Assembly: GCA_028285305.1 (NCBI GenBank)
Contig: JANQPV010000013.1
Location: 62,001 to 126,000, forward strand
DNA from: Alphaproteobacteria bacterium
GTDB taxonomy: Bacteria > Pseudomonadota > Alphaproteobacteria > SMXP01
Length of the DNA stretch: 64,000 nt
Reading direction: 5' to 3'
The notes beneath the pieces are model-generated. The model was not told the origin of the DNA and ran no database searches. It was given only the letters and a program-made list of their open reading frames with translations. Positions within the stretch are counted from its first letter, which is position 1; each line of letters opens with the position of its first letter. The translations under genes were made by a program, and so were the position numbers. Of the stretch, positions 1 through 64,000 are shown piece after piece.

Positions 1-62
1 TGTCTCGGACATATAATCATTATACCACTTTCTTTGGTAAAAGTGCAGACGATTAATGAGTC

Positions 63-293
63 TCAAGTTCGCTGGCGAAAAAAGTAATCAATCGCCACAC
101 CGAGAACCTTAGCCAACTCCCAAAGCTGCGCTGCGCCGATGCGGTTTTTACCGGTTTCGTATTTTTGGACTTGTTGGTAGCTCATCCCCAGAATCTTCCC
201 GAGATCACTTTGCGTAAGATTCAACTCTCGCCGCCGTTTTCTGATTCGCTTGCCGATAAAGCTATCAATCTTGTTCGGCGGCAAAAGGGGCAT
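63..293 (-). CDS. XRE-family helix-turn-helix regulator (short)
   Basis: A 76-residue protein that is almost entirely one XRE helix-turn-helix domain (about residues 13-70), with the pattern 'IGKRIRKRRRELNLTQSDLG' followed by a recognition helix containing SYQQVQKYETG. This resembles short alphaproteobacterial Cro/CI-like regulators, which are usually longer (about 130 residues), so the tail here is short. It starts one base after the resolvase stop on the same strand, so the two are very likely co-transcribed and it may regulate that operon. Targets are unknown. Confidence 0.8.
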   Translation of the reverse strand: MPLLPPNKIDSFIGKRIRKRRRELNLTQSDLGKILGMSYQQVQKYETGKNRIGAAQLWELAKVLGVAIDYFFRQRT

Positions 294-294
294 A

Positions 295-900
295 TTACAC
301 TAACTCCGCAAGTCCCGATCTCATCAGTGAGCGCCGCATCGTTGAATATGAGACATTATGCAACGCCGCGATTTGAGAGACGGACAGGCCCTGAGATATG
401 CTTAGCTCAATGGCTTTCGCAATATCGCTCGAATTCAGCTTGCATGGCCTACCGATTTGTTTGCCTCTCTGCCGCGCCGCTTCGATACCGAGAACCGTGT
501 TTTCGCGAATGAGATCGCGTTGGAATTCCGCGACGGATGCAAAGATGTGATAGATCAGCTTTCCACCGATTGTTGTCGTACTGATGCCCTCGCTCAAAGC
601 CTGGAAATGGATATCGTCGTTGCGAAAGCGCTTCAGGAGTTCAGCGAGATGATTGACTGAGCGTCCCAACCGACAGAGCTTGTACACGACGAGCATGTCT
701 CCAGGTTCAAGCGCTTTGAGAGCGTCGTCCAAACCAGGTCGTCGGAACCGGCTCCCGGATACACCATGATCTGAGAAAATCTGATCGCATCCCACCGCCG
801 ACAACGCATTAATCTGTATATCAAGTTTTTGATCCTTCGTTGATACACGGGCGTAACCGATGCGTTTGGCTCCATTAGTCAATTCGGGTCCGATCATCAT
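295..900 (-). CDS. small serine resolvase/invertase
   Basis: A 201-residue serine recombinase of the Tn3 resolvase / DNA invertase type. The catalytic motif YARVS is at residues 16-20 (Ser20 as nucleophile); further conserved motifs are VYKLCRLGRS and the EFQRDLIRENT segment leading into the long E-helix. The C-terminal 45 residues form a helix-turn-helix (SVSQIAALHNVSYSTMRRSL). The length is normal for the family. It is expected to cut and rejoin DNA at short paired sites, for example for dimer resolution or inversion. An inverted repeat just upstream is a candidate binding site. It forms an operon with the XRE gene downstream. Confidence 0.9.
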   Translation of the reverse strand: MMIGPELTNGAKRIGYARVSTKDQKLDIQINALSAVGCDQIFSDHGVSGSRFRRPGLDDALKALEPGDMLVVYKLCRLGRSVNHLAELLKRFRNDDIHFQALSEGISTTTIGGKLIYHIFASVAEFQRDLIRENTVLGIEAARQRGKQIGRPCKLNSSDIAKAIELSISQGLSVSQIAALHNVSYSTMRRSLMRSGLAELV

Positions 901-913
901 GACATTTCTCCAG

Positions 914-937
914 TTGCAAAAGTGATCGTTTTTGCAA
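914..937. promoter_or_regulatory. inverted repeat upstream of resolvase gene
   Basis: TTGCAAAA and TTTTGCAA face each other across an 8-base spacer, 14 bases upstream of the resolvase start. Position and symmetry suit a resolvase subsite or an operator for the XRE protein. Function is inferred only. Confidence 0.4.
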
Positions 938-981
938 GTTAGCGTTTTGGCCCCTTTTGCGTACGCGCTCTAAAATCAAAA

Positions 982-1392
982 TTGGCTCCTTCACTCACCT
1001 TTTGGGTTTCCATAGTTTCTTCGTTTCAATATGATCAAAAACGATCATTTAAGACGAACACGAAGCATCGATTGTTTGCAACCATTTGCCTTTTTTTGTT
1101 TGGATTCCATCCACAAGCTTCCGCAGACAAGTTTACCGGAGAGCAATTTTTGACGTGGTCAAGAGCGAGTCAGGACTCTCTGATTTCTACATCAATTATT
1201 ATGGCAGGGATTATTGCCGCGCAGGGTCGCAAGGACATCTCTCGCTGCATTGATGAATGGTACACGGGTGACGAGGCCATTCAGCAGCAACGTCATGGTG
1301 AAATTCTAGATTTGATCAAGAAGTATCCAGACTATCATCCGCAAGGCGCAATATTGACTCTCTTAAACTCGAAATGTGGTTCGATGTTCTGA
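982..1392 (+). CDS. putative exported protein, weakly Rap1a/Tai-like
   Basis: The frame is open for 136 codons, but the first codon is TTG and the true start is unclear; another TTG at 1072 would place the hydrophobic segment LFATICLFLF right at the N-terminus. That segment ends in an Ala-x-Ala-type site (QASADK), so a signal peptide is likely. The mature part has FTGEQFLTW, a CIDEWY segment, then KYPDYHPQG, ending in a cysteine. This spacing recalls the Rap1a/Tai family of small periplasmic immunity proteins, but the resemblance is by eye and weak. It is divergent from the resolvase and convergent with the next gene. Confidence 0.45.
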   Translation: MAPSLTFWVSIVSSFQYDQKRSFKTNTKHRLFATICLFLFGFHPQASADKFTGEQFLTWSRASQDSLISTSIIMAGIIAAQGRKDISRCIDEWYTGDEAIQQQRHGEILDLIKKYPDYHPQGAILTLLNSKCGSMF

Positions 1393-1405
1393 GCAGAATC
1401 TGCGA

Positions 1406-2143
1406 TCATTTGATCGGTATCAGTTTGATATCAGAGGTTGGCTCGATTGTGGATTCTTGGAGAGGCGTTACTTCATCATCTTTCTGCGAGATAGTGCCAA
1501 GTACTTCGTCGATTTTCTGTTCTGCCTCTTCAAGCTCCTCCATAGACATAGGATTATCCTCGTCGTCCAATCTGTCATGGATTCCACCAAGGTCGATCTG
1601 AACGCCGTGTAGCTCATCCAATCTTCTTTGAGCATCTTCCACCGCTTTTCTGCGAGCAAGATACTCTTCGTAAGTCACTGCGCCTTCTCTCCAAACAATT
1701 GATTGCGCTTCCTCATCGCCAACTTCGCGGCCATCGGCGGAGAAGATACGGCCTTGCTCATCCCGGAATACGGCAGTGCCGTCGGGAAGGCGGGATGCGC
1801 CCTTCAACGTTTCATCGAGTGCTTCCGTATGGTGATCAAACTGTTGGCGAGCTTCAGTAAGTGCGTTTTCGATCTCGATTTCCGCTTCACGAAGCGAGTT
1901 CGACACTCCATTGTAGAGGGCTTCATACTCAGGGTCTTTCAGCAACTGCTGCAATGACGTCAGAAACTCGATGGTTTCATCGTCACGCTTGCGCGATTGA
2001 GCAGTTTGGTCATCTCGGCTTTGGCCATTAAAGAACCTGGCGATTTTCGTTGATCGCCCCGCAAGCTCATTGGAGTAATCCGCGTATTCATGCTCGCGTC
2101 GCTTAAATGCGTCCGTATTGTCGGGATCGGTCTCGTCCACCAC
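1406..2143 (-). CDS. hypothetical coiled-coil protein of the element
   Basis: A 245-residue, strongly acidic and mostly helical protein without signal peptide or membrane segment. Residues about 55-115 and 155-215 read as coiled coil, rich in Glu, Asp, Arg and Gln. Between them is a short Gly-rich beta-like stretch (DGTAVFRDEQGRIFSADGREV), a pattern seen in cytoplasmic proteins of conjugative elements. I do not recognise a family. It is the only gene on this strand between the resolvase operon and 3,302. Confidence 0.6.
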   Translation of the reverse strand: MVDETDPDNTDAFKRREHEYADYSNELAGRSTKIARFFNGQSRDDQTAQSRKRDDETIEFLTSLQQLLKDPEYEALYNGVSNSLREAEIEIENALTEARQQFDHHTEALDETLKGASRLPDGTAVFRDEQGRIFSADGREVGDEEAQSIVWREGAVTYEEYLARRKAVEDAQRRLDELHGVQIDLGGIHDRLDDEDNPMSMEELEEAEQKIDEVLGTISQKDDEVTPLQESTIEPTSDIKLIPIK

Positions 2144-2490
2144 ACACCTCTGTTCTTATCATCTATCGACTTGGTGGACCGGACGGACAATCGCAATCGC
2201 CTAACGTACCTAGGCCACACCTAGAGCCAGATGGCACTTCGATGTGTGCCCATCCGGCCCATGAAGCCGAATGTACGCTTGGCAGGATTGCGATGGCCTG
2301 ACCGTATGAATTGGCATACGGATTTCCTGACTATCATTGTACCGTAAATCCCAATACGAAGCAAAAAAGTAGGGGGAACGGCCTCATTTACTCGAATCCA
2401 CACGATCGTATGATATGCTGATTTTTCTTGTTGACTAGGAATATAATCCTTAGACTGATCGTAAATTGATCAACACAAAGGAGTAAAAGT
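2144..2490. other. 347-base intergenic region
   Basis: No convincing gene. The right end holds the leader of the next gene, with a good ribosome binding site (AAAGGAG) and an imperfect palindrome around 2456-2472 (TGATC...TTGATCA). The rest shows no repeats or conserved structure that I can recognise. Both a minus-strand promoter (for 1406-2143) and a plus-strand promoter should lie here. Confidence 0.4.
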
Positions 2491-2901
2491 ATGAGTCAAT
2501 TTCTAACGATCAACAATGATGAGCTTGTTCCACTGTCCACAGTGAAACGCATCAGACCCGTTACCGCAGATGACCGCGAGGGTTTGCGCAAACTCGGAAA
2601 TCGGGTCGATGCAGACAGATTCAATGCGCGCATTGAATTCGCTGATGGGCGCCGAAACTACATCACGGAAACCGTAGACGACATCCGCAATCAGACGAAT
2701 CTGCTGCAGATAACGGACGATGCCTATGTGATCTCGGCCAATGTCACCAAAGCCCGCGATTTGACCGAGGCTGACATTACCAAAATGTCGGAGCGTATGG
2801 GCCGGCCGCTCAGCGGTGACTTTACTGCACAGGTCGACACCACGGCGGGTCGCGTCTTAAGCACTGTTCCAGCCCTCGAACTGATGAACGGTCTGAATTG
2901 A
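2491..2901 (+). CDS. hypothetical protein, paralogue of the 10,237 gene
   Basis: A 136-residue soluble protein preceded by AAAGGAG seven bases before the ATG. It is clearly related to the N-terminal two thirds of the protein at 10,237-10,899. Both share the opening 'xxxL(S/I)xVKRI..VT..(D/E)RE.L.KLG.RV.ADRF..RIE(F/Y)A.G...Y.TE', and later 'GR....DF...V.TTAGRVLST'. No known domain is recognised. A tight stem-loop follows, so it is probably transcribed alone. Confidence 0.7.
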   Translation: MSQFLTINNDELVPLSTVKRIRPVTADDREGLRKLGNRVDADRFNARIEFADGRRNYITETVDDIRNQTNLLQITDDAYVISANVTKARDLTEADITKMSERMGRPLSGDFTAQVDTTAGRVLSTVPALELMNGLN

Positions 2902-3301
2902 ACTTTTCCTCCGGGATACTTCAGCCTCTTCACCCCTTACTCCCGGAGTCCCCGAAGCGCGGTCGAAAGATCGCGCTTCTTCCATGTTGAGGTACTTATC
3001 ACCTACTAACTATGTCACACTCAAGAAATATAATCCGTACTAGATTCTCTTTGGTATGGGCGCACTAGGTACATAGTTTATGTAGGGGCTCGACAAAAAA
3101 ACCTAGCAGAATTATGACCACAGGCACTACGAGAGGAATCAAAATCAGCAGCCGGAGATTTGACCGTCCCTTTTTGTCGCCTAGCAACCAGTCGAGAAAA
3201 TCTAGGTGAATAGAGTCTGGCTTCTCTATCCAACACAAGCCAGGATCTTGCAGCGAAATTCGTGTGCACCAAACGGACTATCAATGACCTTGAAGCCGTA
3301 T
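2902..3301. other. 400-base intergenic region with terminator
   Basis: Holds the terminator-like stem-loop at 2954-2979. A 68-codon open frame on the minus strand (3078-3284) has no ribosome binding site and unconvincing composition, so it is not called. Nothing else is recognisable. Confidence 0.4.
2954..2979 (+). terminator. stem-loop after the 2,491 gene
   Basis: GAAGCGCGGTC and GATCGCGCTTC form an 11-base stem with one G-U pair around a GAAA tetraloop, followed by a short T/C run. It stands 53 bases after the stop codon and is a likely intrinsic terminator, although the T tract is weak. Confidence 0.6.
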
Positions 3302-3529
3302 CTAGTCTAACTTGCGCCTGCAGATTGGTTGAAGCAAGCTTCTGTCCTCGTCGTCAGGATTCTCTATGATCACAGTTTCTGCTTCATTCAAGATGCCGAG
3401 TTCTATCGCGAAGTCAATTAGCTCAGCAACTTGATACCGTTTCGCATTTTCAATGACTAGAACGGCAAGATAAGGTCTAATGGCCTCTTCGCTTTCTCTA
3501 ACACGATACAGATCTTGCATTTCTGACAT
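3302..3529 (-). CDS. hypothetical 75-residue protein
   Basis: A small acidic protein without membrane segment; the middle reads as helix (EEAIRPYLAVLVIENAKRYQVAELIDFAIELG) and the end is Arg/Lys-rich. A GAGG sits about 10 bases before the ATG. It is divergent from the XRE regulator at 3,622, with 92 bases between the starts, so that regulator may control it. I do not recognise a family. Confidence 0.5.
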   Translation of the reverse strand: MSEMQDLYRVRESEEAIRPYLAVLVIENAKRYQVAELIDFAIELGILNEAETVIIENPDDEDRSLLQPICRRKLD

Positions 3530-3621
3530 TGTTCAAAGAGCCTCAATGATCACTTATGTTCGAGATGGAAACTTAATTGGAAGTGCCCGGCTTGTAGTTA
3601 GCGAAAGTTGCAGAATTGCTC

Positions 3622-4164
3622 ATGACCAATGGTGTTCGTTTTGGCCAAATCATAAAGGAGAAACGAGGCATAGAGGGAATGACTCAGCAAGAATTGGCGG
3701 TCCGAGCTTTTGGTAACGAGAGCTATAAGACCACAATTTCTAAACTGGAGAACGGAAGGATCCTTAATCCCCATCAAAAAACAATCGACCGACTGGTTGT
3801 AGCTCTGAACATCCAAAAGGAAGAGCTTAGCGGCCCATTTAATGTAGACACGGTATGTGATTTCGTCCGCATGGGCCGGAATAAGAGTGTCGCTTTTGAA
3901 GTGACAATAAATGACAAAAAGGAAGTGGTGATTTTCCATGATCGCCCATGGAAGGTGCCTCTGAAAAGGGGAGAGTACTTTGCCGAAGACCGCGACTTCG
4001 TTTTTTGTGCGCAGACGGGGTCGAGACGTCCCCTATATATAAAAATAGCGCCACAGATACATAATTGTTTGATAGAACATGAACGAGTTTTGGTGGTTTT
4101 AATGTGTCCGGAAACCAACAGTCCGCTCGCTGGGGCTTATCTTCCTCTGAAAGTAATATGGTAA
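3622..4164 (+). CDS. XRE-family regulator with extra C-terminal domain
   Basis: A 180-residue protein. Residues about 5-65 are an XRE helix-turn-helix (FGQIIKEKR...MTQQELAVRA...TISKLENGRI). The remaining 110 residues form a beta-rich domain (VAFEVTINDKKEVVIFHDRPW...) of no family I know, possibly a sensor. ATG 3622 is chosen over the in-frame TTG at 3616. It faces the small gene at 3,302-3,529 and is among the most AT-rich genes of the window, as expected for a transferred element. Confidence 0.75.
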   Translation: MTNGVRFGQIIKEKRGIEGMTQQELAVRAFGNESYKTTISKLENGRILNPHQKTIDRLVVALNIQKEELSGPFNVDTVCDFVRMGRNKSVAFEVTINDKKEVVIFHDRPWKVPLKRGEYFAEDRDFVFCAQTGSRRPLYIKIAPQIHNCLIEHERVLVVLMCPETNSPLAGAYLPLKVIW

Positions 4165-4322
4165 TCAATCCGCTTGCAGAGTTGCGTAGTGAAATACTAT
4201 TAGTCACTGGCGTACTCAAGCAAATCAGCACCATCACTCTATTTCCTTTGACATTTTAGTCAATTCCCCGAAAATTGGGCCCAATATGTTGAGTTTGCCA
4301 TCTTGCTCGATAAGTTAAGTCT

Positions 4323-4757
4323 ATGACGAAGAAAAAATCTGCCTCGACAAAGTCCAACAAGAAACTGAAAAGTCGCACCGGATTGGTCGCCGGCGAAGAC
4401 AAAGATGCAGTTATCACCAGAACTGGCAACAAGCGCAGAGTTATTCGTACACAAACGAAAAGTGGACAGCCTACGGATCAAAATGCCAAAATAGATGGAG
4501 ATGTTAATGATCCAATTGTTGAGGCGTTATTGAGGCCAAAAAGAATTTATAGAAAATCAGGTTCCGAAGAACTCAAGGACGTCAATCGGAAACCAACAGA
4601 TGAAGTGAACAAGTTAACCAAGAAACTCACGCCTAGGGTCTCCGATGACCATGTGAAGCTCTTCAATAAGTGCGTTGAGCGCAGCGAAAGTGGCCGAAAG
4701 GCACTGGAACGAGCGGTTGAGTTACTTGCAGATGAGCTGGGACTCGAAAAACTATAA
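4323..4757 (+). CDS. basic hypothetical protein, possibly DNA-binding
   Basis: A 144-residue protein with a Lys-rich, disordered N-terminus (MTKKKSASTKSNKKLKSRTG) and a helical C-terminal 45 residues (PRVSDDHVKLFNKCVERSESGRKALERAVELL). The helical end could be a ribbon-helix-helix-like or relaxosome accessory fold, but that is a guess. No clear Shine-Dalgarno is seen. The stop is followed by a 214-base gap before the membrane-protein operon. Confidence 0.55.
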   Translation: MTKKKSASTKSNKKLKSRTGLVAGEDKDAVITRTGNKRRVIRTQTKSGQPTDQNAKIDGDVNDPIVEALLRPKRIYRKSGSEELKDVNRKPTDEVNKLTKKLTPRVSDDHVKLFNKCVERSESGRKALERAVELLADELGLEKL

Positions 4758-4971
4758 TAGTGGGCCCACTTTTATCTTGAAGCCTCCCGTAGTCTGTGTA
4801 AATGTCATGTCACGGTGTAAGTCGTTGGCCACGTCTTATTCAGAGCTAGCCAGATGAGTCGGCATTAGACGGATCATCTGACGGCGATTTCTTGAAAATA
4901 TCAAAGCGAGCGTTCGCTTAGTTTTACCCCGTTATCAAGCGTGCGATTGCGCATGCATGAAAGGAAGTCGT

Positions 4972-5598
4972 ATGTCTACAAATCAAAGCACTACGGGCGC
5001 TTCGACGTCCAACGTGACTTCACTTCCGACGAAGAGTAAGTCGGACAAGTCGAAGCGAAATTTGCTTCCGCTGTTAGGCGTGTTGTCACTGGAAGGCAAT
5101 TTGTTGTTTGTCATGGCCGGGATCATGGCCGGAGTGATCACCGCCTATAATACCGATCCCGTGCCGGTCCTCTCTTACTTCTTTGAGAATTTGTTCATCA
5201 ACGATGCTTTGGGTGGACTGGCGGCGCTGGTTGTTGTCGCAACGCCCGTGGCCGTTTTCAAGGCAGCGCACTCTTCCACCATCCTGCAAAACCCGATTGG
5301 CTTTTTTGAAGAAAGCAAGCTCAATTGGCTGTGGTTTGGATTGGCTGCATTGGCCTTGGCATTTGTTGGAGGTACGGAGTTTTTCGCGCTGTATGTGAAG
5401 GCAAAGCAAGCACTCGATCTGGCACCGGCTATGTGTCCGACACCGCCTGGTTTCTGTGTGCAAGCCGAATTAGATCACACACGCACCGAACTCGAAAATC
5501 AGGTGAAAAACGCGCCGTACATCGCCGGTTTCTTCACGCTGATCAACATGACGCTTGGCTTCTTCACCGCCAGCATTCTCCATAAACTCGAAAAATAG
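4972..5598 (+). CDS. polytopic membrane protein of the element
   Basis: A 208-residue protein with a Ser/Thr/Lys-rich cytoplasmic start and about four membrane segments (near residues 38-58, 72-95, 113-136 and 178-200). The loop between segments three and four carries two cysteines (MCPTPPGFCVQ), which may form a disulfide outside the cytoplasm. ATG 4972 is chosen because AGGAAG lies just upstream; an in-frame ATG at 4957 lacks this. It is the first gene of a tightly packed operon running to about 10,900. I do not recognise a family. Confidence 0.65.
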   Translation: MSTNQSTTGASTSNVTSLPTKSKSDKSKRNLLPLLGVLSLEGNLLFVMAGIMAGVITAYNTDPVPVLSYFFENLFINDALGGLAALVVVATPVAVFKAAHSSTILQNPIGFFEESKLNWLWFGLAALALAFVGGTEFFALYVKAKQALDLAPAMCPTPPGFCVQAELDHTRTELENQVKNAPYIAGFFTLINMTLGFFTASILHKLEK

Positions 5599-5609
5599 GG
5601 AACAATCCA

Positions 5610-6332
5610 ATGAGGACAATCCGTTCAACAATTGCTTGCGCTTTGATGTTTCTTGTTAGCAACTCGATCGCGTCGGCAGCGCCGTGGTCAAAAACGCCGC
5701 AAGCAGTCTATGTCATCTTCTCAAACAATGAAGGGCTTTATGTATCCGATGAGCACGAAATCATGGCTCAAAAGGCTGTCCATGAAACTCTGATGATAGA
5801 GCGCCAAGACGCAAAGCTTGGCAATCAAAACCGCTTAATTCGTGTGCATCTAACAACACATAGTACGGATGTTGCGTTTTCGGGCACCGCACATGATCTC
5901 GAAACCAAAGGGGGCCATCTGAGTGAGCGCCTTCAAACGATGGAGGCCCGCTGTGCGGATTACCATCGCACTCTTGAGAACGTCTTGCGTGATATCCGTC
6001 TCAACGGCCACACCAAGGCACGAATTGTCGTTATTGGTTCGCTGATACATGTGGCGGCACCCTGTGAAGAGATTGTTGAAGTCACACTTCCACAGCCACT
6101 TACGAAGGAGTTTCCGCTGGCAACAATTCTCGATCACCTTGATCATGCTCAAATCAGCTTTCAAATGGTGCACCCGGAACAATCGCAGGAATTGTGGACT
6201 TATATTGAGCGCAACAATCTTGTTACGGAGAGCCACAAAATCGAAATCCTAGTTCCGGATGAAGTGCGGACTCGGATCAGGTTTGACGCCTATTACACCT
6301 CTCTTCAAAATTCGGAGGTTGCAGAGAAATGA
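5610..6332 (+). CDS. exported protein, possibly VWA-like fold
   Basis: A 240-residue protein with a clear signal peptide (MRTIRSTIACALMFLVSNSIASAA). The mature part alternates strands and helices: AVYVIFSNNEGLY, then a long middle helix with one Cys, then KARIVVIGSLIHVAAPCEE. This resembles a Rossmann/VWA-like fold but lacks the DxSxS metal site. It starts 11 bases after the membrane protein and overlaps the following VWA gene by four bases, which suggests translational coupling and a shared periplasmic role. Confidence 0.6.
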   Translation: MRTIRSTIACALMFLVSNSIASAAPWSKTPQAVYVIFSNNEGLYVSDEHEIMAQKAVHETLMIERQDAKLGNQNRLIRVHLTTHSTDVAFSGTAHDLETKGGHLSERLQTMEARCADYHRTLENVLRDIRLNGHTKARIVVIGSLIHVAAPCEEIVEVTLPQPLTKEFPLATILDHLDHAQISFQMVHPEQSQELWTYIERNNLVTESHKIEILVPDEVRTRIRFDAYYTSLQNSEVAEK

Positions 6333-7396
6333 GGCCTTTCCTTGCATTCGCAGCTCTCGGCATGGCGCTTTGTGTCACGCCGGGTGCCTACGCCCAAATC
6401 ACCTTTAACTCGACCTTAGAGCAGGATGAGCCCATCAAATATAAGGTGTTTTCTGTCAAGGAGTATTGGGAGCAGCTCCAAGTTTTAAAAACACAGCAAG
6501 GCTCTGCCGCTCTTTCAAACATGCATCACGATCAGACTTCCGGCATCACCGTTATTGCCGATGAGGGAAAGATCAGCATTCAGAATGTGACCCGGAATGA
6601 TGGTAGCACCGCCTATATTGTTGATGTGTTCGATGATCAAGGCAACCAAATGACCTTCGATCAGAACTCTTTGGAGTTACGTGATGATGACGGTAATGCA
6701 ATCGCTTTCTCTCTAAAACCTTATGAAGAAGCAGATGTACTGGCATCCGTGACGCTCTTGCTGGACGTATCCGGCAGTATGCAAGATGTGTTGGGGCAGG
6801 TTGTCACAGACTCTCACTATCTGCTCGATCATCTCCCGGAGAGCCTATCATGCCGGATTGGCGCCTTTAATGAACATACATGGTGGAACGCGACGGAATA
6901 CCGTCCGTGCACATCGGATAATGCAGGTTGGTTCATGGTTGAGGCTAGAGGTGACACCAACATATTCAGTGCTCTCGATCACACGTATTGGAATTTGGCG
7001 CATCGCACAAAGGACCACATTCAAAGTCTTATCGTCCTTACCGACGGGATGCCTTCTGATATGGATAATCGTGTTAACGCGGTTAAAGGCAAACGTGATG
7101 TGCACACAACATTCATCTGGCTCAAAGAACCGCACCCGGATGCGAAAGAGTGGTTTGCACCAGTAGCTGATCACTTCGTATCCGACCCAGAAGGTGCGAT
7201 TACCCATCTTCAACAGTATTTTTCCGTCTTTGCAGAGAGCATCAATGATCAGAAGGTGATCGTTATAGAAGAGGCAGAGGAGTCGAAGCCGCCCGTGAAA
7301 CCGTGCTGTGACCAGAATAGCACTCTTCTTCACCTCAAAGGCTTCGACCTGAAAGCACCCCTGCAATCAGTAGTAGGAAGAGAATTAGATCAATGA
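6329..7396 (+). CDS. exported von Willebrand factor A domain protein
   Basis: A 355-residue protein with signal peptide (MRPFLAFAALGMALCVTPGAYA). Residues about 140-300 are a VWA domain with an intact metal-dependent adhesion site: DVSGSM near residue 149, the GDTN threonine near 212, and VLTDGMP near 235. An N-terminal beta-rich part and a C-terminal tail with CC flank it. Such domains bind protein partners outside the cytoplasm. The ATGA overlaps with the genes before and after place it inside one operon with the coupling-protein halves; a role in cell contact or in transfer is inference. Confidence 0.75.
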   Translation: MRPFLAFAALGMALCVTPGAYAQITFNSTLEQDEPIKYKVFSVKEYWEQLQVLKTQQGSAALSNMHHDQTSGITVIADEGKISIQNVTRNDGSTAYIVDVFDDQGNQMTFDQNSLELRDDDGNAIAFSLKPYEEADVLASVTLLLDVSGSMQDVLGQVVTDSHYLLDHLPESLSCRIGAFNEHTWWNATEYRPCTSDNAGWFMVEARGDTNIFSALDHTYWNLAHRTKDHIQSLIVLTDGMPSDMDNRVNAVKGKRDVHTTFIWLKEPHPDAKEWFAPVADHFVSDPEGAITHLQQYFSVFAESINDQKVIVIEEAEESKPPVKPCCDQNSTLLHLKGFDLKAPLQSVVGRELDQ

Positions 7397-7527
7397 GTGA
7401 AAATTGCAGTGAGGGAGACGCAGTTACCATCGAACAGCGGAAGTTCTCGCATTCTCTCCGGTTCATCGTGGACATTGGTACAGCGACGCAGACGGCTGAG
7501 GCGTCCCGGCAGGAGTCCTCACCATGA
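7393..7527 (+). CDS. small 44-residue protein between VWA and coupling protein
   Basis: Its ATG overlaps the VWA stop (ATGA) and its own TGA overlaps the ATG of the coupling protein. This double overlap is the main evidence that it is translated. The product is soluble (MSENCSEGDAVTIEQRKFSH...) with no recognised domain. A longer open frame starting at 7,397 in another phase is a shadow. Confidence 0.5.
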   Translation: MSENCSEGDAVTIEQRKFSHSLRFIVDIGTATQTAEASRQESSP

Positions 7528-8474
7528 ACACCTCAACAGCTCGTCACCAACCCGGACGGCCATTCATACTAACTCTGGGCGTGACTATCGCAGCGGGATA
7601 TGTGCTGCAGACCAGTGGCCCGATTGTTCTTGGTCCGCACATTCAGCCTGTTCCGGCAGTTTCCGCAGCCATTCTAGCGATAGCCGGGTTCAAGTTGTTG
7701 GCCGATCTGTTGTGGTTGCTGGGTACGCTGCTTTCTTGGCTGCAAGCCGTCATGCCGACCGGGCTTAAGGGCACGTCGGGGCTTATCAAATCCCTACGCG
7801 AGCTCAAGGATGAGCTCATTGAGAATGGGAGAGGTCAGTATTGGGGGTTCTTTAAGGGCCGGGAAGTTATCAGCGATACGCAAGCAGTTAGTGTTGTCGT
7901 TGGAACAACGGGCAGCAATAAGACGACCGGTATGGCCCTCCCCAACGCATTATCCATCAGGGACGCAAAAGTCATTTTCGACTTCAAGGGCAGTTCAACG
8001 TGCCAGCTAGTGAGACCGTTGCGCGAACGTGGCGAGCGTGTCCGTATTCTGAACTTCGCGGATAAGTATAAAGACATATTGGGCGAGACCAACCATTATA
8101 ATCCGATGTGCGTCATAACGGACTGTTTTGGGCGCCCAGGCGGACTGCTCGAAGTCAATGAAATCCTGGAAGAAATGGCCCACCAAATCCGGCCCAATCC
8201 CAACTCCGACGGTAGCGGAGGTGAAAATGAATATTTCTATAACGGCAGCCGCTCACTGATCGAATTCGTAATTCTCACATGCTGTCTCATCGACGGTGAA
8301 GAGGCCACGCTGGCCGATGCACTCAATCTGTTGATGAACCGAGAGTCTTTGCTTCATCACGCGCTTTGGGCCTGCGGCAAACTTCCGCTCGAGCCGGAAA
8401 ACCCGCCTCATTCTGACACTACGCCTGAGGGTGATGAAGCAGCCCTCGACTTGTCTTCAGATACCGTTCACTAG
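7524..8474 (+). CDS. TraG/VirD4-type coupling protein, N-terminal half
   Basis: A 316-residue protein with two N-terminal membrane segments (about 12-36 and 44-75) and the first part of the AAA+-like core: a P-loop VGTTGSNKTTG at 126-136, where the usual GK pair is NK, and the conserved VIFDFKGSS at 150-158 (VxDxKGE in the family). The family is normally one protein of 600-700 residues that feeds the relaxase-DNA complex to the secretion channel. Here the reading frame ends at 8474 and the rest is in a second frame. Either the protein works as two chains or the gene is broken. Confidence 0.8.
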   Translation: MNTSTARHQPGRPFILTLGVTIAAGYVLQTSGPIVLGPHIQPVPAVSAAILAIAGFKLLADLLWLLGTLLSWLQAVMPTGLKGTSGLIKSLRELKDELIENGRGQYWGFFKGREVISDTQAVSVVVGTTGSNKTTGMALPNALSIRDAKVIFDFKGSSTCQLVRPLRERGERVRILNFADKYKDILGETNHYNPMCVITDCFGRPGGLLEVNEILEEMAHQIRPNPNSDGSGGENEYFYNGSRSLIEFVILTCCLIDGEEATLADALNLLMNRESLLHHALWACGKLPLEPENPPHSDTTPEGDEAALDLSSDTVH

Positions 8475-8490
8475 GAAATAGACCAGTCTT

Positions 8491-9462
8491 ATGAGCCAGT
8501 TTTACGCGAGAATTCCACTTGAAGACGCGCCGTGGGCGACTTCTGGCGTTCACTTATCTGAGGATGTACACGCATTAATTGCCAACTATAGCAATGAGGG
8601 TGATCGGATTGCTCATTTGTTGACGGATGCCGATGCGCGGACTGCGGATCCCTTCATCGAGGGAGCTGTTCAGGGAATGCGGCGGTTTCGGATGGCCAGC
8701 CGAGGCAACCAGGTCACAAGTCATTCGGATTGCCGATTTGCAGAATTGAAGGACCCGGATCGACCGACGTCATTCTTCTTACTGATTGATTCGAACAGCC
8801 TCAAGAGTCAGTCAGCCTTGATAGAAATCGTCCAATGGAGTTTGACCCAAGAGTTGAGGCGCCACAAGAACAAAGGCACAAACGTCTATTTGCTGGCTGA
8901 TGAAACCTCAAATCTGAAAATTCATGACATCACGGGGCTCATGACATGGGGCCGTGGCTACGGGCTCCGCATGATGTTCTTTTTACAGAACTTCTCAGGA
9001 TTTATCAAAACCTATGGAAAACAGGTTCTAGATACGCTGCTTTCCGAGGCTGACATTCAGCAATTTCTGCCAGGAACGAGAGAGCCGGCAGTACTTCAAC
9101 ACGCAGAAGCGAAATTGGGAAAGGAATCGGTGGTTGTCCGCAGACGGCGGCGTAAGCGTGGCTTGGAGATGGACGGCGTTGATTATGTCGAAGAAGAACG
9201 CTCCGTTATGACACAGGACGAGATTGCCCGTTGTAAGCAAGCCATTCTCTTCATCCGGAAAAACAAAGCGGCACTTGTCGATGTTCCGCGATACGCCGAG
9301 GTGCATCCGTGGTGTCGGCAGGTTGAACCTGATCCATTCTATGGTGACAAGCCCTATCTATTGCCGGTCAAATTCCGCCTCAAGGGACGAGCGCGCGATA
9401 TCTTTACTCGACTGGGAAGAGTGCTTCGTCGGCCATCTGTGAAGGGGAACACCAATGCGTAA
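8491..9462 (+). CDS. TraG/VirD4-type coupling protein, C-terminal half
   Basis: A 323-residue protein with the second half of the coupling-protein ATPase: DDVH-like regulatory region, TSFFLLIDSN, then Walker B VYLLADE (132-138), the GRGYGLRMMFFLQN sensor strand and IQQFLPGTREP. There is no P-loop and no membrane segment, so alone it cannot hydrolyse ATP. It lies in a different phase from the N-terminal half, and a TAG at 8479 in its own phase means that a single frameshift cannot rejoin them. Only a weak AGGAAA precedes the ATG. It overlaps the next gene by eight bases. Confidence 0.8.
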   Translation: MSQFYARIPLEDAPWATSGVHLSEDVHALIANYSNEGDRIAHLLTDADARTADPFIEGAVQGMRRFRMASRGNQVTSHSDCRFAELKDPDRPTSFFLLIDSNSLKSQSALIEIVQWSLTQELRRHKNKGTNVYLLADETSNLKIHDITGLMTWGRGYGLRMMFFLQNFSGFIKTYGKQVLDTLLSEADIQQFLPGTREPAVLQHAEAKLGKESVVVRRRRRKRGLEMDGVDYVEEERSVMTQDEIARCKQAILFIRKNKAALVDVPRYAEVHPWCRQVEPDPFYGDKPYLLPVKFRLKGRARDIFTRLGRVLRRPSVKGNTNA

Positions 9463-9724
9463 TCAGCACCATTTTCTCGGCATGCTTTCCGCTGCCTTAC
9501 GGGGGCTTGGGCATGCCGTTCAAAGCTTCCCGATCCTGGTTTTGACTGCATTGCTTGCAAGCCCGGTCGGTCCACACTTTCGAACGGAATATACGTACCG
9601 GGATGTTTACGGGCACCGTAGCTATGTCTCGTGCTCTTACCTCGGCTCACGCGGAGTCATCGCGTCCATCTACATAGAAGGTTGCCCCTTCATCGCATGG
9701 CTTGATTCACGGAAATGGAGATAA
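9455..9724 (+). CDS. small putative exported or membrane-anchored protein
   Basis: An 89-residue protein whose ATG overlaps the end of the coupling-protein half. Residues about 24-38 (FPILVLTALLASPVG) are hydrophobic and could be a membrane anchor or signal. The rest is Tyr-rich with two cysteines (VSCSYLG, EGCPF) that may pair outside the cytoplasm. No family is recognised; operon position suggests a role in the same system. Confidence 0.5.
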   Translation: MRNQHHFLGMLSAALRGLGHAVQSFPILVLTALLASPVGPHFRTEYTYRDVYGHRSYVSCSYLGSRGVIASIYIEGCPFIAWLDSRKWR

Positions 9725-9726
9725 CG

Positions 9727-10083
9727 ATGAAAAACAAACGTCAAGGTAGGGCCCCGGCCAAATCAGAAAGACCGGCTCTAGGGCGGAACTTTGAAACTGG
9801 ACGCAACGCGCCTCTTTCAAAATCGCAGAAGAAGACAAACCCATGGATGAGTGCGGATGCGGTGAGAACAGGGCCCAAGGCGCAAGAGCAGTTCGACATG
9901 AACAAAAGCCCAAACGCTATGCTCAATGCCTACCGGCAAAATATACCCGATATTGAAGGGAACCCCACACAGCAAATCGGTAGGGGCTCTCAGATGGTCA
10001 AACAGGACCAGCCAAAACCGGAGCCGCGTCCAACTCCTGAGTTTGCTCAAGGAACGGACCGCATTCAGTTCAATGCAAAATAG
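9727..10083 (+). CDS. hydrophilic hypothetical protein
   Basis: A 118-residue, Lys/Gln/Pro-rich protein with low complexity and probably disordered (MKNKRQGRAPAKSERP...KPEPRPTPEFAQG). ATG 9727 is preferred because GGAG lies eight bases upstream; an in-frame ATG at 9715 has no such site. It is followed directly by another small frame starting at 10,084. No domain is recognised. Confidence 0.5.
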   Translation: MKNKRQGRAPAKSERPALGRNFETGRNAPLSKSQKKTNPWMSADAVRTGPKAQEQFDMNKSPNAMLNAYRQNIPDIEGNPTQQIGRGSQMVKQDQPKPEPRPTPEFAQGTDRIQFNAK

Positions 10084-10203
10084 ATGCGTGAAGCCCGGAA
10101 TGCAACCCTGGCAAGGGCTAAGGCCATACGTCAGTCCGAGAGCAAAAACCCGGCTCTCAAACAACACTTATCACCCAAACCCAACGGGCCATCAGTGGGA
10201 TGA
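10084..10203 (+). CDS. possible 39-residue small protein
   Basis: The ATG follows the preceding stop codon immediately, and the frame stays open for 39 codons to TGA at 10201-10203. The product is basic (MREARNATLARAKAIRQSE...). Evidence is limited to position and frame, and coupling by re-initiation would be needed. It could be chance. Confidence 0.3.
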   Translation: MREARNATLARAKAIRQSESKNPALKQHLSPKPNGPSVG

Positions 10204-10236
10204 CCCGCAATTGTCTTTAGGAAAGGAGACTGAAGA

Positions 10237-10899
10237 GTGAGTGAATATCTAAATGCAAATGGAAAACTGATTGCCCTCTCCGATATCAAGCGGATCGGGG
10301 AGGTCACACCGGAAGAGCGCGAGTCCCTCGCCAAACTAGGGCCGCGGGTACAAGCAGATCGATTCTTTACACGAATTGAATACGCAAAGGGTGGAAAATC
10401 CTATGCGACGGAATCGATAAGGGACTTTGTCGATCAAAACGTAAATCTCGTACAGGTCGAGGAAGGCGCTTTTGTTCCACGATCAAACATCAAATTTGTC
10501 AGCGAATTCACGGAGGATGACCGCATCCGTATGGAAAATCGGAACGGACGCGAAGTGCGTGCTGATTTTAAGTCAGGCGTTAACACCACAGCGGGAAGAG
10601 TGCTGTCAACGTTAGAACCTAAAGTCATCATGCAGCGCATGGGGCGGCCTTATAATCCAGATCTATCGGAAGGTGCCGACCAACCTCAACAGAAAGCCAG
10701 GCCAGTTCAACGCCCACAAGCGGCTAATCAAGATAAACCTGCACCAACTCAAGATGAGATCGAACAGGGTGTTCGGTTTGATGAGGTGCCCACAGAAAAC
10801 CAGCAGTCCATGGCAGTTCGACGAGACGATGTGATGGCGCAAGTATCATCGGACTCAAAGACAAAGGCTCCTCAGCCGTCTCGGTCACCTGAACAATAG
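10237..10899 (+). CDS. hypothetical protein, longer paralogue of the 2,491 gene
   Basis: A 220-residue protein starting at GTG with AAGGAG nine bases upstream. Residues 1-135 match the protein at 2,491-2,901 along their whole length (ALSDIKRIGEVTPEERESLAKLG, RVQADRFFTRIEYA, NTTAGRVLSTL). The last 80 residues are a Gln/Pro/Lys-rich, probably disordered tail absent from the shorter copy. It is the last gene of the operon before the SOS box. Two copies inside one element suggest a duplicated structural or DNA-binding component; the function is unknown. Confidence 0.7.
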   Translation: MSEYLNANGKLIALSDIKRIGEVTPEERESLAKLGPRVQADRFFTRIEYAKGGKSYATESIRDFVDQNVNLVQVEEGAFVPRSNIKFVSEFTEDDRIRMENRNGREVRADFKSGVNTTAGRVLSTLEPKVIMQRMGRPYNPDLSEGADQPQQKARPVQRPQAANQDKPAPTQDEIEQGVRFDEVPTENQQSMAVRRDDVMAQVSSDSKTKAPQPSRSPEQ

Positions 10900-10956
10900 A
10901 CTGGTCGCCTGCATGCGAGCGTATTCCTTCTTGATGCGAATTAAAATATGAGCTAT

Positions 10957-10971
10957 GTTCCTATTTTGTTC
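10957..10971. promoter_or_regulatory. SOS (LexA) box upstream of the recombinase operon
   Basis: GTTC-CTATTTT-GTTC fits the alphaproteobacterial LexA site GTTC-N7-GTTC exactly. It lies 68 bases before the TTG start of the 11,039 gene, inside the only promoter region of the recombinase operon. LexA control of excision genes is known from other integrative elements; here it is inferred from the site alone. Confidence 0.6.
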
Positions 10972-11038
10972 GCATAAGGAGGAAGAGGAAAGGAATAGAT
11001 AACAATGGATAGTTGTTAAGCCAAAAGGAAACAAAACG

Positions 11039-11410
11039 TTGAGTAAGAACAAGGATGACTCTCCTCCCGCCGACTTCCCGGTCACACATAGTACGGATGA
11101 CACGTCGAAACTTCCCGTAATTAAATTCGACTATACAGAATATACGCACCTTCTCGAAAATCGTGATCTCACCGAAGATCAGACGCGCGAACTTCTCTCA
11201 GCTCTTTGGAATATAATTGTTTGTTTTGTGGATCTCGGATTTGGCGTCCAGCCATCGGCTGCCTGCTGTGGATATCTCGAAGAGAAATCTCAGAAACCGG
11301 TCACTAAAGCAGCTGATACTGTATACTTGCATTGCCGCAAGACAATAGAAGAGTTTGTTGAATCGGAACGGTCTCAATCCGATCTGAGCACGGAAGGAGT
11401 CGAGGCATGA
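11039..11410 (+). CDS. small protein coupled to the serine recombinase
   Basis: A 123-residue acidic protein beginning at TTG with AAAGGAAA upstream. It is mainly helical (ENRDLTEDQTRELLSALWNIIVCFVDLGFGV) and has a Cys-Cys pair. Its stop overlaps the recombinase ATG (ATGA), so the two are co-translated. Small proteins in this position sometimes act as recombination directionality factors or accessory regulators; nothing in the sequence proves that here. Confidence 0.6.
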   Translation: MSKNKDDSPPADFPVTHSTDDTSKLPVIKFDYTEYTHLLENRDLTEDQTRELLSALWNIIVCFVDLGFGVQPSAACCGYLEEKSQKPVTKAADTVYLHCRKTIEEFVESERSQSDLSTEGVEA

Positions 11411-12960
11411 ATACAGCAACTGAAATCACTACGGAGGGCAAGAAGGCCGTTTTGTATTGCCGCGTGTCCAGCAAGAAACAAACGAAAGACGGTAGCGGCC
11501 TTGATACACAGGAACACCGTTGCCGCCAATATGCTGAGGCGCGTGGCTATGAGGTGGAGGCCGTGTTTCCTGATGACGTTAGCGCCAAGGGTGACTTCAT
11601 AAATCGCCCCGGCATGGTCGCGTTATTGGCCTATCTGGATGCGCGGCCTGACGAAAGCTACGTTGTGATTTTTGATGACCTCAAACGCTATTCAAGAGAT
11701 ACGGAGTTTCATCTGAAATTGCGCAGAGAGATGCAGGCGCGAAACGCGACCCGCGAATGCCTCAACTTTAATTTTGAGGACTCGCCGGAAGGCAAGTTCT
11801 TCGAAACAATTGTTGCCGCCACCGGAACATTGGAACGCGAACAAAATGCCCGTCAGGTCAAATAAAAGATGATGGCGCGTGTCGAAGCCGGGTATTGGGT
11901 CTTTAGAGCACCCCTTGGATATCGTTATGTTGATTCAAAGCGTGGTGGCAAAGAGCTTGTGAGAGACGAGCCGCTCGCCTCCATCGTTACCGAGGCTCTT
12001 GAAGGGTATGCAACGGGACGGTTTGGCACGCAGACTGAAGTAAAGCGCTTCCTAGAGATGCAGCCCGAGTACCCAAAGGATAAGCCCAATGGAGAAGTAT
12101 ATCAGCAAACGGTTGTCAGGCTTCTCGGCAAGGAGGTCTATGCCGGACTTGTCGCCTGCAAAAAGTGGGGGGTATCACTAAGGGAGGGGCAGCATGAGGG
12201 CTTGATATCCGTTCAGACCTACGAGCGGATTCAACACAAGCTGCTTCACGGCAGTCACGCGCCTTACCGAGCTGATATCAGGGCGGAGTTTCCATTGCGG
12301 GGAGCTGTCGCGTGCGGGTCTTGCTCAACACCGCTTACGGCGGGTTGGAGCAAAGGCAAATGCAAAAAGTACCCTTACTATTTCTGCCGGTCAAAGGGAT
12401 GCGATCAATACGGCAAGACCATCCCTCGCGAAAAGATCGAAGGTCAGTTCAAAGAGGTACTTGAAACCGTACAACCCTCTGAAGACTTGGTAGCTGTTGC
12501 GTCTGCTATGTTCAAGAAGCGATGGGACGATCAAGTAGAGCGAGCCGCAATCATCTTGTCGGGCTTTCGCAAAGACATCGTGAATGCTGAGCGTCAGATC
12601 GGCCAGTTGGTCGAGCGAATTGTCGAAGCCAACAACCGCCGGGTCATCGAAGCCTACGAAAAGAAAATTGAGGAGTTGGAACGAGAAAAGCTCCTGCTAA
12701 GAGAGAAAGCAGACGAAATCTCAACACCGCGCTTTACCTTCGATGAATTGTTTGAACACTCGCTGAAGTTCCTCTCAAACCCTTGTAGAATCTGGGATTC
12801 CGGGCGGTTTGAGCTACAAAGAATGGTCTTAAAACTGGTGTTTTTGGATCATCTTCAATACGATCGAAATAAGGGATTTAGAACACCAAAAACAACCTTA
12901 CCTTTCAAAGCTTTAGGTGGTTTTTTTGATCTGAATGAGGGAATGGTGCCGCTAGGGTGA
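11407..12960 (+). pseudogene. large serine recombinase interrupted by an in-frame TAA
   Basis: One frame of 517 codons encodes a whole large serine recombinase except for TAA at 11863-11865. Before it lies the catalytic domain (residues 1-152; YCRVSS with Ser21, FDDLKRYSRD, EREQNARQVK). After it come the recombinase domain (GYWVFRAPLGYRYV), a zinc ribbon (CGSC...CRSKGC) and a coiled coil. The TAA replaces a codon usually for Gln or similar in this linker, so one C-to-T change from CAA is the simplest cause. An ATG at 11869 could start the second part on its own. The last codons overlap tRNA-Thr. Readthrough cannot be excluded. Confidence 0.8.
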
Positions 12961-13019
12961 CTTGAACACCCGACCCACGCATTACGAATGCGTTGCTCTA
13001 CCATCTGAGCTATAGCGGC
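12947..13019 (-). tRNA. tRNA-Thr (anticodon CGT)
   Basis: Read on the minus strand, GCCGCTA pairs with TAGCGGC as acceptor stem. The D arm is GCTCAGATGGTAGAGC, the anticodon stem ACGCA/TGCGT holds the loop TTCGTAA (anticodon CGT, bases 12984-12986), and the T arm is GGGTG-TTCAAGT-CACCC. The discriminator base is A, and CCA is not encoded. The 3' end faces the integrated element, whose recombinase gene ends inside the T arm, so this is the likely integration site; the tRNA itself remains intact. Confidence 0.95.
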
Positions 13020-13071
13020 ACTGAATTAGCAGACTTAGACAGATACTGTTATTGCGCCCTTAACGCAAGGC

Positions 13072-14022
13072 TCACTCTCCTGGATTGAACTGGATGAAGG
13101 CCCGGACCTCGTCGGCGCTTGGTACCGCATGCTCTTCCATTGGGATATGGCCAATTTCGTCGTAGATGACGAGTTTGGAATTCGGAATCTCTTCCTCAAA
13201 GACGAAAGCCGACTCCACTGGAACAAGGGCATCCTCGCGCCCCCACATAATGAGCGTGGGCATCGCCAGTTGGGACAAATTTTCAGAGCGGGACGTATCG
13301 TAAGGTGTGCGAAAACGCATTGCGGTTGCCCCGCGCGTTCCTTTCATCAATGCCAAATCCCAATACCGGTCGATCATTTCATCCGTCACAAAACTTTTGT
13401 CATAGAATGCTGACTGAAGGCCATCTGCGAAGAGCGACCGGGGCGTGATCTGGGTGAGGACGCGATTAAGCACGGGCATCCGTACGAGCCGAAACGCCAA
13501 AGGGTCTTCGATCTCGACAGGGTCCGGCACGCCGGAAGAGGCGATAAGAATGAGGTGAGACACGTCGCTGGGATGGGCGAGCGCGTAATTCCAAGACACA
13601 TTGCCGCCCATACTGTTACCGGCGAGCGCAAACTGTCGAAGGCCCAGCTCGTCGACAACTTCCTTGACGAACGCCATCATATGATCGATGTCGTACGTTC
13701 CGCCCGGAACGGCACCCGTTAATCCATGGCCGGGCAGGTCCATCGAAACAATGCGGAAATCTTCTTCCAGTTCGCTTACCCAAAGCTCCCATGTGTGAAG
13801 CGATGCATTCGAGCCGTGGATGAGAACCAGCGGAAACCCATCCGGCTGTCCTTCATCCCGGTAATGAGCTTGTCCCCCATCCTCAAGTTCGATGAAGGTT
13901 GCTTCGGGTCCACCATATTTGGCGATCAGGTCGTCGCGCGAAATCGAAGGCTCGCGCAAAAGAGCAAATGCGCCGCCTAAGGCAACGACAATCACGGTAA
14001 GGATGATCAGAAGAAGTCTCAT
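13072..14022 (-). CDS. membrane-anchored alpha/beta hydrolase
   Basis: A 316-residue protein with an N-terminal membrane anchor or signal (MRLLLIILTVIVVALGGAFALL), followed by an alpha/beta hydrolase fold. The oxyanion-loop HGSNAS, nucleophile elbow GNSMGG (Ser about 137), acid GRED (about 262) and the final IGHIPMEE histidine are all present. The closest functional group is the epoxide hydrolase / haloperoxidase / ester hydrolase branch; the substrate is not readable. The start at 14022 is preferred over 14049 because GAGG precedes it. It lies alone between the tRNA and hemY. Confidence 0.85.
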   Translation of the reverse strand: MRLLLIILTVIVVALGGAFALLREPSISRDDLIAKYGGPEATFIELEDGGQAHYRDEGQPDGFPLVLIHGSNASLHTWELWVSELEEDFRIVSMDLPGHGLTGAVPGGTYDIDHMMAFVKEVVDELGLRQFALAGNSMGGNVSWNYALAHPSDVSHLILIASSGVPDPVEIEDPLAFRLVRMPVLNRVLTQITPRSLFADGLQSAFYDKSFVTDEMIDRYWDLALMKGTRGATAMRFRTPYDTSRSENLSQLAMPTLIMWGREDALVPVESAFVFEEEIPNSKLVIYDEIGHIPMEEHAVPSADEVRAFIQFNPGE

Positions 14023-14081
14023 ATGTTTCCTCGCTTCCAGCGTGCTCATACGGAGGAACAGCCTCCCTCCGGCGATGAACG

Positions 14082-15791
14082 CTAGGAAACGGGGCCCGGA
14101 TCGTCCGGCTGACGTGGCAAGGAACCAGCCTCGGCATCTGATTTCTGAGGCCTCTCCGCCCGGTCAGGTTTCTCTGGCCGTTTCGCTTCCTCTGTTCGCT
14201 CAGATTTCACTGCTGGCTCAGACGTCGCGGGCCGGTTCCCTTCTTGTCTCGCCCCATCCCCTGTTGGCGCCAACTTTAACTTCTTTTTCTTAGTTTGTTG
14301 AGACTTCGGCCGAGGCGGAGGGACGATTATTTGTTGCCTTTTTGCAACGTTGTCCGCATGGGCCGAGACACGCAGTTCCGTCACCGGCGAAGACTTGAGC
14401 TCAGGTCCTTGGCTAACCCTGGACGAAGCCAGGCTCTCGCCTGAAGAGTGGTCTTCATCGTCACCAAGCTGGCCAAGCTGGGGCGCATATCCCGATTTAC
14501 GTCCGGCGATGGTCTGCGGGGGCCACCGGCCGCTCTTGTTATCTGCGGCATCGGCGAGCGATGCCCAATCGGCGTCAGTGAAATCAAAATCCGTATGCAA
14601 CCAATCAGATTCCGGTTCCGAAGTCACCGCCCGCGCCATCCATTCCCGCGCCGCTCCTTCATCTTGACCATCGCCTTGAGAAATCTCGGCCATCATTGCG
14701 GATACGCGCGGATTGTATGGTGGATGGATGTGAGGTTCGAGGCTCTGGCGTGCCTTTGCCCAATCGCGTGTGTTGATAAAGAGCCGGGCTCTGAGTAGTC
14801 CGCTCTCCAAATGTCCGGGCTTCATTTCCGCCAGGCCCATCAAACGTCCGTTGCGAGCACGCGGCGATTCATTTGCTTTGAGGGCGATGTAATGGTCGAT
14901 GATGGCAGGATGTGGCTCTTCTCGCCAGGCTTCCTCCAGCGTTCCCGCGGCGGCCCACTGATTTCCCTTCTTGGCGAGCGCGTTCGCAGCCATGATGGCG
15001 GCCGGTGTGAAACCGGGAAAGAGTCGCTGCGCGCGCACCGCAAGAGCTTCCGCTTCTGTGTAGTCTTCAGCTTCGTAGGACCGATACGCTTTTGCCGTCA
15101 GAAAGATGCCCTTCTTGCGCTTTGCGGATTCAAGATCCACCACGCCCGCCGTACTGCCGCGTTCGACGGTTTCCAGCGCCGTATCCCAATTTCCGGTGCT
15201 TGATTGATACTGAACAAGCGCTTTGTACGCCCAAGGTGACTTGGGTTTAATACGGTAGGCCCGCTCCGCGTACTCGATGGCTTTTGTCTGATTCCCCGCG
15301 CTAATGGCGTTTTGGATGAGACCCTGCAGACCCAGTAATTCGGTTGCCGGTGAACTTAGCATCTGCTTGTAGTGCTGGTTCGCGGTTTCAGGATCGCCGT
15401 TCGCTTGCGCAGCTTGTGCAAGCAGAACTTGAGTGAGCGGCTGATCGGGGAGCAACGAATTGGCTTGCCGCGCGAACCGCTTGGCTTCGCCCGCATCGCC
15501 GGTGGAAATTGCCACCAGCCCTTTTGTTAAACTGACAAGGCCTCGATTCTGCTTCTGCTCTTTCGCTCTTTGTTGAACCATCGCAGGCACCCTCTGGGCA
15601 ACAAAGTAGAGGTAGGTCGCCAGCATGCTGATCAAAAGAAAGATGAGTACGATCAGGAGCGCCCCGCCGACGGTCCCTTGGATCTCCCTATTTTGCCACT
15701 CGACGTAGAAGACGCCCGGTCGATCCGCAATCCAAACAGCACCACCCGCAACGACGACGGCGATGGCAAAAATAAGAAGGACTCGAATCAT
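14082..15791 (-). CDS. hemY: HemY-like TPR membrane protein
   Basis: A 569-residue protein with two N-terminal membrane segments (about 2-22 and 42-67), the HemY N-terminal domain (GVFYVEWQNREIQG), TPR-like helical repeats to about residue 400, and a long Pro/Lys/Arg-rich tail to the end. This is the non-enzymatic HemY of proteobacterial hem clusters, not the Gram-positive protoporphyrinogen oxidase of the same name. Its exact role in haem synthesis is unsettled. It is the third gene of hemD-Mic60-hemY, with only 11 bases separating it from the Mic60 gene. Confidence 0.85.
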   Translation of the reverse strand: MIRVLLIFAIAVVVAGGAVWIADRPGVFYVEWQNREIQGTVGGALLIVLIFLLISMLATYLYFVAQRVPAMVQQRAKEQKQNRGLVSLTKGLVAISTGDAGEAKRFARQANSLLPDQPLTQVLLAQAAQANGDPETANQHYKQMLSSPATELLGLQGLIQNAISAGNQTKAIEYAERAYRIKPKSPWAYKALVQYQSSTGNWDTALETVERGSTAGVVDLESAKRKKGIFLTAKAYRSYEAEDYTEAEALAVRAQRLFPGFTPAAIMAANALAKKGNQWAAAGTLEEAWREEPHPAIIDHYIALKANESPRARNGRLMGLAEMKPGHLESGLLRARLFINTRDWAKARQSLEPHIHPPYNPRVSAMMAEISQGDGQDEGAAREWMARAVTSEPESDWLHTDFDFTDADWASLADAADNKSGRWPPQTIAGRKSGYAPQLGQLGDDEDHSSGESLASSRVSQGPELKSSPVTELRVSAHADNVAKRQQIIVPPPRPKSQQTKKKKLKLAPTGDGARQEGNRPATSEPAVKSERTEEAKRPEKPDRAERPQKSDAEAGSLPRQPDDPGPVS

Positions 15792-15802
15792 AGTTGAGCT
15801 GA

Positions 15803-17629
15803 CTAATTTTTTCTAAGCTCTGCAAGAACTTTATCGCTGAGTGCAGCCAAGAACGAGTTCATTTCAACTCGAGCGCTCGCTTCATTGACCCAATTTTTTG
15901 CTGTGTCGGCGGCGGCGCCCGCCAATCCGGACATTTCCCGCACGGCGCCTTGCAAGTTTTGCTCGCCCAGCCGCACTTCGGCTCTCGCCAGAATGGCGCC
16001 GGTGGTTTCACCTTCGACTTCGCCCTTTTCGCGAACAGAGAACATCGACTGAAGGCCGAGACCCAATTGCTGAACAAAAGTCCTCGCCTCCGCGGCCCGC
16101 TCGGCCATCAAGATGTCATGGCTCAGCCGCGAAAAAGCGCCGGCCAGTGCATCCTCGCTTTTCATGCCTGTCTCTGAGAACGCCTGCAGATTCACGGAAG
16201 GCGCGGCCACATCGGTCAGCACTTGGATCGCCTCTAGTTCTGCTGCAAACGGTTTGCCTTCTTGTGCAGCCCGAGCGAGATCTGCAAGGGACAGAGCCAG
16301 CGCAGCTTTTTTGGCGCTGTCCGCGCTTGTATCGGACTCAATGTTGGTTAAACGTTCGTTAATCTCATCAACATCGTCTTGGGGCGCCAGGCCCTCCAAT
16401 ATGTTCATGAGGTCTGCCGGGGGAGCCGTTTGCTCCAGTCCGGCAACCCGAGACGTGACGGCGTCGACTTGTTGCGTGGCCGTCTCAATTCGCCCACTGA
16501 GTTTGGTCTCGAGTGAAGCCACTGTCGACTCCAGCGCTTCGAGTTGTTCTCGAACATCTTTCACGCGGTTTCCAATCCGTGCGATCGACGCGCCCGCGCC
16601 TTCGTCGTTTGGGGCTACTGCTTGTTCGTTCTCTGCGGCGCCCTCATTTGCGGGAGGCGTTGCAAGGCTCGAAACAGCTTGCTCAAGGCCCGAAACGCGC
16701 GCGGCCAAATCGCCCACTTGTGGATCCGGCGCGGGTTCAGCTTGGGCGGCCTCTTCCAGTCGGCTTTCCAAGAGAGCATACTTGCCGAGTGTTTCGGCGA
16801 CTTCCTGCTGGACAATCGCCAAATCGGATTCCAGTGCCGCCAAGCGCTCCGCATCTTCGCGGTTAAGAGGCCGCTCTAAAGTATCGGACGGAAGGGTGCT
16901 GGGCGAGGGTGGGGCTGAAGCAGCGGATTGAAGGTTGAGATATCCCGAACTCTGCAAAAACGTTACGCTCAGCGCTCCCACAATGCCGGCGCCGAGAACC
17001 AATAGCGCCAGACCAAAAACACTCAGCCCGGAGCTCTTTTTGGGTTCGGACGTACCCGTCGTAGACGCGACTGTTTGAGAAGAAGGAACGGATTTTTCCG
17101 AGACGCTAGACTTCTTATCAGCGGTCGGAGTGTCTTTCTTTTCGTCATCGACTTTTTTGGCGGCCACTTTCGCGTCAGATCGTTTTTCTTTGTCGACATT
17201 GCTGCTCGGCTGACCGCCCGACTTTGCGCTTCGTGTAGCGTTCTCCTGAGTTGCCGGGGATTGAGTGGTCGACGAACCCTTCGCCGGCGGAGCTGCAGGC
17301 TGGTTTGCTCCCGTTTTCTTATCTGCAGAAGCGGCCGCCGGTTTGGACGTATCTGTGATTTTGGAGACCGGTTTTGTTTCCGACTTTGAGGTATGTCCCG
17401 ATTTGGAAGGCACGGCAGCCTTTTCGTCTTTCTCGCTCTTGGTTTCCGTGGCAGCCGTTTTCTTGACTTTTGAAGCAGCGCCGTCAGCGCTCTTCTTCTC
17501 CCCCGAAGTGCTCAGCCCGTTTGCAGGTTTGCCGCTCGCGCCTCCTTGCGGTTTTTCGGCCGGTGGCGTGTGTCCTTCCCCTTGACGTTCGGCTTCCGAT
17601 TTCGGCGGATCTTTTTTGTCAGAGCTCAT
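15803..17629 (-). CDS. Mic60/mitofilin-like inner-membrane protein
   Basis: A 608-residue protein. Residues 1-195 are a disordered Lys/Ser/Ala/Pro-rich arm, residues about 198-222 a membrane segment (SVFGLALLVLGAGIVGALSVTF), residues about 255-440 coiled coil, and the last 150 residues a helical mitofilin-type domain. Alphaproteobacterial homologues shape intracytoplasmic membranes and lie beside hem genes, exactly as here. The unusually long cytoplasmic arm is at the upper end for the family. Assignment rests on architecture plus context. Confidence 0.8.
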   Translation of the reverse strand: MSSDKKDPPKSEAERQGEGHTPPAEKPQGGASGKPANGLSTSGEKKSADGAASKVKKTAATETKSEKDEKAAVPSKSGHTSKSETKPVSKITDTSKPAAASADKKTGANQPAAPPAKGSSTTQSPATQENATRSAKSGGQPSSNVDKEKRSDAKVAAKKVDDEKKDTPTADKKSSVSEKSVPSSQTVASTTGTSEPKKSSGLSVFGLALLVLGAGIVGALSVTFLQSSGYLNLQSAASAPPSPSTLPSDTLERPLNREDAERLAALESDLAIVQQEVAETLGKYALLESRLEEAAQAEPAPDPQVGDLAARVSGLEQAVSSLATPPANEGAAENEQAVAPNDEGAGASIARIGNRVKDVREQLEALESTVASLETKLSGRIETATQQVDAVTSRVAGLEQTAPPADLMNILEGLAPQDDVDEINERLTNIESDTSADSAKKAALALSLADLARAAQEGKPFAAELEAIQVLTDVAAPSVNLQAFSETGMKSEDALAGAFSRLSHDILMAERAAEARTFVQQLGLGLQSMFSVREKGEVEGETTGAILARAEVRLGEQNLQGAVREMSGLAGAAADTAKNWVNEASARVEMNSFLAALSDKVLAELRKN

Positions 17630-17667
17630 CGGGACGTCCTTCGTTTGAATGGCTGCGTGTAGGCGCT

Positions 17668-18402
17668 CTATAGCGCATCGCGCAAAAGAGAAAACAGAGC
17701 ATTTTCATTTGGTTCTAACGATATATGGGTGCGTCTAAATGGCAGATTTATGATGGGCTGTCGAACGGCCGGGCTGAGGCAAAAGGCCTCCCTTAACGCT
17801 AATGAACCAGCCAAATCGTGCGCCACGACGACGTCCGCAAACAGGCGGGCGCTGCGCGGCGAGTAGAGCAGCACCGCCTCTTCACGGTCGGGTGTTGCCG
17901 TCAAATAACCAGATAGCGCATTCGCCCCTTCAGTTGAGGGTTCCGCGGAATATGCAACGACTGTTCGCACCGTATACTGCTCAGAGGTCAATGCCTTTGT
18001 GAGCTCGTCTGAGTGAACGCGCCCCGCGACATGTAAGATGGAGCCCGCCTCGGGTTTAATTTCCGCACGTATCAATTTGAGAAGAGAGGCAACATTGCCA
18101 CTGCCAACCCGCACATTGCTGAAGCCCGAACGGGTAAGCGCGCCCGCAGTTGCGGGCCCCACAGCGTAAACAAGGACCTGGCGGTCGGGGCACACGTCTA
18201 ATGAAAGAGCCCGGACAGCATTCGCGCTGGTGCAGATGATAGCTTGAGCGCCCATGATGTGTGCGGGGTCAATCGCAAGAGGCACGACCTCCATCAGCGG
18301 CAGAAGTGTCGGACGAAGTCCAAGCTCGGTGGCGCGCCGAACGGTTCGTTCGCCGTCTGCCTGGGGACGAGTCACCAACACATGCGAAAGTCTATTAGTC
18401 AT
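17668..18402 (-). CDS. hemD: uroporphyrinogen-III synthase
   Basis: A 244-residue protein with the HemD two-lobe pattern: LVTRPQADGERT at the start, ICTSANAVRAL, VYAVGPATAGALTRSGF in the linker region, and LLYSPRSARLF in the second lobe. It catalyses cyclization of hydroxymethylbilane to uroporphyrinogen III, the branch point of haem and B12 synthesis. The family is poorly conserved, and the gene order hemD-Mic60-hemY supports the call. hemC, normally next to it, is not in this stretch; the upstream gene is an unrelated response regulator on the other strand. Confidence 0.9.
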   Translation of the reverse strand: MTNRLSHVLVTRPQADGERTVRRATELGLRPTLLPLMEVVPLAIDPAHIMGAQAIICTSANAVRALSLDVCPDRQVLVYAVGPATAGALTRSGFSNVRVGSGNVASLLKLIRAEIKPEAGSILHVAGRVHSDELTKALTSEQYTVRTVVAYSAEPSTEGANALSGYLTATPDREEAVLLYSPRSARLFADVVVAHDLAGSLALREAFCLSPAVRQPIINLPFRRTHISLEPNENALFSLLRDAL

Positions 18403-18650
18403 AACCTGCCGTTCAGTTTACACCCCTTCTGGAAAGAACAACACCGCAGAGTCAGTTACACTGCACTAGCCCCTTGCCGTCATGATGTACGCGCACTATT
18501 CGGACGTCTCAACTGAGCCGAGTATGCATCAAATTAACACTTTTTCGGCAGTTTTCCGTGGAACAGAGAAGTTTGATTTATCGATCGTTAAAGATCGAGT
18601 TCCGGCGGTCTGTGCCGCGCACAATCAGAACTTAGAGACCGAGTGAGTGA

Positions 18651-19196
18651 ATGGCTAATCTGAGCGACAAAAATGTCATGATCGTGGATGACCATCGTGC
18701 TGTCCGTTACATCGTCCGAACCATCGTCGAATTTTTCAAGTTCAAGGAAATTCGGGAAGTCAATGACGGCACGGAAGCGTTTGAATTGTTCAAACAGAAG
18801 CCTGCCGACCTTCTGATCGTCGACCTCAAAATGCCCGGATTGGGCGGACTGGAATTGATCCGCAGAATCCGTTGGGAATGTAAAGGCCAAGCGCAAAGGG
18901 TGCCGATATTGGTGCTAACCGCGACGTTGACCCATGACAATATCTTTGTGGCAAGAGACAATGGGGCGAACGGGATTGTAGCTAAGCCAATCCGCGCCCG
19001 AGTCCTCTGTGAGCGGATCCAATCGATCCTTATGGACAAGCGGGAGTTCATTGTTTCCGAAAACTATATCGGACCCTGCAGGCGCCTTGGCGGGGACGGA
19101 ATGTATGATGGTCCTGAGCGACGGAAAGCTAGCGAAATTGCCGTGTGCAATGAAACTGTGAGCGATGACGACATAGATGCCATGCTCGCCCAGTAG
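18651..19196 (+). CDS. CheY-like response regulator
   Basis: A 181-residue protein. Residues 7-130 are a receiver domain with the acidic pair in MIVDDHR, phospho-acceptor Asp in LLIVDLKMPG (about residue 58), Thr in VLTAT and Lys in AKPIRA. The tail has no DNA-binding domain but carries the FIVSENYIGPCRRLGG...PERRK motif, seen in a group of alphaproteobacterial single-domain regulators. It probably acts through protein contacts; its histidine kinase is not in the window. Confidence 0.85.
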   Translation: MANLSDKNVMIVDDHRAVRYIVRTIVEFFKFKEIREVNDGTEAFELFKQKPADLLIVDLKMPGLGGLELIRRIRWECKGQAQRVPILVLTATLTHDNIFVARDNGANGIVAKPIRARVLCERIQSILMDKREFIVSENYIGPCRRLGGDGMYDGPERRKASEIAVCNETVSDDDIDAMLAQ

Positions 19197-19280
19197 CGAG
19201 AAACACTCAATCAAACAGGTTTGAACCGGGCATTCGGCTCACCTAAGTCTAAGCTAAGAAGCGTCTTGAGGAGCGAGAGA

Positions 19281-19460
19281 ATGGCCAAAGACGTTGTATT
19301 GCAAGGAACCGAGAAATTCGAGATGGACCTTGAGGACCTCCAAATAGGCCCGGCGGATCTCACGGATGTCACAGGATTGGAACTCAAGCCGGGAGGATTT
19401 TGTGTTAGGGGCCGTATGGATTCCTGCAGGAGAAGCCGTTTCCAAAGAGGGCGGAGCTAG
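19281..19460 (+). CDS. doubtful small frame, possibly a frameshifted gene
   Basis: ATG 19281 follows GAGGAGCGAGAGA and begins a protein-like run (MAKDVVLQGTEKFEMDLEDL...LKPGGFCV). After about codon 43 the composition turns Arg/Ser-rich, while the next phase continues plausibly with LGAVWIPAGEAVSKEGG and ends at about 19532 (SMG stop). This may be a 90-residue gene with a frameshift, or chance. A 122-codon minus-strand frame (19254-19622, TTG start) covers the same bases and is no better supported. The remaining 270 bases to the nitrile hydratase hold only GTACCCCT...AGGGGTAC facing arms. Confidence 0.3.
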   Translation: MAKDVVLQGTEKFEMDLEDLQIGPADLTDVTGLELKPGGFCVRGRMDSCRRSRFQRGRS

Positions 19461-19806
19461 TTCGGCGGCATTCGCGGAGCGATCCTCCACCCCATTTGTC
19501 GTCGACGAAGCGGAAGCGGTCATCAGCATGGGATAGATGTGTGGCTCGGCATCATAAACGACACGCATTGCGTCATCTGACCCGGCCGAAATAGTAGCTA
19601 CGATGGTAAGTAAGCTGAACAAGTGCGAGATTCAGTACCACGGCCGCCACGTCAATGCGTTTGAATGGTACCCCTACATTATCAACGCACCTTACGCGCC
19701 GGCATAAACGAGGGGTACTGGGCAAAGATATTGCGCCATTGACATTTGCCGAGCGCTCATCTGAAATGGCCCATTGTCGGAGCGTTCAGATAGTCGAATA
19801 AGCCCA

Positions 19807-20427
19807 ATGTCCCACGATCATGAACAAGATCCGCCGTCCGAGATGGCGCTGCGGGTAAAGGCCCTTGAGACGCTTTTAACGCAGCGCGGCTACGTTGATC
19901 CATCAGCCGTGGACAAAGTGATCGATCATTACCAGAATGCCGTCGGTCCACGAAACGGCGCCAAAGTTGTTGCAAAAGCCTGGACCGACACCGAATTTAA
20001 GAAGCGTCTTTTGGAAAACGGAACTCAGACGATCGCAGAGTTGGGCTTTATCGGACTCCAGGGTGAGTACATGGTTGCCGTCGAGAACACACCATCCGTT
20101 CACAACTTAGTGGTTTGCACACTGTGTTCCTGTTATCCTTGGTCCGTTCTCGGATTGCCTCCATCCTGGTATAAGTCACACGCCTACCGCAGTCGCGCCG
20201 TAAGGGAGCCGCGCGCCGTGCTAAAGGAGTTTGGCGTAGACTTGGATCAAAGTGTGGAAGTTAATGTGTGGGATAGCACGTCGGAAGTCAGATACCTCGT
20301 CATTCCTCAGCGCCCGGAAGGGTCCAATGGCTTGAGTGAGGCGGAACTGGCAGACCTTGTCACAACGAACTCGATGATTGGTACCCATGTGCTCCCACCA
20401 GTGTCTAAAGTGGGTGAACAGCTGTGA
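19807..20427 (+). CDS. nthA: nitrile hydratase alpha subunit, cobalt type
   Basis: A 206-residue subunit that hydrates nitriles to amides together with the beta subunit. The metal-binding motif CTLCSCYPW is complete; a Thr in CTLC is typical of the cobalt group, whereas the iron group has Ser. The Tyr in CYPW also fits. Further conserved are [14 protein letters not shown] and the [16 protein letters not shown] stretch. ATG 19807 is preferred over TTG 19774. Its stop overlaps the GTG of the beta subunit. Alpha, beta and the accessory gene form one overlapping operon. Confidence 0.93.
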
Positions 20428-21080
20428 ACGGAATTCACGACATGGGCGGTATGCGCGGGTTTGGCGCCGTCGACCCTTCCGATGACGAACGTTTCCACGC
20501 GGAGTGGGAGAAACGCGTGTTTGCCGTCTGTCTTGTGAACAGCATCCATTTGAGCGGGAATGCGGACACAACCCGATTTCGCCTGGAACAGCTTCCTCCC
20601 ACGGATTATTTAAGGAGCTATTTTGAGCGTTGGTATTTGGCTCAGATCAACGCCTGCCGGGAGGCGAACATTATCAATGAAGAAGAGAAATCAGCTCTAC
20701 TGTCGGGGCAAGTCCCCGCTCAACGAAACGAGGCGGAGTTCGCCCTCACTCCTGAATTCATGGAGAGGCTCGTTTCATCAGGCGTTCCCACAGTCCGCGA
20801 AGAATCCGCGGCGCCCGCATTCGGCGTAGGTGACGAAGTCCGCGCCCGGAATCTGAACCCCGCTACCCACACCAGACTACCTGGCTATGTGAAAGGCAAA
20901 ATTGGGCAAATAACTGCGCTGAGAGGCACCCATGTGTTCCCGGACTCGAATGCCAAAGGAGATGGAGAAGATCCAAAACCTCTTTATGCAGTACGTTTTT
21001 CTTGCCGGGAACTTTGGGGCGACGAGTCCTCGGACAGCGTCATCCTCGACCTATGGGAGCCATATTTGGAGATGCTATGA
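20424..21080 (+). CDS. nthB: nitrile hydratase beta subunit
   Basis: A 218-residue protein starting at GTG with the classic opening [14 protein letters not shown]. The C-terminal part is the SH3-like domain ([29 protein letters not shown] and [16 protein letters not shown]). It forms the heterodimer interface and substrate channel with the alpha subunit. It overlaps the alpha stop by four bases and the accessory gene by four bases, which implies coupled translation in fixed ratio. Confidence 0.93.
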
Positions 21081-21430
21081 CCGCTGACGAAATCGCATCA
21101 AAGTTTGCGAGTCAGGTGCCCTTGGTTGACGAGGGCGAGCCGGTCTTCAATGAACCGTGGCAGGCTCAGGTCTTTGCCTTGACGATCGGTCTGTACGACG
21201 GGGGACATTTTGGATGGCAGGAATGGTCAGAGGCATTGGGCAAAACGCGGGCGGCCCAAGCGCGAACGGGCGAGGATGACTATTATCTGGCATGGCTGGA
21301 CACCCTGAGCGACCTCGTTGTGGAGAAGGGGCTCGCTGAACCCGAACAGCTTCGTTTCTTGCGAGATCAATGGCGCGAGGCCTACTTAAGGACGCCCCAC
21401 GGTCAGCCAGTTGAACTGGACGAGGCGTAA
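21077..21430 (+). CDS. nitrile hydratase accessory protein
   Basis: A 117-residue protein resembling the N-terminal helical part of the beta subunit (FNEPWQAQVFALTIGLYDGGHFGWQEWSEALG). This matches the cobalt-enzyme activator (P14K-like) that delivers the metal by subunit exchange. ATG 21077 overlaps the beta stop (ATGA). It lacks the SH3-like half, as expected. Its presence supports a working cobalt enzyme. Confidence 0.88.
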   Translation: MTADEIASKFASQVPLVDEGEPVFNEPWQAQVFALTIGLYDGGHFGWQEWSEALGKTRAAQARTGEDDYYLAWLDTLSDLVVEKGLAEPEQLRFLRDQWREAYLRTPHGQPVELDEA

Positions 21431-22084
21431 GTGGCCGACGTGTTCTTTGACTTGGACGGGACCCTCACAGATCCGAAAGAGGGCATCACCGCCTCGATTC
21501 AATATGCGCTTAGGCGCCAAGGTCTGAAAGCACCGAAAAAGAGTGAGCTCGAATGGTGTATCGGCCCGCCCCTCATCGAAAGCCTCAGCACGCTTATCGG
21601 AAACACCGAGGATGCGGAAACGGCGTTAGGTTACTACCGGGAGCGCTTCGCGGAAATTGGTCTCTACGAGAATGAAATATACGATGATATTCCGGAGGTT
21701 CTGACCGATTTGTCTGATGCGGGGCACACTTTATATGTCGCCACAAGCAAACCGAAAGTCTTTGCGGACCGCATCTTGGAGCATTTTGAGCTAGCCGCAT
21801 ACTTTCGGATGATCTTCGGCTCCGAATTGGATGGAAGCCGGGTTGTCAAGAAAGATCTTCTGGACTACGGCCTCAGCCAGGCCCGAGTCGACCCGCGTCA
21901 GGCTGTAATGGTTGGTGACCGCGAGCATGATATCCACGGGGCGCGCGCGAATAGCATGCGAACCATTGGGGTGTTATACGGTTACGGATCGAAAAGTGAG
22001 CTAAAGCGCGCAGGAGCAGAGTATACCTGCGAGCATGTTCACAAGATCCCGCACCACATTCGCGAACTGACCAACGATCTCTGA
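21431..22084 (+). CDS. HAD phosphatase, phosphoglycolate-phosphatase-like
   Basis: A 217-residue HAD hydrolase with all four motifs: FFDLDGTLTD (nucleophile Asp), ATSKP (motif II), Lys in RVVKKDLL, and MVGDREHDIHGA (motif IV). The four-helix cap places it in the Gph/PGP subgroup. GTG 21431 follows the accessory gene's stop without a gap. The natural substrate cannot be read. It sits between nitrile hydratase and tsaD, four bases before the latter, so all five may share a transcript. Confidence 0.85.
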   Translation: MADVFFDLDGTLTDPKEGITASIQYALRRQGLKAPKKSELEWCIGPPLIESLSTLIGNTEDAETALGYYRERFAEIGLYENEIYDDIPEVLTDLSDAGHTLYVATSKPKVFADRILEHFELAAYFRMIFGSELDGSRVVKKDLLDYGLSQARVDPRQAVMVGDREHDIHGARANSMRTIGVLYGYGSKSELKRAGAEYTCEHVHKIPHHIRELTNDL

Positions 22085-22088
22085 CAAG

Positions 22089-23168
22089 ATGCACCAGGAA
22101 CAAGCGATCACGATGCTCGGCATAGAGAGCAGCTGCGACGAAACAGCTGCCGCAATCGTCCGCGCCGACTCAGATTTGTCCAATCCCCGGATTGTTTCAC
22201 AAGCGATCCTGTCTCAACTCGAAGATCACCGCCCCTATGGAGGTGTGGTGCCGGAGATTGCGGCCCGAGCGCATCTGCTTCATATGGATGCGCTGGTTGA
22301 GCGAGTCATGACCGAAGCGTCGATCGACTATGCGGAATTGACGGCCGTAGCGGCAACGTCGGGGCCCGGCTTAATTGGTGGCGTCATCATCGGCATGATG
22401 ACCGGAAAGGCCGTCGCCCTTACTCACAACATACCATATATCGGCGTCAATCATTTGGAGGGCCATGCGCTGTCCGTGCGCCTCGTCGCAAGTGTTCCGT
22501 TTCCCTATCTGCTTTTGTTGATATCAGGCGGCCACTGCCAGCTGCTCATCGTACAGGATGTCAATCGGTACCGGTTGTTGGGAACGACACGGGACGATGC
22601 CGTGGGGGAGGCGTTTGACAAAACCGCAAAGCTGCTGGATTTGGGATATCCCGGGGGCCCCGCGATCGAGAAAGCCGCGCGCGGGGGCGACCCTGCACGC
22701 TTCGAGTTTCCATTGCCGATGGTGGGAACGGAGGGCTGTGATTTCTCCTTTAGCGGATTAAAGACGGCCGTTCGGCGCGCCTTTGAAAGCGAGAACGCCA
22801 AACAAGAAAACATCAAAGCGGATATTGCCGCATCGTTTCAAAGAACAGTGGGGGAAATCCTGATGGATCGCTCCCTTCAGGCTATGGATATGTTCAATAA
22901 AGTGACCGGTGGGTTGAAGAAGGAGCCTGCCTTTGTGGTTGCGGGCGGCGTGGCGGCAAACGGAGAGATTCGCGCAAGGCTGACTGGCCTCTGTGCTGCG
23001 AATGGGTTCGCGTTCGTTGCTCCCCCGATGTCCTTGTGTACCGATAACGCCGCAATGATCGCCTGGGCGGGAGTGGAGCGCTTTCGCGCCGGCCTCACGG
23101 ATGACCTATCCATGGCCCCCCGCGCGCGCTGGCCTCTAGATCCCGATAGACTTGGGTTCCAACAATAG
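22089..23168 (+). CDS. tsaD: tRNA N6-threonylcarbamoyladenosine transferase TsaD
   Basis: A 359-residue protein of the Kae1/TsaD family, essential for the t6A37 modification of ANN-decoding tRNAs. Motifs: GIESSCDETAAAIV at the N-terminus, the iron-binding NHLEGHALSVRL, the nucleotide-binding ISGGHCQL and the C-terminal VAGGVAANGEIR and DNAAMIAW. ATG 22089 and ATG 22113 are both possible starts; the family usually begins close to the second. In many Alphaproteobacteria tsaD faces the hem genes and precedes gpsA; here the nitrile hydratase block lies between hemD and tsaD. Confidence 0.95.
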   Translation: MHQEQAITMLGIESSCDETAAAIVRADSDLSNPRIVSQAILSQLEDHRPYGGVVPEIAARAHLLHMDALVERVMTEASIDYAELTAVAATSGPGLIGGVIIGMMTGKAVALTHNIPYIGVNHLEGHALSVRLVASVPFPYLLLLISGGHCQLLIVQDVNRYRLLGTTRDDAVGEAFDKTAKLLDLGYPGGPAIEKAARGGDPARFEFPLPMVGTEGCDFSFSGLKTAVRRAFESENAKQENIKADIAASFQRTVGEILMDRSLQAMDMFNKVTGGLKKEPAFVVAGGVAANGEIRARLTGLCAANGFAFVAPPMSLCTDNAAMIAWAGVERFRAGLTDDLSMAPRARWPLDPDRLGFQQ

Positions 23169-23406
23169 GCCTGTTCTGATCTGACACTGCGAACCGTTGC
23201 ACGCGTCGGGTCGTGTTTGTCCTCTCCCATTCGCTAAGCTTTGAGCCGCCGAATTCCACTCCAAGGCGAAAGTCCCGAATCCTCTGTAGCCCGTGAATTG
23301 AATTTCCTCTGTACCAAAATCGATCCGGTTGTACTGGCAACGATCTTGCACAACCGCAAATCAAATCCGGAACAACGACGACTGAGTTCGATTAGGAGTG
23401 GGGATT

Positions 23407-24204
23407 ATGACAGTAAAGCGTTTGGCGTCAGCGTTGGTTGTAGCATCTGTTGGTGCTCTCGCTGTATCTCCGGCACACGCCACTGCGGGCAAGATTAAAC
23501 TGACTTTGTCCGGTGGATTTAACTTTGCAACAGACGGTGATTTTATTGGCAGCACTGTAGCCACGATCAACGAAAGTGATCGGACCAACCCGCCGCTTGC
23601 ATTTGAAACACGAAACATTGAGATCGAGACCGCACCCGAATGGGGAGACGTATACGGACCGCTGGCGGAAGTCGCGCTCGAGTTCGGCTACGGCATTTCA
23701 GACTCTCTAGAAGCGTTCGGTTCCTTTGGGTATTCGCACGCGTCCGGCCAAACGATCTTTTTGGGAACCACGCAAGTCGATTCCCAGCCAGACACGGAGT
23801 TGGCAACGTTCGGACAGATGTCCAATCACACTTCATTCACGCTCGAAGGCGGCCTGAGATACTATTTTGAAACAGGTATGAAGCTCCGGCCATACGTTGC
23901 AGGACGCGCTGGTGCCGCCTTTGTGGACGATATCAAAGCGACCATCACGGTGCCCGGCGCAGGGTTCGCGATCGAGGATCTTGCCATTTATGACAATTCG
24001 TTGGTCTTTACAGGCGGCTTCGACTTAGGTCTTGCCTATCAGATCGGCGAAAACGTCAGCATGGCCATTGAAACTGGACTTCGCTATTTCTCAAATCTGG
24101 ACAGCGATGATCGCGACACGGAGATCGTAGACTTCACCGGATTGAACGATGACGGACGCTTTGTCGCTTTCCCGGTCCGCGCGAGGCTATCGCGGGAATT
24201 CTAG
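23407..24204 (+). CDS. outer-membrane beta-barrel protein
   Basis: A 265-residue protein with signal peptide (MTVKRLASALVVASVGALAVSPAHA) and alternating hydrophobic strands typical of an 8-10-stranded barrel (LSGGFNFATDGDFIG, LEFGYGISDSLEAFGSFGYSHASG, SFTLEGGLRYYFETG). It ends in Arg-Glu-Phe, a terminal Phe as in BAM substrates. ATG 23407 has AGGAG eight bases upstream. A clear terminator follows, so it is a single-gene unit. Function beyond being a porin-like or OmpA-barrel-like surface protein is unknown. Confidence 0.8.
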   Translation: MTVKRLASALVVASVGALAVSPAHATAGKIKLTLSGGFNFATDGDFIGSTVATINESDRTNPPLAFETRNIEIETAPEWGDVYGPLAEVALEFGYGISDSLEAFGSFGYSHASGQTIFLGTTQVDSQPDTELATFGQMSNHTSFTLEGGLRYYFETGMKLRPYVAGRAGAAFVDDIKATITVPGAGFAIEDLAIYDNSLVFTGGFDLGLAYQIGENVSMAIETGLRYFSNLDSDDRDTEIVDFTGLNDDGRFVAFPVRARLSREF

Positions 24205-24306
24205 AGCGTTTCCAGGTGAAGCGGAATCCGGTTCACCGTCAGGAAACGCGCAAAACAAGGAATCTGGAGCCGTTTTGTGTTTTCGTCAAAACCAAAACGG
24301 CTCTAG
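24203..24306 (+). repeat. intergenic repeat of the Rhizobiales 'AGAGCGTTTCC' type
   Basis: TAGAGCGTTTCCAGGTGAAG and the later stem AGCCGTTTT...AAAACGGCT make up a folded intergenic unit that I recall as frequent in Hyphomicrobiales genomes. A degenerate relative of the first part seems to follow the AraC gene at about 36,243. It starts at the barrel gene's stop codon. Confidence 0.5.
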
Positions 24307-24340
24307 GACGGTCCTCCCAAAGTTAACGACAAGTCATGCA

Positions 24341-24374
24341 AAAGCCCCCAGCAGTGATGTTGGGGGCTTTTTCT
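24341..24374 (+). terminator. intrinsic terminator
   Basis: AAAGCCCCCA and TGGGGGCTTT form a strong stem around GCAGTGATGT, followed by TTTTTCT. It ends the barrel-protein transcript and, being A-rich on the left, may work on both strands. Confidence 0.9.
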
Positions 24375-24424
24375 ATGTTTGATGCTTCGCGCCGTCAGGC
24401 GCTCGGCCGCTGGCGTTAGAAAGA

Positions 24425-24489
24425 AAAGAGCCTCCGGAGCAGCTTGCTCATTGGGGGGTTGGGGGGAGAGGAAAGTCGCCCCGGAGGCT
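24425..24489 (-). terminator. stem-loop closing the small-peptide unit
   Basis: On the minus strand AGCCTCCGG pairs with CCGGAGGCT across a C-rich 43-base loop and is followed by CTTTTCTTTCT. This fits an intrinsic terminator for the two small frames at 24,527-24,781. The loop is unusually long, so it could also be a regulatory fold. Confidence 0.5.
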
Positions 24490-24526
24490 GACAGGCTGCC
24501 TTGTGAGGAAGGAGGCCTTTAAACTA

Positions 24527-24625
24527 TCAGAGAATACCGGCCGCGTTCGGTCCGACCAGGGCGCTCAAGCCCCAGAGACTAACGGCAATCGGCGTTAAAA
24601 ACCCACTTAAGCGGTGGCTAGACAT
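24527..24625 (-). CDS. possible 32-residue hydrophobic peptide
   Basis: A frame too short for normal gene finders. The product (MSSHRLSGFLTPIAVSLWGL...) has one hydrophobic stretch of about 20 residues and ends in a short polar tail. AGGA lies 12 bases before the ATG, a weak site. It follows a better supported 42-residue frame on the same strand and precedes the stem-loop at 24,425-24,489, which makes a small two-gene unit plausible. No family is recognised. Confidence 0.4.
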   Translation of the reverse strand: MSSHRLSGFLTPIAVSLWGLSALVGPNAAGIL

Positions 24626-24652
24626 GGTATGGGGTCCTGTGTCGGGCCTGCA

Positions 24653-24781
24653 CTAAATAACCAGCGAGGACGTGAATTGGTCGACGACAGCGGCCAGGGC
24701 CACGATTGTCACTGCAGCACTAAAAAGAGCGGCTGAAATCGTCATCGCACTCATTCTTTGTTCTTTAGAAATCGTTTTCAT
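24653..24781 (-). CDS. possible 42-residue single-span membrane peptide
   Basis: ATG 24781 has GGAGAG eight bases upstream. The product (MKTISKEQRMSAMTISAALF...) has a basic start and one membrane span of about 24 residues, followed by DQFTSSLVI. The longer 67-codon reading from 24,856 lacks support. It stands 27 bases before the 32-residue frame. Such short hydrophobic proteins are often missed; whether it is a regulator, a toxin-like peptide or a respiratory subunit is unknown. Confidence 0.45.
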   Translation of the reverse strand: MKTISKEQRMSAMTISAALFSAAVTIVALAAVVDQFTSSLVI

Positions 24782-24981
24782 CTTTCTCTCCAATGGGGCT
24801 TTGTTGTCTGGCCCTGTGTTCCTTAGCCATGTAGGAGCGGGCTGCATGAAAAACAATAAATAATTTCAAAAAAATTTACTGTTCACAAATTAGGGGCTGG
24901 CGAGCGAATTTCAAGAGCGAGATGGCAGGGTTGCGGCTGGGTAAAGGCTAGCGGCAGAAGTGCGTGGGAACGCTAGAAATG

Positions 24982-25569
24982 CTAGTTTGGAGAGCCTTCT
25001 GGAACCAGCCCATAGAGCATAAGCTCTATCACCCCCTCCAGCTCCCGCTCTAGTTCGTTTAGTGGCAACGCGCTCCATAGTTGCGGATACTTGAACTTCA
25101 TGGTGGCGCATTGGATCATCTCCGCCATCAAGTCGGCATCCTTGATCTTGAAGGCGCCGCTCAGATTGCCTTCGATCAGAATCTTCTTGATGATCTCCCG
25201 TTCCCTTGCCAGTTGATCATTGGCAAACGCGGGCCTTTCGTGCGCGATGATTTGCGCCATGTCGTGAATTTTGGGGTCGTCATCCAACAACGTAAATGTC
25301 TTGGACAAGCCCTGACGGAGATATGTCTGGAGTTTTTCAACCGGCGACAACGACGTATCGTCGGTCACTTCATGGCCTTCACGGATCAGATCGTTCATCC
25401 GCTTTGCGGCGATTTCCTCCGCAATATCCAATTTGCTCGGGAAATACCGATAAAGGTTTCCCGGTGACATCTTGCAGGCCGACGCGATCTCCGCCATCGT
25501 GGTCTTGCCATAACCATAATGTTCAAACAGATCCCGTGCCGCCTCTACGATTTGCTCGCGGACTGACAT
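24982..25569 (-). CDS. TetR-family regulator
   Basis: A 195-residue protein with the TetR helix-turn-helix at residues about 8-52 (VEAARDLFEHYGYGKTTMAEIASACKMSPGNLYRYFPSKLDIAEEI), followed by a helical ligand and dimer domain. It faces gpsA across a 192-base gap that holds an inverted repeat next to its start, so autoregulation is likely. The ligand is not readable. Confidence 0.88.
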   Translation of the reverse strand: MSVREQIVEAARDLFEHYGYGKTTMAEIASACKMSPGNLYRYFPSKLDIAEEIAAKRMNDLIREGHEVTDDTSLSPVEKLQTYLRQGLSKTFTLLDDDPKIHDMAQIIAHERPAFANDQLAREREIIKKILIEGNLSGAFKIKDADLMAEMIQCATMKFKYPQLWSALPLNELERELEGVIELMLYGLVPEGSPN

Positions 25570-25612
25570 GGTAGACGTTTCCTGATCTTATTATGTCTTT
25601 AGAATGGTTCAA

Positions 25613-25638
25613 AACACATAAATAATCAATGATGTGTT
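25613..25638. promoter_or_regulatory. inverted repeat, candidate TetR operator
   Basis: AACACAT and ATGTGTT face each other over 12 bases, 44 bases upstream of the TetR gene start. Size and place suit an operator for that regulator. Inferred. Confidence 0.4.
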
Positions 25639-25761
25639 CAGAGGTAATTGTTCACTTGCAGTCACTTTTTCAAAAACTCCGGGAGCGTGGCTTATCGGCA
25701 TCGTACTTGACGCGAGTACCGGCTGAGAGACCGCTTGGGCGGTTAGGGGGGTGGACCCAGA

Positions 25762-26778
25762 ATGTCGGCGTCTGAGGTCATCTCGGTGATCGGCGCAGGC
25801 GCTTGGGGCACGGCCCTTGGCTGCGTTCAGGCCAAGAAGCGCGATCAAACGGTGGTTCTGTGGGCGCGCGAGCCGGAAGTGGCCCAGTCCGTAAATGGGC
25901 AACATGAGAACGTGAGGTTCTTACCTGGCGTCAAGCTTCCCTCAAATCTCAAAGCAACGAACCGCTTGGAAGAAGCAACCTCTGCTGACCTGATCTTGAT
26001 CGTCGTGCCGGCTCAATTCCTGCGCTCGGTCGTAGGACAACTGGCTGGCGTCATTGCGCCGGGAACACCCCTTGTTCTTTGTGCCAAAGGGATCGAGGCA
26101 TCGACCCTTAGTCTGATGTCGCAGATCGCCAGCGAAGAATTATCCAAGAGCCATCCGTTTGCGGTTTTGTCAGGCCCCAGCTTTGCGTCCGAAGTGGCGA
26201 AGGGGCTCCCGACGGCGCTCACCCTGGCTTGTGCAGAAGAGGAACGGGGACGTGCAATCACGCATAGTCTTGGAACGCCGTATTTCCGACTGTACTACAC
26301 CGACGATGTGGTTGGTACACAGATGGGTGGAGCTGTCAAGAACGTGCTAGCCATCGCGTGCGGAATTGTCTACGGACGCGAACTCGGCGAAAACGCGCGG
26401 GCCTCGATCATTGCGCGAGGATATGCCGAATTGGAGCGTGTTGCAGTCGCCTGCGGCGGCCGCGCACCGACCGTCGCAGGCCTTTGCGGATTAGGAGATC
26501 TGATACTGACGTGCACAAGTCACCAGTCCCGAAATACGTCCCTAGGCGCAAGGCTGGGTCGAGGGGAAACACTAGACGAGATCCTGGGCAGCCGCTCGTC
26601 CGTCGCCGAAGGCGTCAAGACAGCCGAAGCCATAGTACGGCTTGCAGATCGGCACGGTATAGAACTGCCCATCTGCGAAGCCGTTCAGGCGATTCTTTCA
26701 AATGGCAAAGCCATTGAAGAGGCAATTACCGGACTCTTATCGCGTCCGTTCACGGATGAACGCACCAAAACAGCTTAA
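25762..26778 (+). CDS. gpsA: NAD(P)H-dependent glycerol-3-phosphate dehydrogenase
   Basis: A 338-residue protein making sn-glycerol 3-phosphate from dihydroxyacetone phosphate for phospholipid synthesis. Rossmann motif GAGAWGTALG at the N-terminus, VLSGPSFASEVAKGLPTA, and the catalytic Lys in GGAVKNVLAIACGIV are all present, as are GLCGLGDLILTC and SRNTSLGARLGRG. A GGGGGTGG precedes the ATG. The YciI-like gene follows 15 bases later, so they form one unit. Confidence 0.95.
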   Translation: MSASEVISVIGAGAWGTALGCVQAKKRDQTVVLWAREPEVAQSVNGQHENVRFLPGVKLPSNLKATNRLEEATSADLILIVVPAQFLRSVVGQLAGVIAPGTPLVLCAKGIEASTLSLMSQIASEELSKSHPFAVLSGPSFASEVAKGLPTALTLACAEEERGRAITHSLGTPYFRLYYTDDVVGTQMGGAVKNVLAIACGIVYGRELGENARASIIARGYAELERVAVACGGRAPTVAGLCGLGDLILTCTSHQSRNTSLGARLGRGETLDEILGSRSSVAEGVKTAEAIVRLADRHGIELPICEAVQAILSNGKAIEEAITGLLSRPFTDERTKTA

Positions 26779-26793
26779 CAGAGGAAATTGAAC

Positions 26794-27084
26794 ATGCATT
26801 ATGTCTTGTATTGTCTCGACAAACCGAATGCCCAAGAATTGCGATTGCAAACGCGGGGCGCTCATCTCGACTATGTCAAAGGATCGGGGGACCGTGTGCG
26901 TATCGGCGGTGCCTTGCTCGGCGAAGATGGAAAATCCATGGTCGGCAGCCTGATTGTTGTCGAAGCCGAGAGTCTGGAAGAAGTCGAAGCCTGGGCCAAG
27001 AACGATCCCTACCGGGAAGCCGGGGTTTTCGAGAGCGTAGACATCCGGCCTTGGAACTGGGCGATTGGAGCGCCGAAGGCGTAG
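26794..27084 (+). CDS. YciI-like protein
   Basis: A 96-residue protein of the YciI / dimeric alpha-beta barrel family: MHYVLYCLDKP, the conserved RGAHLDYVKG histidine, and VVEAESLEEVEAWAKNDPYREAGVFESVDIRPW. The family carries a His-Asp pair and has weak peroxidase or dehydrochlorinase-like members, but the physiological reaction is mostly unknown. ATG 26794 has GAGGAAAT upstream. The gpsA-yciI pairing is common in Alphaproteobacteria. Confidence 0.88.
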   Translation: MHYVLYCLDKPNAQELRLQTRGAHLDYVKGSGDRVRIGGALLGEDGKSMVGSLIVVEAESLEEVEAWAKNDPYREAGVFESVDIRPWNWAIGAPKA

Positions 27085-27096
27085 AGAGACCAGTTC

Positions 27097-27468
27097 GTGT
27101 TCGACCAAGACGAAAGCCAGCGTCCTGACCCCGGTACGCATCTGTGCGAACTCGGAGAGATCGCCGACGGCGGCGCGAAGGGCTTTCAATGGGGGGAGGG
27201 AGCCTCCGCCTACCGCATATTCCTGGTGCGGCAGAAAGATCGGGTTTGGGCCTACATAGACACTTGTCCTCATCTGGGTACGCCGCTCGCATATCTTCCC
27301 AACCGATTTCTGTCAGAAGACGGCAGCCAGATCGTGTGTTCCACCCACGGCGCCCGGTTCCGGCCGCAAGATGGCTATTGTGTGAGCGGGCCATGTGAAG
27401 GCAAGTCTCTGAGGCCGTTTCCCATTGAGATGGCGGATGATAAAATCAGTGTAGGACAGAAAATATGA
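27097..27468 (+). CDS. Rieske-type [2Fe-2S] ferredoxin-like protein
   Basis: A 123-residue protein with one Rieske domain: the cluster ligands are in CPHLG (Cys and His, about residues 57-59) and CSTHG (Cys and His, about 82-85). The domain is free-standing, without an oxygenase alpha subunit nearby, so a small electron carrier is the best reading. It starts at GTG, 12 bases after the YciI gene, and overlaps the NTF2-like gene by four bases. The redox partner is unknown. Confidence 0.85.
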   Translation: MFDQDESQRPDPGTHLCELGEIADGGAKGFQWGEGASAYRIFLVRQKDRVWAYIDTCPHLGTPLAYLPNRFLSEDGSQIVCSTHGARFRPQDGYCVSGPCEGKSLRPFPIEMADDKISVGQKI

Positions 27469-27833
27469 AGACACTGGACGTAGCGAGAGCGTATATGGAC
27501 GCGGTGAACAAAGGCGACGAGGAAGCCGCCAGAGCAGTTCTTTCGCCAAACGCTGAGATCTGGCACAATTTCGACAATGTCACTCAAACCGTTGATCAAA
27601 ATATGAAGCTGATGGCCTGGATGGTCCGCCAATCCAAGACGCGTGAGTACGAAGTGACGCACTTGGAGGAGATTGAAGGCGGCTATCTTCAGCAACACGT
27701 CCTGCGAATGACGAACGCAACCGGTGACAAGATCGAAATGCCTGCGTGTGTCATCGTTAAAGTCGTGGGCGGAAAGATCACCCGCATCGAAGAATATCTG
27801 GATCCTGCACCAGCCAGAAAGCTACGCAGTTAA
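27465..27833 (+). CDS. NTF2-like (SnoaL-type) protein
   Basis: A 122-residue protein with the NTF2-like cone fold: LDVARAYMDAVNKGDEEAARAVLSPNAEIWHN at the start and VVGGKITRIEEYLDPA at the end. Members are isomerases, cyclases or binding proteins; no decisive catalytic residue can be read. It overlaps the Rieske gene (ATGA) and ends four bases into the convergent TetR gene. Confidence 0.8.
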   Translation: MKTLDVARAYMDAVNKGDEEAARAVLSPNAEIWHNFDNVTQTVDQNMKLMAWMVRQSKTREYEVTHLEEIEGGYLQQHVLRMTNATGDKIEMPACVIVKVVGGKITRIEEYLDPAPARKLRS

Positions 27834-28492
27834 GAACTGTAGGCCCGCATAAATACTGTGACGGCGTTGGAGGCGTGCTGTCTAATCTTCTTATCTGTCA
27901 TCGCAGGGTCAATGCCCAAGACCACCCGCATAAATGCAGTGCCAATCAATAGATCCAAAAAGTGTTCCGCCGCCTGACGAGCATCCGAGATGTTGAGACT
28001 CGACTGCTCATGGATAAGCTGGAGCATGTCGCTAACACGGTTAATCACCTGGATAGAGCTGAATTCATAAAAGCGGCCTGCAAGTTCGGGAAACCGGTGA
28101 GATTCGGCAATAACGATCCTGTAGAGTGCGAGGGGGGTTTCCGACATTGCCAGCCTTAAAATCTCAACGGCGGAACCGAGGAGTTGATGTGCTGCGTTCT
28201 CTCCGATTGCGGCTGGCACGTCGAGCGCCGGCCAGAACCGGGCCAGCTGGGCGTGCATAACATCGATGAACAACTGCTCTTTGCTTTCATAGTAGTTGTA
28301 CAGCGTGCGCTTCGAAACGCCGGCGACCTCCACCACGTTATCCATGCTCACGCCTGCAAATCCATGGGCAAGAAAGAGCTGGGTCGCTGCTTCGACAATC
28401 TGGTCAGTCTTTTCTCTTTTGCGGCGCTCCCAACCGGACTCCTCCAAATCTTCGGCGGGCTTTTTGGCAGACTTAGGCATTTTTGCGATCAA
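27830..28492 (-). CDS. TetR/AcrR-family regulator of the EmrAB pump
   Basis: A 220-residue protein with a Lys-rich start and TetR helix-turn-helix at about residues 25-75 (QIVEAATQLFLAHGFAGVSMDNVVEVAGVSKRTLYNYYESKEQLFIDV). The C-terminal domain is of the AcrR type. It is divergent from emrA/emrB with 66 bases between, which contain a clear inverted repeat, so it most likely represses the pump operon and itself. Confidence 0.88.
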   Translation of the reverse strand: MIAKMPKSAKKPAEDLEESGWERRKREKTDQIVEAATQLFLAHGFAGVSMDNVVEVAGVSKRTLYNYYESKEQLFIDVMHAQLARFWPALDVPAAIGENAAHQLLGSAVEILRLAMSETPLALYRIVIAESHRFPELAGRFYEFSSIQVINRVSDMLQLIHEQSSLNISDARQAAEHFLDLLIGTAFMRVVLGIDPAMTDKKIRQHASNAVTVFMRAYSS

Positions 28493-28501
28493 TGTTGTTG
28501 A

Positions 28502-28535
28502 TTTAGTAAACTGTACGGTGTATTCTATTACTAAA
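28502..28535. promoter_or_regulatory. operator-like inverted repeat between TetR and emrA
   Basis: TTTAGTAA and TTACTAAA face each other over 18 bases, in the middle of the 66-base divergent promoter. Binding here would cover both promoters. The match of site and neighbouring TetR gene is good; binding is inferred. Confidence 0.6.
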
Positions 28536-28558
28536 CCGCAAAGGAATACAAGGCCAGA

Positions 28559-29710
28559 ATGGACGCCAGAACCCCCGAAGACGAAATACCGGCATCCAAC
28601 GCAGACGCACAGCGCGAAACCGGCGCGGGCGACAACGCGCCCGGCAGCTCTCTTTTGCGCAATGCCGCTCTGGCTGTTGGTGCGCTCATCGTGGCGGCAG
28701 CAGGTGTCGTGTACGGACTAGAGTGGTGGACAACGGGGCGCTTCGTCGAAAGCACAAACAACGCCTACGTACGGGGCGAAATCACACCGATCAGCCCGCG
28801 CGTGTCCGGGTATGTGACCGAGCTGCTTGTGTCCGACAACGAACAAGTGGACAAGGGCGACGTTCTTCTCAAGATAGAAGACGACGAGCACATTCAACAA
28901 ATCGCCGGTTTGGAAGCGGAGATTGAGCGGCTCAATTCGGAAGTGTCTGTCCTCGAGGGCCGCAAATCTCTGCAATCCTACATGGTGCAGCAAGCAGGGG
29001 CTGAAGTTGCAATTGCGGAGGCGGAGCGAGACCGAGCGGCGGCGGAACTGGAGCGGTCGAAACGGCTCAGCCGATCCGGCAACACAAGCGCTCAAACCCA
29101 TGAGTTGAACATTGCCGCTCATTCAAGAGCCTTGGGCGAAATCGCCCGGTCCAATGCCCGGCTGCAAGCGGCAAGTACACAAATTACGATTCTGGAAGCA
29201 GAGGAAAAAAAGCTCGGCGCCTTATTGCGAAAAGCTGAGGCGGAATTGAACATTCTCAAGATCCGCTTGGATGACACAATCATTCGTGCACCTGTAGCGG
29301 GGGTTGTGGGCAATCGCTCCGTCCGCACGGGCCAATTGGTCGAGCCCGGACGGTTTCTGATGGCCATTGTCCCACTCGACGGTGTTTGGATTGAAGGGAA
29401 CTTTAAGGAAACCCAGCTCACACGCTTTGAGGAGGGCCTGCCTGTCGACATCAAGGTGGATACATTCCCGAACGCCAAAATTGTCGGAACGGTATCAGGC
29501 CTGTCCCCGGCAAGCGGCGCTGAATTTAGCATTCTTCCGCCTCAAAATGCGACGGGAAACTTCACTAAAATCGTCCAACGCATCCCCGTCAAGATCAGCA
29601 TAGATCCGAACAATCCCGTCAGCGGGCGCCTCATTCCGGGCATGTCCTGCACAGTCAAAGTCGACACGAAAGCAGGATCGCAAAGTCGCGTCGCAGCCAC
29701 GCGCTACTGA
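28559..29710 (+). CDS. emrA: EmrA/HlyD-type membrane fusion protein
   Basis: A 383-residue periplasmic adaptor of an MFS multidrug pump. A charged cytoplasmic start is followed by one membrane span (about 37-60), the lipoyl half-motif ITPISPRVSGYVTELLVSDNEQVDKGDVLLKI, a long coiled-coil hairpin (about 115-235) and DTIIRAPVAGVVGNRSVRTGQLVEPG. The order is that of EmrA rather than of an RND adaptor, since it lacks a lipobox. emrB follows 16 bases later. Confidence 0.92.
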   Translation: MDARTPEDEIPASNADAQRETGAGDNAPGSSLLRNAALAVGALIVAAAGVVYGLEWWTTGRFVESTNNAYVRGEITPISPRVSGYVTELLVSDNEQVDKGDVLLKIEDDEHIQQIAGLEAEIERLNSEVSVLEGRKSLQSYMVQQAGAEVAIAEAERDRAAAELERSKRLSRSGNTSAQTHELNIAAHSRALGEIARSNARLQAASTQITILEAEEKKLGALLRKAEAELNILKIRLDDTIIRAPVAGVVGNRSVRTGQLVEPGRFLMAIVPLDGVWIEGNFKETQLTRFEEGLPVDIKVDTFPNAKIVGTVSGLSPASGAEFSILPPQNATGNFTKIVQRIPVKISIDPNNPVSGRLIPGMSCTVKVDTKAGSQSRVAATRY

Positions 29711-29726
29711 ACAGCTTCTCAAACTC

Positions 29727-31319
29727 ATGGCTGCCATTGACACAATTCCAACGTCGCAACCGGAAGAACCTGCTCTCACCCTAAACCAATACTTGGCGTT
29801 CGGTGCGCTGGTGTTGGGAGCGTTCTTGGCCGTCATCGACATTCAAATTGTCGCAAGCTCCATCGGCTCTATCAGCGCATCGCTTGGGGCCACTCTGGAA
29901 GAAGTCGCTTGGGTTCAATCGGCCTACCTAACCGCAGAGATTATCGTTATTCCCATCACGGCCTGGCTGACTTTGACGTTCTCGACACGGAACGTTGTCA
30001 TAGCGGCGATACTCGGATTTGTTGCCGCAAGCTTGGGATGCGCTCTCGCCTGGGACCTTTCCTCTATGGTCGTCTTTCGCGTCATACAGGGCCTGTTCGG
30101 CGGGATGCTCATTCCCATCGTCATGACCGCCGTCTACGTCATTTTACCACCTGGGCGCCAGGCGAGCGGGATCGCTGCCGTTGGATTCGTTCTCTTATTT
30201 TCCCAGGCGATTGGCCCGGCCCTTGGCGGTTGGATCACAGACACCTTGTCTTGGCACTGGCTCTTTCTGCTCAATATCCCGGCCGGCCTGCTCATCGCCA
30301 TAGCCGCATACTTCACCATCAATTTCGACAAACCGAACTATTCGCTGATCAAAACGATCGACATATGGGGGCTGCTGCTTATTGCGCTCTTTCTGGGGTG
30401 CGGCGAATTCGTCCTGAAGGAAGGAACGAAATACGATTGGTTCGAGTCGACCCTCATTTCACAGCTGTTCTTCGTTTCAATCGTATCATTTTTGCTGTTG
30501 ATATGGCGGGAACTGTCGATCGAGAATCCGGTGGTCGATTTGCGACTCTTCCGGAACATGCAGTTTTCGCTTGCCTGCACATTGGCCTTATTTATCGGCA
30601 TTATTCAGTTTGGGCAGATCTTCCTGATTCCCGCCATTTTGAGCTCTATCCGCGGATTCAACGCCATGCAAATCGGATCGGTCATGATGGTGTTAGGAGT
30701 CTTTTCTTTAATCGGGGCCTTGGCGGCTGCTGCACTAGAAAAACGTATTGGCGTACGGACCATGGCGGCGATGGGGTTTAGTTTAATGGTTGTGGGCATG
30801 TGGGTCGATCAAGATATGACCCACGTTGTTGGCCACGATCAGTTGTTCTTGGGACAAGCCATCAGAGGGTTAGGTCTGATGCTGATGTTCTTGCCGCTTT
30901 CCACCGTAGCGCTGGGACACCTCAAAGAGCATCAAATCAGCCACGGCAGCGGCTTCTTTAATCTTACGCGGAATTTGGGTGGCGCGATCGGACTATCACT
31001 CGTCACCTGGATGATGCAGACCCGGCAAGACCATCACTACCATAGAATAAGTGAAGCTGTGACGCAGGGCCGATCAGCCTATGACACGGTAACGGAAATT
31101 CCGGCGCCCGACATGCAACTGGGTCAAATCTTGCCCGACCTGTCGATCGCACAAATGGCGACCACCGAGATGGCGACACGTCTCGCCGAGCGAGAAGCGC
31201 TCATTATGACGTATAATGATGTCTGGATATTCCTCACCTTCGTCGCGGCTGCGTCGTTCCTCTTGGTCCCCTTCATGAAAAAACCCGCTGCCGGTGCGGC
31301 AGCGGGTGGGGTGCACTAA
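29727..31319 (+). CDS. emrB: EmrB-type MFS drug exporter (DHA2, 14 TM)
   Basis: A 530-residue permease with about 14 membrane helices, expelling lipophilic compounds by proton antiport together with EmrA. Typical features are AVIDIQIVASSIGSI in TM1, the VAWVQSAYLTAEIIVIP stretch, ALGGWITDTLSWHWLFLLNIPAG (motif C region) and FNLTRNLGGAIGLSLVTW. It needs a TolC-like outer-membrane channel, which is not in the window. Its last codons contain a terminator that works on the opposite strand. Confidence 0.93.
   Translation: MAAIDTIPTSQPEEPALTLNQYLAFGALVLGAFLAVIDIQIVASSIGSISASLGATLEEVAWVQSAYLTAEIIVIPITAWLTLTFSTRNVVIAAILGFVAASLGCALAWDLSSMVVFRVIQGLFGGMLIPIVMTAVYVILPPGRQASGIAAVGFVLLFSQAIGPALGGWITDTLSWHWLFLLNIPAGLLIAIAAYFTINFDKPNYSLIKTIDIWGLLLIALFLGCGEFVLKEGTKYDWFESTLISQLFFVSIVSFLLLIWRELSIENPVVDLRLFRNMQFSLACTLALFIGIIQFGQIFLIPAILSSIRGFNAMQIGSVMMVLGVFSLIGALAAAALEKRIGVRTMAAMGFSLMVVGMWVDQDMTHVVGHDQLFLGQAIRGLGLMLMFLPLSTVALGHLKEHQISHGSGFFNLTRNLGGAIGLSLVTWMMQTRQDHHYHRISEAVTQGRSAYDTVTEIPAPDMQLGQILPDLSIAQMATTEMATRLAEREALIMTYNDVWIFLTFVAAASFLLVPFMKKPAAGAAAGGVH
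31282..31307 (-). terminator. intrinsic terminator of tadG inside the emrB coding end
   Basis: On the minus strand ACCCGCTGCC-GCACC-GGCAGCGGGT is followed directly by TTTTTT. The perfect 10-base stem and T run form a textbook terminator 32 bases after the tadG stop, and it lies within the last 13 codons of emrB. Confidence 0.85.
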
Positions 31320-31338
31320 AGTGCGATGAGGAATCTAT

Positions 31339-32679
31339 TTACTTGAGCAATGCGACTGCGTCGCTCTCCCCGAGGCCGCCTTGGCACGACGAGAAGTCGG
31401 CGATCATGTCGATTTCTGTACTTGTAGACAGGGAAACAGTGTCGGCCACAAGCGACGTACAATTGTCGGAGGCAAAGAGGTTAGCAGCGGCATTCGACTC
31501 AAATCGTCCGTTCGGGAAGTAAAGAGATCCGTCTAAGACACTGCTGATACCGCTATTAATCGTATGAGTTAAGCCTTGATTTCGGGCTTCCATGAAAAGA
31601 ATGCCTTCATACGGGCCGCTTTCAGGCGCCGTCACATCAACGCTGCTGTTGGCGTCAAAGTCCAAATAAGCCCCATTGTCGAGAAAGAACGTGACACCCG
31701 TGCCGACGATTCTAGAGCCCCCGTTGAGCACGAACGGCCCACCGTCGATCACATACACGCCGGGAGCAAATCGAACGCTAGAGCCGTTGGTAATCGATAG
31801 CCCATTACAATAGACGTACTCGCCGGCGCCAGCGGTCACATCATAATAGCCGTCCGAATCACCACCACCGTCATCATCGTCATCGCCGCCACCCGTCCAG
31901 TTTTGGGTGAGATTGTTGTAATTTGCGCTTGTTTCATCGCACCCTGAATGGGGCGGCTCGCTCACACCGGAAAAGGGGTCGTCGCGGCAGTCTGAATACG
32001 TTCGGGTTTCAGGATAGATGTCGCTGGTTCCAGCTGTCGTAAACCCGCCCCCGATGCAAACATGACCGGCATCGGTGATTTGAGAGTCCCCGTCCAAATA
32101 GAGCGCTTCCGTATCCGTCGAACGGACATGCAAGGCACAGTCAGCCAGGTCGACATCAGCATTTCCAAGCAGTTGCATGGCCCGCGGAGCATCGGGACTG
32201 GTCGCGATGATACACGGTGGCTCTGACGGCGGTGATGCGATCGCTGAGGCGGAGATCTCAAAATACTCAAAACCGAAAGCGCCCGAAAAGAAAGAGGGGA
32301 CGGCATTGCTGTTGTCACCCGAAAGTTCGGCGGTAACTTCAACGGCATTATACGGCGTCTGGTTGGCCGTAAAGATCTTGGTATCCTTGTCCCACTGGCC
32401 GAAGACAATATTGTCATCTGGAACGACATCGCCAAACTTTGCTGGATCCATGTTGCGCTCAGCATAAAGATTAGCATTGGCGCGCGCCTGAGTAAGGTTC
32501 GGCATAACGCTCGCAGCGGAAAGAGCGGCGGCTTCCGCAGCCGAATGCAGGTAAGACTTTGTGCGGTAGGCGTAGGTAAAGTCGATCGCCAGACCGGCAA
32601 GCCCAATGGTCGTGAAAATGATCCCGGCAACAAGCGGCAGGGCCGTTCCACTTTGATCGGAAAGAAAACGTCTCAACAT
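31339..32679 (-). CDS. TadG-like pilus-assembly/surface protein
   Basis: A 446-residue protein with the TadE/TadG-type N-terminal segment DQSGTALPLVAGIIFTTIGLAGLAIDF, a pseudopilin-like membrane anchor, then a long extracytoplasmic part with many Asn, Ser and Gly residues. It includes a GGGDDDDDGGGDSDG linker at about residues 263-277. The second half is of the DUF2134-like/TadG beta-rich type. It follows a TadE-like gene by eight bases. The rest of a Tad pilus locus (prepilin, CpaF, TadBC) is not in the window, so these two may act with a system elsewhere. Confidence 0.8.
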   Translation of the reverse strand: MLRRFLSDQSGTALPLVAGIIFTTIGLAGLAIDFTYAYRTKSYLHSAAEAAALSAASVMPNLTQARANANLYAERNMDPAKFGDVVPDDNIVFGQWDKDTKIFTANQTPYNAVEVTAELSGDNSNAVPSFFSGAFGFEYFEISASAIASPPSEPPCIIATSPDAPRAMQLLGNADVDLADCALHVRSTDTEALYLDGDSQITDAGHVCIGGGFTTAGTSDIYPETRTYSDCRDDPFSGVSEPPHSGCDETSANYNNLTQNWTGGGDDDDDGGGDSDGYYDVTAGAGEYVYCNGLSITNGSSVRFAPGVYVIDGGPFVLNGGSRIVGTGVTFFLDNGAYLDFDANSSVDVTAPESGPYEGILFMEARNQGLTHTINSGISSVLDGSLYFPNGRFESNAAANLFASDNCTSLVADTVSLSTSTEIDMIADFSSCQGGLGESDAVALLK

Positions 32680-32687
32680 CGTGTGAT

Positions 32688-33140
32688 CTACGTCCAGTTC
32701 TTCCGCATGGTCGACGTGATCTCCAGGCTATCGGGAGAGAGGATGCCGAGCGGTGTAAGTTGATCCATGTTGGCGCTGGAGACGGTAACCGTCACAACCA
32801 CATCTTGGTTTGTAGAGTTCTCCGTGGCCGGCGAGGTAACACTGACTGACATGGGTACATTAAAGATGTCGGCGAGGCGGTCCGTGACATATGTCTCCGC
32901 CTCCGTTTCGGTCATCAGACCCAAGGCCACATTGCGGCTGGCTTCCCGGGAAACATGGGTCATCTGATCTTGCGCGAAAAAGACCACGCCAGCTTCCCAG
33001 ACACCGAGGGTCAGCATAAAGAGCATAGGAAGAATGAGAGCGAACTCGACAGCGGCCGTGCCCTTTTTGTCCCGGGCAGGTCTAACAACGAGCTGACGAT
33101 AAGCTCTAAAGAGATCTAATCGAGAAAATACCGGTTTCAT
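32688..33140 (-). CDS. TadE-like minor pseudopilin
   Basis: A 150-residue protein with the TadE signature GTAAVEFALILPMLFMLTLGVWEAG, including the Glu of the processed pilin-like helix, followed by DQMTHVSREASRNVALG and a beta-rich domain. ATG 33140 is chosen because GAGGTG lies just upstream; a longer frame from 33,224 lacks this. It heads the tadE-tadG unit. Confidence 0.85.
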   Translation of the reverse strand: MKPVFSRLDLFRAYRQLVVRPARDKKGTAAVEFALILPMLFMLTLGVWEAGVVFFAQDQMTHVSREASRNVALGLMTETEAETYVTDRLADIFNVPMSVSVTSPATENSTNQDVVVTVTVSSANMDQLTPLGILSPDSLEITSTMRKNWT

Positions 33141-33586
33141 CTGCACCTCACCAATACACCTCATCACCCTGTCCGGCTTTGCGCCGGCTTCTTCGCAGCG
33201 GAATTTGAATAAAGATTTAATCAACCGCGACGCCTGGATTGTGCGCCCAAGGTGTTAACGAGCGGTCAAGGAAGCTAGTTAAACTCCGCTAACCAAAAAA
33301 AGTTGATCGGTGGCAGATTCCGCCGAAAATCGCCGCCAAAAGGCGACGGAAAGCGAACCTCAGCGCGTTTAAAGAAAAGCCAGCTGCTTGAGACGTGAGT
33401 TCCCCCTCCTCACTTGCCCGATAACTCGGGCGGCCGGCACACCCAAGTTGTGCAAAGTCGGTACTCTATCGGCTCTGCGGAATTTGTCATTTGCCCCATG
33501 GCGGATAGCGCCAGGAACGGACATTCTGGTTATCTGACCAGAATGTCCGTTTTCACGTCTGAGACCGTTTCTTGTGGGCGCGTCCG
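33141..33586. other. 446-base intergenic region with a perfect hairpin
   Basis: Contains the promoter of tadE (minus strand) and a perfect 15-base inverted repeat at 33516-33551. No convincing gene; open frames on the plus strand (33414-33713) run into the antisense of the OsmC gene. Confidence 0.4.
33516..33551. repeat. perfect 15-base inverted repeat (hairpin)
   Basis: AACGGACATTCTGGT and ACCAGAATGTCCGTT enclose a 6-base loop (TATCTG). It stands 36 bases after the OsmC stop. The plus side ends in TTTTC, but the OsmC side lacks a T tract, so it may be a terminator, an mRNA-stabilising hairpin or a protein site. Confidence 0.6.
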
Positions 33587-34159
33587 CTACTCGACGACGA
33601 GTTCGGGGTCCATTGTGATCGCGTTTGCCATGTTGAAGAAATTGGGGGACGTCGCCTGCACGGCCCGATGGATCTCTTCAAACACATGCTCAGGCGCGTC
33701 TCCTTTGATGTGAACCTTATAGCGCAGGCTTCGATACCCATTGGCCACGTCCGGATCGAGTCCCAAGAACCCTCTCAAATCGATGTCTCCTTCGGTTTCA
33801 ATCCAAAGACTGTCGATCGTTATCCCGCGCATCGAACATTGGGCCACATAGCCAACGGTCATGCAGGCATTGACGGCACCAAGAAGGTACTCTTGCGGAT
33901 TGGCAAATTGGTTTTCGCCGCCCAATTCGTTCGGCTCGTCGGCGTCGAAAGAAAAGTTCCGCTCGATATGGTCTGTGCCCATTTGAAATCCGGAGACTTC
34001 AGATCTTGAACGTGTCTGACCGTGCCAGGTCGTCTTAACCCTCCAAGAGGTCCGCCCCTCCTCAGGTTCGGCCGCGACCTTGCCGATGAGTTCCTTCAAA
34101 TCGTCGACATTTAATCCGTTCACGATGTTTGGGTCATTGATTTTTGACATATCATTCAT
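33587..34159 (-). CDS. OsmC-family protein
   Basis: A 190-residue OsmC/Ohr-superfamily protein. The middle contains the family core: RNFSFDADEPNELGGENQFANPQEYLLGAVNACMTVGYVAQCSMRGI, with the resolving-type Cys pair (VNACMTV and AQCS) of peroxide-reducing members. It is longer at the N-terminus than OsmC. ATG 34159 has GGAGAAAT upstream. It lies 25 bases after the diiron gene on the same strand, so the two are one operon. Confidence 0.85.
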   Translation of the reverse strand: MNDMSKINDPNIVNGLNVDDLKELIGKVAAEPEEGRTSWRVKTTWHGQTRSRSEVSGFQMGTDHIERNFSFDADEPNELGGENQFANPQEYLLGAVNACMTVGYVAQCSMRGITIDSLWIETEGDIDLRGFLGLDPDVANGYRSLRYKVHIKGDAPEHVFEEIHRAVQATSPNFFNMANAITMDPELVVE

Positions 34160-34184
34160 TTGATTTCTCCTAAGTTTCATTTTG

Positions 34185-35117
34185 CTAGTGCAGGGTTTCC
34201 AAGGCTGCGTGGATGCGCACGCCCTGGGCGTCCGAGATAAGGTCCGACAACACCCTCTGAAATGTTGGGTGCTGCGCACCCGAATGGATGTATTGCCAGC
34301 GGTAGGCTTTGAGGAACTGAGCTCGGATTTCGTCCGCCTCATTCGCGGATACGGCGCGCCCGCATGTAGCGGCAAAATAATTCGTATCGGACGCCGCTTG
34401 ACTGCGCAGCACTCCGTCAACCGCAGCCACCAACTCGATGAATTCGTTTACGGCATCATCCCGGTCCACCGCGCTCAGGCTTGAATCGCAACGCCGGAAC
34501 TCCACCTCATCAAGAATCGCATGCTGACTTTCTTCCTTCCAGTGGAACAGGAAGACATCCTTGAAGAGGGGGGATAGGTCTGCATCCGGCTCAATGCTCT
34601 GGCGGTAGTGTAATTGTGTAAAGAGCTCAATGTGCAGGGTCAGCGCCAATACGGCCCAAGTACTCTTGCTCAATACCGCTTGTGCCAATTGGTTGGCGTC
34701 GGCATCAAACCGGTAGCCCGCCGGCAGGGATTGGGCCACCATCGCGTCCACTTTGCGGAAGAGAGCCTGGTGCTTGAGCTCTTCATCGCTAAAGCGAACG
34801 AGGGCCTCAAGCGCGGTTTGGTCACCCATCCAATGGTCTTGGCTGATCTCGAGCACCTTGGCGTTGATGAACCGCTCAACCAAACCAAAGACGTTTGCAT
34901 AGGTGCGCCCTTGGATCTGGCTAATATAGCGCCGCTCGTCCGTAGAGAGGGAGGTAAACTCGGGCGCGAGCGAAAGTCCATCCGGCAAGTACTTTTCCGA
35001 CGTATCGAATTGACGGCCGCGAATAACGTCTTGATCGATGTCCCAGCGGACCTTTTTGGATGCGCTGATGCAGCGGGCATATTTCTCGCTCGCCGTGAGG
35101 GGGGCGATTGCATTCAT
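34185..35117 (-). CDS. ferritin-like diiron protein, AurF-like oxygenase
   Basis: A 310-residue helical protein with the diiron ligand pattern: Glu in ANVFGLVERFINA, DEELKHQ (ExxH), HIELFTQLHYR, and KEESQHAILDE (ExxH). This matches the AurF-type non-haem diiron oxygenases (for example p-aminobenzoate N-oxygenase relatives), although many members have no known substrate. It is encoded upstream of the OsmC gene and divergent from the AraC regulator, which probably controls both. Confidence 0.75.
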   Translation of the reverse strand: MNAIAPLTASEKYARCISASKKVRWDIDQDVIRGRQFDTSEKYLPDGLSLAPEFTSLSTDERRYISQIQGRTYANVFGLVERFINAKVLEISQDHWMGDQTALEALVRFSDEELKHQALFRKVDAMVAQSLPAGYRFDADANQLAQAVLSKSTWAVLALTLHIELFTQLHYRQSIEPDADLSPLFKDVFLFHWKEESQHAILDEVEFRRCDSSLSAVDRDDAVNEFIELVAAVDGVLRSQAASDTNYFAATCGRAVSANEADEIRAQFLKAYRWQYIHSGAQHPTFQRVLSDLISDAQGVRIHAALETLH

Positions 35118-35284
35118 TCATTTTCTCCTTAAATAGGGCCTAGCGCGCATCGCCGTCATCGGTGTGCGGGCCGAGCGCTTCAAATTGTTGTGTGGCAATG
35201 CGGATCAGATAGGCGAACGCCTGTCGGCGATCTATGATCGGAACGCCGCATGAATTGATCAAAACGCCGTTTTTGAGGCTTGAT

Positions 35285-36244
35285 ATGGATGCTTTATCTG
35301 ACGTTCTGCGCACGTCCCAACTCTCGGGTGGGGTCTATCTCCACGCCGAGTTCTCTGAGCCATGGTGCATCGGAGCACGCACCAGGGTTGAATCCTGCGC
35401 CCGGTTCGGGATGCAACCTGAGCATCTCATTTGTTATCATTACGTGGCCTCGGGACGCTTGCAGGTGAAATGCAAAGGCGAGGAACCGATCCACGTCGCC
35501 GCTGGAGACGTCGTGCTGTTTCCACGCAATGACGTACATTTGATGGGCAGCGACCTCTCGTTGGCTCCGGTGAGCGTGGCGGACATTCTTCAAGAACCCA
35601 AATTCGGAACCCTTTTTGGCATCCGCCACGGTGGCGGCGGGCCGGTGACAAAGGTGATATGCGGGTTTTTGGGAACGGACGACATCGCATCCAACCCCGT
35701 CATTGCGGCTTTGCCCCCTGTGCTGAAATTGAGCGTCGAAGAGGCGGGCGCCGCCGAGTGGATCCGGTCCACGTTCCAGTTCGCAGCTGATGAGGTATCG
35801 GCGGGCCATCCCGGGTCGGCAACCGTGCTGTCCAAATTGTCGGAAGTCCTCTTTGTAGAGGCGATTCGTCGGTACACAGAATCCATGTCTGAAGAAGAAA
35901 TGGGATGGCTTGCCGGATTGCGCGACCCTTATGTGGCGCGGGCCCTAGCGCTGCTCCATGGAGACATCGCCAAAGACTGGATGGTGGAAGACCTGGCGGC
36001 GGAGGTCGGCCTCTCCCGCTCGGCTTTCGCGGACCGCTTTTCTCGTCTCATTGGAAAGTCGCCAAAGCAGTATCTGATGGGTTGGCGGATGCAGCGTGCG
36101 TCTCAAATGTTAACAGACTCAAGTTTGAGCATTTCGCAAATCGCCGGCGCTGTGGGCTATGAATCCGACGCAGCGTTCTCGCGCGCATTCAAGAAAGCGC
36201 TGGGCGCAGCTCCCGCGACGTGGCGGCAGTCGAAGGCGTCATAG
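35285..36244 (+). CDS. AraC-family regulator with cupin-type sensor
   Basis: A 319-residue protein. Residues 1-180 are a cupin-type AraC-binding domain (YVASGRLQVKCKGEEPIHVAAGDVVLFPRNDVH); the last 100 residues hold the double helix-turn-helix (VEDLAAEVGLSRSAFADRFSRLIGKSPKQYLMGWRMQRA). ATG 35285 is preferred because of GAGG upstream; an in-frame ATG at 35234 is possible. It is divergent from the diiron/OsmC operon. A degenerate intergenic repeat follows the stop. Confidence 0.88.
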   Translation: MDALSDVLRTSQLSGGVYLHAEFSEPWCIGARTRVESCARFGMQPEHLICYHYVASGRLQVKCKGEEPIHVAAGDVVLFPRNDVHLMGSDLSLAPVSVADILQEPKFGTLFGIRHGGGGPVTKVICGFLGTDDIASNPVIAALPPVLKLSVEEAGAAEWIRSTFQFAADEVSAGHPGSATVLSKLSEVLFVEAIRRYTESMSEEEMGWLAGLRDPYVARALALLHGDIAKDWMVEDLAAEVGLSRSAFADRFSRLIGKSPKQYLMGWRMQRASQMLTDSSLSISQIAGAVGYESDAAFSRAFKKALGAAPATWRQSKAS

Positions 36245-36380
36245 GACGTTTCTAGGTGAAAGCTCGCTCCAGGATGGAATCTGGTTCCCAGTCGAGAAGC
36301 GTAAGTGGATTTTCGCTTCAGTCTTACGGCGAGTTGACCTTCTCGCTTTTAGCGTAAGGTTGCTCCGCACAAAAAAGACT

Positions 36381-37232
36381 TCAAACGCTGGATAAAGGTG
36401 AAACCTTTGGCAGAGCTTCGGACTGAACGGCTTTGGGGTCCTGCACGTTAAACTGCTTCATAACACGCGAAATGATCGCGACCGCGAGGCGCCTCGGCAA
36501 GCGGGGAACGACCCCGGTGATGAGCTGGTTATAGAGGCCCGGCACAACAAGGGCATTGCCCTTCATAATAGGACGGTACGCCAAGCGGGCCATGCGGTCG
36601 GCGCTCATCCAAACAAAGCCGGGCGTGATGCCGACATTGTGGCTTGCGCCGTTCACATCGAAGAACTCGCTCTCGACAAATCCGGGACAAAGGGCGGTTG
36701 CTTTAACACCAGTGCCTTCCGCCTCGACCCTCAGCGTTTCCGTAAACTCGACCAGGAAGGATTTGGAGGCCGCGTACATCGTCATCCCGGGACAGCTAGG
36801 CAAGAATGCCGTAATGGAGGACACATTTACAATACGCCCGTACCCATTTTTCATCATCATGGGCAAGAAAAGGTGGCACAGTTCGGCCACCGCCGTGATC
36901 ATGACTTGAAGGAATTTAGACTGATCTTCCCACGACGTCTTTGAATATATTCCGGAAACGGAATACCCTGCATTGTTGACCAAAACATCTACGTGATGGC
37001 CACTGTCAACCACCGCATTGTAGAGTTTTCTTGGCCCATCGGGATCGGACAAATCTTGTGGAAAAACCGAACACTCAACGCCATATGCGGCACTTAGTTC
37101 CTTGCCAAGAGCTCTAAGGCGATCTTCGCGTCTGGCCGTCAGAATAAGATCACATCCATTCTTAGCAAATTCCTTCGCAAGCGCTTCGCCGATTCCGGCG
37201 GAGGCTCCGGTGATGAGTGCTGTTTTTTTCAT
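36381..37232 (-). CDS. short-chain dehydrogenase/reductase
   Basis: A 283-residue SDR with TGASAGIG (cofactor), NNAGYSV, SSIT and the YAASK catalytic pair (Tyr and Lys about residues 153-157). The ARREDRL stretch after strand two has basic residues that favour NADPH. It is closely related to the SDR at 61,530-62,354 along its whole length, including the C-terminal INVQDP-type end, so the two are paralogues. The substrate is unknown. Confidence 0.88.
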   Translation of the reverse strand: MKKTALITGASAGIGEALAKEFAKNGCDLILTARREDRLRALGKELSAAYGVECSVFPQDLSDPDGPRKLYNAVVDSGHHVDVLVNNAGYSVSGIYSKTSWEDQSKFLQVMITAVAELCHLFLPMMMKNGYGRIVNVSSITAFLPSCPGMTMYAASKSFLVEFTETLRVEAEGTGVKATALCPGFVESEFFDVNGASHNVGITPGFVWMSADRMARLAYRPIMKGNALVVPGLYNQLITGVVPRLPRRLAVAIISRVMKQFNVQDPKAVQSEALPKVSPLSSV

Positions 37233-37596
37233 AGGGTGATTACGCTCATACTATGGTTAAGCAACTTTCAATCTGATGGCGCGCATCATCGCGCATTCCC
37301 GCAAAAAACGGGGAACCACCCCTCCGTATTCTATGCAAAGTATTCTATGCAAAATTCGCCGCCTGCGGACGCAAAGCTGAGAGCGCGCATCACATATTCA
37401 AAGCGATGTGCCTAACCCGTCATTGCACGTCCGAATGTACGCTTAAAACGTAATCAGAATCGAAGTTCCATGCAATACGCGTTCGCCCTGGGATCGTATT
37501 TGTCACAACGATCTCCACAGCAAATGGCAAAGGCTGTGTGCGAATGGATACGGAATGGTTGTTATGGAGCGAGAAGCTCAACTAATGAACTCTTGG
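37233..37596. other. 364-base intergenic region with a 14-base tandem repeat
   Basis: Contains two adjacent copies of GTATTCTATGCAAA (37326-37353). A 92-codon plus-strand frame at 37470-37748 runs into the antisense of the creatininase gene and is not credible. The promoter of the SDR gene should be near 37,250. Confidence 0.4.
37326..37353. repeat. 14-base tandem direct repeat
   Basis: GTATTCTATGCAAA occurs twice without a gap. It lies about 95 bases upstream of the SDR start. It could be a pair of protein sites or slippage; no function is shown. Confidence 0.5.
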
Positions 37597-38349
37597 TTAA
37601 GCCGCCACGAACTTCCCATAACTTGTCATCAACGCTTTTGCCGTTGCGGTCACGATCTTTTCGCCCAGTTCCGGTGTGGCTGTGGAAGGGTCTGAGCCGA
37701 TCCGCCCGTCCGGGAAGCGGCGGCGATAATCCTCTGCATCAAGAATAGGTCCCATCGGAGCGATCTTGGGGTCGAGGACCGTGTTCCGCGCCTTGTCCGG
37801 ATAGGCGAAAAAGGTCACGGCCACTTCCGATGGCGTTGCATGTGAGCCGTGCCCACTTGGAAAGAGCTCTTTACACAAATTGAAGATGCCTTCTAATTCC
37901 CACCAGTTTTGCAGATGACACCGCACCTGGGGCCCATTGGAACCGGGCGCGGCAAGACTTCGCTCAGCGTAAACTTCCGAGAACGCGGCCTTCACCGTTG
38001 AGACATTTCCGCCGTGACCGTTGAGAAAATATATCTTCTCAAAGCCATGGCGGGTGAGGGACGTGATCCAGTCGGTAAGGGCGGCAATCATTGTGGACGG
38101 GCGCAAAGTCATGGAACCGGGAAACGCCATATGATGTTGCGCACACCCCACATTGAAGGTCGGCCCGATAATAATGTCTGGGTCTTCCGCCGCGGCGTGC
38201 TTGGCAATGATTTCCGGACACAGAGCGTCGGTACCGAGGAGCCCTGTGGGTCCGTGCTGTTCCGTCGAACCGATCGGGATGAGGATCCCCTTGTGGCGGC
38301 CCAAATAGTCCTCGACCTCCGTCCACGTCATCAAATGCAAGAGCATCAT
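37597..38349 (-). CDS. creatininase-family amidohydrolase
   Basis: A 250-residue protein of the creatininase fold. Metal and catalytic motifs: IPIGSTEQHGPTGLLGTDAL near residue 30, FLNGHGGN near 108, and GHGSHATPSE near 165. The family includes creatininase and formamide hydrolases of riboflavin and mycofactocin pathways; none of those partners is nearby. It starts 11 bases after the DoxX gene on the same strand. Confidence 0.87.
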   Translation of the reverse strand: MMLLHLMTWTEVEDYLGRHKGILIPIGSTEQHGPTGLLGTDALCPEIIAKHAAAEDPDIIIGPTFNVGCAQHHMAFPGSMTLRPSTMIAALTDWITSLTRHGFEKIYFLNGHGGNVSTVKAAFSEVYAERSLAAPGSNGPQVRCHLQNWWELEGIFNLCKELFPSGHGSHATPSEVAVTFFAYPDKARNTVLDPKIAPMGPILDAEDYRRRFPDGRIGSDPSTATPELGEKIVTATAKALMTSYGKFVAA

Positions 38350-38360
38350 GTTTTCCTTCG

Positions 38361-38777
38361 TTAGCGGCGCAGGGCGCCAAGCGCGATCGCATCGTCTTCT
38401 CTGAAGAAGAGCATCACAAGAGATCCGAAAAAGACAGTCGTCGAGGGAAAGAACAACACTTGCCGTTCCTCTTCGCTAACCAGGTACATGCCGAATGGGT
38501 CGGCGATATACTGCCAGATGGCCGCCAGCCCGACGCCCAAGACGATAGCCTGAATAGGATAGACGATTTGACGAAAGATCCCAAGAATGACCAGAACGCC
38601 CAGCAAGATCTGTGCGGCACCCAGCGGCGTCTGCATTGCCTCGGCGCTAAGTCGCCCGTCGTAATAGGTATCCGAAACCCCGATTGCGGCCTCGGGCGCC
38701 ATGACTTTGATAAGTCCCCAGATAACCAGCAACGCACCGGTACTCACCCGCAGCAAGAGTAAAGTCAGAGCTTTCAT
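38361..38777 (-). CDS. DoxX-like membrane protein
   Basis: A 138-residue protein with four membrane helices (LLLRVSTGALLVIWGLIKV, AAQILLGVLVILGIFRQI, IQAIVLGVGLAAIWQYIA, TTVFFGSLVMLFF), the layout of the DoxX/DUF6041-like group. GGAGGAATCG stands before ATG 38777. It probably shares a transcript with the creatininase-like gene. Function unknown, often linked to redox stress. Confidence 0.75.
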   Translation of the reverse strand: MKALTLLLLRVSTGALLVIWGLIKVMAPEAAIGVSDTYYDGRLSAEAMQTPLGAAQILLGVLVILGIFRQIVYPIQAIVLGVGLAAIWQYIADPFGMYLVSEEERQVLFFPSTTVFFGSLVMLFFREDDAIALGALRR

Positions 38778-38951
38778 CGATTCCTCCCCAAAGGCGCCGA
38801 TCATACGCCAGCCTGCATCCCGAAAGATAGAGGACCCACCGAAACGTGAGAATCAGCGCCGCCCTGGCTTCTTGGTTGGCTTGACTTTCATCATCCCAGC
38901 CCGTTTGTTATCTGAAAAGGCGATGAGTTTCGCTTGCGAAGGGAGAGAAGA

Positions 38952-40706
38952 ATGTTCGACACACTGATTAAGGGCGGCACGATCGTCGATGGGCTTGGCG
39001 GTCAACCGGAAACCGGGGATGTCGCGGTCAAAGACGGCCAGATCGCCCAAGTCGGCGGCACAATTACGGAACAGGCGGACCAAACCATCGACGCCGACGG
39101 GGCGATCGTTACTCCTGGGTTCGTTGATGTCCACACCCACTATGATGGCCAAGTAAGCTGGGACGACAAGATTGAACCGTCGTGCAGTCATGGCGTCACG
39201 TCCGTCGTCATGGGCAATTGCGGTGTTGGATTTGCTCCGGTCCCGGTTGGCGGCGAACGCGAGCTCATCGATCTTATGGAAGGCGTAGAGGATATTCCGG
39301 GAACGGCTCTTTATGAGGGCATAGAGTGGGGAAAGTGGGAGACGTTCCCGCAATATTTGGACTATCTCGAGTCAAGAAACTTTGCTCTGAATGTTGGTAC
39401 GCAAATTCCCCACGGTGCCGTACGTAACTACGTCATGGGAGAGCGCGGCAGAGCGAATGACCCAGCGACACAAGACGATTTGGCCGCCATGGCGCAGATT
39501 GTCGAAGAGGGACTGTCGGCGGGCGCATTGGGCTTTTCCACCTCGCGAACCATCGGCCACCGCTCCGTCCACGGCAACCCGGTCCCGGGAACGTTCGCGG
39601 CAGAAGAAGAAATCATGGCCATTGCTGAGGCCATGCAGCGTGCGGGACGCGGCGTTTTCGAGATGATCCCGTCTGGTGCGATCGGTGACCTTGCCCAATT
39701 GGGCGGCGAACACCGCACGACCATGCAAGAACTCGACTTGATGACCGAAGTTTCCCGCAAGAGCGGTCGGCCGGTGACGTTCACGCTGGTTCAGACCTTC
39801 GAATATCCAGAGACGTACAAAGAGGTCCTGTCAAAAGTCGAGTCCATCAATCAAAACGGCGCCGATCTTCATCCGCAAGTGGCCTCAAGACCGATCGGGC
39901 TCGTCACAAGTCTTAAGACTTACCATCTCTTTCAGCGCCGCGAGACCTATTTGAAGATCAAGCACTTGCCGTTGGAAGAGCGGCTCTCCGAAATGCGTAA
40001 ACCCGAGATCCGTGCCGCCATTCTGTCCGACTCGGACGTTCCGCCGGAACTTCCCGGCACCATGGAAAATGTTCACAACGTCTTTGCCATGGCGTTCCCA
40101 CTCCTCTTCGAGATTGACGATACCGTCGATTACGAACCAACCCCGGACCGGAGTTTTGCGGTTTTGGCCGAAGCGGCGGGCCAAGACCATGAGAACTTCA
40201 TGTATGATTTTTTGACGCGGGGAGACGGATCCAACTTCGCCATCGTATTGGGCAGTAATTTCTGTTCGAACAATCATGATGCCATCCATGAAATGCTCGC
40301 CCATCCAGAAACAGTCACGGGGCTGAGCGATGCCGGCGCCCATGTCAATCTGATTTTTGATGGGGTCGCCCCAACCTATCAATTGACACACTGGGCAAGA
40401 GACCGGGACCGCGGTGAACGTCTGCCTCTGGAATTTGTCGTCGCCAAGCAAACGCAAAAAAATGCGCAGCTTTATGGGCTCAACGATCGGGGCTCCCTGG
40501 AAATGGGCAAACGCGCCGATATCAATGTCGTTGATTTTGACAATCTGACCCTCGGTCCTCTGCAAGTGCTGAACGATCTCCCGGCAGGAGGCAGCCGGAT
40601 TCTCCAGCCGGCCTCGGGCTACGTGGCCACGTTCGTCAATGGTGTACGAACGCGCCAGAACGACGAAGATACCGGCGCCCGTCCGGGACGATTGTTGAGG
40701 GGATAG
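38952..40706 (+). CDS. N-acyl-D-amino-acid deacylase-like amidohydrolase
   Basis: A 584-residue zinc-type amidohydrolase. Motifs: VDVHTHYDGQVSWD (HxH and Asp), GNCGVGFAPV, and SDAGAHVNLIFD (Asp). The layout is that of the D-aminoacylase branch (amidohydrolase 3), but it is about 100 residues longer than D-aminoacylase, as in a group of uncharacterised proteobacterial and actinobacterial members. GGGAGAGAAG precedes ATG 38952; the in-frame start at 38934 has no such site. Substrate unknown. Confidence 0.85.
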   Translation: MFDTLIKGGTIVDGLGGQPETGDVAVKDGQIAQVGGTITEQADQTIDADGAIVTPGFVDVHTHYDGQVSWDDKIEPSCSHGVTSVVMGNCGVGFAPVPVGGERELIDLMEGVEDIPGTALYEGIEWGKWETFPQYLDYLESRNFALNVGTQIPHGAVRNYVMGERGRANDPATQDDLAAMAQIVEEGLSAGALGFSTSRTIGHRSVHGNPVPGTFAAEEEIMAIAEAMQRAGRGVFEMIPSGAIGDLAQLGGEHRTTMQELDLMTEVSRKSGRPVTFTLVQTFEYPETYKEVLSKVESINQNGADLHPQVASRPIGLVTSLKTYHLFQRRETYLKIKHLPLEERLSEMRKPEIRAAILSDSDVPPELPGTMENVHNVFAMAFPLLFEIDDTVDYEPTPDRSFAVLAEAAGQDHENFMYDFLTRGDGSNFAIVLGSNFCSNNHDAIHEMLAHPETVTGLSDAGAHVNLIFDGVAPTYQLTHWARDRDRGERLPLEFVVAKQTQKNAQLYGLNDRGSLEMGKRADINVVDFDNLTLGPLQVLNDLPAGGSRILQPASGYVATFVNGVRTRQNDEDTGARPGRLLRG

Positions 40707-40789
40707 CGGATTGTCGCGGTCCAGCGGACCGCTTTCCTCAGACACCGTCAAAGCGAGATCGAGCGGTCAGTCATTCGGTCAATCTCATC

Positions 40790-41542
40790 CTATTCCGCCG
40801 ACAGAGTGAAGGTGGTTCCACATGGATCGCGCATCAGCGTACGATGGGTCTCGCCCGAGGCAGGGGGGCATTGAGCAAATGGGGCACCTCCCCGTGCTTT
40901 CATGCGAGACATCGAGGTGCCTGGATCTGCGACCTTGACGCTGGGGACCCAGACCGCGTGCTTCGGCTCGGCCTCTTGGACCAACTGAAAGGCAACGTGT
41001 TCACCCGTCGGCGCGGTCATTGCAAGACCCACTCTTCCTTTGGTTGAGGGCGAGGTCTTCCACTCAAACAAGGGGGCATAAAACTCTATCAGGATTTTCG
41101 GATCCGTACACAGATAGAAGTCTACACCAAACTGTCGTCGAGGAATCGGAAAACGATGACGCGACAATGAGAGCCCAACATACGCACCTAGAGGATCGCA
41201 CAAAAGACAATTTCGGCCCACACCGGGAACCTCGAATGGGTGTTTTACGATTGTTGCGCCAAGCCGAACCGACTGAGCTGAAACAGAGTCGACGTCAATC
41301 ACTTCGACATACGGAATCCATCCGTCCCTCAGACCGCTAGGCGTTTCGACAAAACCGGCACCCGCCTCTTCCAATGACTGGGCAAGCACGAAGTCCTTCT
41401 CGCCCCCACCCCACGCAAAGTCGCGCGCGCGCTCCGTCACAAAGTTCCAATTCGCAATGCGTTCGTAAAAGGATATTGAGCGAGGACGATCAGACGTGAA
41501 CAGATCGTGCCAGACAACATGGCCGATTTTGTTGAATGTCAT
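40790..41542 (-). CDS. two-domain VOC (glyoxalase-fold) protein
   Basis: A 250-residue protein with two vicinal-oxygen-chelate modules: IGHVVWHDLFTSDRPRSISFYERIANWNFV (first) and FGVDFYLCTDPKILIEFYAPLFEWK (second), each with the beta-alpha-beta3 pattern. It resembles glyoxalase or extradiol-type proteins of unknown reaction; metal ligands are not complete by eye. ATG 41542 has GAGG upstream. An FNR/FixK-type site lies 57 bases upstream. Confidence 0.78.
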   Translation of the reverse strand: MTFNKIGHVVWHDLFTSDRPRSISFYERIANWNFVTERARDFAWGGGEKDFVLAQSLEEAGAGFVETPSGLRDGWIPYVEVIDVDSVSAQSVRLGATIVKHPFEVPGVGRNCLLCDPLGAYVGLSLSRHRFPIPRRQFGVDFYLCTDPKILIEFYAPLFEWKTSPSTKGRVGLAMTAPTGEHVAFQLVQEAEPKHAVWVPSVKVADPGTSMSRMKARGGAPFAQCPPASGETHRTLMRDPCGTTFTLSAE

Positions 41543-41598
41543 GAGGACCTCAGTCAGAAAACCAGTCCTCAGCATACCAAAGCGCGTTGACGCGGCGG

Positions 41599-41612
41599 TT
41601 GATCAAGATCAA
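41599..41612. promoter_or_regulatory. FNR/FixK-type site
   Basis: TTGAT-CAAG-ATCAA is a perfect match to the FNR/FixK consensus TTGAT-N4-ATCAA. It is upstream of the VOC gene on the minus strand, near the -40 to -60 region expected for an activator. Binding is inferred. Confidence 0.6.
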
Positions 41613-41669
41613 CGCGCCCTATGGCCGCCTTAGCGTGCCGGTGTCGACGTTAAACTGACTTGCCCAAGC

Positions 41670-43973
41670 CTAGGCCACCCGCTTGCGCACCATGTCGTTA
41701 AAGGCTTGTGTGATACGGTCAAGGTGCGGCCGCGTGTACGGAAAGTTGTCGGCATGATCGTAATTGTGCCGCATGGCCGGATTGAGCTCGAAGATGAAGA
41801 TATTGCCGTCTGGTAAGAGCGTGAAGTCGATACCGAAAAAGTCCAGATCAACAATATCACGCAGCTTAAGAAGGGTGTTATAGGCTCGCGTCCCCAAATA
41901 GGTCACATGGTCTTCCAGATAGGCGCGCTCTTCTTCCTGGGTCCAAGGCGTCTTATCCATGATCGCGTAGCGATCCCCGGAATGGATGGCCCAATCATCA
42001 ACAAATAAATTTGCCACTGGATGATAGTGCCCATCAATGCAAAAGATGCGAGTTTTGTTGTACAGTCCCGGCCCTCGCGGGTGATCGTGATATTGAATGA
42101 TATAGTAGTCAGTGTCAGGAGAAGCCTTCGAAAAGTACTTTATCAGCTGGTCTTCCGACTTGACCCGTTTCACGCTGAGCCCCGTCTGCGAACCAGCAGC
42201 CCGCACGATGAGGGGGTATTCGAACCCAAAGCCAGACACCTGGTCGACGATCGTTTGCGCGTCCCCGCCTTCCCAGCGAATGCGTTCTGTTTGTGGAAAG
42301 ATGACCCCGTCCACACTAGCCAAGCGCTGATAGTTGCGGTCTCGCGTTGTCTGATAAACTTGCCTTGGGTGATTGATAACGGGTCGATCGGAATGACGGT
42401 CGACAAACCGGGCAAGGGAAAGCAGAGACGCTGGCTCCCGGTCCGCGCAGCTAATCGTGTTGAGTATCAACTGAAAGTCGGGCAAGTTCTCGATCTTGTT
42501 GATGTTATCTTCAAATATGTTTGCGATCAGCAGATTATAGTCCCGGTGGTTTAGGAGATGCTGGATGGAGAAATGACCGCCTTGCAAAAGACTAACGAAC
42601 TCCCCCTTCGTATCTCTGATGATCCCGTACGTTGCGCTTTGGAAACCCCGCATACGGAGGATTGTTTGCCTATCCTTGCGAGATTTGTTCCATCGCTCAA
42701 AGGGGTGTTTACGAACGACATCACCCAGGATGGCGCGCGCTTGTTTCATGTCGCCGTCTTCGCGGTAGATACTCGATAAGGACAATCCCGCATAATAGTT
42801 GTCGGGATCCAATTGCAGGCATTTCTGGTACGCGGATTTCGCCTCATCGAATCGACCATTCGTCAGAAGCAAATCTCCAAGGAGCTCAAACGTGAAAGCG
42901 TTAGACGGGTCAACTTCACAGGCCCGGGTAAAGCTCGCAACTGCGTCATCAATCCGGCCTGCCTTTTCATGAAGCTTGGCAAGCACAACGTGAGCTTCGC
43001 CGTCTCGGGGGCTGCCCGCCAAATAATTGGTGCAGATCAGAATTGCATCGTCGATCCGGCCGCTTTTCGCTAGCGACCGAACGAGCTTATGGTCAAGCGT
43101 GTCGCTTGCCGTTTGCGAACTGTCTTTTGTCGTGGCCTCCTGACTGTCGTTCTCGTTCGCGGCAGTCATTTGGGTTGACGTCTTAAGGCCCGGCGCCCTC
43201 AGGCGCACTCGGTGGAGCAACCGCTCACTATCCTTGGAAAAACCGCTTCGTCCGTGCAAGACTTTTGTGTTGTTCATAAACAAGACCTCGCCCGAGGCCA
43301 AAGAAAACCGTTGCCCTAAGTCCGGGCTGTTTAGAACCATGTCTAAACGAGACAGAGCATCTCGATGCCGCGCGGACAGGGACGAGCCGCTCTCATCAAT
43401 CGAGCGTTGAAGTTGAGCGTCGTAATACCGAATGGACGGAGAGGGGCCTTCCCCATTTAGAACGGCATGATGGCGATCCCCAAAAGCAAAGACCGGTTCC
43501 CGCAAGGCGTCAAATGCGTCTTTGTCGAGATTTCGCATGATATCGTCGAGCGGCACCATCGACGTTTCGCCTCCGGCGGTGTCGGCAACGAGGCAATGAA
43601 ATGCCACCAGTTCATGCGGCTCCGTCATATAGGATGAGTCCGTATGGGGAGAAAGGGCCTTATGCGTACGGCTGTACCGGGTAACCGAGTCTTCGGCGTT
43701 CGCTTGATCTTTATCAATTCGTACCCGGGTGAACGAAACTTTCTTCTGAGAAGGGGGTAATGTGTCTTTGGAAACGCCGAATTCCGCAACGCCCTTCGCA
43801 AGTTCCAAAAACAAGTCTTGATCCTGAGGGGAAGTACCCAAATGGACGACGCAGTAATAGGGATAGTAAGTCAAAGCTTGAACAATACGCCCGATTTCGG
43901 TCGCATCTTTCGAAACAGTGCGGTGTTTTCCCCCACTATGGAGTTTTGACTGCGGCCCTTTTATTTCGTTCAT
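41670..43973 (-). CDS. TauD-like dioxygenase / TPR / ATP-grasp fusion, candidate peptide-modifying enzyme
   Basis: A 767-residue protein of three parts. Residues about 30-265 are a TauD/TfdA-like Fe(II)/2-oxoglutarate dioxygenase: metal ligands His110-x-Asp112 (SPHTDSS) and His240 (KVLHGRSGF), 2-oxoglutarate Arg near 251-255. Residues about 295-425 are three to four TPRs (AHVVLAKLHEKAGRIDDAVASF...). Residues about 440-767 are an ATP-grasp ligase: YPLIVRAAGSQTG lid, FFGIDFTLLPDG and FIFELNPAMRHN with the metal Glu and Asn. It lies 28 bases after the hlyD-type gene. The pairing of hydroxylase and ligase in one chain, next to an Asp-rich peptide and an exporter, suggests peptide tailoring. The reaction is inferred. 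Confidence 0.8.
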   Translation of the reverse strand: MNEIKGPQSKLHSGGKHRTVSKDATEIGRIVQALTYYPYYCVVHLGTSPQDQDLFLELAKGVAEFGVSKDTLPPSQKKVSFTRVRIDKDQANAEDSVTRYSRTHKALSPHTDSSYMTEPHELVAFHCLVADTAGGETSMVPLDDIMRNLDKDAFDALREPVFAFGDRHHAVLNGEGPSPSIRYYDAQLQRSIDESGSSLSARHRDALSRLDMVLNSPDLGQRFSLASGEVLFMNNTKVLHGRSGFSKDSERLLHRVRLRAPGLKTSTQMTAANENDSQEATTKDSSQTASDTLDHKLVRSLAKSGRIDDAILICTNYLAGSPRDGEAHVVLAKLHEKAGRIDDAVASFTRACEVDPSNAFTFELLGDLLLTNGRFDEAKSAYQKCLQLDPDNYYAGLSLSSIYREDGDMKQARAILGDVVRKHPFERWNKSRKDRQTILRMRGFQSATYGIIRDTKGEFVSLLQGGHFSIQHLLNHRDYNLLIANIFEDNINKIENLPDFQLILNTISCADREPASLLSLARFVDRHSDRPVINHPRQVYQTTRDRNYQRLASVDGVIFPQTERIRWEGGDAQTIVDQVSGFGFEYPLIVRAAGSQTGLSVKRVKSEDQLIKYFSKASPDTDYYIIQYHDHPRGPGLYNKTRIFCIDGHYHPVANLFVDDWAIHSGDRYAIMDKTPWTQEEERAYLEDHVTYLGTRAYNTLLKLRDIVDLDFFGIDFTLLPDGNIFIFELNPAMRHNYDHADNFPYTRPHLDRITQAFNDMVRKRVA

Positions 43974-44001
43974 CTGCCGTCACCCGTTATTTCAGCCGCA
44001 C

Positions 44002-45555
44002 TCAGCTTTCCCGCATCGCCTGGCGCAAAGCGTTCGAGAGCGGTGCGACGATGTAATCGAGAACCGTGCGTTCCCCGGTTAACACCATGACCGAAACTTG
44101 CATGCCCGGATGGACGTCGAGTCCCGCAACTTCCCGGACCTGGGAGTCGTCAAAAGCGATCTTTGCCAGGAAATAGTCCTTCATTGTGGTCGGATCCGTC
44201 ACTTTGTCTGCCGAAACGTTTATGACCTCACCCATGATGGGAGCGGTGGGCCGTGAGCCCGTCGCCGAAAACTTGAGCTCGGCCGTCATGCCGACTTTCA
44301 CCACGTCGCGGTCTTTGGGTTCCAATTTCGCATCAATGATGATCTGTGTACCCTGCGGTACGAGTTCGAGAACCTTTTGTCCCGCCATGACGACACCGCC
44401 CACGGTGTTCACTTGCAATTGATGCACCACACCGGAGCTGGGCGCATACATGGCGCTGCGCTTGAGGACGCTGTGAGCGGTGGTGATTTGACTGTCAAGC
44501 GTGTCGATCTTCTCAAGAACCGTTGTGAACTCGGTCGCCGCCAGCGCTTTGCGTGCCGAAGCCTGCCGGTCGAGTTCGGCGGAAAGCTCAGTCACGGTCG
44601 CCTGAGCCATGCCGATTTCGGCGCGCGCTTCGGCGATGCTTCCTTCGAGACGCGCTTCGTCACGCCACATTGAGAGGATGCGGCCCCTCTGTATGAGGCC
44701 CTTCTCGACAAGGGGAGCGAGGGAGTCCATTTCTTCACGAAGAAGGTGCAGCTCTTTGGCCTGCGCCTCTGCTCGCGCCTTCAAGCCTTCGGCCTTATAC
44801 TTGAACTGGTCAATCTTGGCGGATGTCACGCGCAATTGATCTTTGAACGCCTGGTGCTTTGCTTCAAACAGAGCGATATGTTCGATCACGGCCTGCCGCG
44901 CCCGTTCCTCGTAGGTAAACATATCAACGAGAGTTAAAACCGGCGCCGGTTCACCCGGTTCCGGATCAGTGTCCAATTGAGCTGCAATATCCCTCTTGAG
45001 CATCTCTATGCTCGGGTGCGACAAATCCACCCCATAAAGAGAAAATTCTGATGTATGTGTGCCGGGATAGAGAATTTCCGAGAGCACGCCCGCCCCTTCG
45101 TAGATCCGCTGTTCAAGTTCCGTATCCGACAGAACGCTCGACCGCTTGGGCAGAATGGATGGGTTCACAGCCGACGTTCGGTAATCGTCTCGCTCCGCAT
45201 AGAGCCGCATGGCCTGTGCGGTGGCTGCGATCCGCTGGCTGACCAAAAGGTCCAAATCAGCCCGTGCCTTCACGTCTTCGAGGATCAAAAGCGTCTCGCC
45301 CCGCTCGACATATGCGCCTTCCGAAACGTGGATCTCGCGAATGATGCCGCCTTCCAAGTGCTGAACGCTTTTGCGCGATCCCTCAACGACCGCAACACCG
45401 GGCGCAATCGCTGCACTCTCAAGGGGGGCGAAAGCAGCCCAGCCCAAAAAGCCGCCGAAAAAGGTCAGGATGATGAGGCCGCCAGCCCAGAAATGGGTAC
45501 TGTTGCCCACAAGATCCTTTTGACGATCGTGCGTGTTGTCCTGCTTCTTAGCCAT
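44002..45555 (-). CDS. type I secretion membrane fusion protein (HlyD family)
   Basis: A 517-residue adaptor with one membrane span (about 22-42; FWAGGLIILTFFGGFLGWAAFAPL), a biotinyl-lipoyl half (VVEGSRKSVQHLEGGIIREIHVSEGAYVERGETLLIL), a long coiled coil (about 190-340) and the closing barrel (APSSGVVHQLQVNTVGGVVMAGQKVLELVP). This is the HlyD/PrtE type that bridges the ABC transporter and an outer-membrane TolC-type channel, which is absent here. ATG 45555 overlaps the ABC stop by eight bases and has GGAAGGAAAG upstream. Confidence 0.9.
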   Translation of the reverse strand: MAKKQDNTHDRQKDLVGNSTHFWAGGLIILTFFGGFLGWAAFAPLESAAIAPGVAVVEGSRKSVQHLEGGIIREIHVSEGAYVERGETLLILEDVKARADLDLLVSQRIAATAQAMRLYAERDDYRTSAVNPSILPKRSSVLSDTELEQRIYEGAGVLSEILYPGTHTSEFSLYGVDLSHPSIEMLKRDIAAQLDTDPEPGEPAPVLTLVDMFTYEERARQAVIEHIALFEAKHQAFKDQLRVTSAKIDQFKYKAEGLKARAEAQAKELHLLREEMDSLAPLVEKGLIQRGRILSMWRDEARLEGSIAEARAEIGMAQATVTELSAELDRQASARKALAATEFTTVLEKIDTLDSQITTAHSVLKRSAMYAPSSGVVHQLQVNTVGGVVMAGQKVLELVPQGTQIIIDAKLEPKDRDVVKVGMTAELKFSATGSRPTAPIMGEVINVSADKVTDPTTMKDYFLAKIAFDDSQVREVAGLDVHPGMQVSVMVLTGERTVLDYIVAPLSNALRQAMRES

Positions 45556-47281
45556 TGCTCTTTCCTTCCACAACGCGAAGTTTGGAGTCGTTCGCCACTT
45601 CTGAAACCGGCTCGTCCTTCACCTCTGGCTTCACCAGGTCCAGGCGGCCGTTCCGCAATTCGTAGAGACGGTCCACGGACTCGATCGTGCTTGGATCGTG
45701 AGAAATAAGCACCACCATGGAACCCTTTTCTTTAAGTTTGCGTATCGTTCGCTGAATGGCCTTGCGGCCGTCCACGTCAAGACTTGCGTCCGGTTCGTCC
45801 AAGACCACCAGCTTTGGCGTCTCATAAACAGCCCGCGCAAGCCCGACTCGCTGTCTTTGGCCGCCCGAAAGAATCGAGCCGCCGTCGCCGATCTCCGTAT
45901 CGTATCGATTGGGCATCTCAGAGATCATGGAGTGGATGCCCACCAACCGCGCCGCCTCTATCACGGAGTCAAGGTCCCCTTTGGTCATGCGGGCGATGTT
46001 CTCTCGGATCGTGCCATCGAACAATTCGACCGATTGAGGAAGATAGCCGATATGGGGCCCCAAGAGGGTCCGGTCCGGATGAGCCACGTCGACACCCGCA
46101 AATGTCACTTTGCCGCTCGACGGCGCAAGATTGCCGATAATGATACGCGCTAAGGTCGACTTGCCCGCAGCGGTCGGCCCCATAATGCCGACGGCGTCAC
46201 CGGGGTGCACATCGAGATTGAGGCCTCGCAAGAGCCCTTTGTCCCGACCCGGAATAAAGTAAGTGACACCGCGCAGTTTCAGCCCTTTGCGCGCGTCAAA
46301 AATCGGAGGGGTTTTCGGAACATCTGGAATGCGCGACAAATAGTCTTCAAGCTTTTGCTTACCTTCGCGGGCATTCACGACGGCCTTCCAAGAGGATATG
46401 CCTCGTTCCATGGGGCTGGTCGCACGCCGGAACAACAACATGCTGGCAATGATCGCACCAGCCGAGAGTTGATTCATTAAGATGAGGCTCGCAGCCAGCC
46501 CAAGCATGACGATTTGCAACGTCATCCGCGTGAATTGCGTGATGGCAGACATCAAGATTGCACGCCGCGCCACCGCGTTCTCGGCGTCGGCAGCAGTACC
46601 GAATTCTTTGGACCAGCGTTTTGCAATCGTCTCCCGCATTCCCATGGCTTCGATCACATCCGCGTTGCGCGCGGAAGCAGCGGTCAGGTCGGCGGATCGG
46701 GAAGAAGCATCTTGTGATTCGTTGACCACGCCGTGCGTCGCCCATTCATTGACCGCACCGATTGCGAGCAAGAGCACAGCGCCGAAGATGGCCAAACCGC
46801 CCAACAAGGGATGCATGATCCACAAAGCGATAATAAAAAGAGGAGTCCAGGGAATATCGAACAAAGGAACGATATTAGGCCCGCCGACAAAGTCTCGAAC
46901 AGCGTGGAGATAGCGGATCCCCCGTTGCGAAGGGCTTTGGCTCCGCTTTTTGGCGCGCACCACTGTCGCCCGAAACACATCGGCGCCCACGCGGCGGTCA
47001 ACCCAATTGCCGACCTTGGCCAGCATGAAACCCCGTAACGCTTCGAGGCCCGCATACGCAAAAATAGCCGTCAGTGCAATGACGGTCAAAACGATGAGCG
47101 TTTGTTCGCTCCGGCTTGGGATAACCCGGTCATATATTTGCAGAAGATAAAGAGGCACTGCAAAAGACAAAAGATTGATGAAGAAGCTAAATGCCGCAAC
47201 CGTGTAGAGGCTGGACTTACATTTCGTCAGCGCATCTTGCAGTGCCGATTTTGTCGGATTGTCGATCGAACTACCAGCCAT
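45548..47281 (-). CDS. type I secretion ABC transporter (PrtD-like)
   Basis: A 577-residue half-transporter: six membrane helices (about 25-300) followed by an ATPase with Walker A GPTAAGKST (about 365), signature LSGGQRQRVGLARA (about 473) and Walker B LVVLDEPDASLD (about 493). There is no N-terminal C39 peptidase domain, so the cargo is not expected to be cut at a double-glycine leader; PrtD-type exporters read a C-terminal signal. It is encoded 95 bases after the Asp-repeat peptide gene on the same strand. Confidence 0.92.
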   Translation of the reverse strand: MAGSSIDNPTKSALQDALTKCKSSLYTVAAFSFFINLLSFAVPLYLLQIYDRVIPSRSEQTLIVLTVIALTAIFAYAGLEALRGFMLAKVGNWVDRRVGADVFRATVVRAKKRSQSPSQRGIRYLHAVRDFVGGPNIVPLFDIPWTPLFIIALWIMHPLLGGLAIFGAVLLLAIGAVNEWATHGVVNESQDASSRSADLTAASARNADVIEAMGMRETIAKRWSKEFGTAADAENAVARRAILMSAITQFTRMTLQIVMLGLAASLILMNQLSAGAIIASMLLFRRATSPMERGISSWKAVVNAREGKQKLEDYLSRIPDVPKTPPIFDARKGLKLRGVTYFIPGRDKGLLRGLNLDVHPGDAVGIMGPTAAGKSTLARIIIGNLAPSSGKVTFAGVDVAHPDRTLLGPHIGYLPQSVELFDGTIRENIARMTKGDLDSVIEAARLVGIHSMISEMPNRYDTEIGDGGSILSGGQRQRVGLARAVYETPKLVVLDEPDASLDVDGRKAIQRTIRKLKEKGSMVVLISHDPSTIESVDRLYELRNGRLDLVKPEVKDEPVSEVANDSKLRVVEGKSNG

Positions 47282-47376
47282 AAGACCAGTGTATCGCAAC
47301 TGGAAACCAACAAAAAGGGAATGCCGGGGCGGAACGCCCCGACATTAACCTCATATATTGGCGTCGCCGTTAGCGA

Positions 47377-47706
47377 TCAATCGCCGCCGTCGTCGTCGTC
47401 GTCGCCGCCACGTTTCCAACCGTAGCCGCCTCTGCCGCCGTCGTCGTCATCGTCGCCGCCTTTCTTGCCGCGACCGCCGTCATCGTCGTCATCGCCGCCT
47501 TTCTTGCCGCGACCGCCGTCATCGTCGTCGTCGCCGCCTTTTCTGCCGCGACCGCCGTCATCATCGTCGTCGCCGCCTTTTCTGCCGCGACCACCGTCAT
47601 CGTCGTCGTCGCCGCCGGATCTGTACCAGTACGACTTCGAATCGTCATCATCGTCGTCGTCACCGGAACCTTTGCCGTAATAGTCCCAATACGCATTTCT
47701 AGCCAT
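47377..47706 (-). CDS. Asp-rich repeat peptide, candidate secreted precursor
   Basis: A 109-residue protein. Residues 1-32 are aromatic-rich (MARNAYWDYYGKGSG, seven Asp, SKSYWYRSGG). Residues 33-84 are four exact-length 13-residue units (D5-GGRG-R/K-KGG), and residues 85-109 are two variant units ending in GGDDDDDGGD. There is no signal peptide and no cysteine. It has GGGAGA about eight bases before the ATG and is first in line with the ABC, HlyD and dioxygenase/ATP-grasp genes. The repeats are exact in length while codons vary, which favours selection on the protein. Metal binding is likely by composition; modification is inferred. Confidence 0.75.
   Translation of the reverse strand: MARNAYWDYYGKGSGDDDDDDDSKSYWYRSGGDDDDDGGRGRKGGDDDDDGGRGRKGGDDDDDGGRGKKGGDDDDDGGRGKKGGDDDDDGGRGGYGWKRGGDDDDDGGD
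47455..47610 (-). repeat. four 39-base coding repeats
   Basis: Each unit encodes Asp5-Gly-Gly-Arg-Gly-(Arg/Lys)-Lys-Gly-Gly. Units one and two have Arg, three and four Lys at the tenth position. The Asp codons mix GAC and GAT between units. This is a coding repeat and not a CRISPR array: there are no unique spacers. Confidence 0.9.
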
Positions 47707-48122
47707 GGCTATTCATCTCCCTACCATTAGGCCAACACCAATTTGCGAGAGGCGGAAACTCATCCAACCCACAAACACTTCGCCTAAAGAACTCTGTGTG
47801 ATTCTATAGACCCTATCTCCGCTAACACGAGAAGGGAGTACTGTTAACAGAAAAACGCTGGAACACGGATCAAATTGATCACTATGACAATAACGAGAAG
47901 TTTTCCCGACAGTTCACACTTATAGAGAGTAAGATGATTCCTAATTGGCGAAACAAGCGTTCGCCCTGCGCGCTTAGGGCGAACATAGAAGGGGAGTAAG
48001 ACTGCCCTAATGTTGGGACCGAATTGATGCAAAGCAGTGCCACCAGAACTACATGGAGAAGATGGAGGCTTTTCGCGAGCCGGTGAGCCGCATCACTGAA
48101 ACAACGGATGGGAGGAGATCCC
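47707..48122. other. 416-base intergenic region upstream of the peptide operon
   Basis: Divergent promoter region between the peptide gene (minus) and the GNAT gene (plus). No gene is convincing; small minus-strand frames (47844-48032, 47882-48124) lack start signals. No regulatory site was recognised with confidence. Confidence 0.4.
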
Positions 48123-48551
48123 ATGAGACCACATATTCGCCGCGCCGGCCGTGATGACTATCCCGCCTTGCTGAGTTTGCTGGAAGAGTTGGGCTACCCG
48201 ATGACTGAGGAAGAGTTGGAAGAGCGGTTCTCCAACTTTGGTGCGCACTTGAATGTCTGTGTAGCAACACTGGACAGCGATATTGCCGGGATGATCGCCT
48301 ACTCCAACCTCATCCCTCGGCTGGCGGAGGGAGGAACATTTGTTCGCATCACCGCGTTGAGCGTGACGGCCGTTCATCGGCGCAGCGGCGTCGCGAAGGC
48401 CCTGGTAGATCATGTCGAACGCGAGGCTCAGGCATCGGGCTCGGTCATTATCGAAGTGAGCAGCGGACGCCGCGCGTCACGCGAGGCCGCGCACACCTTT
48501 TACCTCGCGATGGGATACGGACACGTCGTCCCAATCAGTCGTCTATCGTAA
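48123..48551 (+). CDS. GNAT-family N-acetyltransferase
   Basis: A 142-residue acetyltransferase with the GNAT core: IRRAGRDDYPALLSLLEELGYP at the start, ITALSVTAVHRRSGVAKALVDHVEREA (acetyl-CoA loop RRSGVA) and AHTFYLAMGYGHV. The target is not readable. GGAGGAGATCCC precedes ATG 48123. It is divergent from the peptide operon and 18 bases before the monooxygenase-like gene. Confidence 0.88.
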   Translation: MRPHIRRAGRDDYPALLSLLEELGYPMTEEELEERFSNFGAHLNVCVATLDSDIAGMIAYSNLIPRLAEGGTFVRITALSVTAVHRRSGVAKALVDHVEREAQASGSVIIEVSSGRRASREAAHTFYLAMGYGHVVPISRLS

Positions 48552-48569
48552 ATTACTCGCGCCGCAGGA

Positions 48570-48878
48570 ATGCTCATGATCGTCGCCATCTTCAGAGCCA
48601 ATGTCAAACCCGGCAAAGCGGGTGAAGACTATCTGGCCCTTGCTGCGGAGCTGGAACAGATCGCGCGGTCGATGCCGGGTTTCATCTCTTATAAGTCCTA
48701 CTACGCGGAAGACGGCGAACGCCTCTCTGTGCATGAATGGCGCTCAGCGGAAGATCTCAAAGCGTGGCGGGAGCACCCCACACATGTCGCCGCCCAAAAC
48801 CGTGGCCGGGAGGAGTTTTACGAATCCTACACGCTCTACGTCTGCGACGAGCCGCGCGAGAGCCGATTTCAAAATTAG
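48570..48878 (+). CDS. antibiotic-biosynthesis-monooxygenase (ABM) domain protein
   Basis: A 102-residue protein with the dimeric alpha-beta barrel ABM domain: VAIFRANVKPGKAGEDYLALAAELEQIARSMPGFISYKSYYAEDGERLSVHEWRSAEDLKAWREHPTH in short conserved blocks. Members include quinone-forming monooxygenases and haem-degrading enzymes; the His near residue 69 is conserved. It follows the GNAT gene by 18 bases, so probably co-transcribed. Confidence 0.85.
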   Translation: MLMIVAIFRANVKPGKAGEDYLALAAELEQIARSMPGFISYKSYYAEDGERLSVHEWRSAEDLKAWREHPTHVAAQNRGREEFYESYTLYVCDEPRESRFQN

Positions 48879-49013
48879 TGCGCGACGTCATTCGGTCAAA
48901 CCTCGGAATCCGGAGGCGGAGAATTGCAAACGATCAATGGTACAAATTTGGGATCAACTTGACACGCCATCTTTGAGCATCGATTTAGAATCCCAAAGCC
49001 TCTGGGGCGAAAA

Positions 49014-51506
49014 ATGGAATTTATTACGTTCGGACTTGGAGCCGTTGCAAGCAACATAATCGGACAAGCCACCCAGGCTATCACTGGGCTTGCTGCCGAG
49101 CGATTGGAAGGCGTAATCGGTAACAGGTCCATCGATCCCGGTCATGATGTAGAACGAGCGATACTCTCAGCTCATTGCCTCGCGATGAAATTTGTCATTG
49201 AGGGGATCAATATCGACGGCAAGAAAAGAGCTTCAAGCCTGGACCCTTACAGCCCAAATTCGATAAACGCCATTACTTCATTGAGGATTAGGATAGAGAA
49301 AATTGGGAAAGGAGAGTTCGAGCAGATTGCTGCCGATCTGGCCACCAACTGGCGCGAGGTGGTACCCTCAACTTTCCCGAACCAAGACCGGGACTTAGGC
49401 GAACTGAACAATCATATCAGCGCGGCGCTGAAAGACTTGCGAAGTCTGACAACATGGACAGAGAAGAACTGGGTGATCGTTGAAGAAGCTGCGAGAGATA
49501 AGCGATACGGTTGGGCACCTTTGTTCAAAGCGAAACTGCATGAAGCTCTAAAGAAAGACAGTAGCTTTAGAGAAATTTATTCTGCATACGTACTTAAGTC
49601 ACACTCCGACCAGATTGATCAGATCTTAGATCTGTTGGGGCCTGACGCAGGGCTCGAGAGTTGGATTCAGAATATTACGTCTCGGCTCGAAAAAATCGAG
49701 GCGGGAATCCTGAGAAACGGGCGGATCAATGAGGACACCGCCGAAACGATACGAAACGTTGAGGAAACGGTGAATCGGATCGCTCAAAATTTGGACAGTT
49801 CGATCAGTACCGTCTTCGTCCATTACTTGGCCGGTTGGCTCGCCAGAGAAGGCGTTCCGAAGGACAAGTATGAAGCAACGATTGAACTTGCATTGCATCA
49901 GTATCTGTCTGGGCTCAAGTATCTGGGTCAGCACCAGAATTCATCACCGAGAATAGAAACAAAGAGACAGGAAGCAATTACTCTCTTTCAAAGTGGTCGA
50001 CTTGATGAAGCGGAATTCGTTTTGGACTCGCTAATAGAGGATCCGACTGAATCATACAGACGAGAACTCAATAGTCGCGCAAATTTACTTGCAGACCGTG
50101 CGGCTATATCAGCGGCAAAAATGGATATTATTGGGTCCATGGAGTTCCTCAAACGCGCCGCAGGTATGATTTTTGAGGTCGACGAAGCTCAAGCTTGGAG
50201 CTGGCTCATTCGCGGCGGTGAAATCGGTCGGAGGCATGCAGAAATCACAGGAGACCGCTATCCTTTGGAATACGCAATAGACTTGTTCCATCAAGCATTG
50301 CAGATAACAGCGAATGGCTCTCCACAGCGCCATCCTGCAAAGGGAAGAGCAGCAGAGTGGTCACAGACTCAGAACTTTATCGGTTCAGCGCACAAGGTCG
50401 CAGGCGATTGGGGTGATGAAGAATCTATGGTGAAGGCGGTGGCATCGTTTCGCGACGCATTGAAGCACTGCATCCGGAACAATTCTCCGTTGGATTGGTC
50501 GATGATTCAAAACAACTTAGGCAATGCGTTGGTCGCCATAGGGAGCCGCGGATATCCCGAAGCATTGGAACAAGGGGTCTCGGCGTTTCGTGCCGCTTTA
50601 ACAGAGCGGACGCGAGAACGAGCGCCAGCAGAGTGGGCGGAAACACAAAGCAACTTGGGTGTAGCGCTTGTGATCCTTGGGGAGCAAGGAAACACCGAGG
50701 CGCTGAGAGAGAGCATCACCTTATTCCGCTCTATTTTAAATGAGTTGAGCGCTGAAAGTTCACCCTTTCTGTGGGCCACCATACAGAACAATCTCGGTCA
50801 TGCACTCATCGGATATGGAGGCAAAGGTGACGAAGGAGCTTTGAATGAAGGCCTCATCGCCATGCGCAAGGCTTTGAAAGTATGGACCAGAGAAAAAGCC
50901 GCCTATAACTGGGCCGGCGTACAACTCAACATGGGAAATGCCCTAAGTTCTTTTGGAAAAGGTGGCCGGATTGACTCATTGCTCGAAGGGATCGAAGCTT
51001 ATCGTTTGGCACTTGAAGTTTGGACCGTGGAGACAGCACCCACGCCTTGGGCGAAAACACTCAATAATCTGGGTTCCGCGCTTGTTAGTCTTGGTGAACA
51101 AACAGGCGAAAAAGTGCCGATACTGGAAGGGATCGAATCATATCGTTCTTCGCTGGCGGTGAGGACACGTGATCGAGCCCCATTTCAATGGGCCAACACA
51201 AAGCACAACCTAGGAAATGCTTTGATGGTTCTGGGTGGATACGGAGATGCTGAGGCTGTATTGGACGCTATCAGCTCATACCAAGACGCATTGAACGAGT
51301 GCAGTGAGGAAACAGAGCCTCTGCTATACGCGACGACAAAGACTCAATTGGCGCTAGCATTTGTTGAAGCGAACCGATCCGCGCAAGCCAAGAAGCACTT
51401 TCGAGATGCTGAGTTAGTCTACCAGCGGCTAAGTTGCACTGACGAACTGCAGCGGCTTCATTCGACTATGAGATCCTGCGGAATAGATGTGGTCGGAGTA
51501 CATTAG
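49014..51506 (+). CDS. large TPR-repeat protein of unknown function
   Basis: An 830-residue protein. Residues 1-35 are Gly/Ala-rich and hydrophobic (FGLGAVASNIIGQATQAITGLAAERL), resembling N-terminal signalling segments of STAND-type proteins. Residues about 40-330 are helical without a recognised domain and without a P-loop. Residues about 430-810 hold six TPR-like modules of about 55-58 residues with the motif 'W(A/S).(T/I)QNNLG.AL...G..G....AL.EGI.A(F/Y)R.AL'. The base composition is more AT-rich than that of its neighbours, suggesting transfer. It stands alone. A scaffold or sensor role, perhaps in defence, is a guess. Confidence 0.7.
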   Translation: MEFITFGLGAVASNIIGQATQAITGLAAERLEGVIGNRSIDPGHDVERAILSAHCLAMKFVIEGINIDGKKRASSLDPYSPNSINAITSLRIRIEKIGKGEFEQIAADLATNWREVVPSTFPNQDRDLGELNNHISAALKDLRSLTTWTEKNWVIVEEAARDKRYGWAPLFKAKLHEALKKDSSFREIYSAYVLKSHSDQIDQILDLLGPDAGLESWIQNITSRLEKIEAGILRNGRINEDTAETIRNVEETVNRIAQNLDSSISTVFVHYLAGWLAREGVPKDKYEATIELALHQYLSGLKYLGQHQNSSPRIETKRQEAITLFQSGRLDEAEFVLDSLIEDPTESYRRELNSRANLLADRAAISAAKMDIIGSMEFLKRAAGMIFEVDEAQAWSWLIRGGEIGRRHAEITGDRYPLEYAIDLFHQALQITANGSPQRHPAKGRAAEWSQTQNFIGSAHKVAGDWGDEESMVKAVASFRDALKHCIRNNSPLDWSMIQNNLGNALVAIGSRGYPEALEQGVSAFRAALTERTRERAPAEWAETQSNLGVALVILGEQGNTEALRESITLFRSILNELSAESSPFLWATIQNNLGHALIGYGGKGDEGALNEGLIAMRKALKVWTREKAAYNWAGVQLNMGNALSSFGKGGRIDSLLEGIEAYRLALEVWTVETAPTPWAKTLNNLGSALVSLGEQTGEKVPILEGIESYRSSLAVRTRDRAPFQWANTKHNLGNALMVLGGYGDAEAVLDAISSYQDALNECSEETEPLLYATTKTQLALAFVEANRSAQAKKHFRDAELVYQRLSCTDELQRLHSTMRSCGIDVVGVH

Positions 51507-51525
51507 AAGCATACGGCTCACCGTA

Positions 51526-52029
51526 TCACTCCACCAGCGTTCCATTCCGCGCCTGATCGAGCTTCTCTCTGAGATCTTGCAAAACGGGAAGGACGCCCGC
51601 CAATTGATCCATATCCATCATTCCTTGAAGGCGCTTCGCCAGCGGGGCGGTCGCCCGCACGCCCGCTTCGCGCGCCTCTCGCCCCGCATCTGTAAGTCTG
51701 ACGATTTTCTTGCGTTTGTCCTCGTCGCTCTCGACGATTTCCACAAATCCTTTGGCCGCCAGCTTGGAGAGCGTGGCGGTCATTGAGGGTTTGGAGACTT
51801 GAAAGATGCTGGCAAGGCGCGACGGTGTTGTACCGTCCCCCAGGCGCACAAAGTGGTTGAGTACGCCGAATTCCGACGGACCCAGAGATCCGCCAAGTGC
51901 CTTTTGGAACTCGGCCGATGCCAATTGGTTGATGATCCCAATTTCGTTGAAGAACCGGAACACAAAGAAAGGGTCGTCCGCACCAACGATTTTGTCAGTA
52001 TCTGTATTCGTAGTGATTGTGGGCCTCAT
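51526..52029 (-). CDS. MarR-family regulator
   Basis: A 167-residue protein with the MarR winged helix: LGPSEFGVLNHFVRLGDGTTPSRLASIFQVSKPSMTATLSKLAAKGFVEIVESDEDKRKKIVRLTDAGREA. It overlaps the end of the nitroreductase gene by four bases (ATGA) and is therefore co-transcribed with it. The twin palindromes ahead of that gene are its probable target, giving autoregulation. Confidence 0.9.
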   Translation of the reverse strand: MRPTITTNTDTDKIVGADDPFFVFRFFNEIGIINQLASAEFQKALGGSLGPSEFGVLNHFVRLGDGTTPSRLASIFQVSKPSMTATLSKLAAKGFVEIVESDEDKRKKIVRLTDAGREAREAGVRATAPLAKRLQGMMDMDQLAGVLPVLQDLREKLDQARNGTLVE

Positions 52030-53168
52030 GTGTTGATGAGTTTGGCTTCAAGCGGCCACCGCGGCGAGGGCTTTAAGGTCTTGCCATAACCCACTCGGCC
52101 GAACATGTGCACGACGCCATCGGGCACGCCCAGCTCATCGTGAATTTGCCGGTATAAGTCGGCCATCTCGGAGTACTCTTGCAAGACCTGACTAAGGGGA
52201 TGGATCGAGAGATTGATTTTTTGTGCCGCCAGATTCATCCGCACCCAATCATATCCGGCTTTGAGCTGGCTCGCCCGTGTATTTTCGGGAGCCGTGATCC
52301 AAACAAATCCTTGGGCAGAGTGAATGATCGGATGATACATCTCTAATCCGGAATTGTAAGCGGTGGAGCCTGGCGTATCGAGACTTTCATGAGAGACGAT
52401 GCCGACGGATTTCATCAGCGTCATGGCTGTGCCGCTCATATCGATCCCATCCGGGTTCTCGACGACGGCTTTATTGCCGATCCGCATCAGATCGACACTC
52501 TCCCGCCGGGTCACATCGGTTTCCATTTCGATGACAAAACCTTTCCACGCCATATCGACGAAGGTCTTGATCCGCCCCCGATCCGTGGTTCCTTCTACGG
52601 TGAGATCCGTACGCTTCGCATTGACGACTTGATCCACGATGGCAGGCGTGGGCGACCGTTCCGTATCGAAAGGGTCCTTATTCGATCGGCGCTCACGAAC
52701 GGACGCAAAAAGCGGATCCCTTTGCGCATCAGTATCTCGGGCAAACGTGATCTGAGCAATCCGGTTGCCGTTCAAACGAGGCTGAGGCGCGCCGTCGGGA
52801 AAGCCGGTGATGGCCGCCGTGTAGCCCTTTTCAGCGGCCGCCTGACTGACCAACTCCAACATGCAGCCAAAACCGATCGTGATTTGCCGGTCGTAGGGGT
52901 CCGTATGGGGAAGGCGCCGCTCCAAATCGCAATAAACATCGATCTTGTCGTCATCCACCAGATCGAATTGCCACGGCTGGCGATTGTGAGGGTTGGGGGC
53001 AAGGATCCCATAGGCGAGCGCATCGAGCCGCGGATCGCCAAAACTCTCTCCCGCCCGCACCCACGGCTCGGTGGCTTTGGAAACGTCCACAGCCACATCG
53101 CACCCGCCTAAGCCTGTGACCAAAGCGGCCGCGCTGCCGCTCATCAAGATTGCCCGTCGTGAAAGCAT
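52026..53168 (-). CDS. Tat-exported nitroreductase-like protein
   Basis: A 380-residue protein. The N-terminus LSRRAILMSGSAAALVTGLGGC has a twin-arginine and a possible lipobox Cys, so export by Tat is likely. The rest is a nitroreductase-fold protein of the Acg-like type (LAYGILAPNPHNRQPWQF, RERRSNKDPFDTE, HSAQGFVWITAPEN). FMN binding is expected, the substrate unknown. ATG 53168 is chosen since GGAGAG precedes it; ATG 53180 would place the operator within its ribosome binding site. It is first in an operon with marR. Confidence 0.82.
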   Translation of the reverse strand: MLSRRAILMSGSAAALVTGLGGCDVAVDVSKATEPWVRAGESFGDPRLDALAYGILAPNPHNRQPWQFDLVDDDKIDVYCDLERRLPHTDPYDRQITIGFGCMLELVSQAAAEKGYTAAITGFPDGAPQPRLNGNRIAQITFARDTDAQRDPLFASVRERRSNKDPFDTERSPTPAIVDQVVNAKRTDLTVEGTTDRGRIKTFVDMAWKGFVIEMETDVTRRESVDLMRIGNKAVVENPDGIDMSGTAMTLMKSVGIVSHESLDTPGSTAYNSGLEMYHPIIHSAQGFVWITAPENTRASQLKAGYDWVRMNLAAQKINLSIHPLSQVLQEYSEMADLYRQIHDELGVPDGVVHMFGRVGYGKTLKPSPRWPLEAKLINT

Positions 53169-53179
53169 GTCTCTCTCCA

Positions 53180-53220
53180 TTAGTTAGCTAACTAACATAT
53201 ATAGATAGTTAGCTAACTAA
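53180..53220. promoter_or_regulatory. twin palindromic operator before the nitroreductase-marR operon
   Basis: TTAGTTAGCTAACTAA (53180-53195) and TAGTTAGCTAACTA (53206-53219) are two near-identical perfect palindromes with centres 25 bases apart. They overlap the promoter and leader of the operon. MarR proteins bind such sites; the match with the co-transcribed marR is strong but inferred. Confidence 0.75.
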
Positions 53221-53371
53221 TCAAGGTAAGGGCCCATTTTTTTTGCAAGACTTACTTGGAAAGCGGCCGGAGAGAGCGCCAACATTCGGACGGCGAAAAG
53301 ACTAGCTTGTTTCGCCAATCGCAGCGGCCTAAACAAACGAGAGGAAGCGAGCGCGAAGCAGGAGCCCGAAC

Positions 53372-53584
53372 TTGGAACCAACCCCCCTGATCAGTTTCTT
53401 AGGCGCCGCCCTGATGATCGGCCTGTGGGGCGTGTCGGCGCTTATCATCATCGATATGATTTACCGGTCCATCACCGATCCAAAGGACGATCCGGTGAAA
53501 GACGTTTTGGAAGACTATCGCCGCGGCCAAGCCGAAGCCCAGCGCTCCTGGCGCGAATTTCTAAGAGGAAACAAGAATGACTGA
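53372..53584 (+). CDS. small single-span membrane protein
   Basis: A 70-residue protein from TTG 53372 (AGGAG eight bases upstream), with one membrane helix (LISFLGAALMIGLWGVSALIIIDMIY) and an acidic/basic helical tail ending RGNKND. Its stop overlaps the CoA-transferase start (ATGACTGA), so they are translationally coupled. No family is recognised. Confidence 0.6.
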   Translation: MEPTPLISFLGAALMIGLWGVSALIIIDMIYRSITDPKDDPVKDVLEDYRRGQAEAQRSWREFLRGNKND

Positions 53585-54767
53585 GACGACCAGGGCGAAG
53601 GGCCCGCTGCACGGGGTGAAGGTATTGGACATGACGTCGGTTCTGCTGGGACCTTACGCGACCCAGATCATGGGAGATTTGGGGGCCGATATCGTCAAAG
53701 TGGAGGAGCCGGGCAAGGGCGACTTTATTCGCTGGGGCGGCAAGGCACCGAACACGCCGGGCATGGGCCCCATCTATATGACCGTCAACCGCAATAAGCG
53801 CTCGGTCGGCCTGAATTTGAAAGAAGACCAAGCCAGAGAGGTTTTTGCGGAGCTGGTAAAATGGGCTGACGTGTTCATTCACAATGTGCGCGAGGGCGGC
53901 ATCAAGCGCCTCGGCTTCGACTACGAGGGCGCCAAAAAGATCAATCCCGAAATTGTCTACGTTCACGCCGTTGGCTTTTCCAGCGACGGACCCTACGCAG
54001 GTCGTCAGGCCTATGACGATCTGATTCAAGCCGCCAGTGGGTCCGCCAGCCTTTTGACAGCATTCGACGGAAATCCGGAACCCCGATACCTGCCCACATT
54101 GTTTGCAGACAAAGCCACCGGGCTCCATGCGGTCTACGCCACATTGGCGGGCCTCTTCCACAAGGAACGCACCGGCGAGGGACAGTTTATCGAAGTTCCC
54201 ATGCTTGAATGCATCACTTCATTTGTCATGGCAGAGCATCTTTACGGCCACACCTATGATCCGCCCACGGGCCAATTGGGCTATTCCCGCGTCATCAATC
54301 CCAACCGCAAGCCGTACAAGACAGCCGACGGGCATTTGTCGATTGTTCCTTATTCGGATGATCAGTGGAAAATCTTTTTCGAGATGGCGGGCCGTCCCGG
54401 CGTGATGGACGACCCCAAGTTTTCCACCTTCAATGAGCGCACCAAAAACATCCAAGAGCTCTACGGTCTCATCCACGAGGCGGCGGCATCCAAATCAACA
54501 TCCGAATGGTTGAAGCTCTTGGCGGAAGCCAACATACCAGCCATGCGGGTGAACTCGCTTGAGCAGGTCCTCGAAGACCAGCATCTGAAAGAAACGAATT
54601 TCTTCCAGAAGCACGAACACCACACCGAAGGGACCTATGTGGCCATGAAGCATCCGGTGCATTTCTCCAAAACGCCGGCAACGATCCGCCGTCACCCGCC
54701 GAACATTGGGGAAAACACCGACGAGGTGCTGGCCGAAATCGGTGTAAGCAAGGCAGCGGCGGAGTAA
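53577..54767 (+). CDS. CaiB/BaiF family CoA-transferase
   Basis: A 396-residue class III CoA-transferase, which moves CoA between organic acids through a Glu/Asp-anhydride mechanism. Motifs: VLDMTSVLLGPYATQIMGDLGADIVKVEEPGKGD at the start and the catalytic Asp in QAYDDLIQAASG (about residue 148). GNP-type and NPNRKPYKTADGHL segments are also typical. The acid substrate cannot be read. It is coupled to the small membrane protein upstream. Confidence 0.9.
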   Translation: MTETTRAKGPLHGVKVLDMTSVLLGPYATQIMGDLGADIVKVEEPGKGDFIRWGGKAPNTPGMGPIYMTVNRNKRSVGLNLKEDQAREVFAELVKWADVFIHNVREGGIKRLGFDYEGAKKINPEIVYVHAVGFSSDGPYAGRQAYDDLIQAASGSASLLTAFDGNPEPRYLPTLFADKATGLHAVYATLAGLFHKERTGEGQFIEVPMLECITSFVMAEHLYGHTYDPPTGQLGYSRVINPNRKPYKTADGHLSIVPYSDDQWKIFFEMAGRPGVMDDPKFSTFNERTKNIQELYGLIHEAAASKSTSEWLKLLAEANIPAMRVNSLEQVLEDQHLKETNFFQKHEHHTEGTYVAMKHPVHFSKTPATIRRHPPNIGENTDEVLAEIGVSKAAAE

Positions 54768-54922
54768 GGTTAACACCGGCCCTGCTTCGGCAGAAGAATC
54801 GATCACTGGCTTCGATTTATTGGCCGCACGGCGATCCGATGACAGGCCTAGATTGCCTACTGACTTGCCCTTTTTAAAGCCAGCCCCTAAGCATAGGCGG
54901 TGAAAAGTGACAAATTATCAGC

Positions 54923-55906
54923 ATGGTTAACGCAATGACGGCAAACGGTGCCATAGAGTCGGATGGATTGAGTTCGATCGAAGCGATTACATCGGGACTG
55001 CGCTCAGTTGGCTACATCAGTACACATGATATTTCGACGTCCATCTTTCTCGCCCACAATCTGAGAAAGCCCATCCTGGTTGAAGGACCTGCCGGCGTCG
55101 GAAAAACGGATCTGGCGCAATCGACATCAAAATATCTCGGTCTACCCCTTATCCGGCTCCAGTGTTATGAAGGCCTTGACGAGGGTAAAGCGCTTTATGA
55201 GTGGAAGTATTCAAAGCAACTCCTCTACACTCAGATCCTCAAGGAAAAGCTCCACGAGATTTTGGACGGTGCCGAGAGTGTCAGCGATTCCGTCCTGAAA
55301 CTGAACGATTTTGACGATCTCTTTTATTCCGACAACTTCTTGGAGCCGCGGCCGCTCTTGCGGGCCCTGCGCCAAGAAAAGGGCGCTGTTCTGCTCATCG
55401 ATGAAGTAGACAAGTCCGACGAAGAATTCGAAGCTTTCCTATTGGAGGTGCTCTCCGACTATCAGGTAACCGTGCCCGAGCTGGGAACAGTTCAAGCATC
55501 CGTTCCGCCCTTGGTGATCCTGACCTCCAACAACCAGCGGGAAATCGGGGATGCGCTAAAGCGCCGGTGTCTCCACTTATTCATCAATTTCCCGGACGTT
55601 GAGCGGGAACAGGAGATCGTCAACGCTCGGTTGCCGGAAGTTCCCGAGAACCTTCTCAAAAGCCTGGTGTCATTCGTGCAGGAATTGCGTGGTGAAAGCA
55701 TAAAGAAGCTTCCCTCCATCAGTGAAACCGTGGACTGGGCACGCACGCTTATGCTGTTGCACGCCGACTCTCTGGACACGGAGATTGTGACCTCGACGCT
55801 CAATGTCCTGCTCAAACACGAGAGCGATGTGATGGCCGTCAAGCCGGTCGTTTCTCAGCTGATCCGCGCCGCCGAACAAGACAACAGTCTCAGCATTCGG
55901 GGCTAG
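54923..55906 (+). CDS. MoxR-family AAA+ ATPase
   Basis: A 327-residue ATPase: Walker A VEGPAGVGKTDLAQ (53-66), Walker B VLLIDEVDKSDEE, sensor 1 LTSNNQREIGDALKRR, and the C-terminal lid. MoxR proteins act as chaperones with VWA partners, and a VWA gene follows one base after the stop. ATG 54923 lies without a clear Shine-Dalgarno; an ATG at 54935 is an alternative. The target enzyme complex is not in the window. Confidence 0.9.
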   Translation: MVNAMTANGAIESDGLSSIEAITSGLRSVGYISTHDISTSIFLAHNLRKPILVEGPAGVGKTDLAQSTSKYLGLPLIRLQCYEGLDEGKALYEWKYSKQLLYTQILKEKLHEILDGAESVSDSVLKLNDFDDLFYSDNFLEPRPLLRALRQEKGAVLLIDEVDKSDEEFEAFLLEVLSDYQVTVPELGTVQASVPPLVILTSNNQREIGDALKRRCLHLFINFPDVEREQEIVNARLPEVPENLLKSLVSFVQELRGESIKKLPSISETVDWARTLMLLHADSLDTEIVTSTLNVLLKHESDVMAVKPVVSQLIRAAEQDNSLSIRG

Positions 55907-55907
55907 A

Positions 55908-57395
55908 GTGGAGCGCACCCTCACTAACTTCATCCGGGCTCTGCGCCTCATGGACGTGCCGGTGTCCACCGGCGAAGCCCTCGACACCATTCGAACGGTT
56001 GACGTGGTGGGCTACCGCGACCGGGAGCTTCTCAAGGCTAGCCTTCGCCTGGTGGTGGCAAAGTCACCAGAAGAAAAAGTGATCTACGACGACGTCTTCG
56101 ACAAATTCTTCGCCCCTCCGCCGTCCCACCGAAAAGGAGAAGGCGGTCAAGACGGGAAATCCCAAAGTGAAGACGGCGGCGAAGAGCGATCGTCAGATAA
56201 TGCGCAGTCAGAACAGTCCAACGACTCTGGCGAGACGCAGGCTTCATCTCAAGGCCAAAATAGGGGCGGGTCCGAGGCTCAAAGCGGAGGCTCTGGTAGC
56301 GAGCAGGGTGGAGAATCCCAAAGCGCGCTCGAGCGGCTCTTAGAACTCGCCCAGCCCGGCAACGAAGAGGCCCTGGCCGTGGCGCTCCAACAGGCCGCCG
56401 AACGCGTCCAAGTCAACGACATTTCGCTATTCACTCAACGTCCTCTCTACGCCCAACGCATTTTGCAGGAGCTTGGCTCTAGAGAATTGGACGACGCCAT
56501 CCTCGATCAGCTCCGAGAACGGACGGAAGAGGGCGAGGCCCGGGCCCAAGTCCTCATGGACACACGGTCCCGCCTCTATGCCGCCGCGCGCGAGGTCGTG
56601 GACCAGCGTTTTGAGCTCTTCGGCGAGGCCGCTTCGGAACAATTCCGCAATGAAGTCCTTCAAGATAAATCCCTTCGAACGCTCGACCGCCGGGACGCGG
56701 AGCGTATGAAGAACATTGTACGCAAGATGGCCAAGCGCCTCGCCATCAAACACCGCCGCAAGCAAAAGAAAGACAATGTGGGCCGGTTGGACCTGCGCCG
56801 GACCTTGCGCGCCAACACGGCGTTCGACGGCATTCCCTTCGATGTGAAGTGGAAGACCAAAAAACGGGACAAGCCGAAAATCGTGACCATTTGTGATGTC
56901 TCCAATTCGGTCTCCGCCTACGTACAGTTCTTGTTGATGCTGCTTTACAATCTTCAGGACGTGGTGACGGACATTCGCTCCTTCGCCTTTTCCAGCCGTC
57001 TGGTGGACGTCAGCGATATTCTGGAAGCGAATGAACTGGAAGAGGCCGTCGGCATCATCTTGCGTGAAGTGGGCATGGGCTCCACGGACTACGGAGCAGC
57101 GCTGACCACTCTCTATAACGATCACTGGTCGACCATCGATCGCCGCACCACGGTACTGATCCTCGGCGACGGCCGTTCAAACTACACGAACCCACGCCTC
57201 GACATCTTCCGCGAACTCGACGGATACGCCAAGCGGATCGTCTGGCTCAACCCCGAAGCGGAATCCCAGTGGGGGACAGGCGACTCTGAGATCCTCAAAT
57301 ACAAGCCCTTTTGTTCCGTCCTCGAACGGTGCGCGACCGTCAAAGACTTGGGCCGCGCCGTGGATGAAGTGCTCTTGGCGTATCAAAGAGGGTAG
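55908..57395 (+). CDS. CoxE-like VWA domain protein
   Basis: A 495-residue protein starting at GTG one base after the MoxR stop. Residues 1-65 are helical, about 70-145 a Gly/Ser/Gln-rich linker, and the C-terminal 200 residues a VWA domain with metal site DVSNSVS (about 332) and GSTDYGAAL, LGDGRSNY. The layout is that of CoxE/YehP-type partners of MoxR, which help mature metalloenzymes such as CO dehydrogenase family members. The pair forms an operon. Confidence 0.88.
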   Translation: MERTLTNFIRALRLMDVPVSTGEALDTIRTVDVVGYRDRELLKASLRLVVAKSPEEKVIYDDVFDKFFAPPPSHRKGEGGQDGKSQSEDGGEERSSDNAQSEQSNDSGETQASSQGQNRGGSEAQSGGSGSEQGGESQSALERLLELAQPGNEEALAVALQQAAERVQVNDISLFTQRPLYAQRILQELGSRELDDAILDQLRERTEEGEARAQVLMDTRSRLYAAAREVVDQRFELFGEAASEQFRNEVLQDKSLRTLDRRDAERMKNIVRKMAKRLAIKHRRKQKKDNVGRLDLRRTLRANTAFDGIPFDVKWKTKKRDKPKIVTICDVSNSVSAYVQFLLMLLYNLQDVVTDIRSFAFSSRLVDVSDILEANELEEAVGIILREVGMGSTDYGAALTTLYNDHWSTIDRRTTVLILGDGRSNYTNPRLDIFRELDGYAKRIVWLNPEAESQWGTGDSEILKYKPFCSVLERCATVKDLGRAVDEVLLAYQRG

Positions 57396-57548
57396 GGGGT
57401 TTGGCTTTCTTCTCCTAAGCTAGCTTGAGGCGGCCGGTACAAGAAAACCCGGCTCTACAAGTCTTTGTCTGAGTTCCCATGATGGACTGGTGGAATATCC
57501 GATACTGGCACACCATATTTGTGCAGTGGCTGTACCAAGGTTCACTTT

Positions 57549-57857
57549 GTGGCGGACAAAAAACAAGCCAAGGGCTTGATCAGGCACCGTTGGAAGGTGG
57601 GGGTGTCATTTCGGATGATGGCTGCCAGCATCGTCTTCACTGCGATGGTATACCCAAGATCGCCCATGTCGATTGACCTGACCGGAAACGCTCCTACTGC
57701 TGCTTTGGTTTTGGCATTCCTAATCTTTGTTGGGTTCCAGCAATGTAGACAGTGTGCGCGTCCCGTTCTGATGTGGGGGTATTTCTGGATCCCATTTCCG
57801 CTTTCCCGCTGTTCGAAGTGCGGTACGAACAATTGGATCTATAGGGTCGAAAAATGA
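57549..57857 (+). CDS. putative membrane protein with C-terminal zinc ribbon
   Basis: The likely start is GTG 57549, although the frame is open from 57519. The 102-residue product has two membrane spans (FRMMAASIVFTAMVYP, AALVLAFLIFVGF) and ends in a CRQC...SRCSKCG zinc ribbon. The ribosome binding site is weak. It is followed at once by the inverted-repeat unit at 57,866. I do not recognise a family; the start is uncertain. Confidence 0.4.
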   Translation: MADKKQAKGLIRHRWKVGVSFRMMAASIVFTAMVYPRSPMSIDLTGNAPTAALVLAFLIFVGFQQCRQCARPVLMWGYFWIPFPLSRCSKCGTNNWIYRVEK

Positions 57858-57865
57858 TTGAGAGC

Positions 57866-58371
57866 CCAACCTCCCCCTTGTGGGGAGGTCGAAAAATTGG
57901 TGCTTGCGCACAATTTTTCGGGTGGGGGTAAATGTGAAACGATTTTATGTCTGTGAACCAACAAAGCAAAGACCGCGCAAAAAAGCTTAGAAAAAATCTT
58001 ACAGACGCTGAGCGACTATTATGGAAGTGTATCAATCGCAAGCAACTGTGCGGCGCTCACTTCCGCCGTCAAGTGCCTATGGACCGTTACATCGTTGACT
58101 TCGTGTGTCATTCACGAAAGCTCATCATTGAGGTCGATGGCGGCCAGCATAGTGAACCATCGAACGTGGAATACGATATTGAGCGCACGGATTTCTTGGA
58201 AGATGAGGGATACAAGGTAATTCGATTCTGGAATAATGAAGTGCTCCAGAATACGGAAGGTGTCGTTGAAGCTATTCGCCTCGCTGTGAAAGAGCGGGAA
58301 CATCCTGTACCCCACCCGAAAAATCCTTCGTGACCTTGGATTTTTCGACCTCCCCACGAGGGGGAGGTTGG
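57866..58371. mobile_element. inverted-repeat unit carrying a DUF559 gene
   Basis: A 32-base sequence beginning CCAACCTCCCCC (57866-57897) returns as a reverse complement with one mismatch at 58340-58371. Each copy folds on itself (CCTCCCC/GGGGAGG) and continues inward with a second hairpin built on GAAAAAT...ATTTTTC and CCCACCC/GGGTGGG. The only gene between is DUF559, whose last codons lie in the right-hand repeat. Size (506 bases), symmetry and single cargo suggest a small mobile or once-mobile unit; no target duplication is visible. Confidence 0.6.
57947..58333 (+). CDS. DUF559 protein (Vsr-like nuclease fold)
   Basis: A 128-residue protein of the DUF559 family, with the endonuclease-like core AERLLWKCINRKQLCGAHFRRQVPMDRYIVDFVCHSRKLIIEVDGGQHSEPSNVEYDIERTDFLEDEGYKVIRFWNNEV in conserved blocks. 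IVDF, IIEVDGGQH and VIRFWN are the PD-(D/E)XK/Vsr-type active-site strands. The final residues (HPVPHPKNPS) are encoded by the flanking repeat. It lacks a good Shine-Dalgarno. Activity and role in vivo are unknown. Confidence 0.85.
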   Translation: MSVNQQSKDRAKKLRKNLTDAERLLWKCINRKQLCGAHFRRQVPMDRYIVDFVCHSRKLIIEVDGGQHSEPSNVEYDIERTDFLEDEGYKVIRFWNNEVLQNTEGVVEAIRLAVKEREHPVPHPKNPS

Positions 58372-58394
58372 ACAAGCCGTCGAGGCAAACGCAC

Positions 58395-59150
58395 CTACCG
58401 CATCCCTATCGGCATGCCCCCGTCGATCGCAACAATCTGTCCAGAGACGGACACCGACGTACAAAAGGCAACGGTCTGCCGCGCAATGTCACCAGGATCG
58501 CCGACCCGTCCGCGTACGGCTTGTTGCCGGGCGCCTTCTGCCAGAGGTTCCGGCACATTTGCCGCCATGCGCGTCCCCTCGACCAATCCGGGGCAGATGC
58601 AATTCACCGCCACGTCAGGTGCCATCGCCACCGCGAGGCACCGGGTCAGATGGTTGAGCCCGGCTTTGCTCGAAGAGTAAGCAATCGAGCTAGACCCCGG
58701 AGAAAGGCCGCCGACGGAAGAAATATTTACAATGTGGCCGCCGCCATCCGCCTTCAAGGGGACTGCGAGCGCACGGGAAAGCAAAAACGGGCCCCGCAAA
58801 TTTGTCTCTAAGACCCGGTCCCAGATATCCGCCGTCAGGTCGTCGAGTTGCGGGAAGGAGATGCCAATGTTCCACGCGGCATTGTTCACAAGGATATCCA
58901 GTCTGCCAAAATGATCGGTAACCGCTGTCGAGGCCGCCTCAATCGAATTGGGGTCTCGTTGATCAAGCTGAACAGCGAGCCCCCTTCGGCCAATACCCTC
59001 TAGTTCTGCCACCATCTTGTCAGCGGTGTCTTTTTGGCCGACATAACTCAGCGCCACGTCGGCGCCTTCTTGGCCGAGCTCCCTAACAATGGCGCTGCCA
59101 ATATCGCCGGACCCGCCGGTCACGAACGCGACTTTTCCCTCGAGTTTCAT
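58395..59150 (-). CDS. SDR-family oxidoreductase (FabG-like)
   Basis: A 251-residue SDR: TGGSGDIGSAIV cofactor loop, NNAAWN, ISSVGG and YSSSKAGL catalytic Tyr-Lys, followed by CPGLVEGTRM. It fits the FabG-like 3-oxoacyl reductase group but could act on other alcohols. GGGAGACACA precedes the ATG. It is unrelated to the SDR pair at 36,381 and 61,530 beyond the shared fold. Confidence 0.88.
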   Translation of the reverse strand: MKLEGKVAFVTGGSGDIGSAIVRELGQEGADVALSYVGQKDTADKMVAELEGIGRRGLAVQLDQRDPNSIEAASTAVTDHFGRLDILVNNAAWNIGISFPQLDDLTADIWDRVLETNLRGPFLLSRALAVPLKADGGGHIVNISSVGGLSPGSSSIAYSSSKAGLNHLTRCLAVAMAPDVAVNCICPGLVEGTRMAANVPEPLAEGARQQAVRGRVGDPGDIARQTVAFCTSVSVSGQIVAIDGGMPIGMR

Positions 59151-59589
59151 TGTGTCTCCCTTTCAAATTTCTACGGACTATAGAGGCAAGCGGCAGTTCT
59201 CTCAAACGCGAACGAACTCGTCGGCCAAGAAGGTTTAGGAGGCAGCTCTGTTTGTTCGGGAGTGCCCGATGCGCTGCCGGTTTCTTCTTTCTGAACACAG
59301 AAGAAGAATGCGGCCAGCAAATGTAGGTCTTTGAGATCTCTACCGACGATTTGCGCGCGGCTATATTCCGAAACAAATCTCACCCCAGAAGAATCGTACG
59401 ATCTATATGTAGGCGTTTTCTTTGCGCTTGAAGGAGAACTTGCTCAATGGGTTGAAACGGAATTCCGCGGCGGGGCGTGTCCCGGGACCTCTATGGGGTG
59501 ATTGCCGGACTTGGGGTTCGCACTTGCCCTGAGCCCGCGTGCATCCTAAAGGTATCCTCAAAATCACAAAATACTGAGGAGCTGGGCCG
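59151..59589. other. 439-base region upstream of acs
   Basis: No convincing gene. It should hold divergent promoters for the SDR and acs. Minus-strand frames at 59083-59376 and 59171-59383 extend the SDR region without start signals. No regulatory site was recognised. Confidence 0.4.
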
Positions 59590-61533
59590 ATGACCGATGA
59601 GCAAGTGTTTCCCGTATCGAAGGAGTGGGCGTCGCGTGCCTTCGTTGATGATCAGAAGTATCAGGACCTCTACCAGCAGAGCATCGACGATCCGGAAGGC
59701 TTTTGGGCCGAACAGGCGCAGCGTGTCGACTGGATCAAACCCTTCTCAAAGATTAAGAATGTGTCGTACGACGCAGCCGATCTCCATATCAAATGGTTTG
59801 AAGACGGAACACTCAATGTCTGTGCCAATTGCGTTGACCGGCATCTCGAAAAACACGGCGACCAGACGGCCATCATCTGGGAAGGGGACGACCCTAAAGA
59901 CGACCTCAAGATTACGTACAAAGAGCTCCATGAGCACGTTTCAAAACTCGCCAATGTCTTAAAGAGCGAAGGCGTAAAAAAAGGGGATCGGGTCACGATC
60001 TACATGCCGATGATCCCCGAAGCCACTTACGCCATGCTGGCATGCGCCCGAATCGGCGCCGTCCATTCCGTCGTCTTCGGGGGCTTTTCGCCGGACAGTT
60101 TGGCAGGGCGGATTCTCGATTGCGAGTCAACATGCGTGATTACCTCAGATGAGGGGGTGCGGGGCGGTAAGCCGATCCCCCTAAAGGCGAACACCGACGC
60201 CGCCCTTGAACACTGCCCTGACGTTTCGTCCGTCATCGTGGTCCGGCGCACCGGGACGGACATTCCTATGAAGGCCGGCCGGGATGTCTGGTATCACGAA
60301 AAGATGGAGAGTGCGTCATCTGACTGTCCGCCTGAAGAAATGAACGCAGAGGATCCGCTTTTTATTCTGTACACATCAGGCTCAACCGGCAAACCCAAAG
60401 GAGTGATGCATACGACCGGCGGCTACCTCGTTTATGCCTCTATGACTCATCAATATGTTTTCGACTATCACGATGGCGATATCTATTGGTGCACGGCCGA
60501 TGTGGGCTGGGTCACCGGCCACAGCTACATCGTGTATGGACCGCTTGCCAATGGGGCCACAACTCTCATGTTTGAGGGTGTCCCCAACTACCCGACGAGT
60601 TCGCGCTTTTGGGAAGTGGTGGACAAGCACCAGGTTAATGTCTTCTATACAGCGCCGACCGCCATCCGGGCGCTCATGCGCGAAGGGGACGGGCCCGTCA
60701 AAGCGACAAGCCGGTCCTCGCTGCGTCTTCTGGGCTCTGTCGGCGAGCCGATCAATCCGGAAGCCTGGCTTTGGTACCACGACGTGGTCGGCGATGGCCG
60801 CTGCCCGATTGTAGACACTTGGTGGCAAACCGAAACCGGCGGCATCCTCATCACACCTTTGCCGGGCGCCACGGCACTCAAGCCGGGCTCTGCCACGCGG
60901 CCATTCTTTGGCATCACGCCGCAAATTGTCGATGCGGAAGGAAAGGTCTTGGAAGGCGCAACACAAGGAAACCTGTGCATCACGGACTCTTGGCCCGGCC
61001 AAATGCGAACGGTTTACGGCGATCATGAGCGCTTCATCGAAACTTATTTTAAAACTTATCCAGGCAAATATTTTACTGGCGACGGCTGCCGGCGGGACGA
61101 CGATGGATTTTACTGGATCACTGGCCGCGTCGACGATGTGATTAATGTTTCAGGCCACCGTATGGGAACTGCAGAAGTAGAATCAGCTTTGGTCGCCCAC
61201 GACAAAGTCGCCGAAGCGGCGGTTGTGGGCTATCCGCACGACATCAAAGGGCAAGGCATATATGCCTATGTCACTTTGAATGTGGGTGAAGACCCCAGCG
61301 AAGATCTTCGCAAGGAGCTGGTCGGTTGGGTCCGAAAAGAAATTGGACCCATCGCCTCGCCTGACTTGCTGCAATGGGCACCAGGTTTGCCGAAGACCAG
61401 ATCTGGCAAGATCATGCGCCGTATACTGCGCAAGATCGCTGAGGACGAATTCTCCAATCTTGGTGATACGTCCACTCTTGCGGATCCGACAGTGGTTGAC
61501 GATTTGATTGAAAATAGGATGAACAAATCTTGA
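59590..61533 (+). CDS. acs: acetyl-CoA synthetase
   Basis: A 647-residue AMP-forming acetyl-CoA ligase (acetate + ATP + CoA). The ATP loop [20 protein letters not shown] (acetate pocket with Trp), [31 protein letters not shown], and the acetylation-regulated Lys in [10 protein letters not shown] are all present, and length is typical. ATG 59590 has GAGGAGCTGG upstream. The SDR gene overlaps its stop by four bases. Confidence 0.96.
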
Positions 61534-62354
61534 ACGGCAGTGCGGGAAAAACAGCCCTCATTACGGGCGCCTCTGCTGGAATAGGGGAAGCACTGGCAAA
61601 GCAATTTGCCAAGAACGGCTTCGACCTCATTCTGACGGCGCGGCGCGAAGATCGTCTAAACACCCTCGGCGCTGCACTGAAAGAGAAGCATGGCATCTCG
61701 TATTGGGTCATTCCCGAAGACTTAGCCGACCCCGGCGGCCCCAAACGCTTGTTTGATTCCGTGCAGGACAAAGGTCTGCAAACGGATGTGCTTGTAAACA
61801 ATGCAGGTTTTTCGGTTCAGGGCGTTTACACGAAAACGTCGTGGAAAGATCAGTGCCAACTTATACAGACCATGATTGGTGCGGTCGCCGAACTCACGCA
61901 TCATTTCCTGCCTGAAATGACGGCAAGAGGCTACGGACGAATTGCAAACGTCGCTTCAATCACAGCCTTTCTTCCAAGTTGTCCTGGTCAGACTCTCTAT
62001 TCAGCGTCGAAGGCGTTCGTGGTCGAGTTTACGGAGACTCTCAATGTGGAAATCAAAGGAACCGGGGTCACCGCGACTGCGCTTTGTCCTGGATTTATCG
62101 ACAGCGAATTCCACAAACAGAGCGGAGTAGACGAGAAAGTTAAGGTTTTGCCCTGGTTTTGGTGGATGGATGTAGACCGAATGGCCGAACTCAGCTATCG
62201 AGCTACGATGGCCGGCAAACCGTTATACGTGCCGGGCATCTACAACAAGCTGATGACCGGATTTGTATCGCGTCTGCCCAGGCGGGTTGCGGTCGGGCTG
62301 GTCTCCCGCGTTGCGAGACAGGTGAACATACAGGATCCGGCAGTGGGTGTGTAA
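61530..62354 (+). CDS. short-chain dehydrogenase, paralogue of the 36,381 SDR
   Basis: A 274-residue SDR with [19 protein letters not shown] and YSASK. It starts at TTG 61530, overlapping the acs stop. It shares [14 protein letters not shown], [15 protein letters not shown], the FLPSCPG block and the closing INVQDP/NIQDP with the SDR at 36,381, so both arose by duplication. The placement between acs and pyrF does not reveal the substrate. Confidence 0.87.
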
Positions 62355-62355
62355 T

Positions 62356-63078
62356 GTGCCTTCCGTAAACAAAGAAGTGCCACTCAGCGAGCGGGCGATC
62401 GTTGCCCTCGACGTGCCGGCAGCCACACAGGCGCGAGAGATTGTAGCCAAACTCGGGGACTCCGTTGGCTTTTACAAAGTCGGCTTGCAGCTCTTCACTT
62501 CCGAAGGCCCGGACTTCGTCCGACGACTGCAGGATCAAGACAAGCGCATCTTTCTCGACCTTAAATTCTACGACATTGGCAAGACCGTGGCGCTTGCTAC
62601 GGAGAGGGTTGCCGAGTTGGGCGTGGACTTCCTGACCGTGCACGCGGAAGAACAAAGCATAGAAGCCGCCGCTGAAACGAAGGGAGAACGGCTCAAAATA
62701 CTCGCCGTCACTTTGCTGACCAGCCTCGACGAGGCGAGCCTCCGCCAAAACGGCATCACTTTGTCTGTAGAGGAATTGGTGCTTCGCCGGGCGCGCTTCT
62801 CACTCAATGCCGGTGCGGACGGTTTGATCGCCTCACCCCGTGAAGTGAGTGAACTCCGGCGCGTGTTGGGGAACGAGTATCTTATCGTCACGCCAGGCGT
62901 GAGATCCGAGGCGGCCGAAGCCCATGACCAAAAGCGCACCGCCACCCCCTATCAGGCTATAGTAGACGGCTCCGATCATGTCGTAGTGGGCCGCGAGATT
63001 ACGCAAGCGAACGACCCCTCCGCCGCGACAGCTGCGATTCATGAACAGATCGAACGGGCTTTGAGCCTGCGAGTTTAG
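62356..63078 (+). CDS. pyrF: orotidine 5'-phosphate decarboxylase
   Basis: A 240-residue enzyme making UMP, the last step of de novo pyrimidine synthesis. The catalytic Asp-x-Lys-x-x-Asp array is in FLDLKFYDIG, the substrate strand in IVALDVPA, and the phosphate loop in VTPGVRSEAAE and VVGREI. GTG 62356 follows the SDR stop by one base; a frame from 62347 is possible. It ends four bases into the convergent SDHAF4-like gene. Confidence 0.95.
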   Translation: MPSVNKEVPLSERAIVALDVPAATQAREIVAKLGDSVGFYKVGLQLFTSEGPDFVRRLQDQDKRIFLDLKFYDIGKTVALATERVAELGVDFLTVHAEEQSIEAAAETKGERLKILAVTLLTSLDEASLRQNGITLSVEELVLRRARFSLNAGADGLIASPREVSELRRVLGNEYLIVTPGVRSEAAEAHDQKRTATPYQAIVDGSDHVVVGREITQANDPSAATAAIHEQIERALSLRV

Positions 63079-63311
63079 AAATCGCTGATCACACCTTTGC
63101 GTTCCCAATCGCCATAACGGGTTGGTTCGGGGCCAGCTTGGCCGCCCAGTTCCTTGGGTTGCTCGGTCTCAGCCTCTTCCGCTTCCCGTCGCTGACGCGC
63201 TTCTTCGAGCGCCCGCCTGGCCGCCGGTGTCAGGTCCCGCTTGGCTCCATTGTCGGGTGTGCCTTCCGGCGCGCGGCCTTCATTCTCGGTTATGACTTGT
63301 TCATCATCCAT
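63075..63311 (-). CDS. SDHAF4-like protein (DUF1674)
   Basis: A 78-residue protein with a Glu/Ala-rich, disordered start and the signature end GPEPTRYGDWERKGVISDF, the conserved C-terminal motif of the succinate dehydrogenase assembly factor 4 / DUF1674 family. It probably helps flavin-loaded SdhA to assemble. No sdh genes are near; in Alphaproteobacteria this gene often lies beside htpX, as here. Confidence 0.9.
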   Translation of the reverse strand: MDDEQVITENEGRAPEGTPDNGAKRDLTPAARRALEEARQRREAEEAETEQPKELGGQAGPEPTRYGDWERKGVISDF

Positions 63312-63438
63312 CTTACGAAATTCCGCCGATTCCCGGACCTATTGACACAATTTTCTAAGATACCACATTTCGGGTAAAGCAGCGACAACCCGAGAGATAG
63401 TCTCTTGGGCTCTGTCTTCCAACACTTTCGGAGTGCAC

Positions 63439-64000
63439 ATGAATTATATGCGCACCGGCATCCTGCTCGCGGCGATGACCGGCTTGTTTTTGGCGATCGG
63501 ATTTCTTCTGGGCGGTCAAACCGGCATGATCATAGCATTCGTGGTGGCTCTTGCCATGAACGGCTTTGCCTACTGGAATTCGGACAAAATGGTTCTGAAG
63601 ATGTATGGCGCCCGTCAAGTGGATGCAGGCTCCGCGCCGGAATACTATGCTATTGTGGAGCGCTTGGTCCGGAACGCGGGCATGCCCATGCCCAAAGTGT
63701 TTATCATGGAAAACCCTCAGCCGAACGCGTTTGCCACGGGGCGCGACCCGGATAACGCCTCGGTGGCGGCCACGACCGGTCTTCTTCAGATGCTCACCCG
63801 TGATGAAATCGAGGGCGTGATGGCCCATGAGCTCGCCCATGTGAAGAACCGTGACACACTCATAATGACGATCACAGCGACCATTGCAGGCGCCATCGGC
63901 ATGTTGGCCAATTTCGCGCTTTTCTTTGGCGGCAATCGCAACGGCGTGGGCGGTATCATTGGCACCATCGCAATCATGATTTTGGCGCCTATGGCGGCGG
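63439..64000 (+). CDS. htpX: HtpX membrane zinc protease, cut by the window end
   Basis: The first 187 residues of an M48 membrane protease: two N-terminal helices ([21 protein letters not shown] and [17 protein letters not shown]), the [36 protein letters not shown] block with the HELAH zinc motif, then two further helices. The protein is normally about 290-320 residues and degrades misfolded membrane proteins under stress. ATG 63439 has GGAG seven bases upstream. The end is outside the window. Confidence 0.95.

Follow-up and report, generated by a model that had tools for sequence, protein, structure and literature searches.

Several described systems are close to parts of the locus reported here. 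RimK and LysX/ArgX are ATP-grasp ligases that take protein acceptors: the acceptor of RimK, which adds glutamate, is the C-terminus of ribosomal protein S6, and that of LysX/ArgX, which attach an amino acid, is the C-terminal glutamate of LysW. Both S6 and LysW end in acidic residues. Exporters with a C39 peptidase domain are frequent, though not universal, in graspetide systems. The graspetide systems themselves pair an ATP-grasp ligase with an Asp/Glu-bearing core, often together with an exporter and a HlyD protein (PMC8939145). ATP-grasp modifiers of the CDC123 type have also been described (PMC4431377), and in the aspartyl beta-hydroxylase AspH a TPR region is joined to a 2-oxoglutarate (2OG) oxygenase (PMC6817910). 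The combination of an Asp-repeat peptide, a type I exporter and an oxygenase/TPR/ATP-grasp enzyme, of which an earlier note on this DNA knew no described example, was likewise without description in the literature that we searched.

Such a combination is encoded in the window (the whole 64,000-nucleotide stretch of alphaproteobacterial DNA that was analysed), in a series of minus-strand genes in the order Asp-repeat peptide, PrtD exporter, HlyD adaptor and TauD-TPR-ATP-grasp fusion (Table 1). On recheck, all four genes were located where the earlier note had placed them, and the 8-base overlap between the PrtD and HlyD genes and the 28-bp gap between the HlyD and fusion genes were both correct. 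The PrtD ORF was listed from a TTG at 47299 (583 aa), the likely start being the ATG at 47281. The description of four genes in series holds in that all four are present, but a strong terminator-like hairpin lies between the peptide gene and the first exporter gene. Because this hairpin precedes the exporter gene, the peptide is likely to be encoded on a transcript that is separate, or attenuated, relative to the exporter genes. Its level may exceed that of the pump.

Table 1. Features of the Asp-repeat peptide/exporter/fusion locus (window coordinates)
Feature	Position	Strand	Evidence
109-aa Asp/Gly repeat peptide, candidate substrate	47377..47706	-	ORF and tandem repeat
Terminator-like hairpin between peptide gene and exporter gene	47320..47346	-	12 GC-rich pairs, then CCCTTTTTGT T-run
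PrtD-type T1SS ABC permease/ATPase without C39 peptidase domain	45548..47281	-	TIGR01842, 561.6 bits (cut-off 510)
HlyD-type periplasmic adaptor, ~517 aa, start ATG 45555	44002..45555	-	TIGR01843, 325.7 bits
767-aa fusion enzyme: TauD-like 2OG oxygenase / TPR / RimK-like ATP-grasp	41670..43973	-	Domain searches and predicted structure
Fusion TauD-like domain, residues ~20-265	43179..43916	-	H110/D112, H240, R255/R257 conserved
Fusion TPR domain, residues ~290-427	42693..43106	-	Domain search and predicted structure
Fusion ATP-grasp domain, residues 436-767	41673..42668	-	D716, E729, N731, R591, R642 invariant in 31/31 rows

The peptide contains 39 Asp and 34 Gly among its 109 residues, with the repeat pattern (GGDDDDDGGRGKK)n and the overall pattern MARNAYWDYYGKGSGD7...(GGDDDDDGGRG[RK]K)n...GGDDDDDGGD. 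D5 blocks alternate with R/K-rich linkers, and the composition includes 9 Lys, 10 Arg and 4 Ser. At the DNA level, the gene is a 39-bp tandem repeat of 4.7 copies with a match of 93%. Comparison of five repeat units shows 58 base differences, 40 of them at third codon positions, and 28 codon differences are synonymous versus 12 non-synonymous. This excess supports translation of the minus-strand frame. The peptide has no Thr and no recognisable leader or leader motif; searches found neither a Pfam match nor an RTX nonapeptide or GGxGxD motif in it. The GD5G pattern is rare, being present in 27 of 385 alphaproteobacterial genomes searched, and the repeat peptide itself was not found in any other of these 27. 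The 39-bp Asp arrays of one genome (G249) were considered as homologues and rejected, as they encode a different SDDDDDGDDDDDG protein that is cut by contig ends.

The two genes that follow encode a type I secretion pump, and with a TolC-type T1SS channel on another contig (312.9 bits) the genome holds a complete set of ABC exporter, HlyD adaptor and channel. No Peptidase_C39 domain was matched in the exporter by Pfam and NCBIfam searches. An RTX nonapeptide substrate adjoining the pump was also not found, the neighbouring peptide being the one without GGxGxD. Judged from gene order, the window peptide would be exported by PrtD/HlyD. Relatives of the HlyD protein in the 385 genomes reach at most ~40% identity, over part of the protein, and no Asp peptide was seen in the stretches examined around the best of them; thus the pump itself is no predictor of the peptide. 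This locus resembles type I secretion/RTX systems in its pump components, and in the RTX proteins and LapG-like protease found beside relatives of the enzyme. It differs in that the peptide is free of RTX nonapeptides, and in that a pump next to the enzyme was observed in this genome only.

The N-terminal part of the fusion matches TauD (PF02668, 1.8e-19) and is followed by TPRs. By sequence, the ATP-grasp part does not reach the Pfam threshold (RimK, 14.3 bits versus a cut-off of 21), its best PDB sequence match being LysX with an E-value of 0.016. A structure was predicted by AlphaFold2 from a 37-row alignment, with a mean pLDDT of 89.3 for the whole fusion and of 93.9 when the ATP-grasp domain was modelled by itself. 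In this model the oxygenase fold is nearest to BBOX1 (Z 22.2, 224 aligned, rmsd 2.6), then to TmpA (Z 21.3) and the asparagine oxygenase AsnO (Z 20.5), with VioC also among the best kin. The TauD-bearing rows share H110 and D112 of the HxD motif, the distal H240, and R255/R257. By predicted structure, the N-terminal domain is a 2OG oxygenase of TauD/BBOX type, with the facial triad and the 2OG arginine (R257) present. No model of the AspH type (Asp_Arg_Hydrox) was among the Pfam matches listed for the fusion. AspH is thus alike in joining TPRs to a 2OG oxygenase, and the Asp residues of extracellular proteins are the proposed targets here too; it is unlike in its oxygenase type and in having no counterpart of the ligase domain, and the fusion is bacterial, with no ER signal.

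Among the matches listed, the predicted ATP-grasp fold is nearest to RimK (Z 19.9, 267 aligned, rmsd 4.1), followed by ArgX/LysX (Z 19.5), the glutathione synthetase GshB (17.5) and the D-Ala ligases Ddl (~16.4-16.5). The domain is clearly an ATP-grasp domain of the RimK/LysX fold type in the model. With sequence similarity marginal and identity at ~12%, this kinship is structural only. The residues that bind Mg and ATP in ATP-grasp enzymes are conserved, and, as read from the sequence, both catalytic domains have intact active sites. Like S6 and LysW, the short Asp-rich partners described below terminate in acidic residues. The differences from RimK/LysX/ArgX, besides low identity, are the joining of the ligase to TPRs and an oxygenase, and candidate partners that are secreted Asp-rich proteins rather than S6 or LysW.

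To place the fusion among its relatives, 84,980 species genomes were covered by an alignment-based scan, which yielded 49 loci of the family; a single-sequence scan of genome contigs had given no matches. Of 385 sampled alphaproteobacterial genomes, 20 encode TPR-ATP-grasp proteins. A tree built from 44 ATP-grasp domains places the TauD-bearing members in one supported clade (21 rows, support 97/92), and the sister clade is without TauD. Three rows of the TauD clade have no TauD (L162 and L073/L181, the latter two being one record); their contigs begin inside the ATP-grasp gene. The rows nearest to the window fusion are cyanobacterial fusions (Xenococcaceae, Mastigocoleus, Nostocaceae and Richelia) with 50-54% identity. 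As in the window, TauD and TPR-ATP-grasp are fused in the cyanobacteria and in two gammaproteobacteria (L165, L176), and they are separate adjacent genes in the alphaproteobacterial relatives examined (L167, L169, L170, L172). A second fusion with 40% identity lies ~78 kb off in the same genome, and its neighbourhood contains neither a T1SS nor an Asp peptide. No family member was found in viral contigs, and the plasmids searched gave only distant TPR/RimK-like relatives (25-29% identity).

Neither the PrtD/HlyD pair nor the same repeat peptide is present beside relatives at the loci examined, where the exact four-gene set is unique to this genome. Homologous fusions thus occur without this repeat peptide or a T1SS, and the proposal of the earlier note, in its narrow version with the exact quartet as a system, has to be given up. 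Its suggested genome search for ATP-grasp/TauD fusions did reveal a family with Asp-rich ORFs recurring nearby, but T1SS genes are absent beside the relatives. The more general proposal, of a fusion acting on a secreted peptide or protein rich in Asp, is strengthened: active sites are intact and the relatives adjoin unrelated Asp-rich extracellular proteins above chance.

The recurrent neighbour, found in bacteria including cyanobacteria, is an Asp-rich, usually Gly-flanked extracellular protein. In a Nostocaceae MAG (L155), a 99-aa peptide with the sequence IEGGWGDDDDDDGGG / ...SQIEGGWGDDDDDDGGGYY...GGGRRGDDEGD is encoded on the strand of the fusion gene, 221 bp upstream of it, and a homologue of the peptide, with two frame breaks and the end GRGDDDD, lies upstream of the fusion of Calothrix rhizosoleniae. 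RTX proteins with SSGDDDDDD and SGGDDDDDGGS are found in Mastigocoleus (L159, L160), and in Rhodospirillales (L189) a giant protein of RTX type contains GDDDDDS and GGGDDDDDDS. A TadE pseudopilin with AGDDDDDGGKGKKGK / AGDDDDDGGKGKKGKGQGKG is 2.4 kb off in Glycocaulis profundi (L167). At L187, a 77-aa lipoprotein-like protein with the end HDDDDDD overlaps the stop of the ATP-grasp gene, and the neighbour in Alteromonadaceae (L176) is a protein with a Tat signal that contains GDDDNDDND and ends in DDDSD. A C-terminal Asp is common to all five of the short Asp-rich partners (window GGD, L155 EGD, Calothrix DDDD, L187 DDDDDD, L176 DSD), which fits a RimK/LysX-like ligase.

Counting ORFs within 6 kb that have runs of at least 5 Asp, with the window as discovery locus excluded and the orthologous loci L160/L161 and L190/L191 each counted once, gave 6 independent loci versus 0.68 expected (P ~8e-5). 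The expectation was taken from the GAYx5 density in the same genomes, a hand count of 80 tracts in 60.4 Mb from nine fully listed genomes. For the Gly-flanked form, there are 3 loci versus 0.017 expected, assuming ~3 Mb per genome. Chance as the sole explanation is unlikely given this background, though the weight of the enrichment is limited because the test was framed after the pattern had been seen. RTX proteins lie directly beside the enzyme in L169 (cadherin/FG-GAP/RTX), L180, L186, L189 and L190, and of 96 genomes sampled, only 36 have strong RTX matches. The last four loci belong to a Rhodospirillales group and probably represent a single locus passed on by descent; L189 also has a LapG-like protease. 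It should be mentioned that an Asp-rich neighbour is absent in about half of the TauD-bearing loci (L156-158, L163-166, L170, L172), some of which are on short contigs, and that the distant TPR-ATP-grasp loci (L074-L091) have no clear Asp-tract association, with one doubtful ORF in L085.

The best explanation, to which we give a probability of about one half, is that, before export, Asp-rich tracts or C-termini are hydroxylated by the enzyme and have an amino acid or amine ligated to them. The fusion would be a cytoplasmic protein-modifying enzyme, with the TPR domain binding an acidic, unfolded secretory substrate. The ATP-grasp domain would activate Asp carboxylates, of D5 side chains and/or of the C-terminal Asp, as acyl phosphates and then ligate an amino acid or other amine to them. 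The BBOX/AsnO-like oxygenase would hydroxylate either Asp residues or the attached amine. In the window genome, the substrate would be the Asp-repeat peptide, exported unfolded after modification through PrtD/HlyD and the TolC encoded elsewhere. The analysis establishes the genes, their domains, the intact active sites, the kinship of the folds and the recurrent proximity of the family to Asp-rich extracellular proteins; from these we infer that such proteins are the substrates, which reaction takes place, in what order, and that export follows. Counting against this explanation are the hairpin between the peptide and pump genes, the peptide's lack of a recognised leader or RTX motif, the paralogue without T1SS or Asp peptide, and the TauD-bearing loci without an Asp-rich neighbour. 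An aminophosphonate is one candidate amine, and no more, because the TauD-less sister clade is found beside genes for PEP mutase (341.7 bits) and phosphonopyruvate decarboxylase (412.4 bits).

A wider reading is more tentative: the oxygenase-TPR-ligase family could hydroxylate and aminoacylate poly-Asp tracts or Asp C-termini in pilus and RTX proteins as well as in secreted peptides, tuning calcium/metal binding and adhesion, as a new modification class. If true, one fused enzyme would carry out an undescribed post-translational modification of surface or secreted acidic proteins. ATP-grasp ligases, so far tied to RiPPs and to ribosome and lysine-biosynthesis carriers, would then be linked to adhesins, pili and type I secretion. 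The very short natural substrate would allow an easy test by mass spectrometry, and the enzyme could become a tool for decorating poly-Asp tags. The family is spread over alphaproteobacteria, gammaproteobacteria and cyanobacteria.

The phosphonate genes beside the TauD-less clade can also be read differently. With TauD-less kin adjoining either PEP mutase genes (in Kordiimonas) or acetolactate synthase, some members of the wider family may act on small molecules, and the fusion may itself hydroxylate and ligate free amino acids or amines such as phosphonates, with the T1SS and peptide as chance neighbours. The best oxygenase kin (BBOX1, TmpA, AsnO, VioC) all use small molecules, and the paralogue in the same genome has no peptide. 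We nevertheless regard this as unlikely, since the fusion has a TPR domain, RimK/LysX-type ligases take protein acceptors, Asp-rich and RTX neighbours are enriched, and the fusion gene follows the HlyD gene so closely.

Less probable still is graspetide-like cross-linking, in which the ATP-grasp domain would join Asp side chains to Lys (or Ser/Tyr) residues of the same peptide molecule by amide or ester bonds, with hydroxylation adding nucleophiles and the cross-linked peptide being exported. The alternation of D5 blocks with R/K-rich linkers suits this chemistry, and the pairing of an ATP-grasp ligase with an acidic repeat peptide and exporter genes is that of graspetides (PMC8939145). The window system, in contrast, is without a leader motif, a Thr core or a C39 transporter; its ligase is fused to an oxygenase, and the partners at L187 and L176 and the RTX partners do not have the alternating Lys pattern. 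No graspetide model was among the Pfam/NCBIfam matches listed for the fusion, and no graspetide ligase among the fold matches listed, where RimK/LysX are nearest; kinship with graspetide ligases may still exist. Of the modifications that the earlier note had offered, ligation or amine addition is therefore retained as likelier than cross-linking.

It is improbable that the peptide is an unmodified poly-Asp/Gly cation-binding T1SS polymer and that the fusion modifies another substrate such as a Tad-pilus protein, since the fusion gene is distant from the Tad gene and comes immediately after the pump genes, which in turn follow the peptide gene, even though acidic Tad proteins do occur here and near other family members (the Glycocaulis TadE and a Flp pilin with an acidic tail). 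The Tad-like protein of the window (31339-32679, ~10 kb off) bears TGGGDDDDDGGGDSDG, with a GGGDDDDDGGG loop.

Among relatives of the TauD/TPR/ATP-grasp fusion at loci in other genomes (L-numbers), a TPR-ATP-grasp clade without TauD comprises Kordiimonas and its kin (L168, L174, L175, L177, L178, L179, L182 and L183). Genes for an aminotransferase, PEP mutase and phosphonopyruvate decarboxylase adjoin these TauD-less genes, and the set likely represents a phosphonate pathway with a putative ligase product. In the L180, L186, L189, L190 and L191 group, the TPR-ATP-grasp gene is flanked by PAS/HD-GYP and RTX protein genes, with a LapG-like (BTLCP) protease close by. It is possible that the enzyme of this group modifies Lap-type biofilm adhesins.

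Other nearby genes were noted as well (table below). The unnamed membrane protein repeatedly adjoins the enzyme in three distant genomes; a Pfam search with it gave no match. The acetolactate synthase gene lies immediately upstream of TPR-ATP-grasp in two genomes, and a DUF6817 (PF20680) gene immediately adjoins the cyanobacterial fusion in L156, L157 and L159.

Coordinates of nearby genes
Feature	Location	Strand	Remarks
Tad/TadG-like pilus protein	window 31339-32679	-	PF13400, PF09977
Flp/Fap pilin	L188:11124-11402		
HprK-related kinase	L176:12190-13047		beside TauD/TPR-ATP-grasp; TIGR04352 strong
HprK-related kinase	L170:7855-9051		beside TauD/TPR-ATP-grasp; TIGR04352 weak
Conserved membrane protein, ~220 aa	L165:5508-6155; L170:6816-7532; L176:8038-8712		
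Acetolactate synthase large subunit	L192:1502-3298; L185:7654-9447		

Acidic tracts were also seen in pilus proteins. The Tad/TadG-like protein, encoded 10 kb from the fusion, carries a single TGGGDDDDDGGGDSDG loop, and the L188 pilin, whose gene adjoins a TPR-ATP-grasp gene, has an acidic tail (NADSGESDNNSDSDSDADSDSDNNS). In one sampled alphaproteobacterial genome (G249), a protein unrelated to the window's Asp/Gly repeat peptide, interrupted by contig ends (L152, L153), contains SDDDDDGDDDDDG tandem repeats with a 39-bp period, like that of the window peptide.
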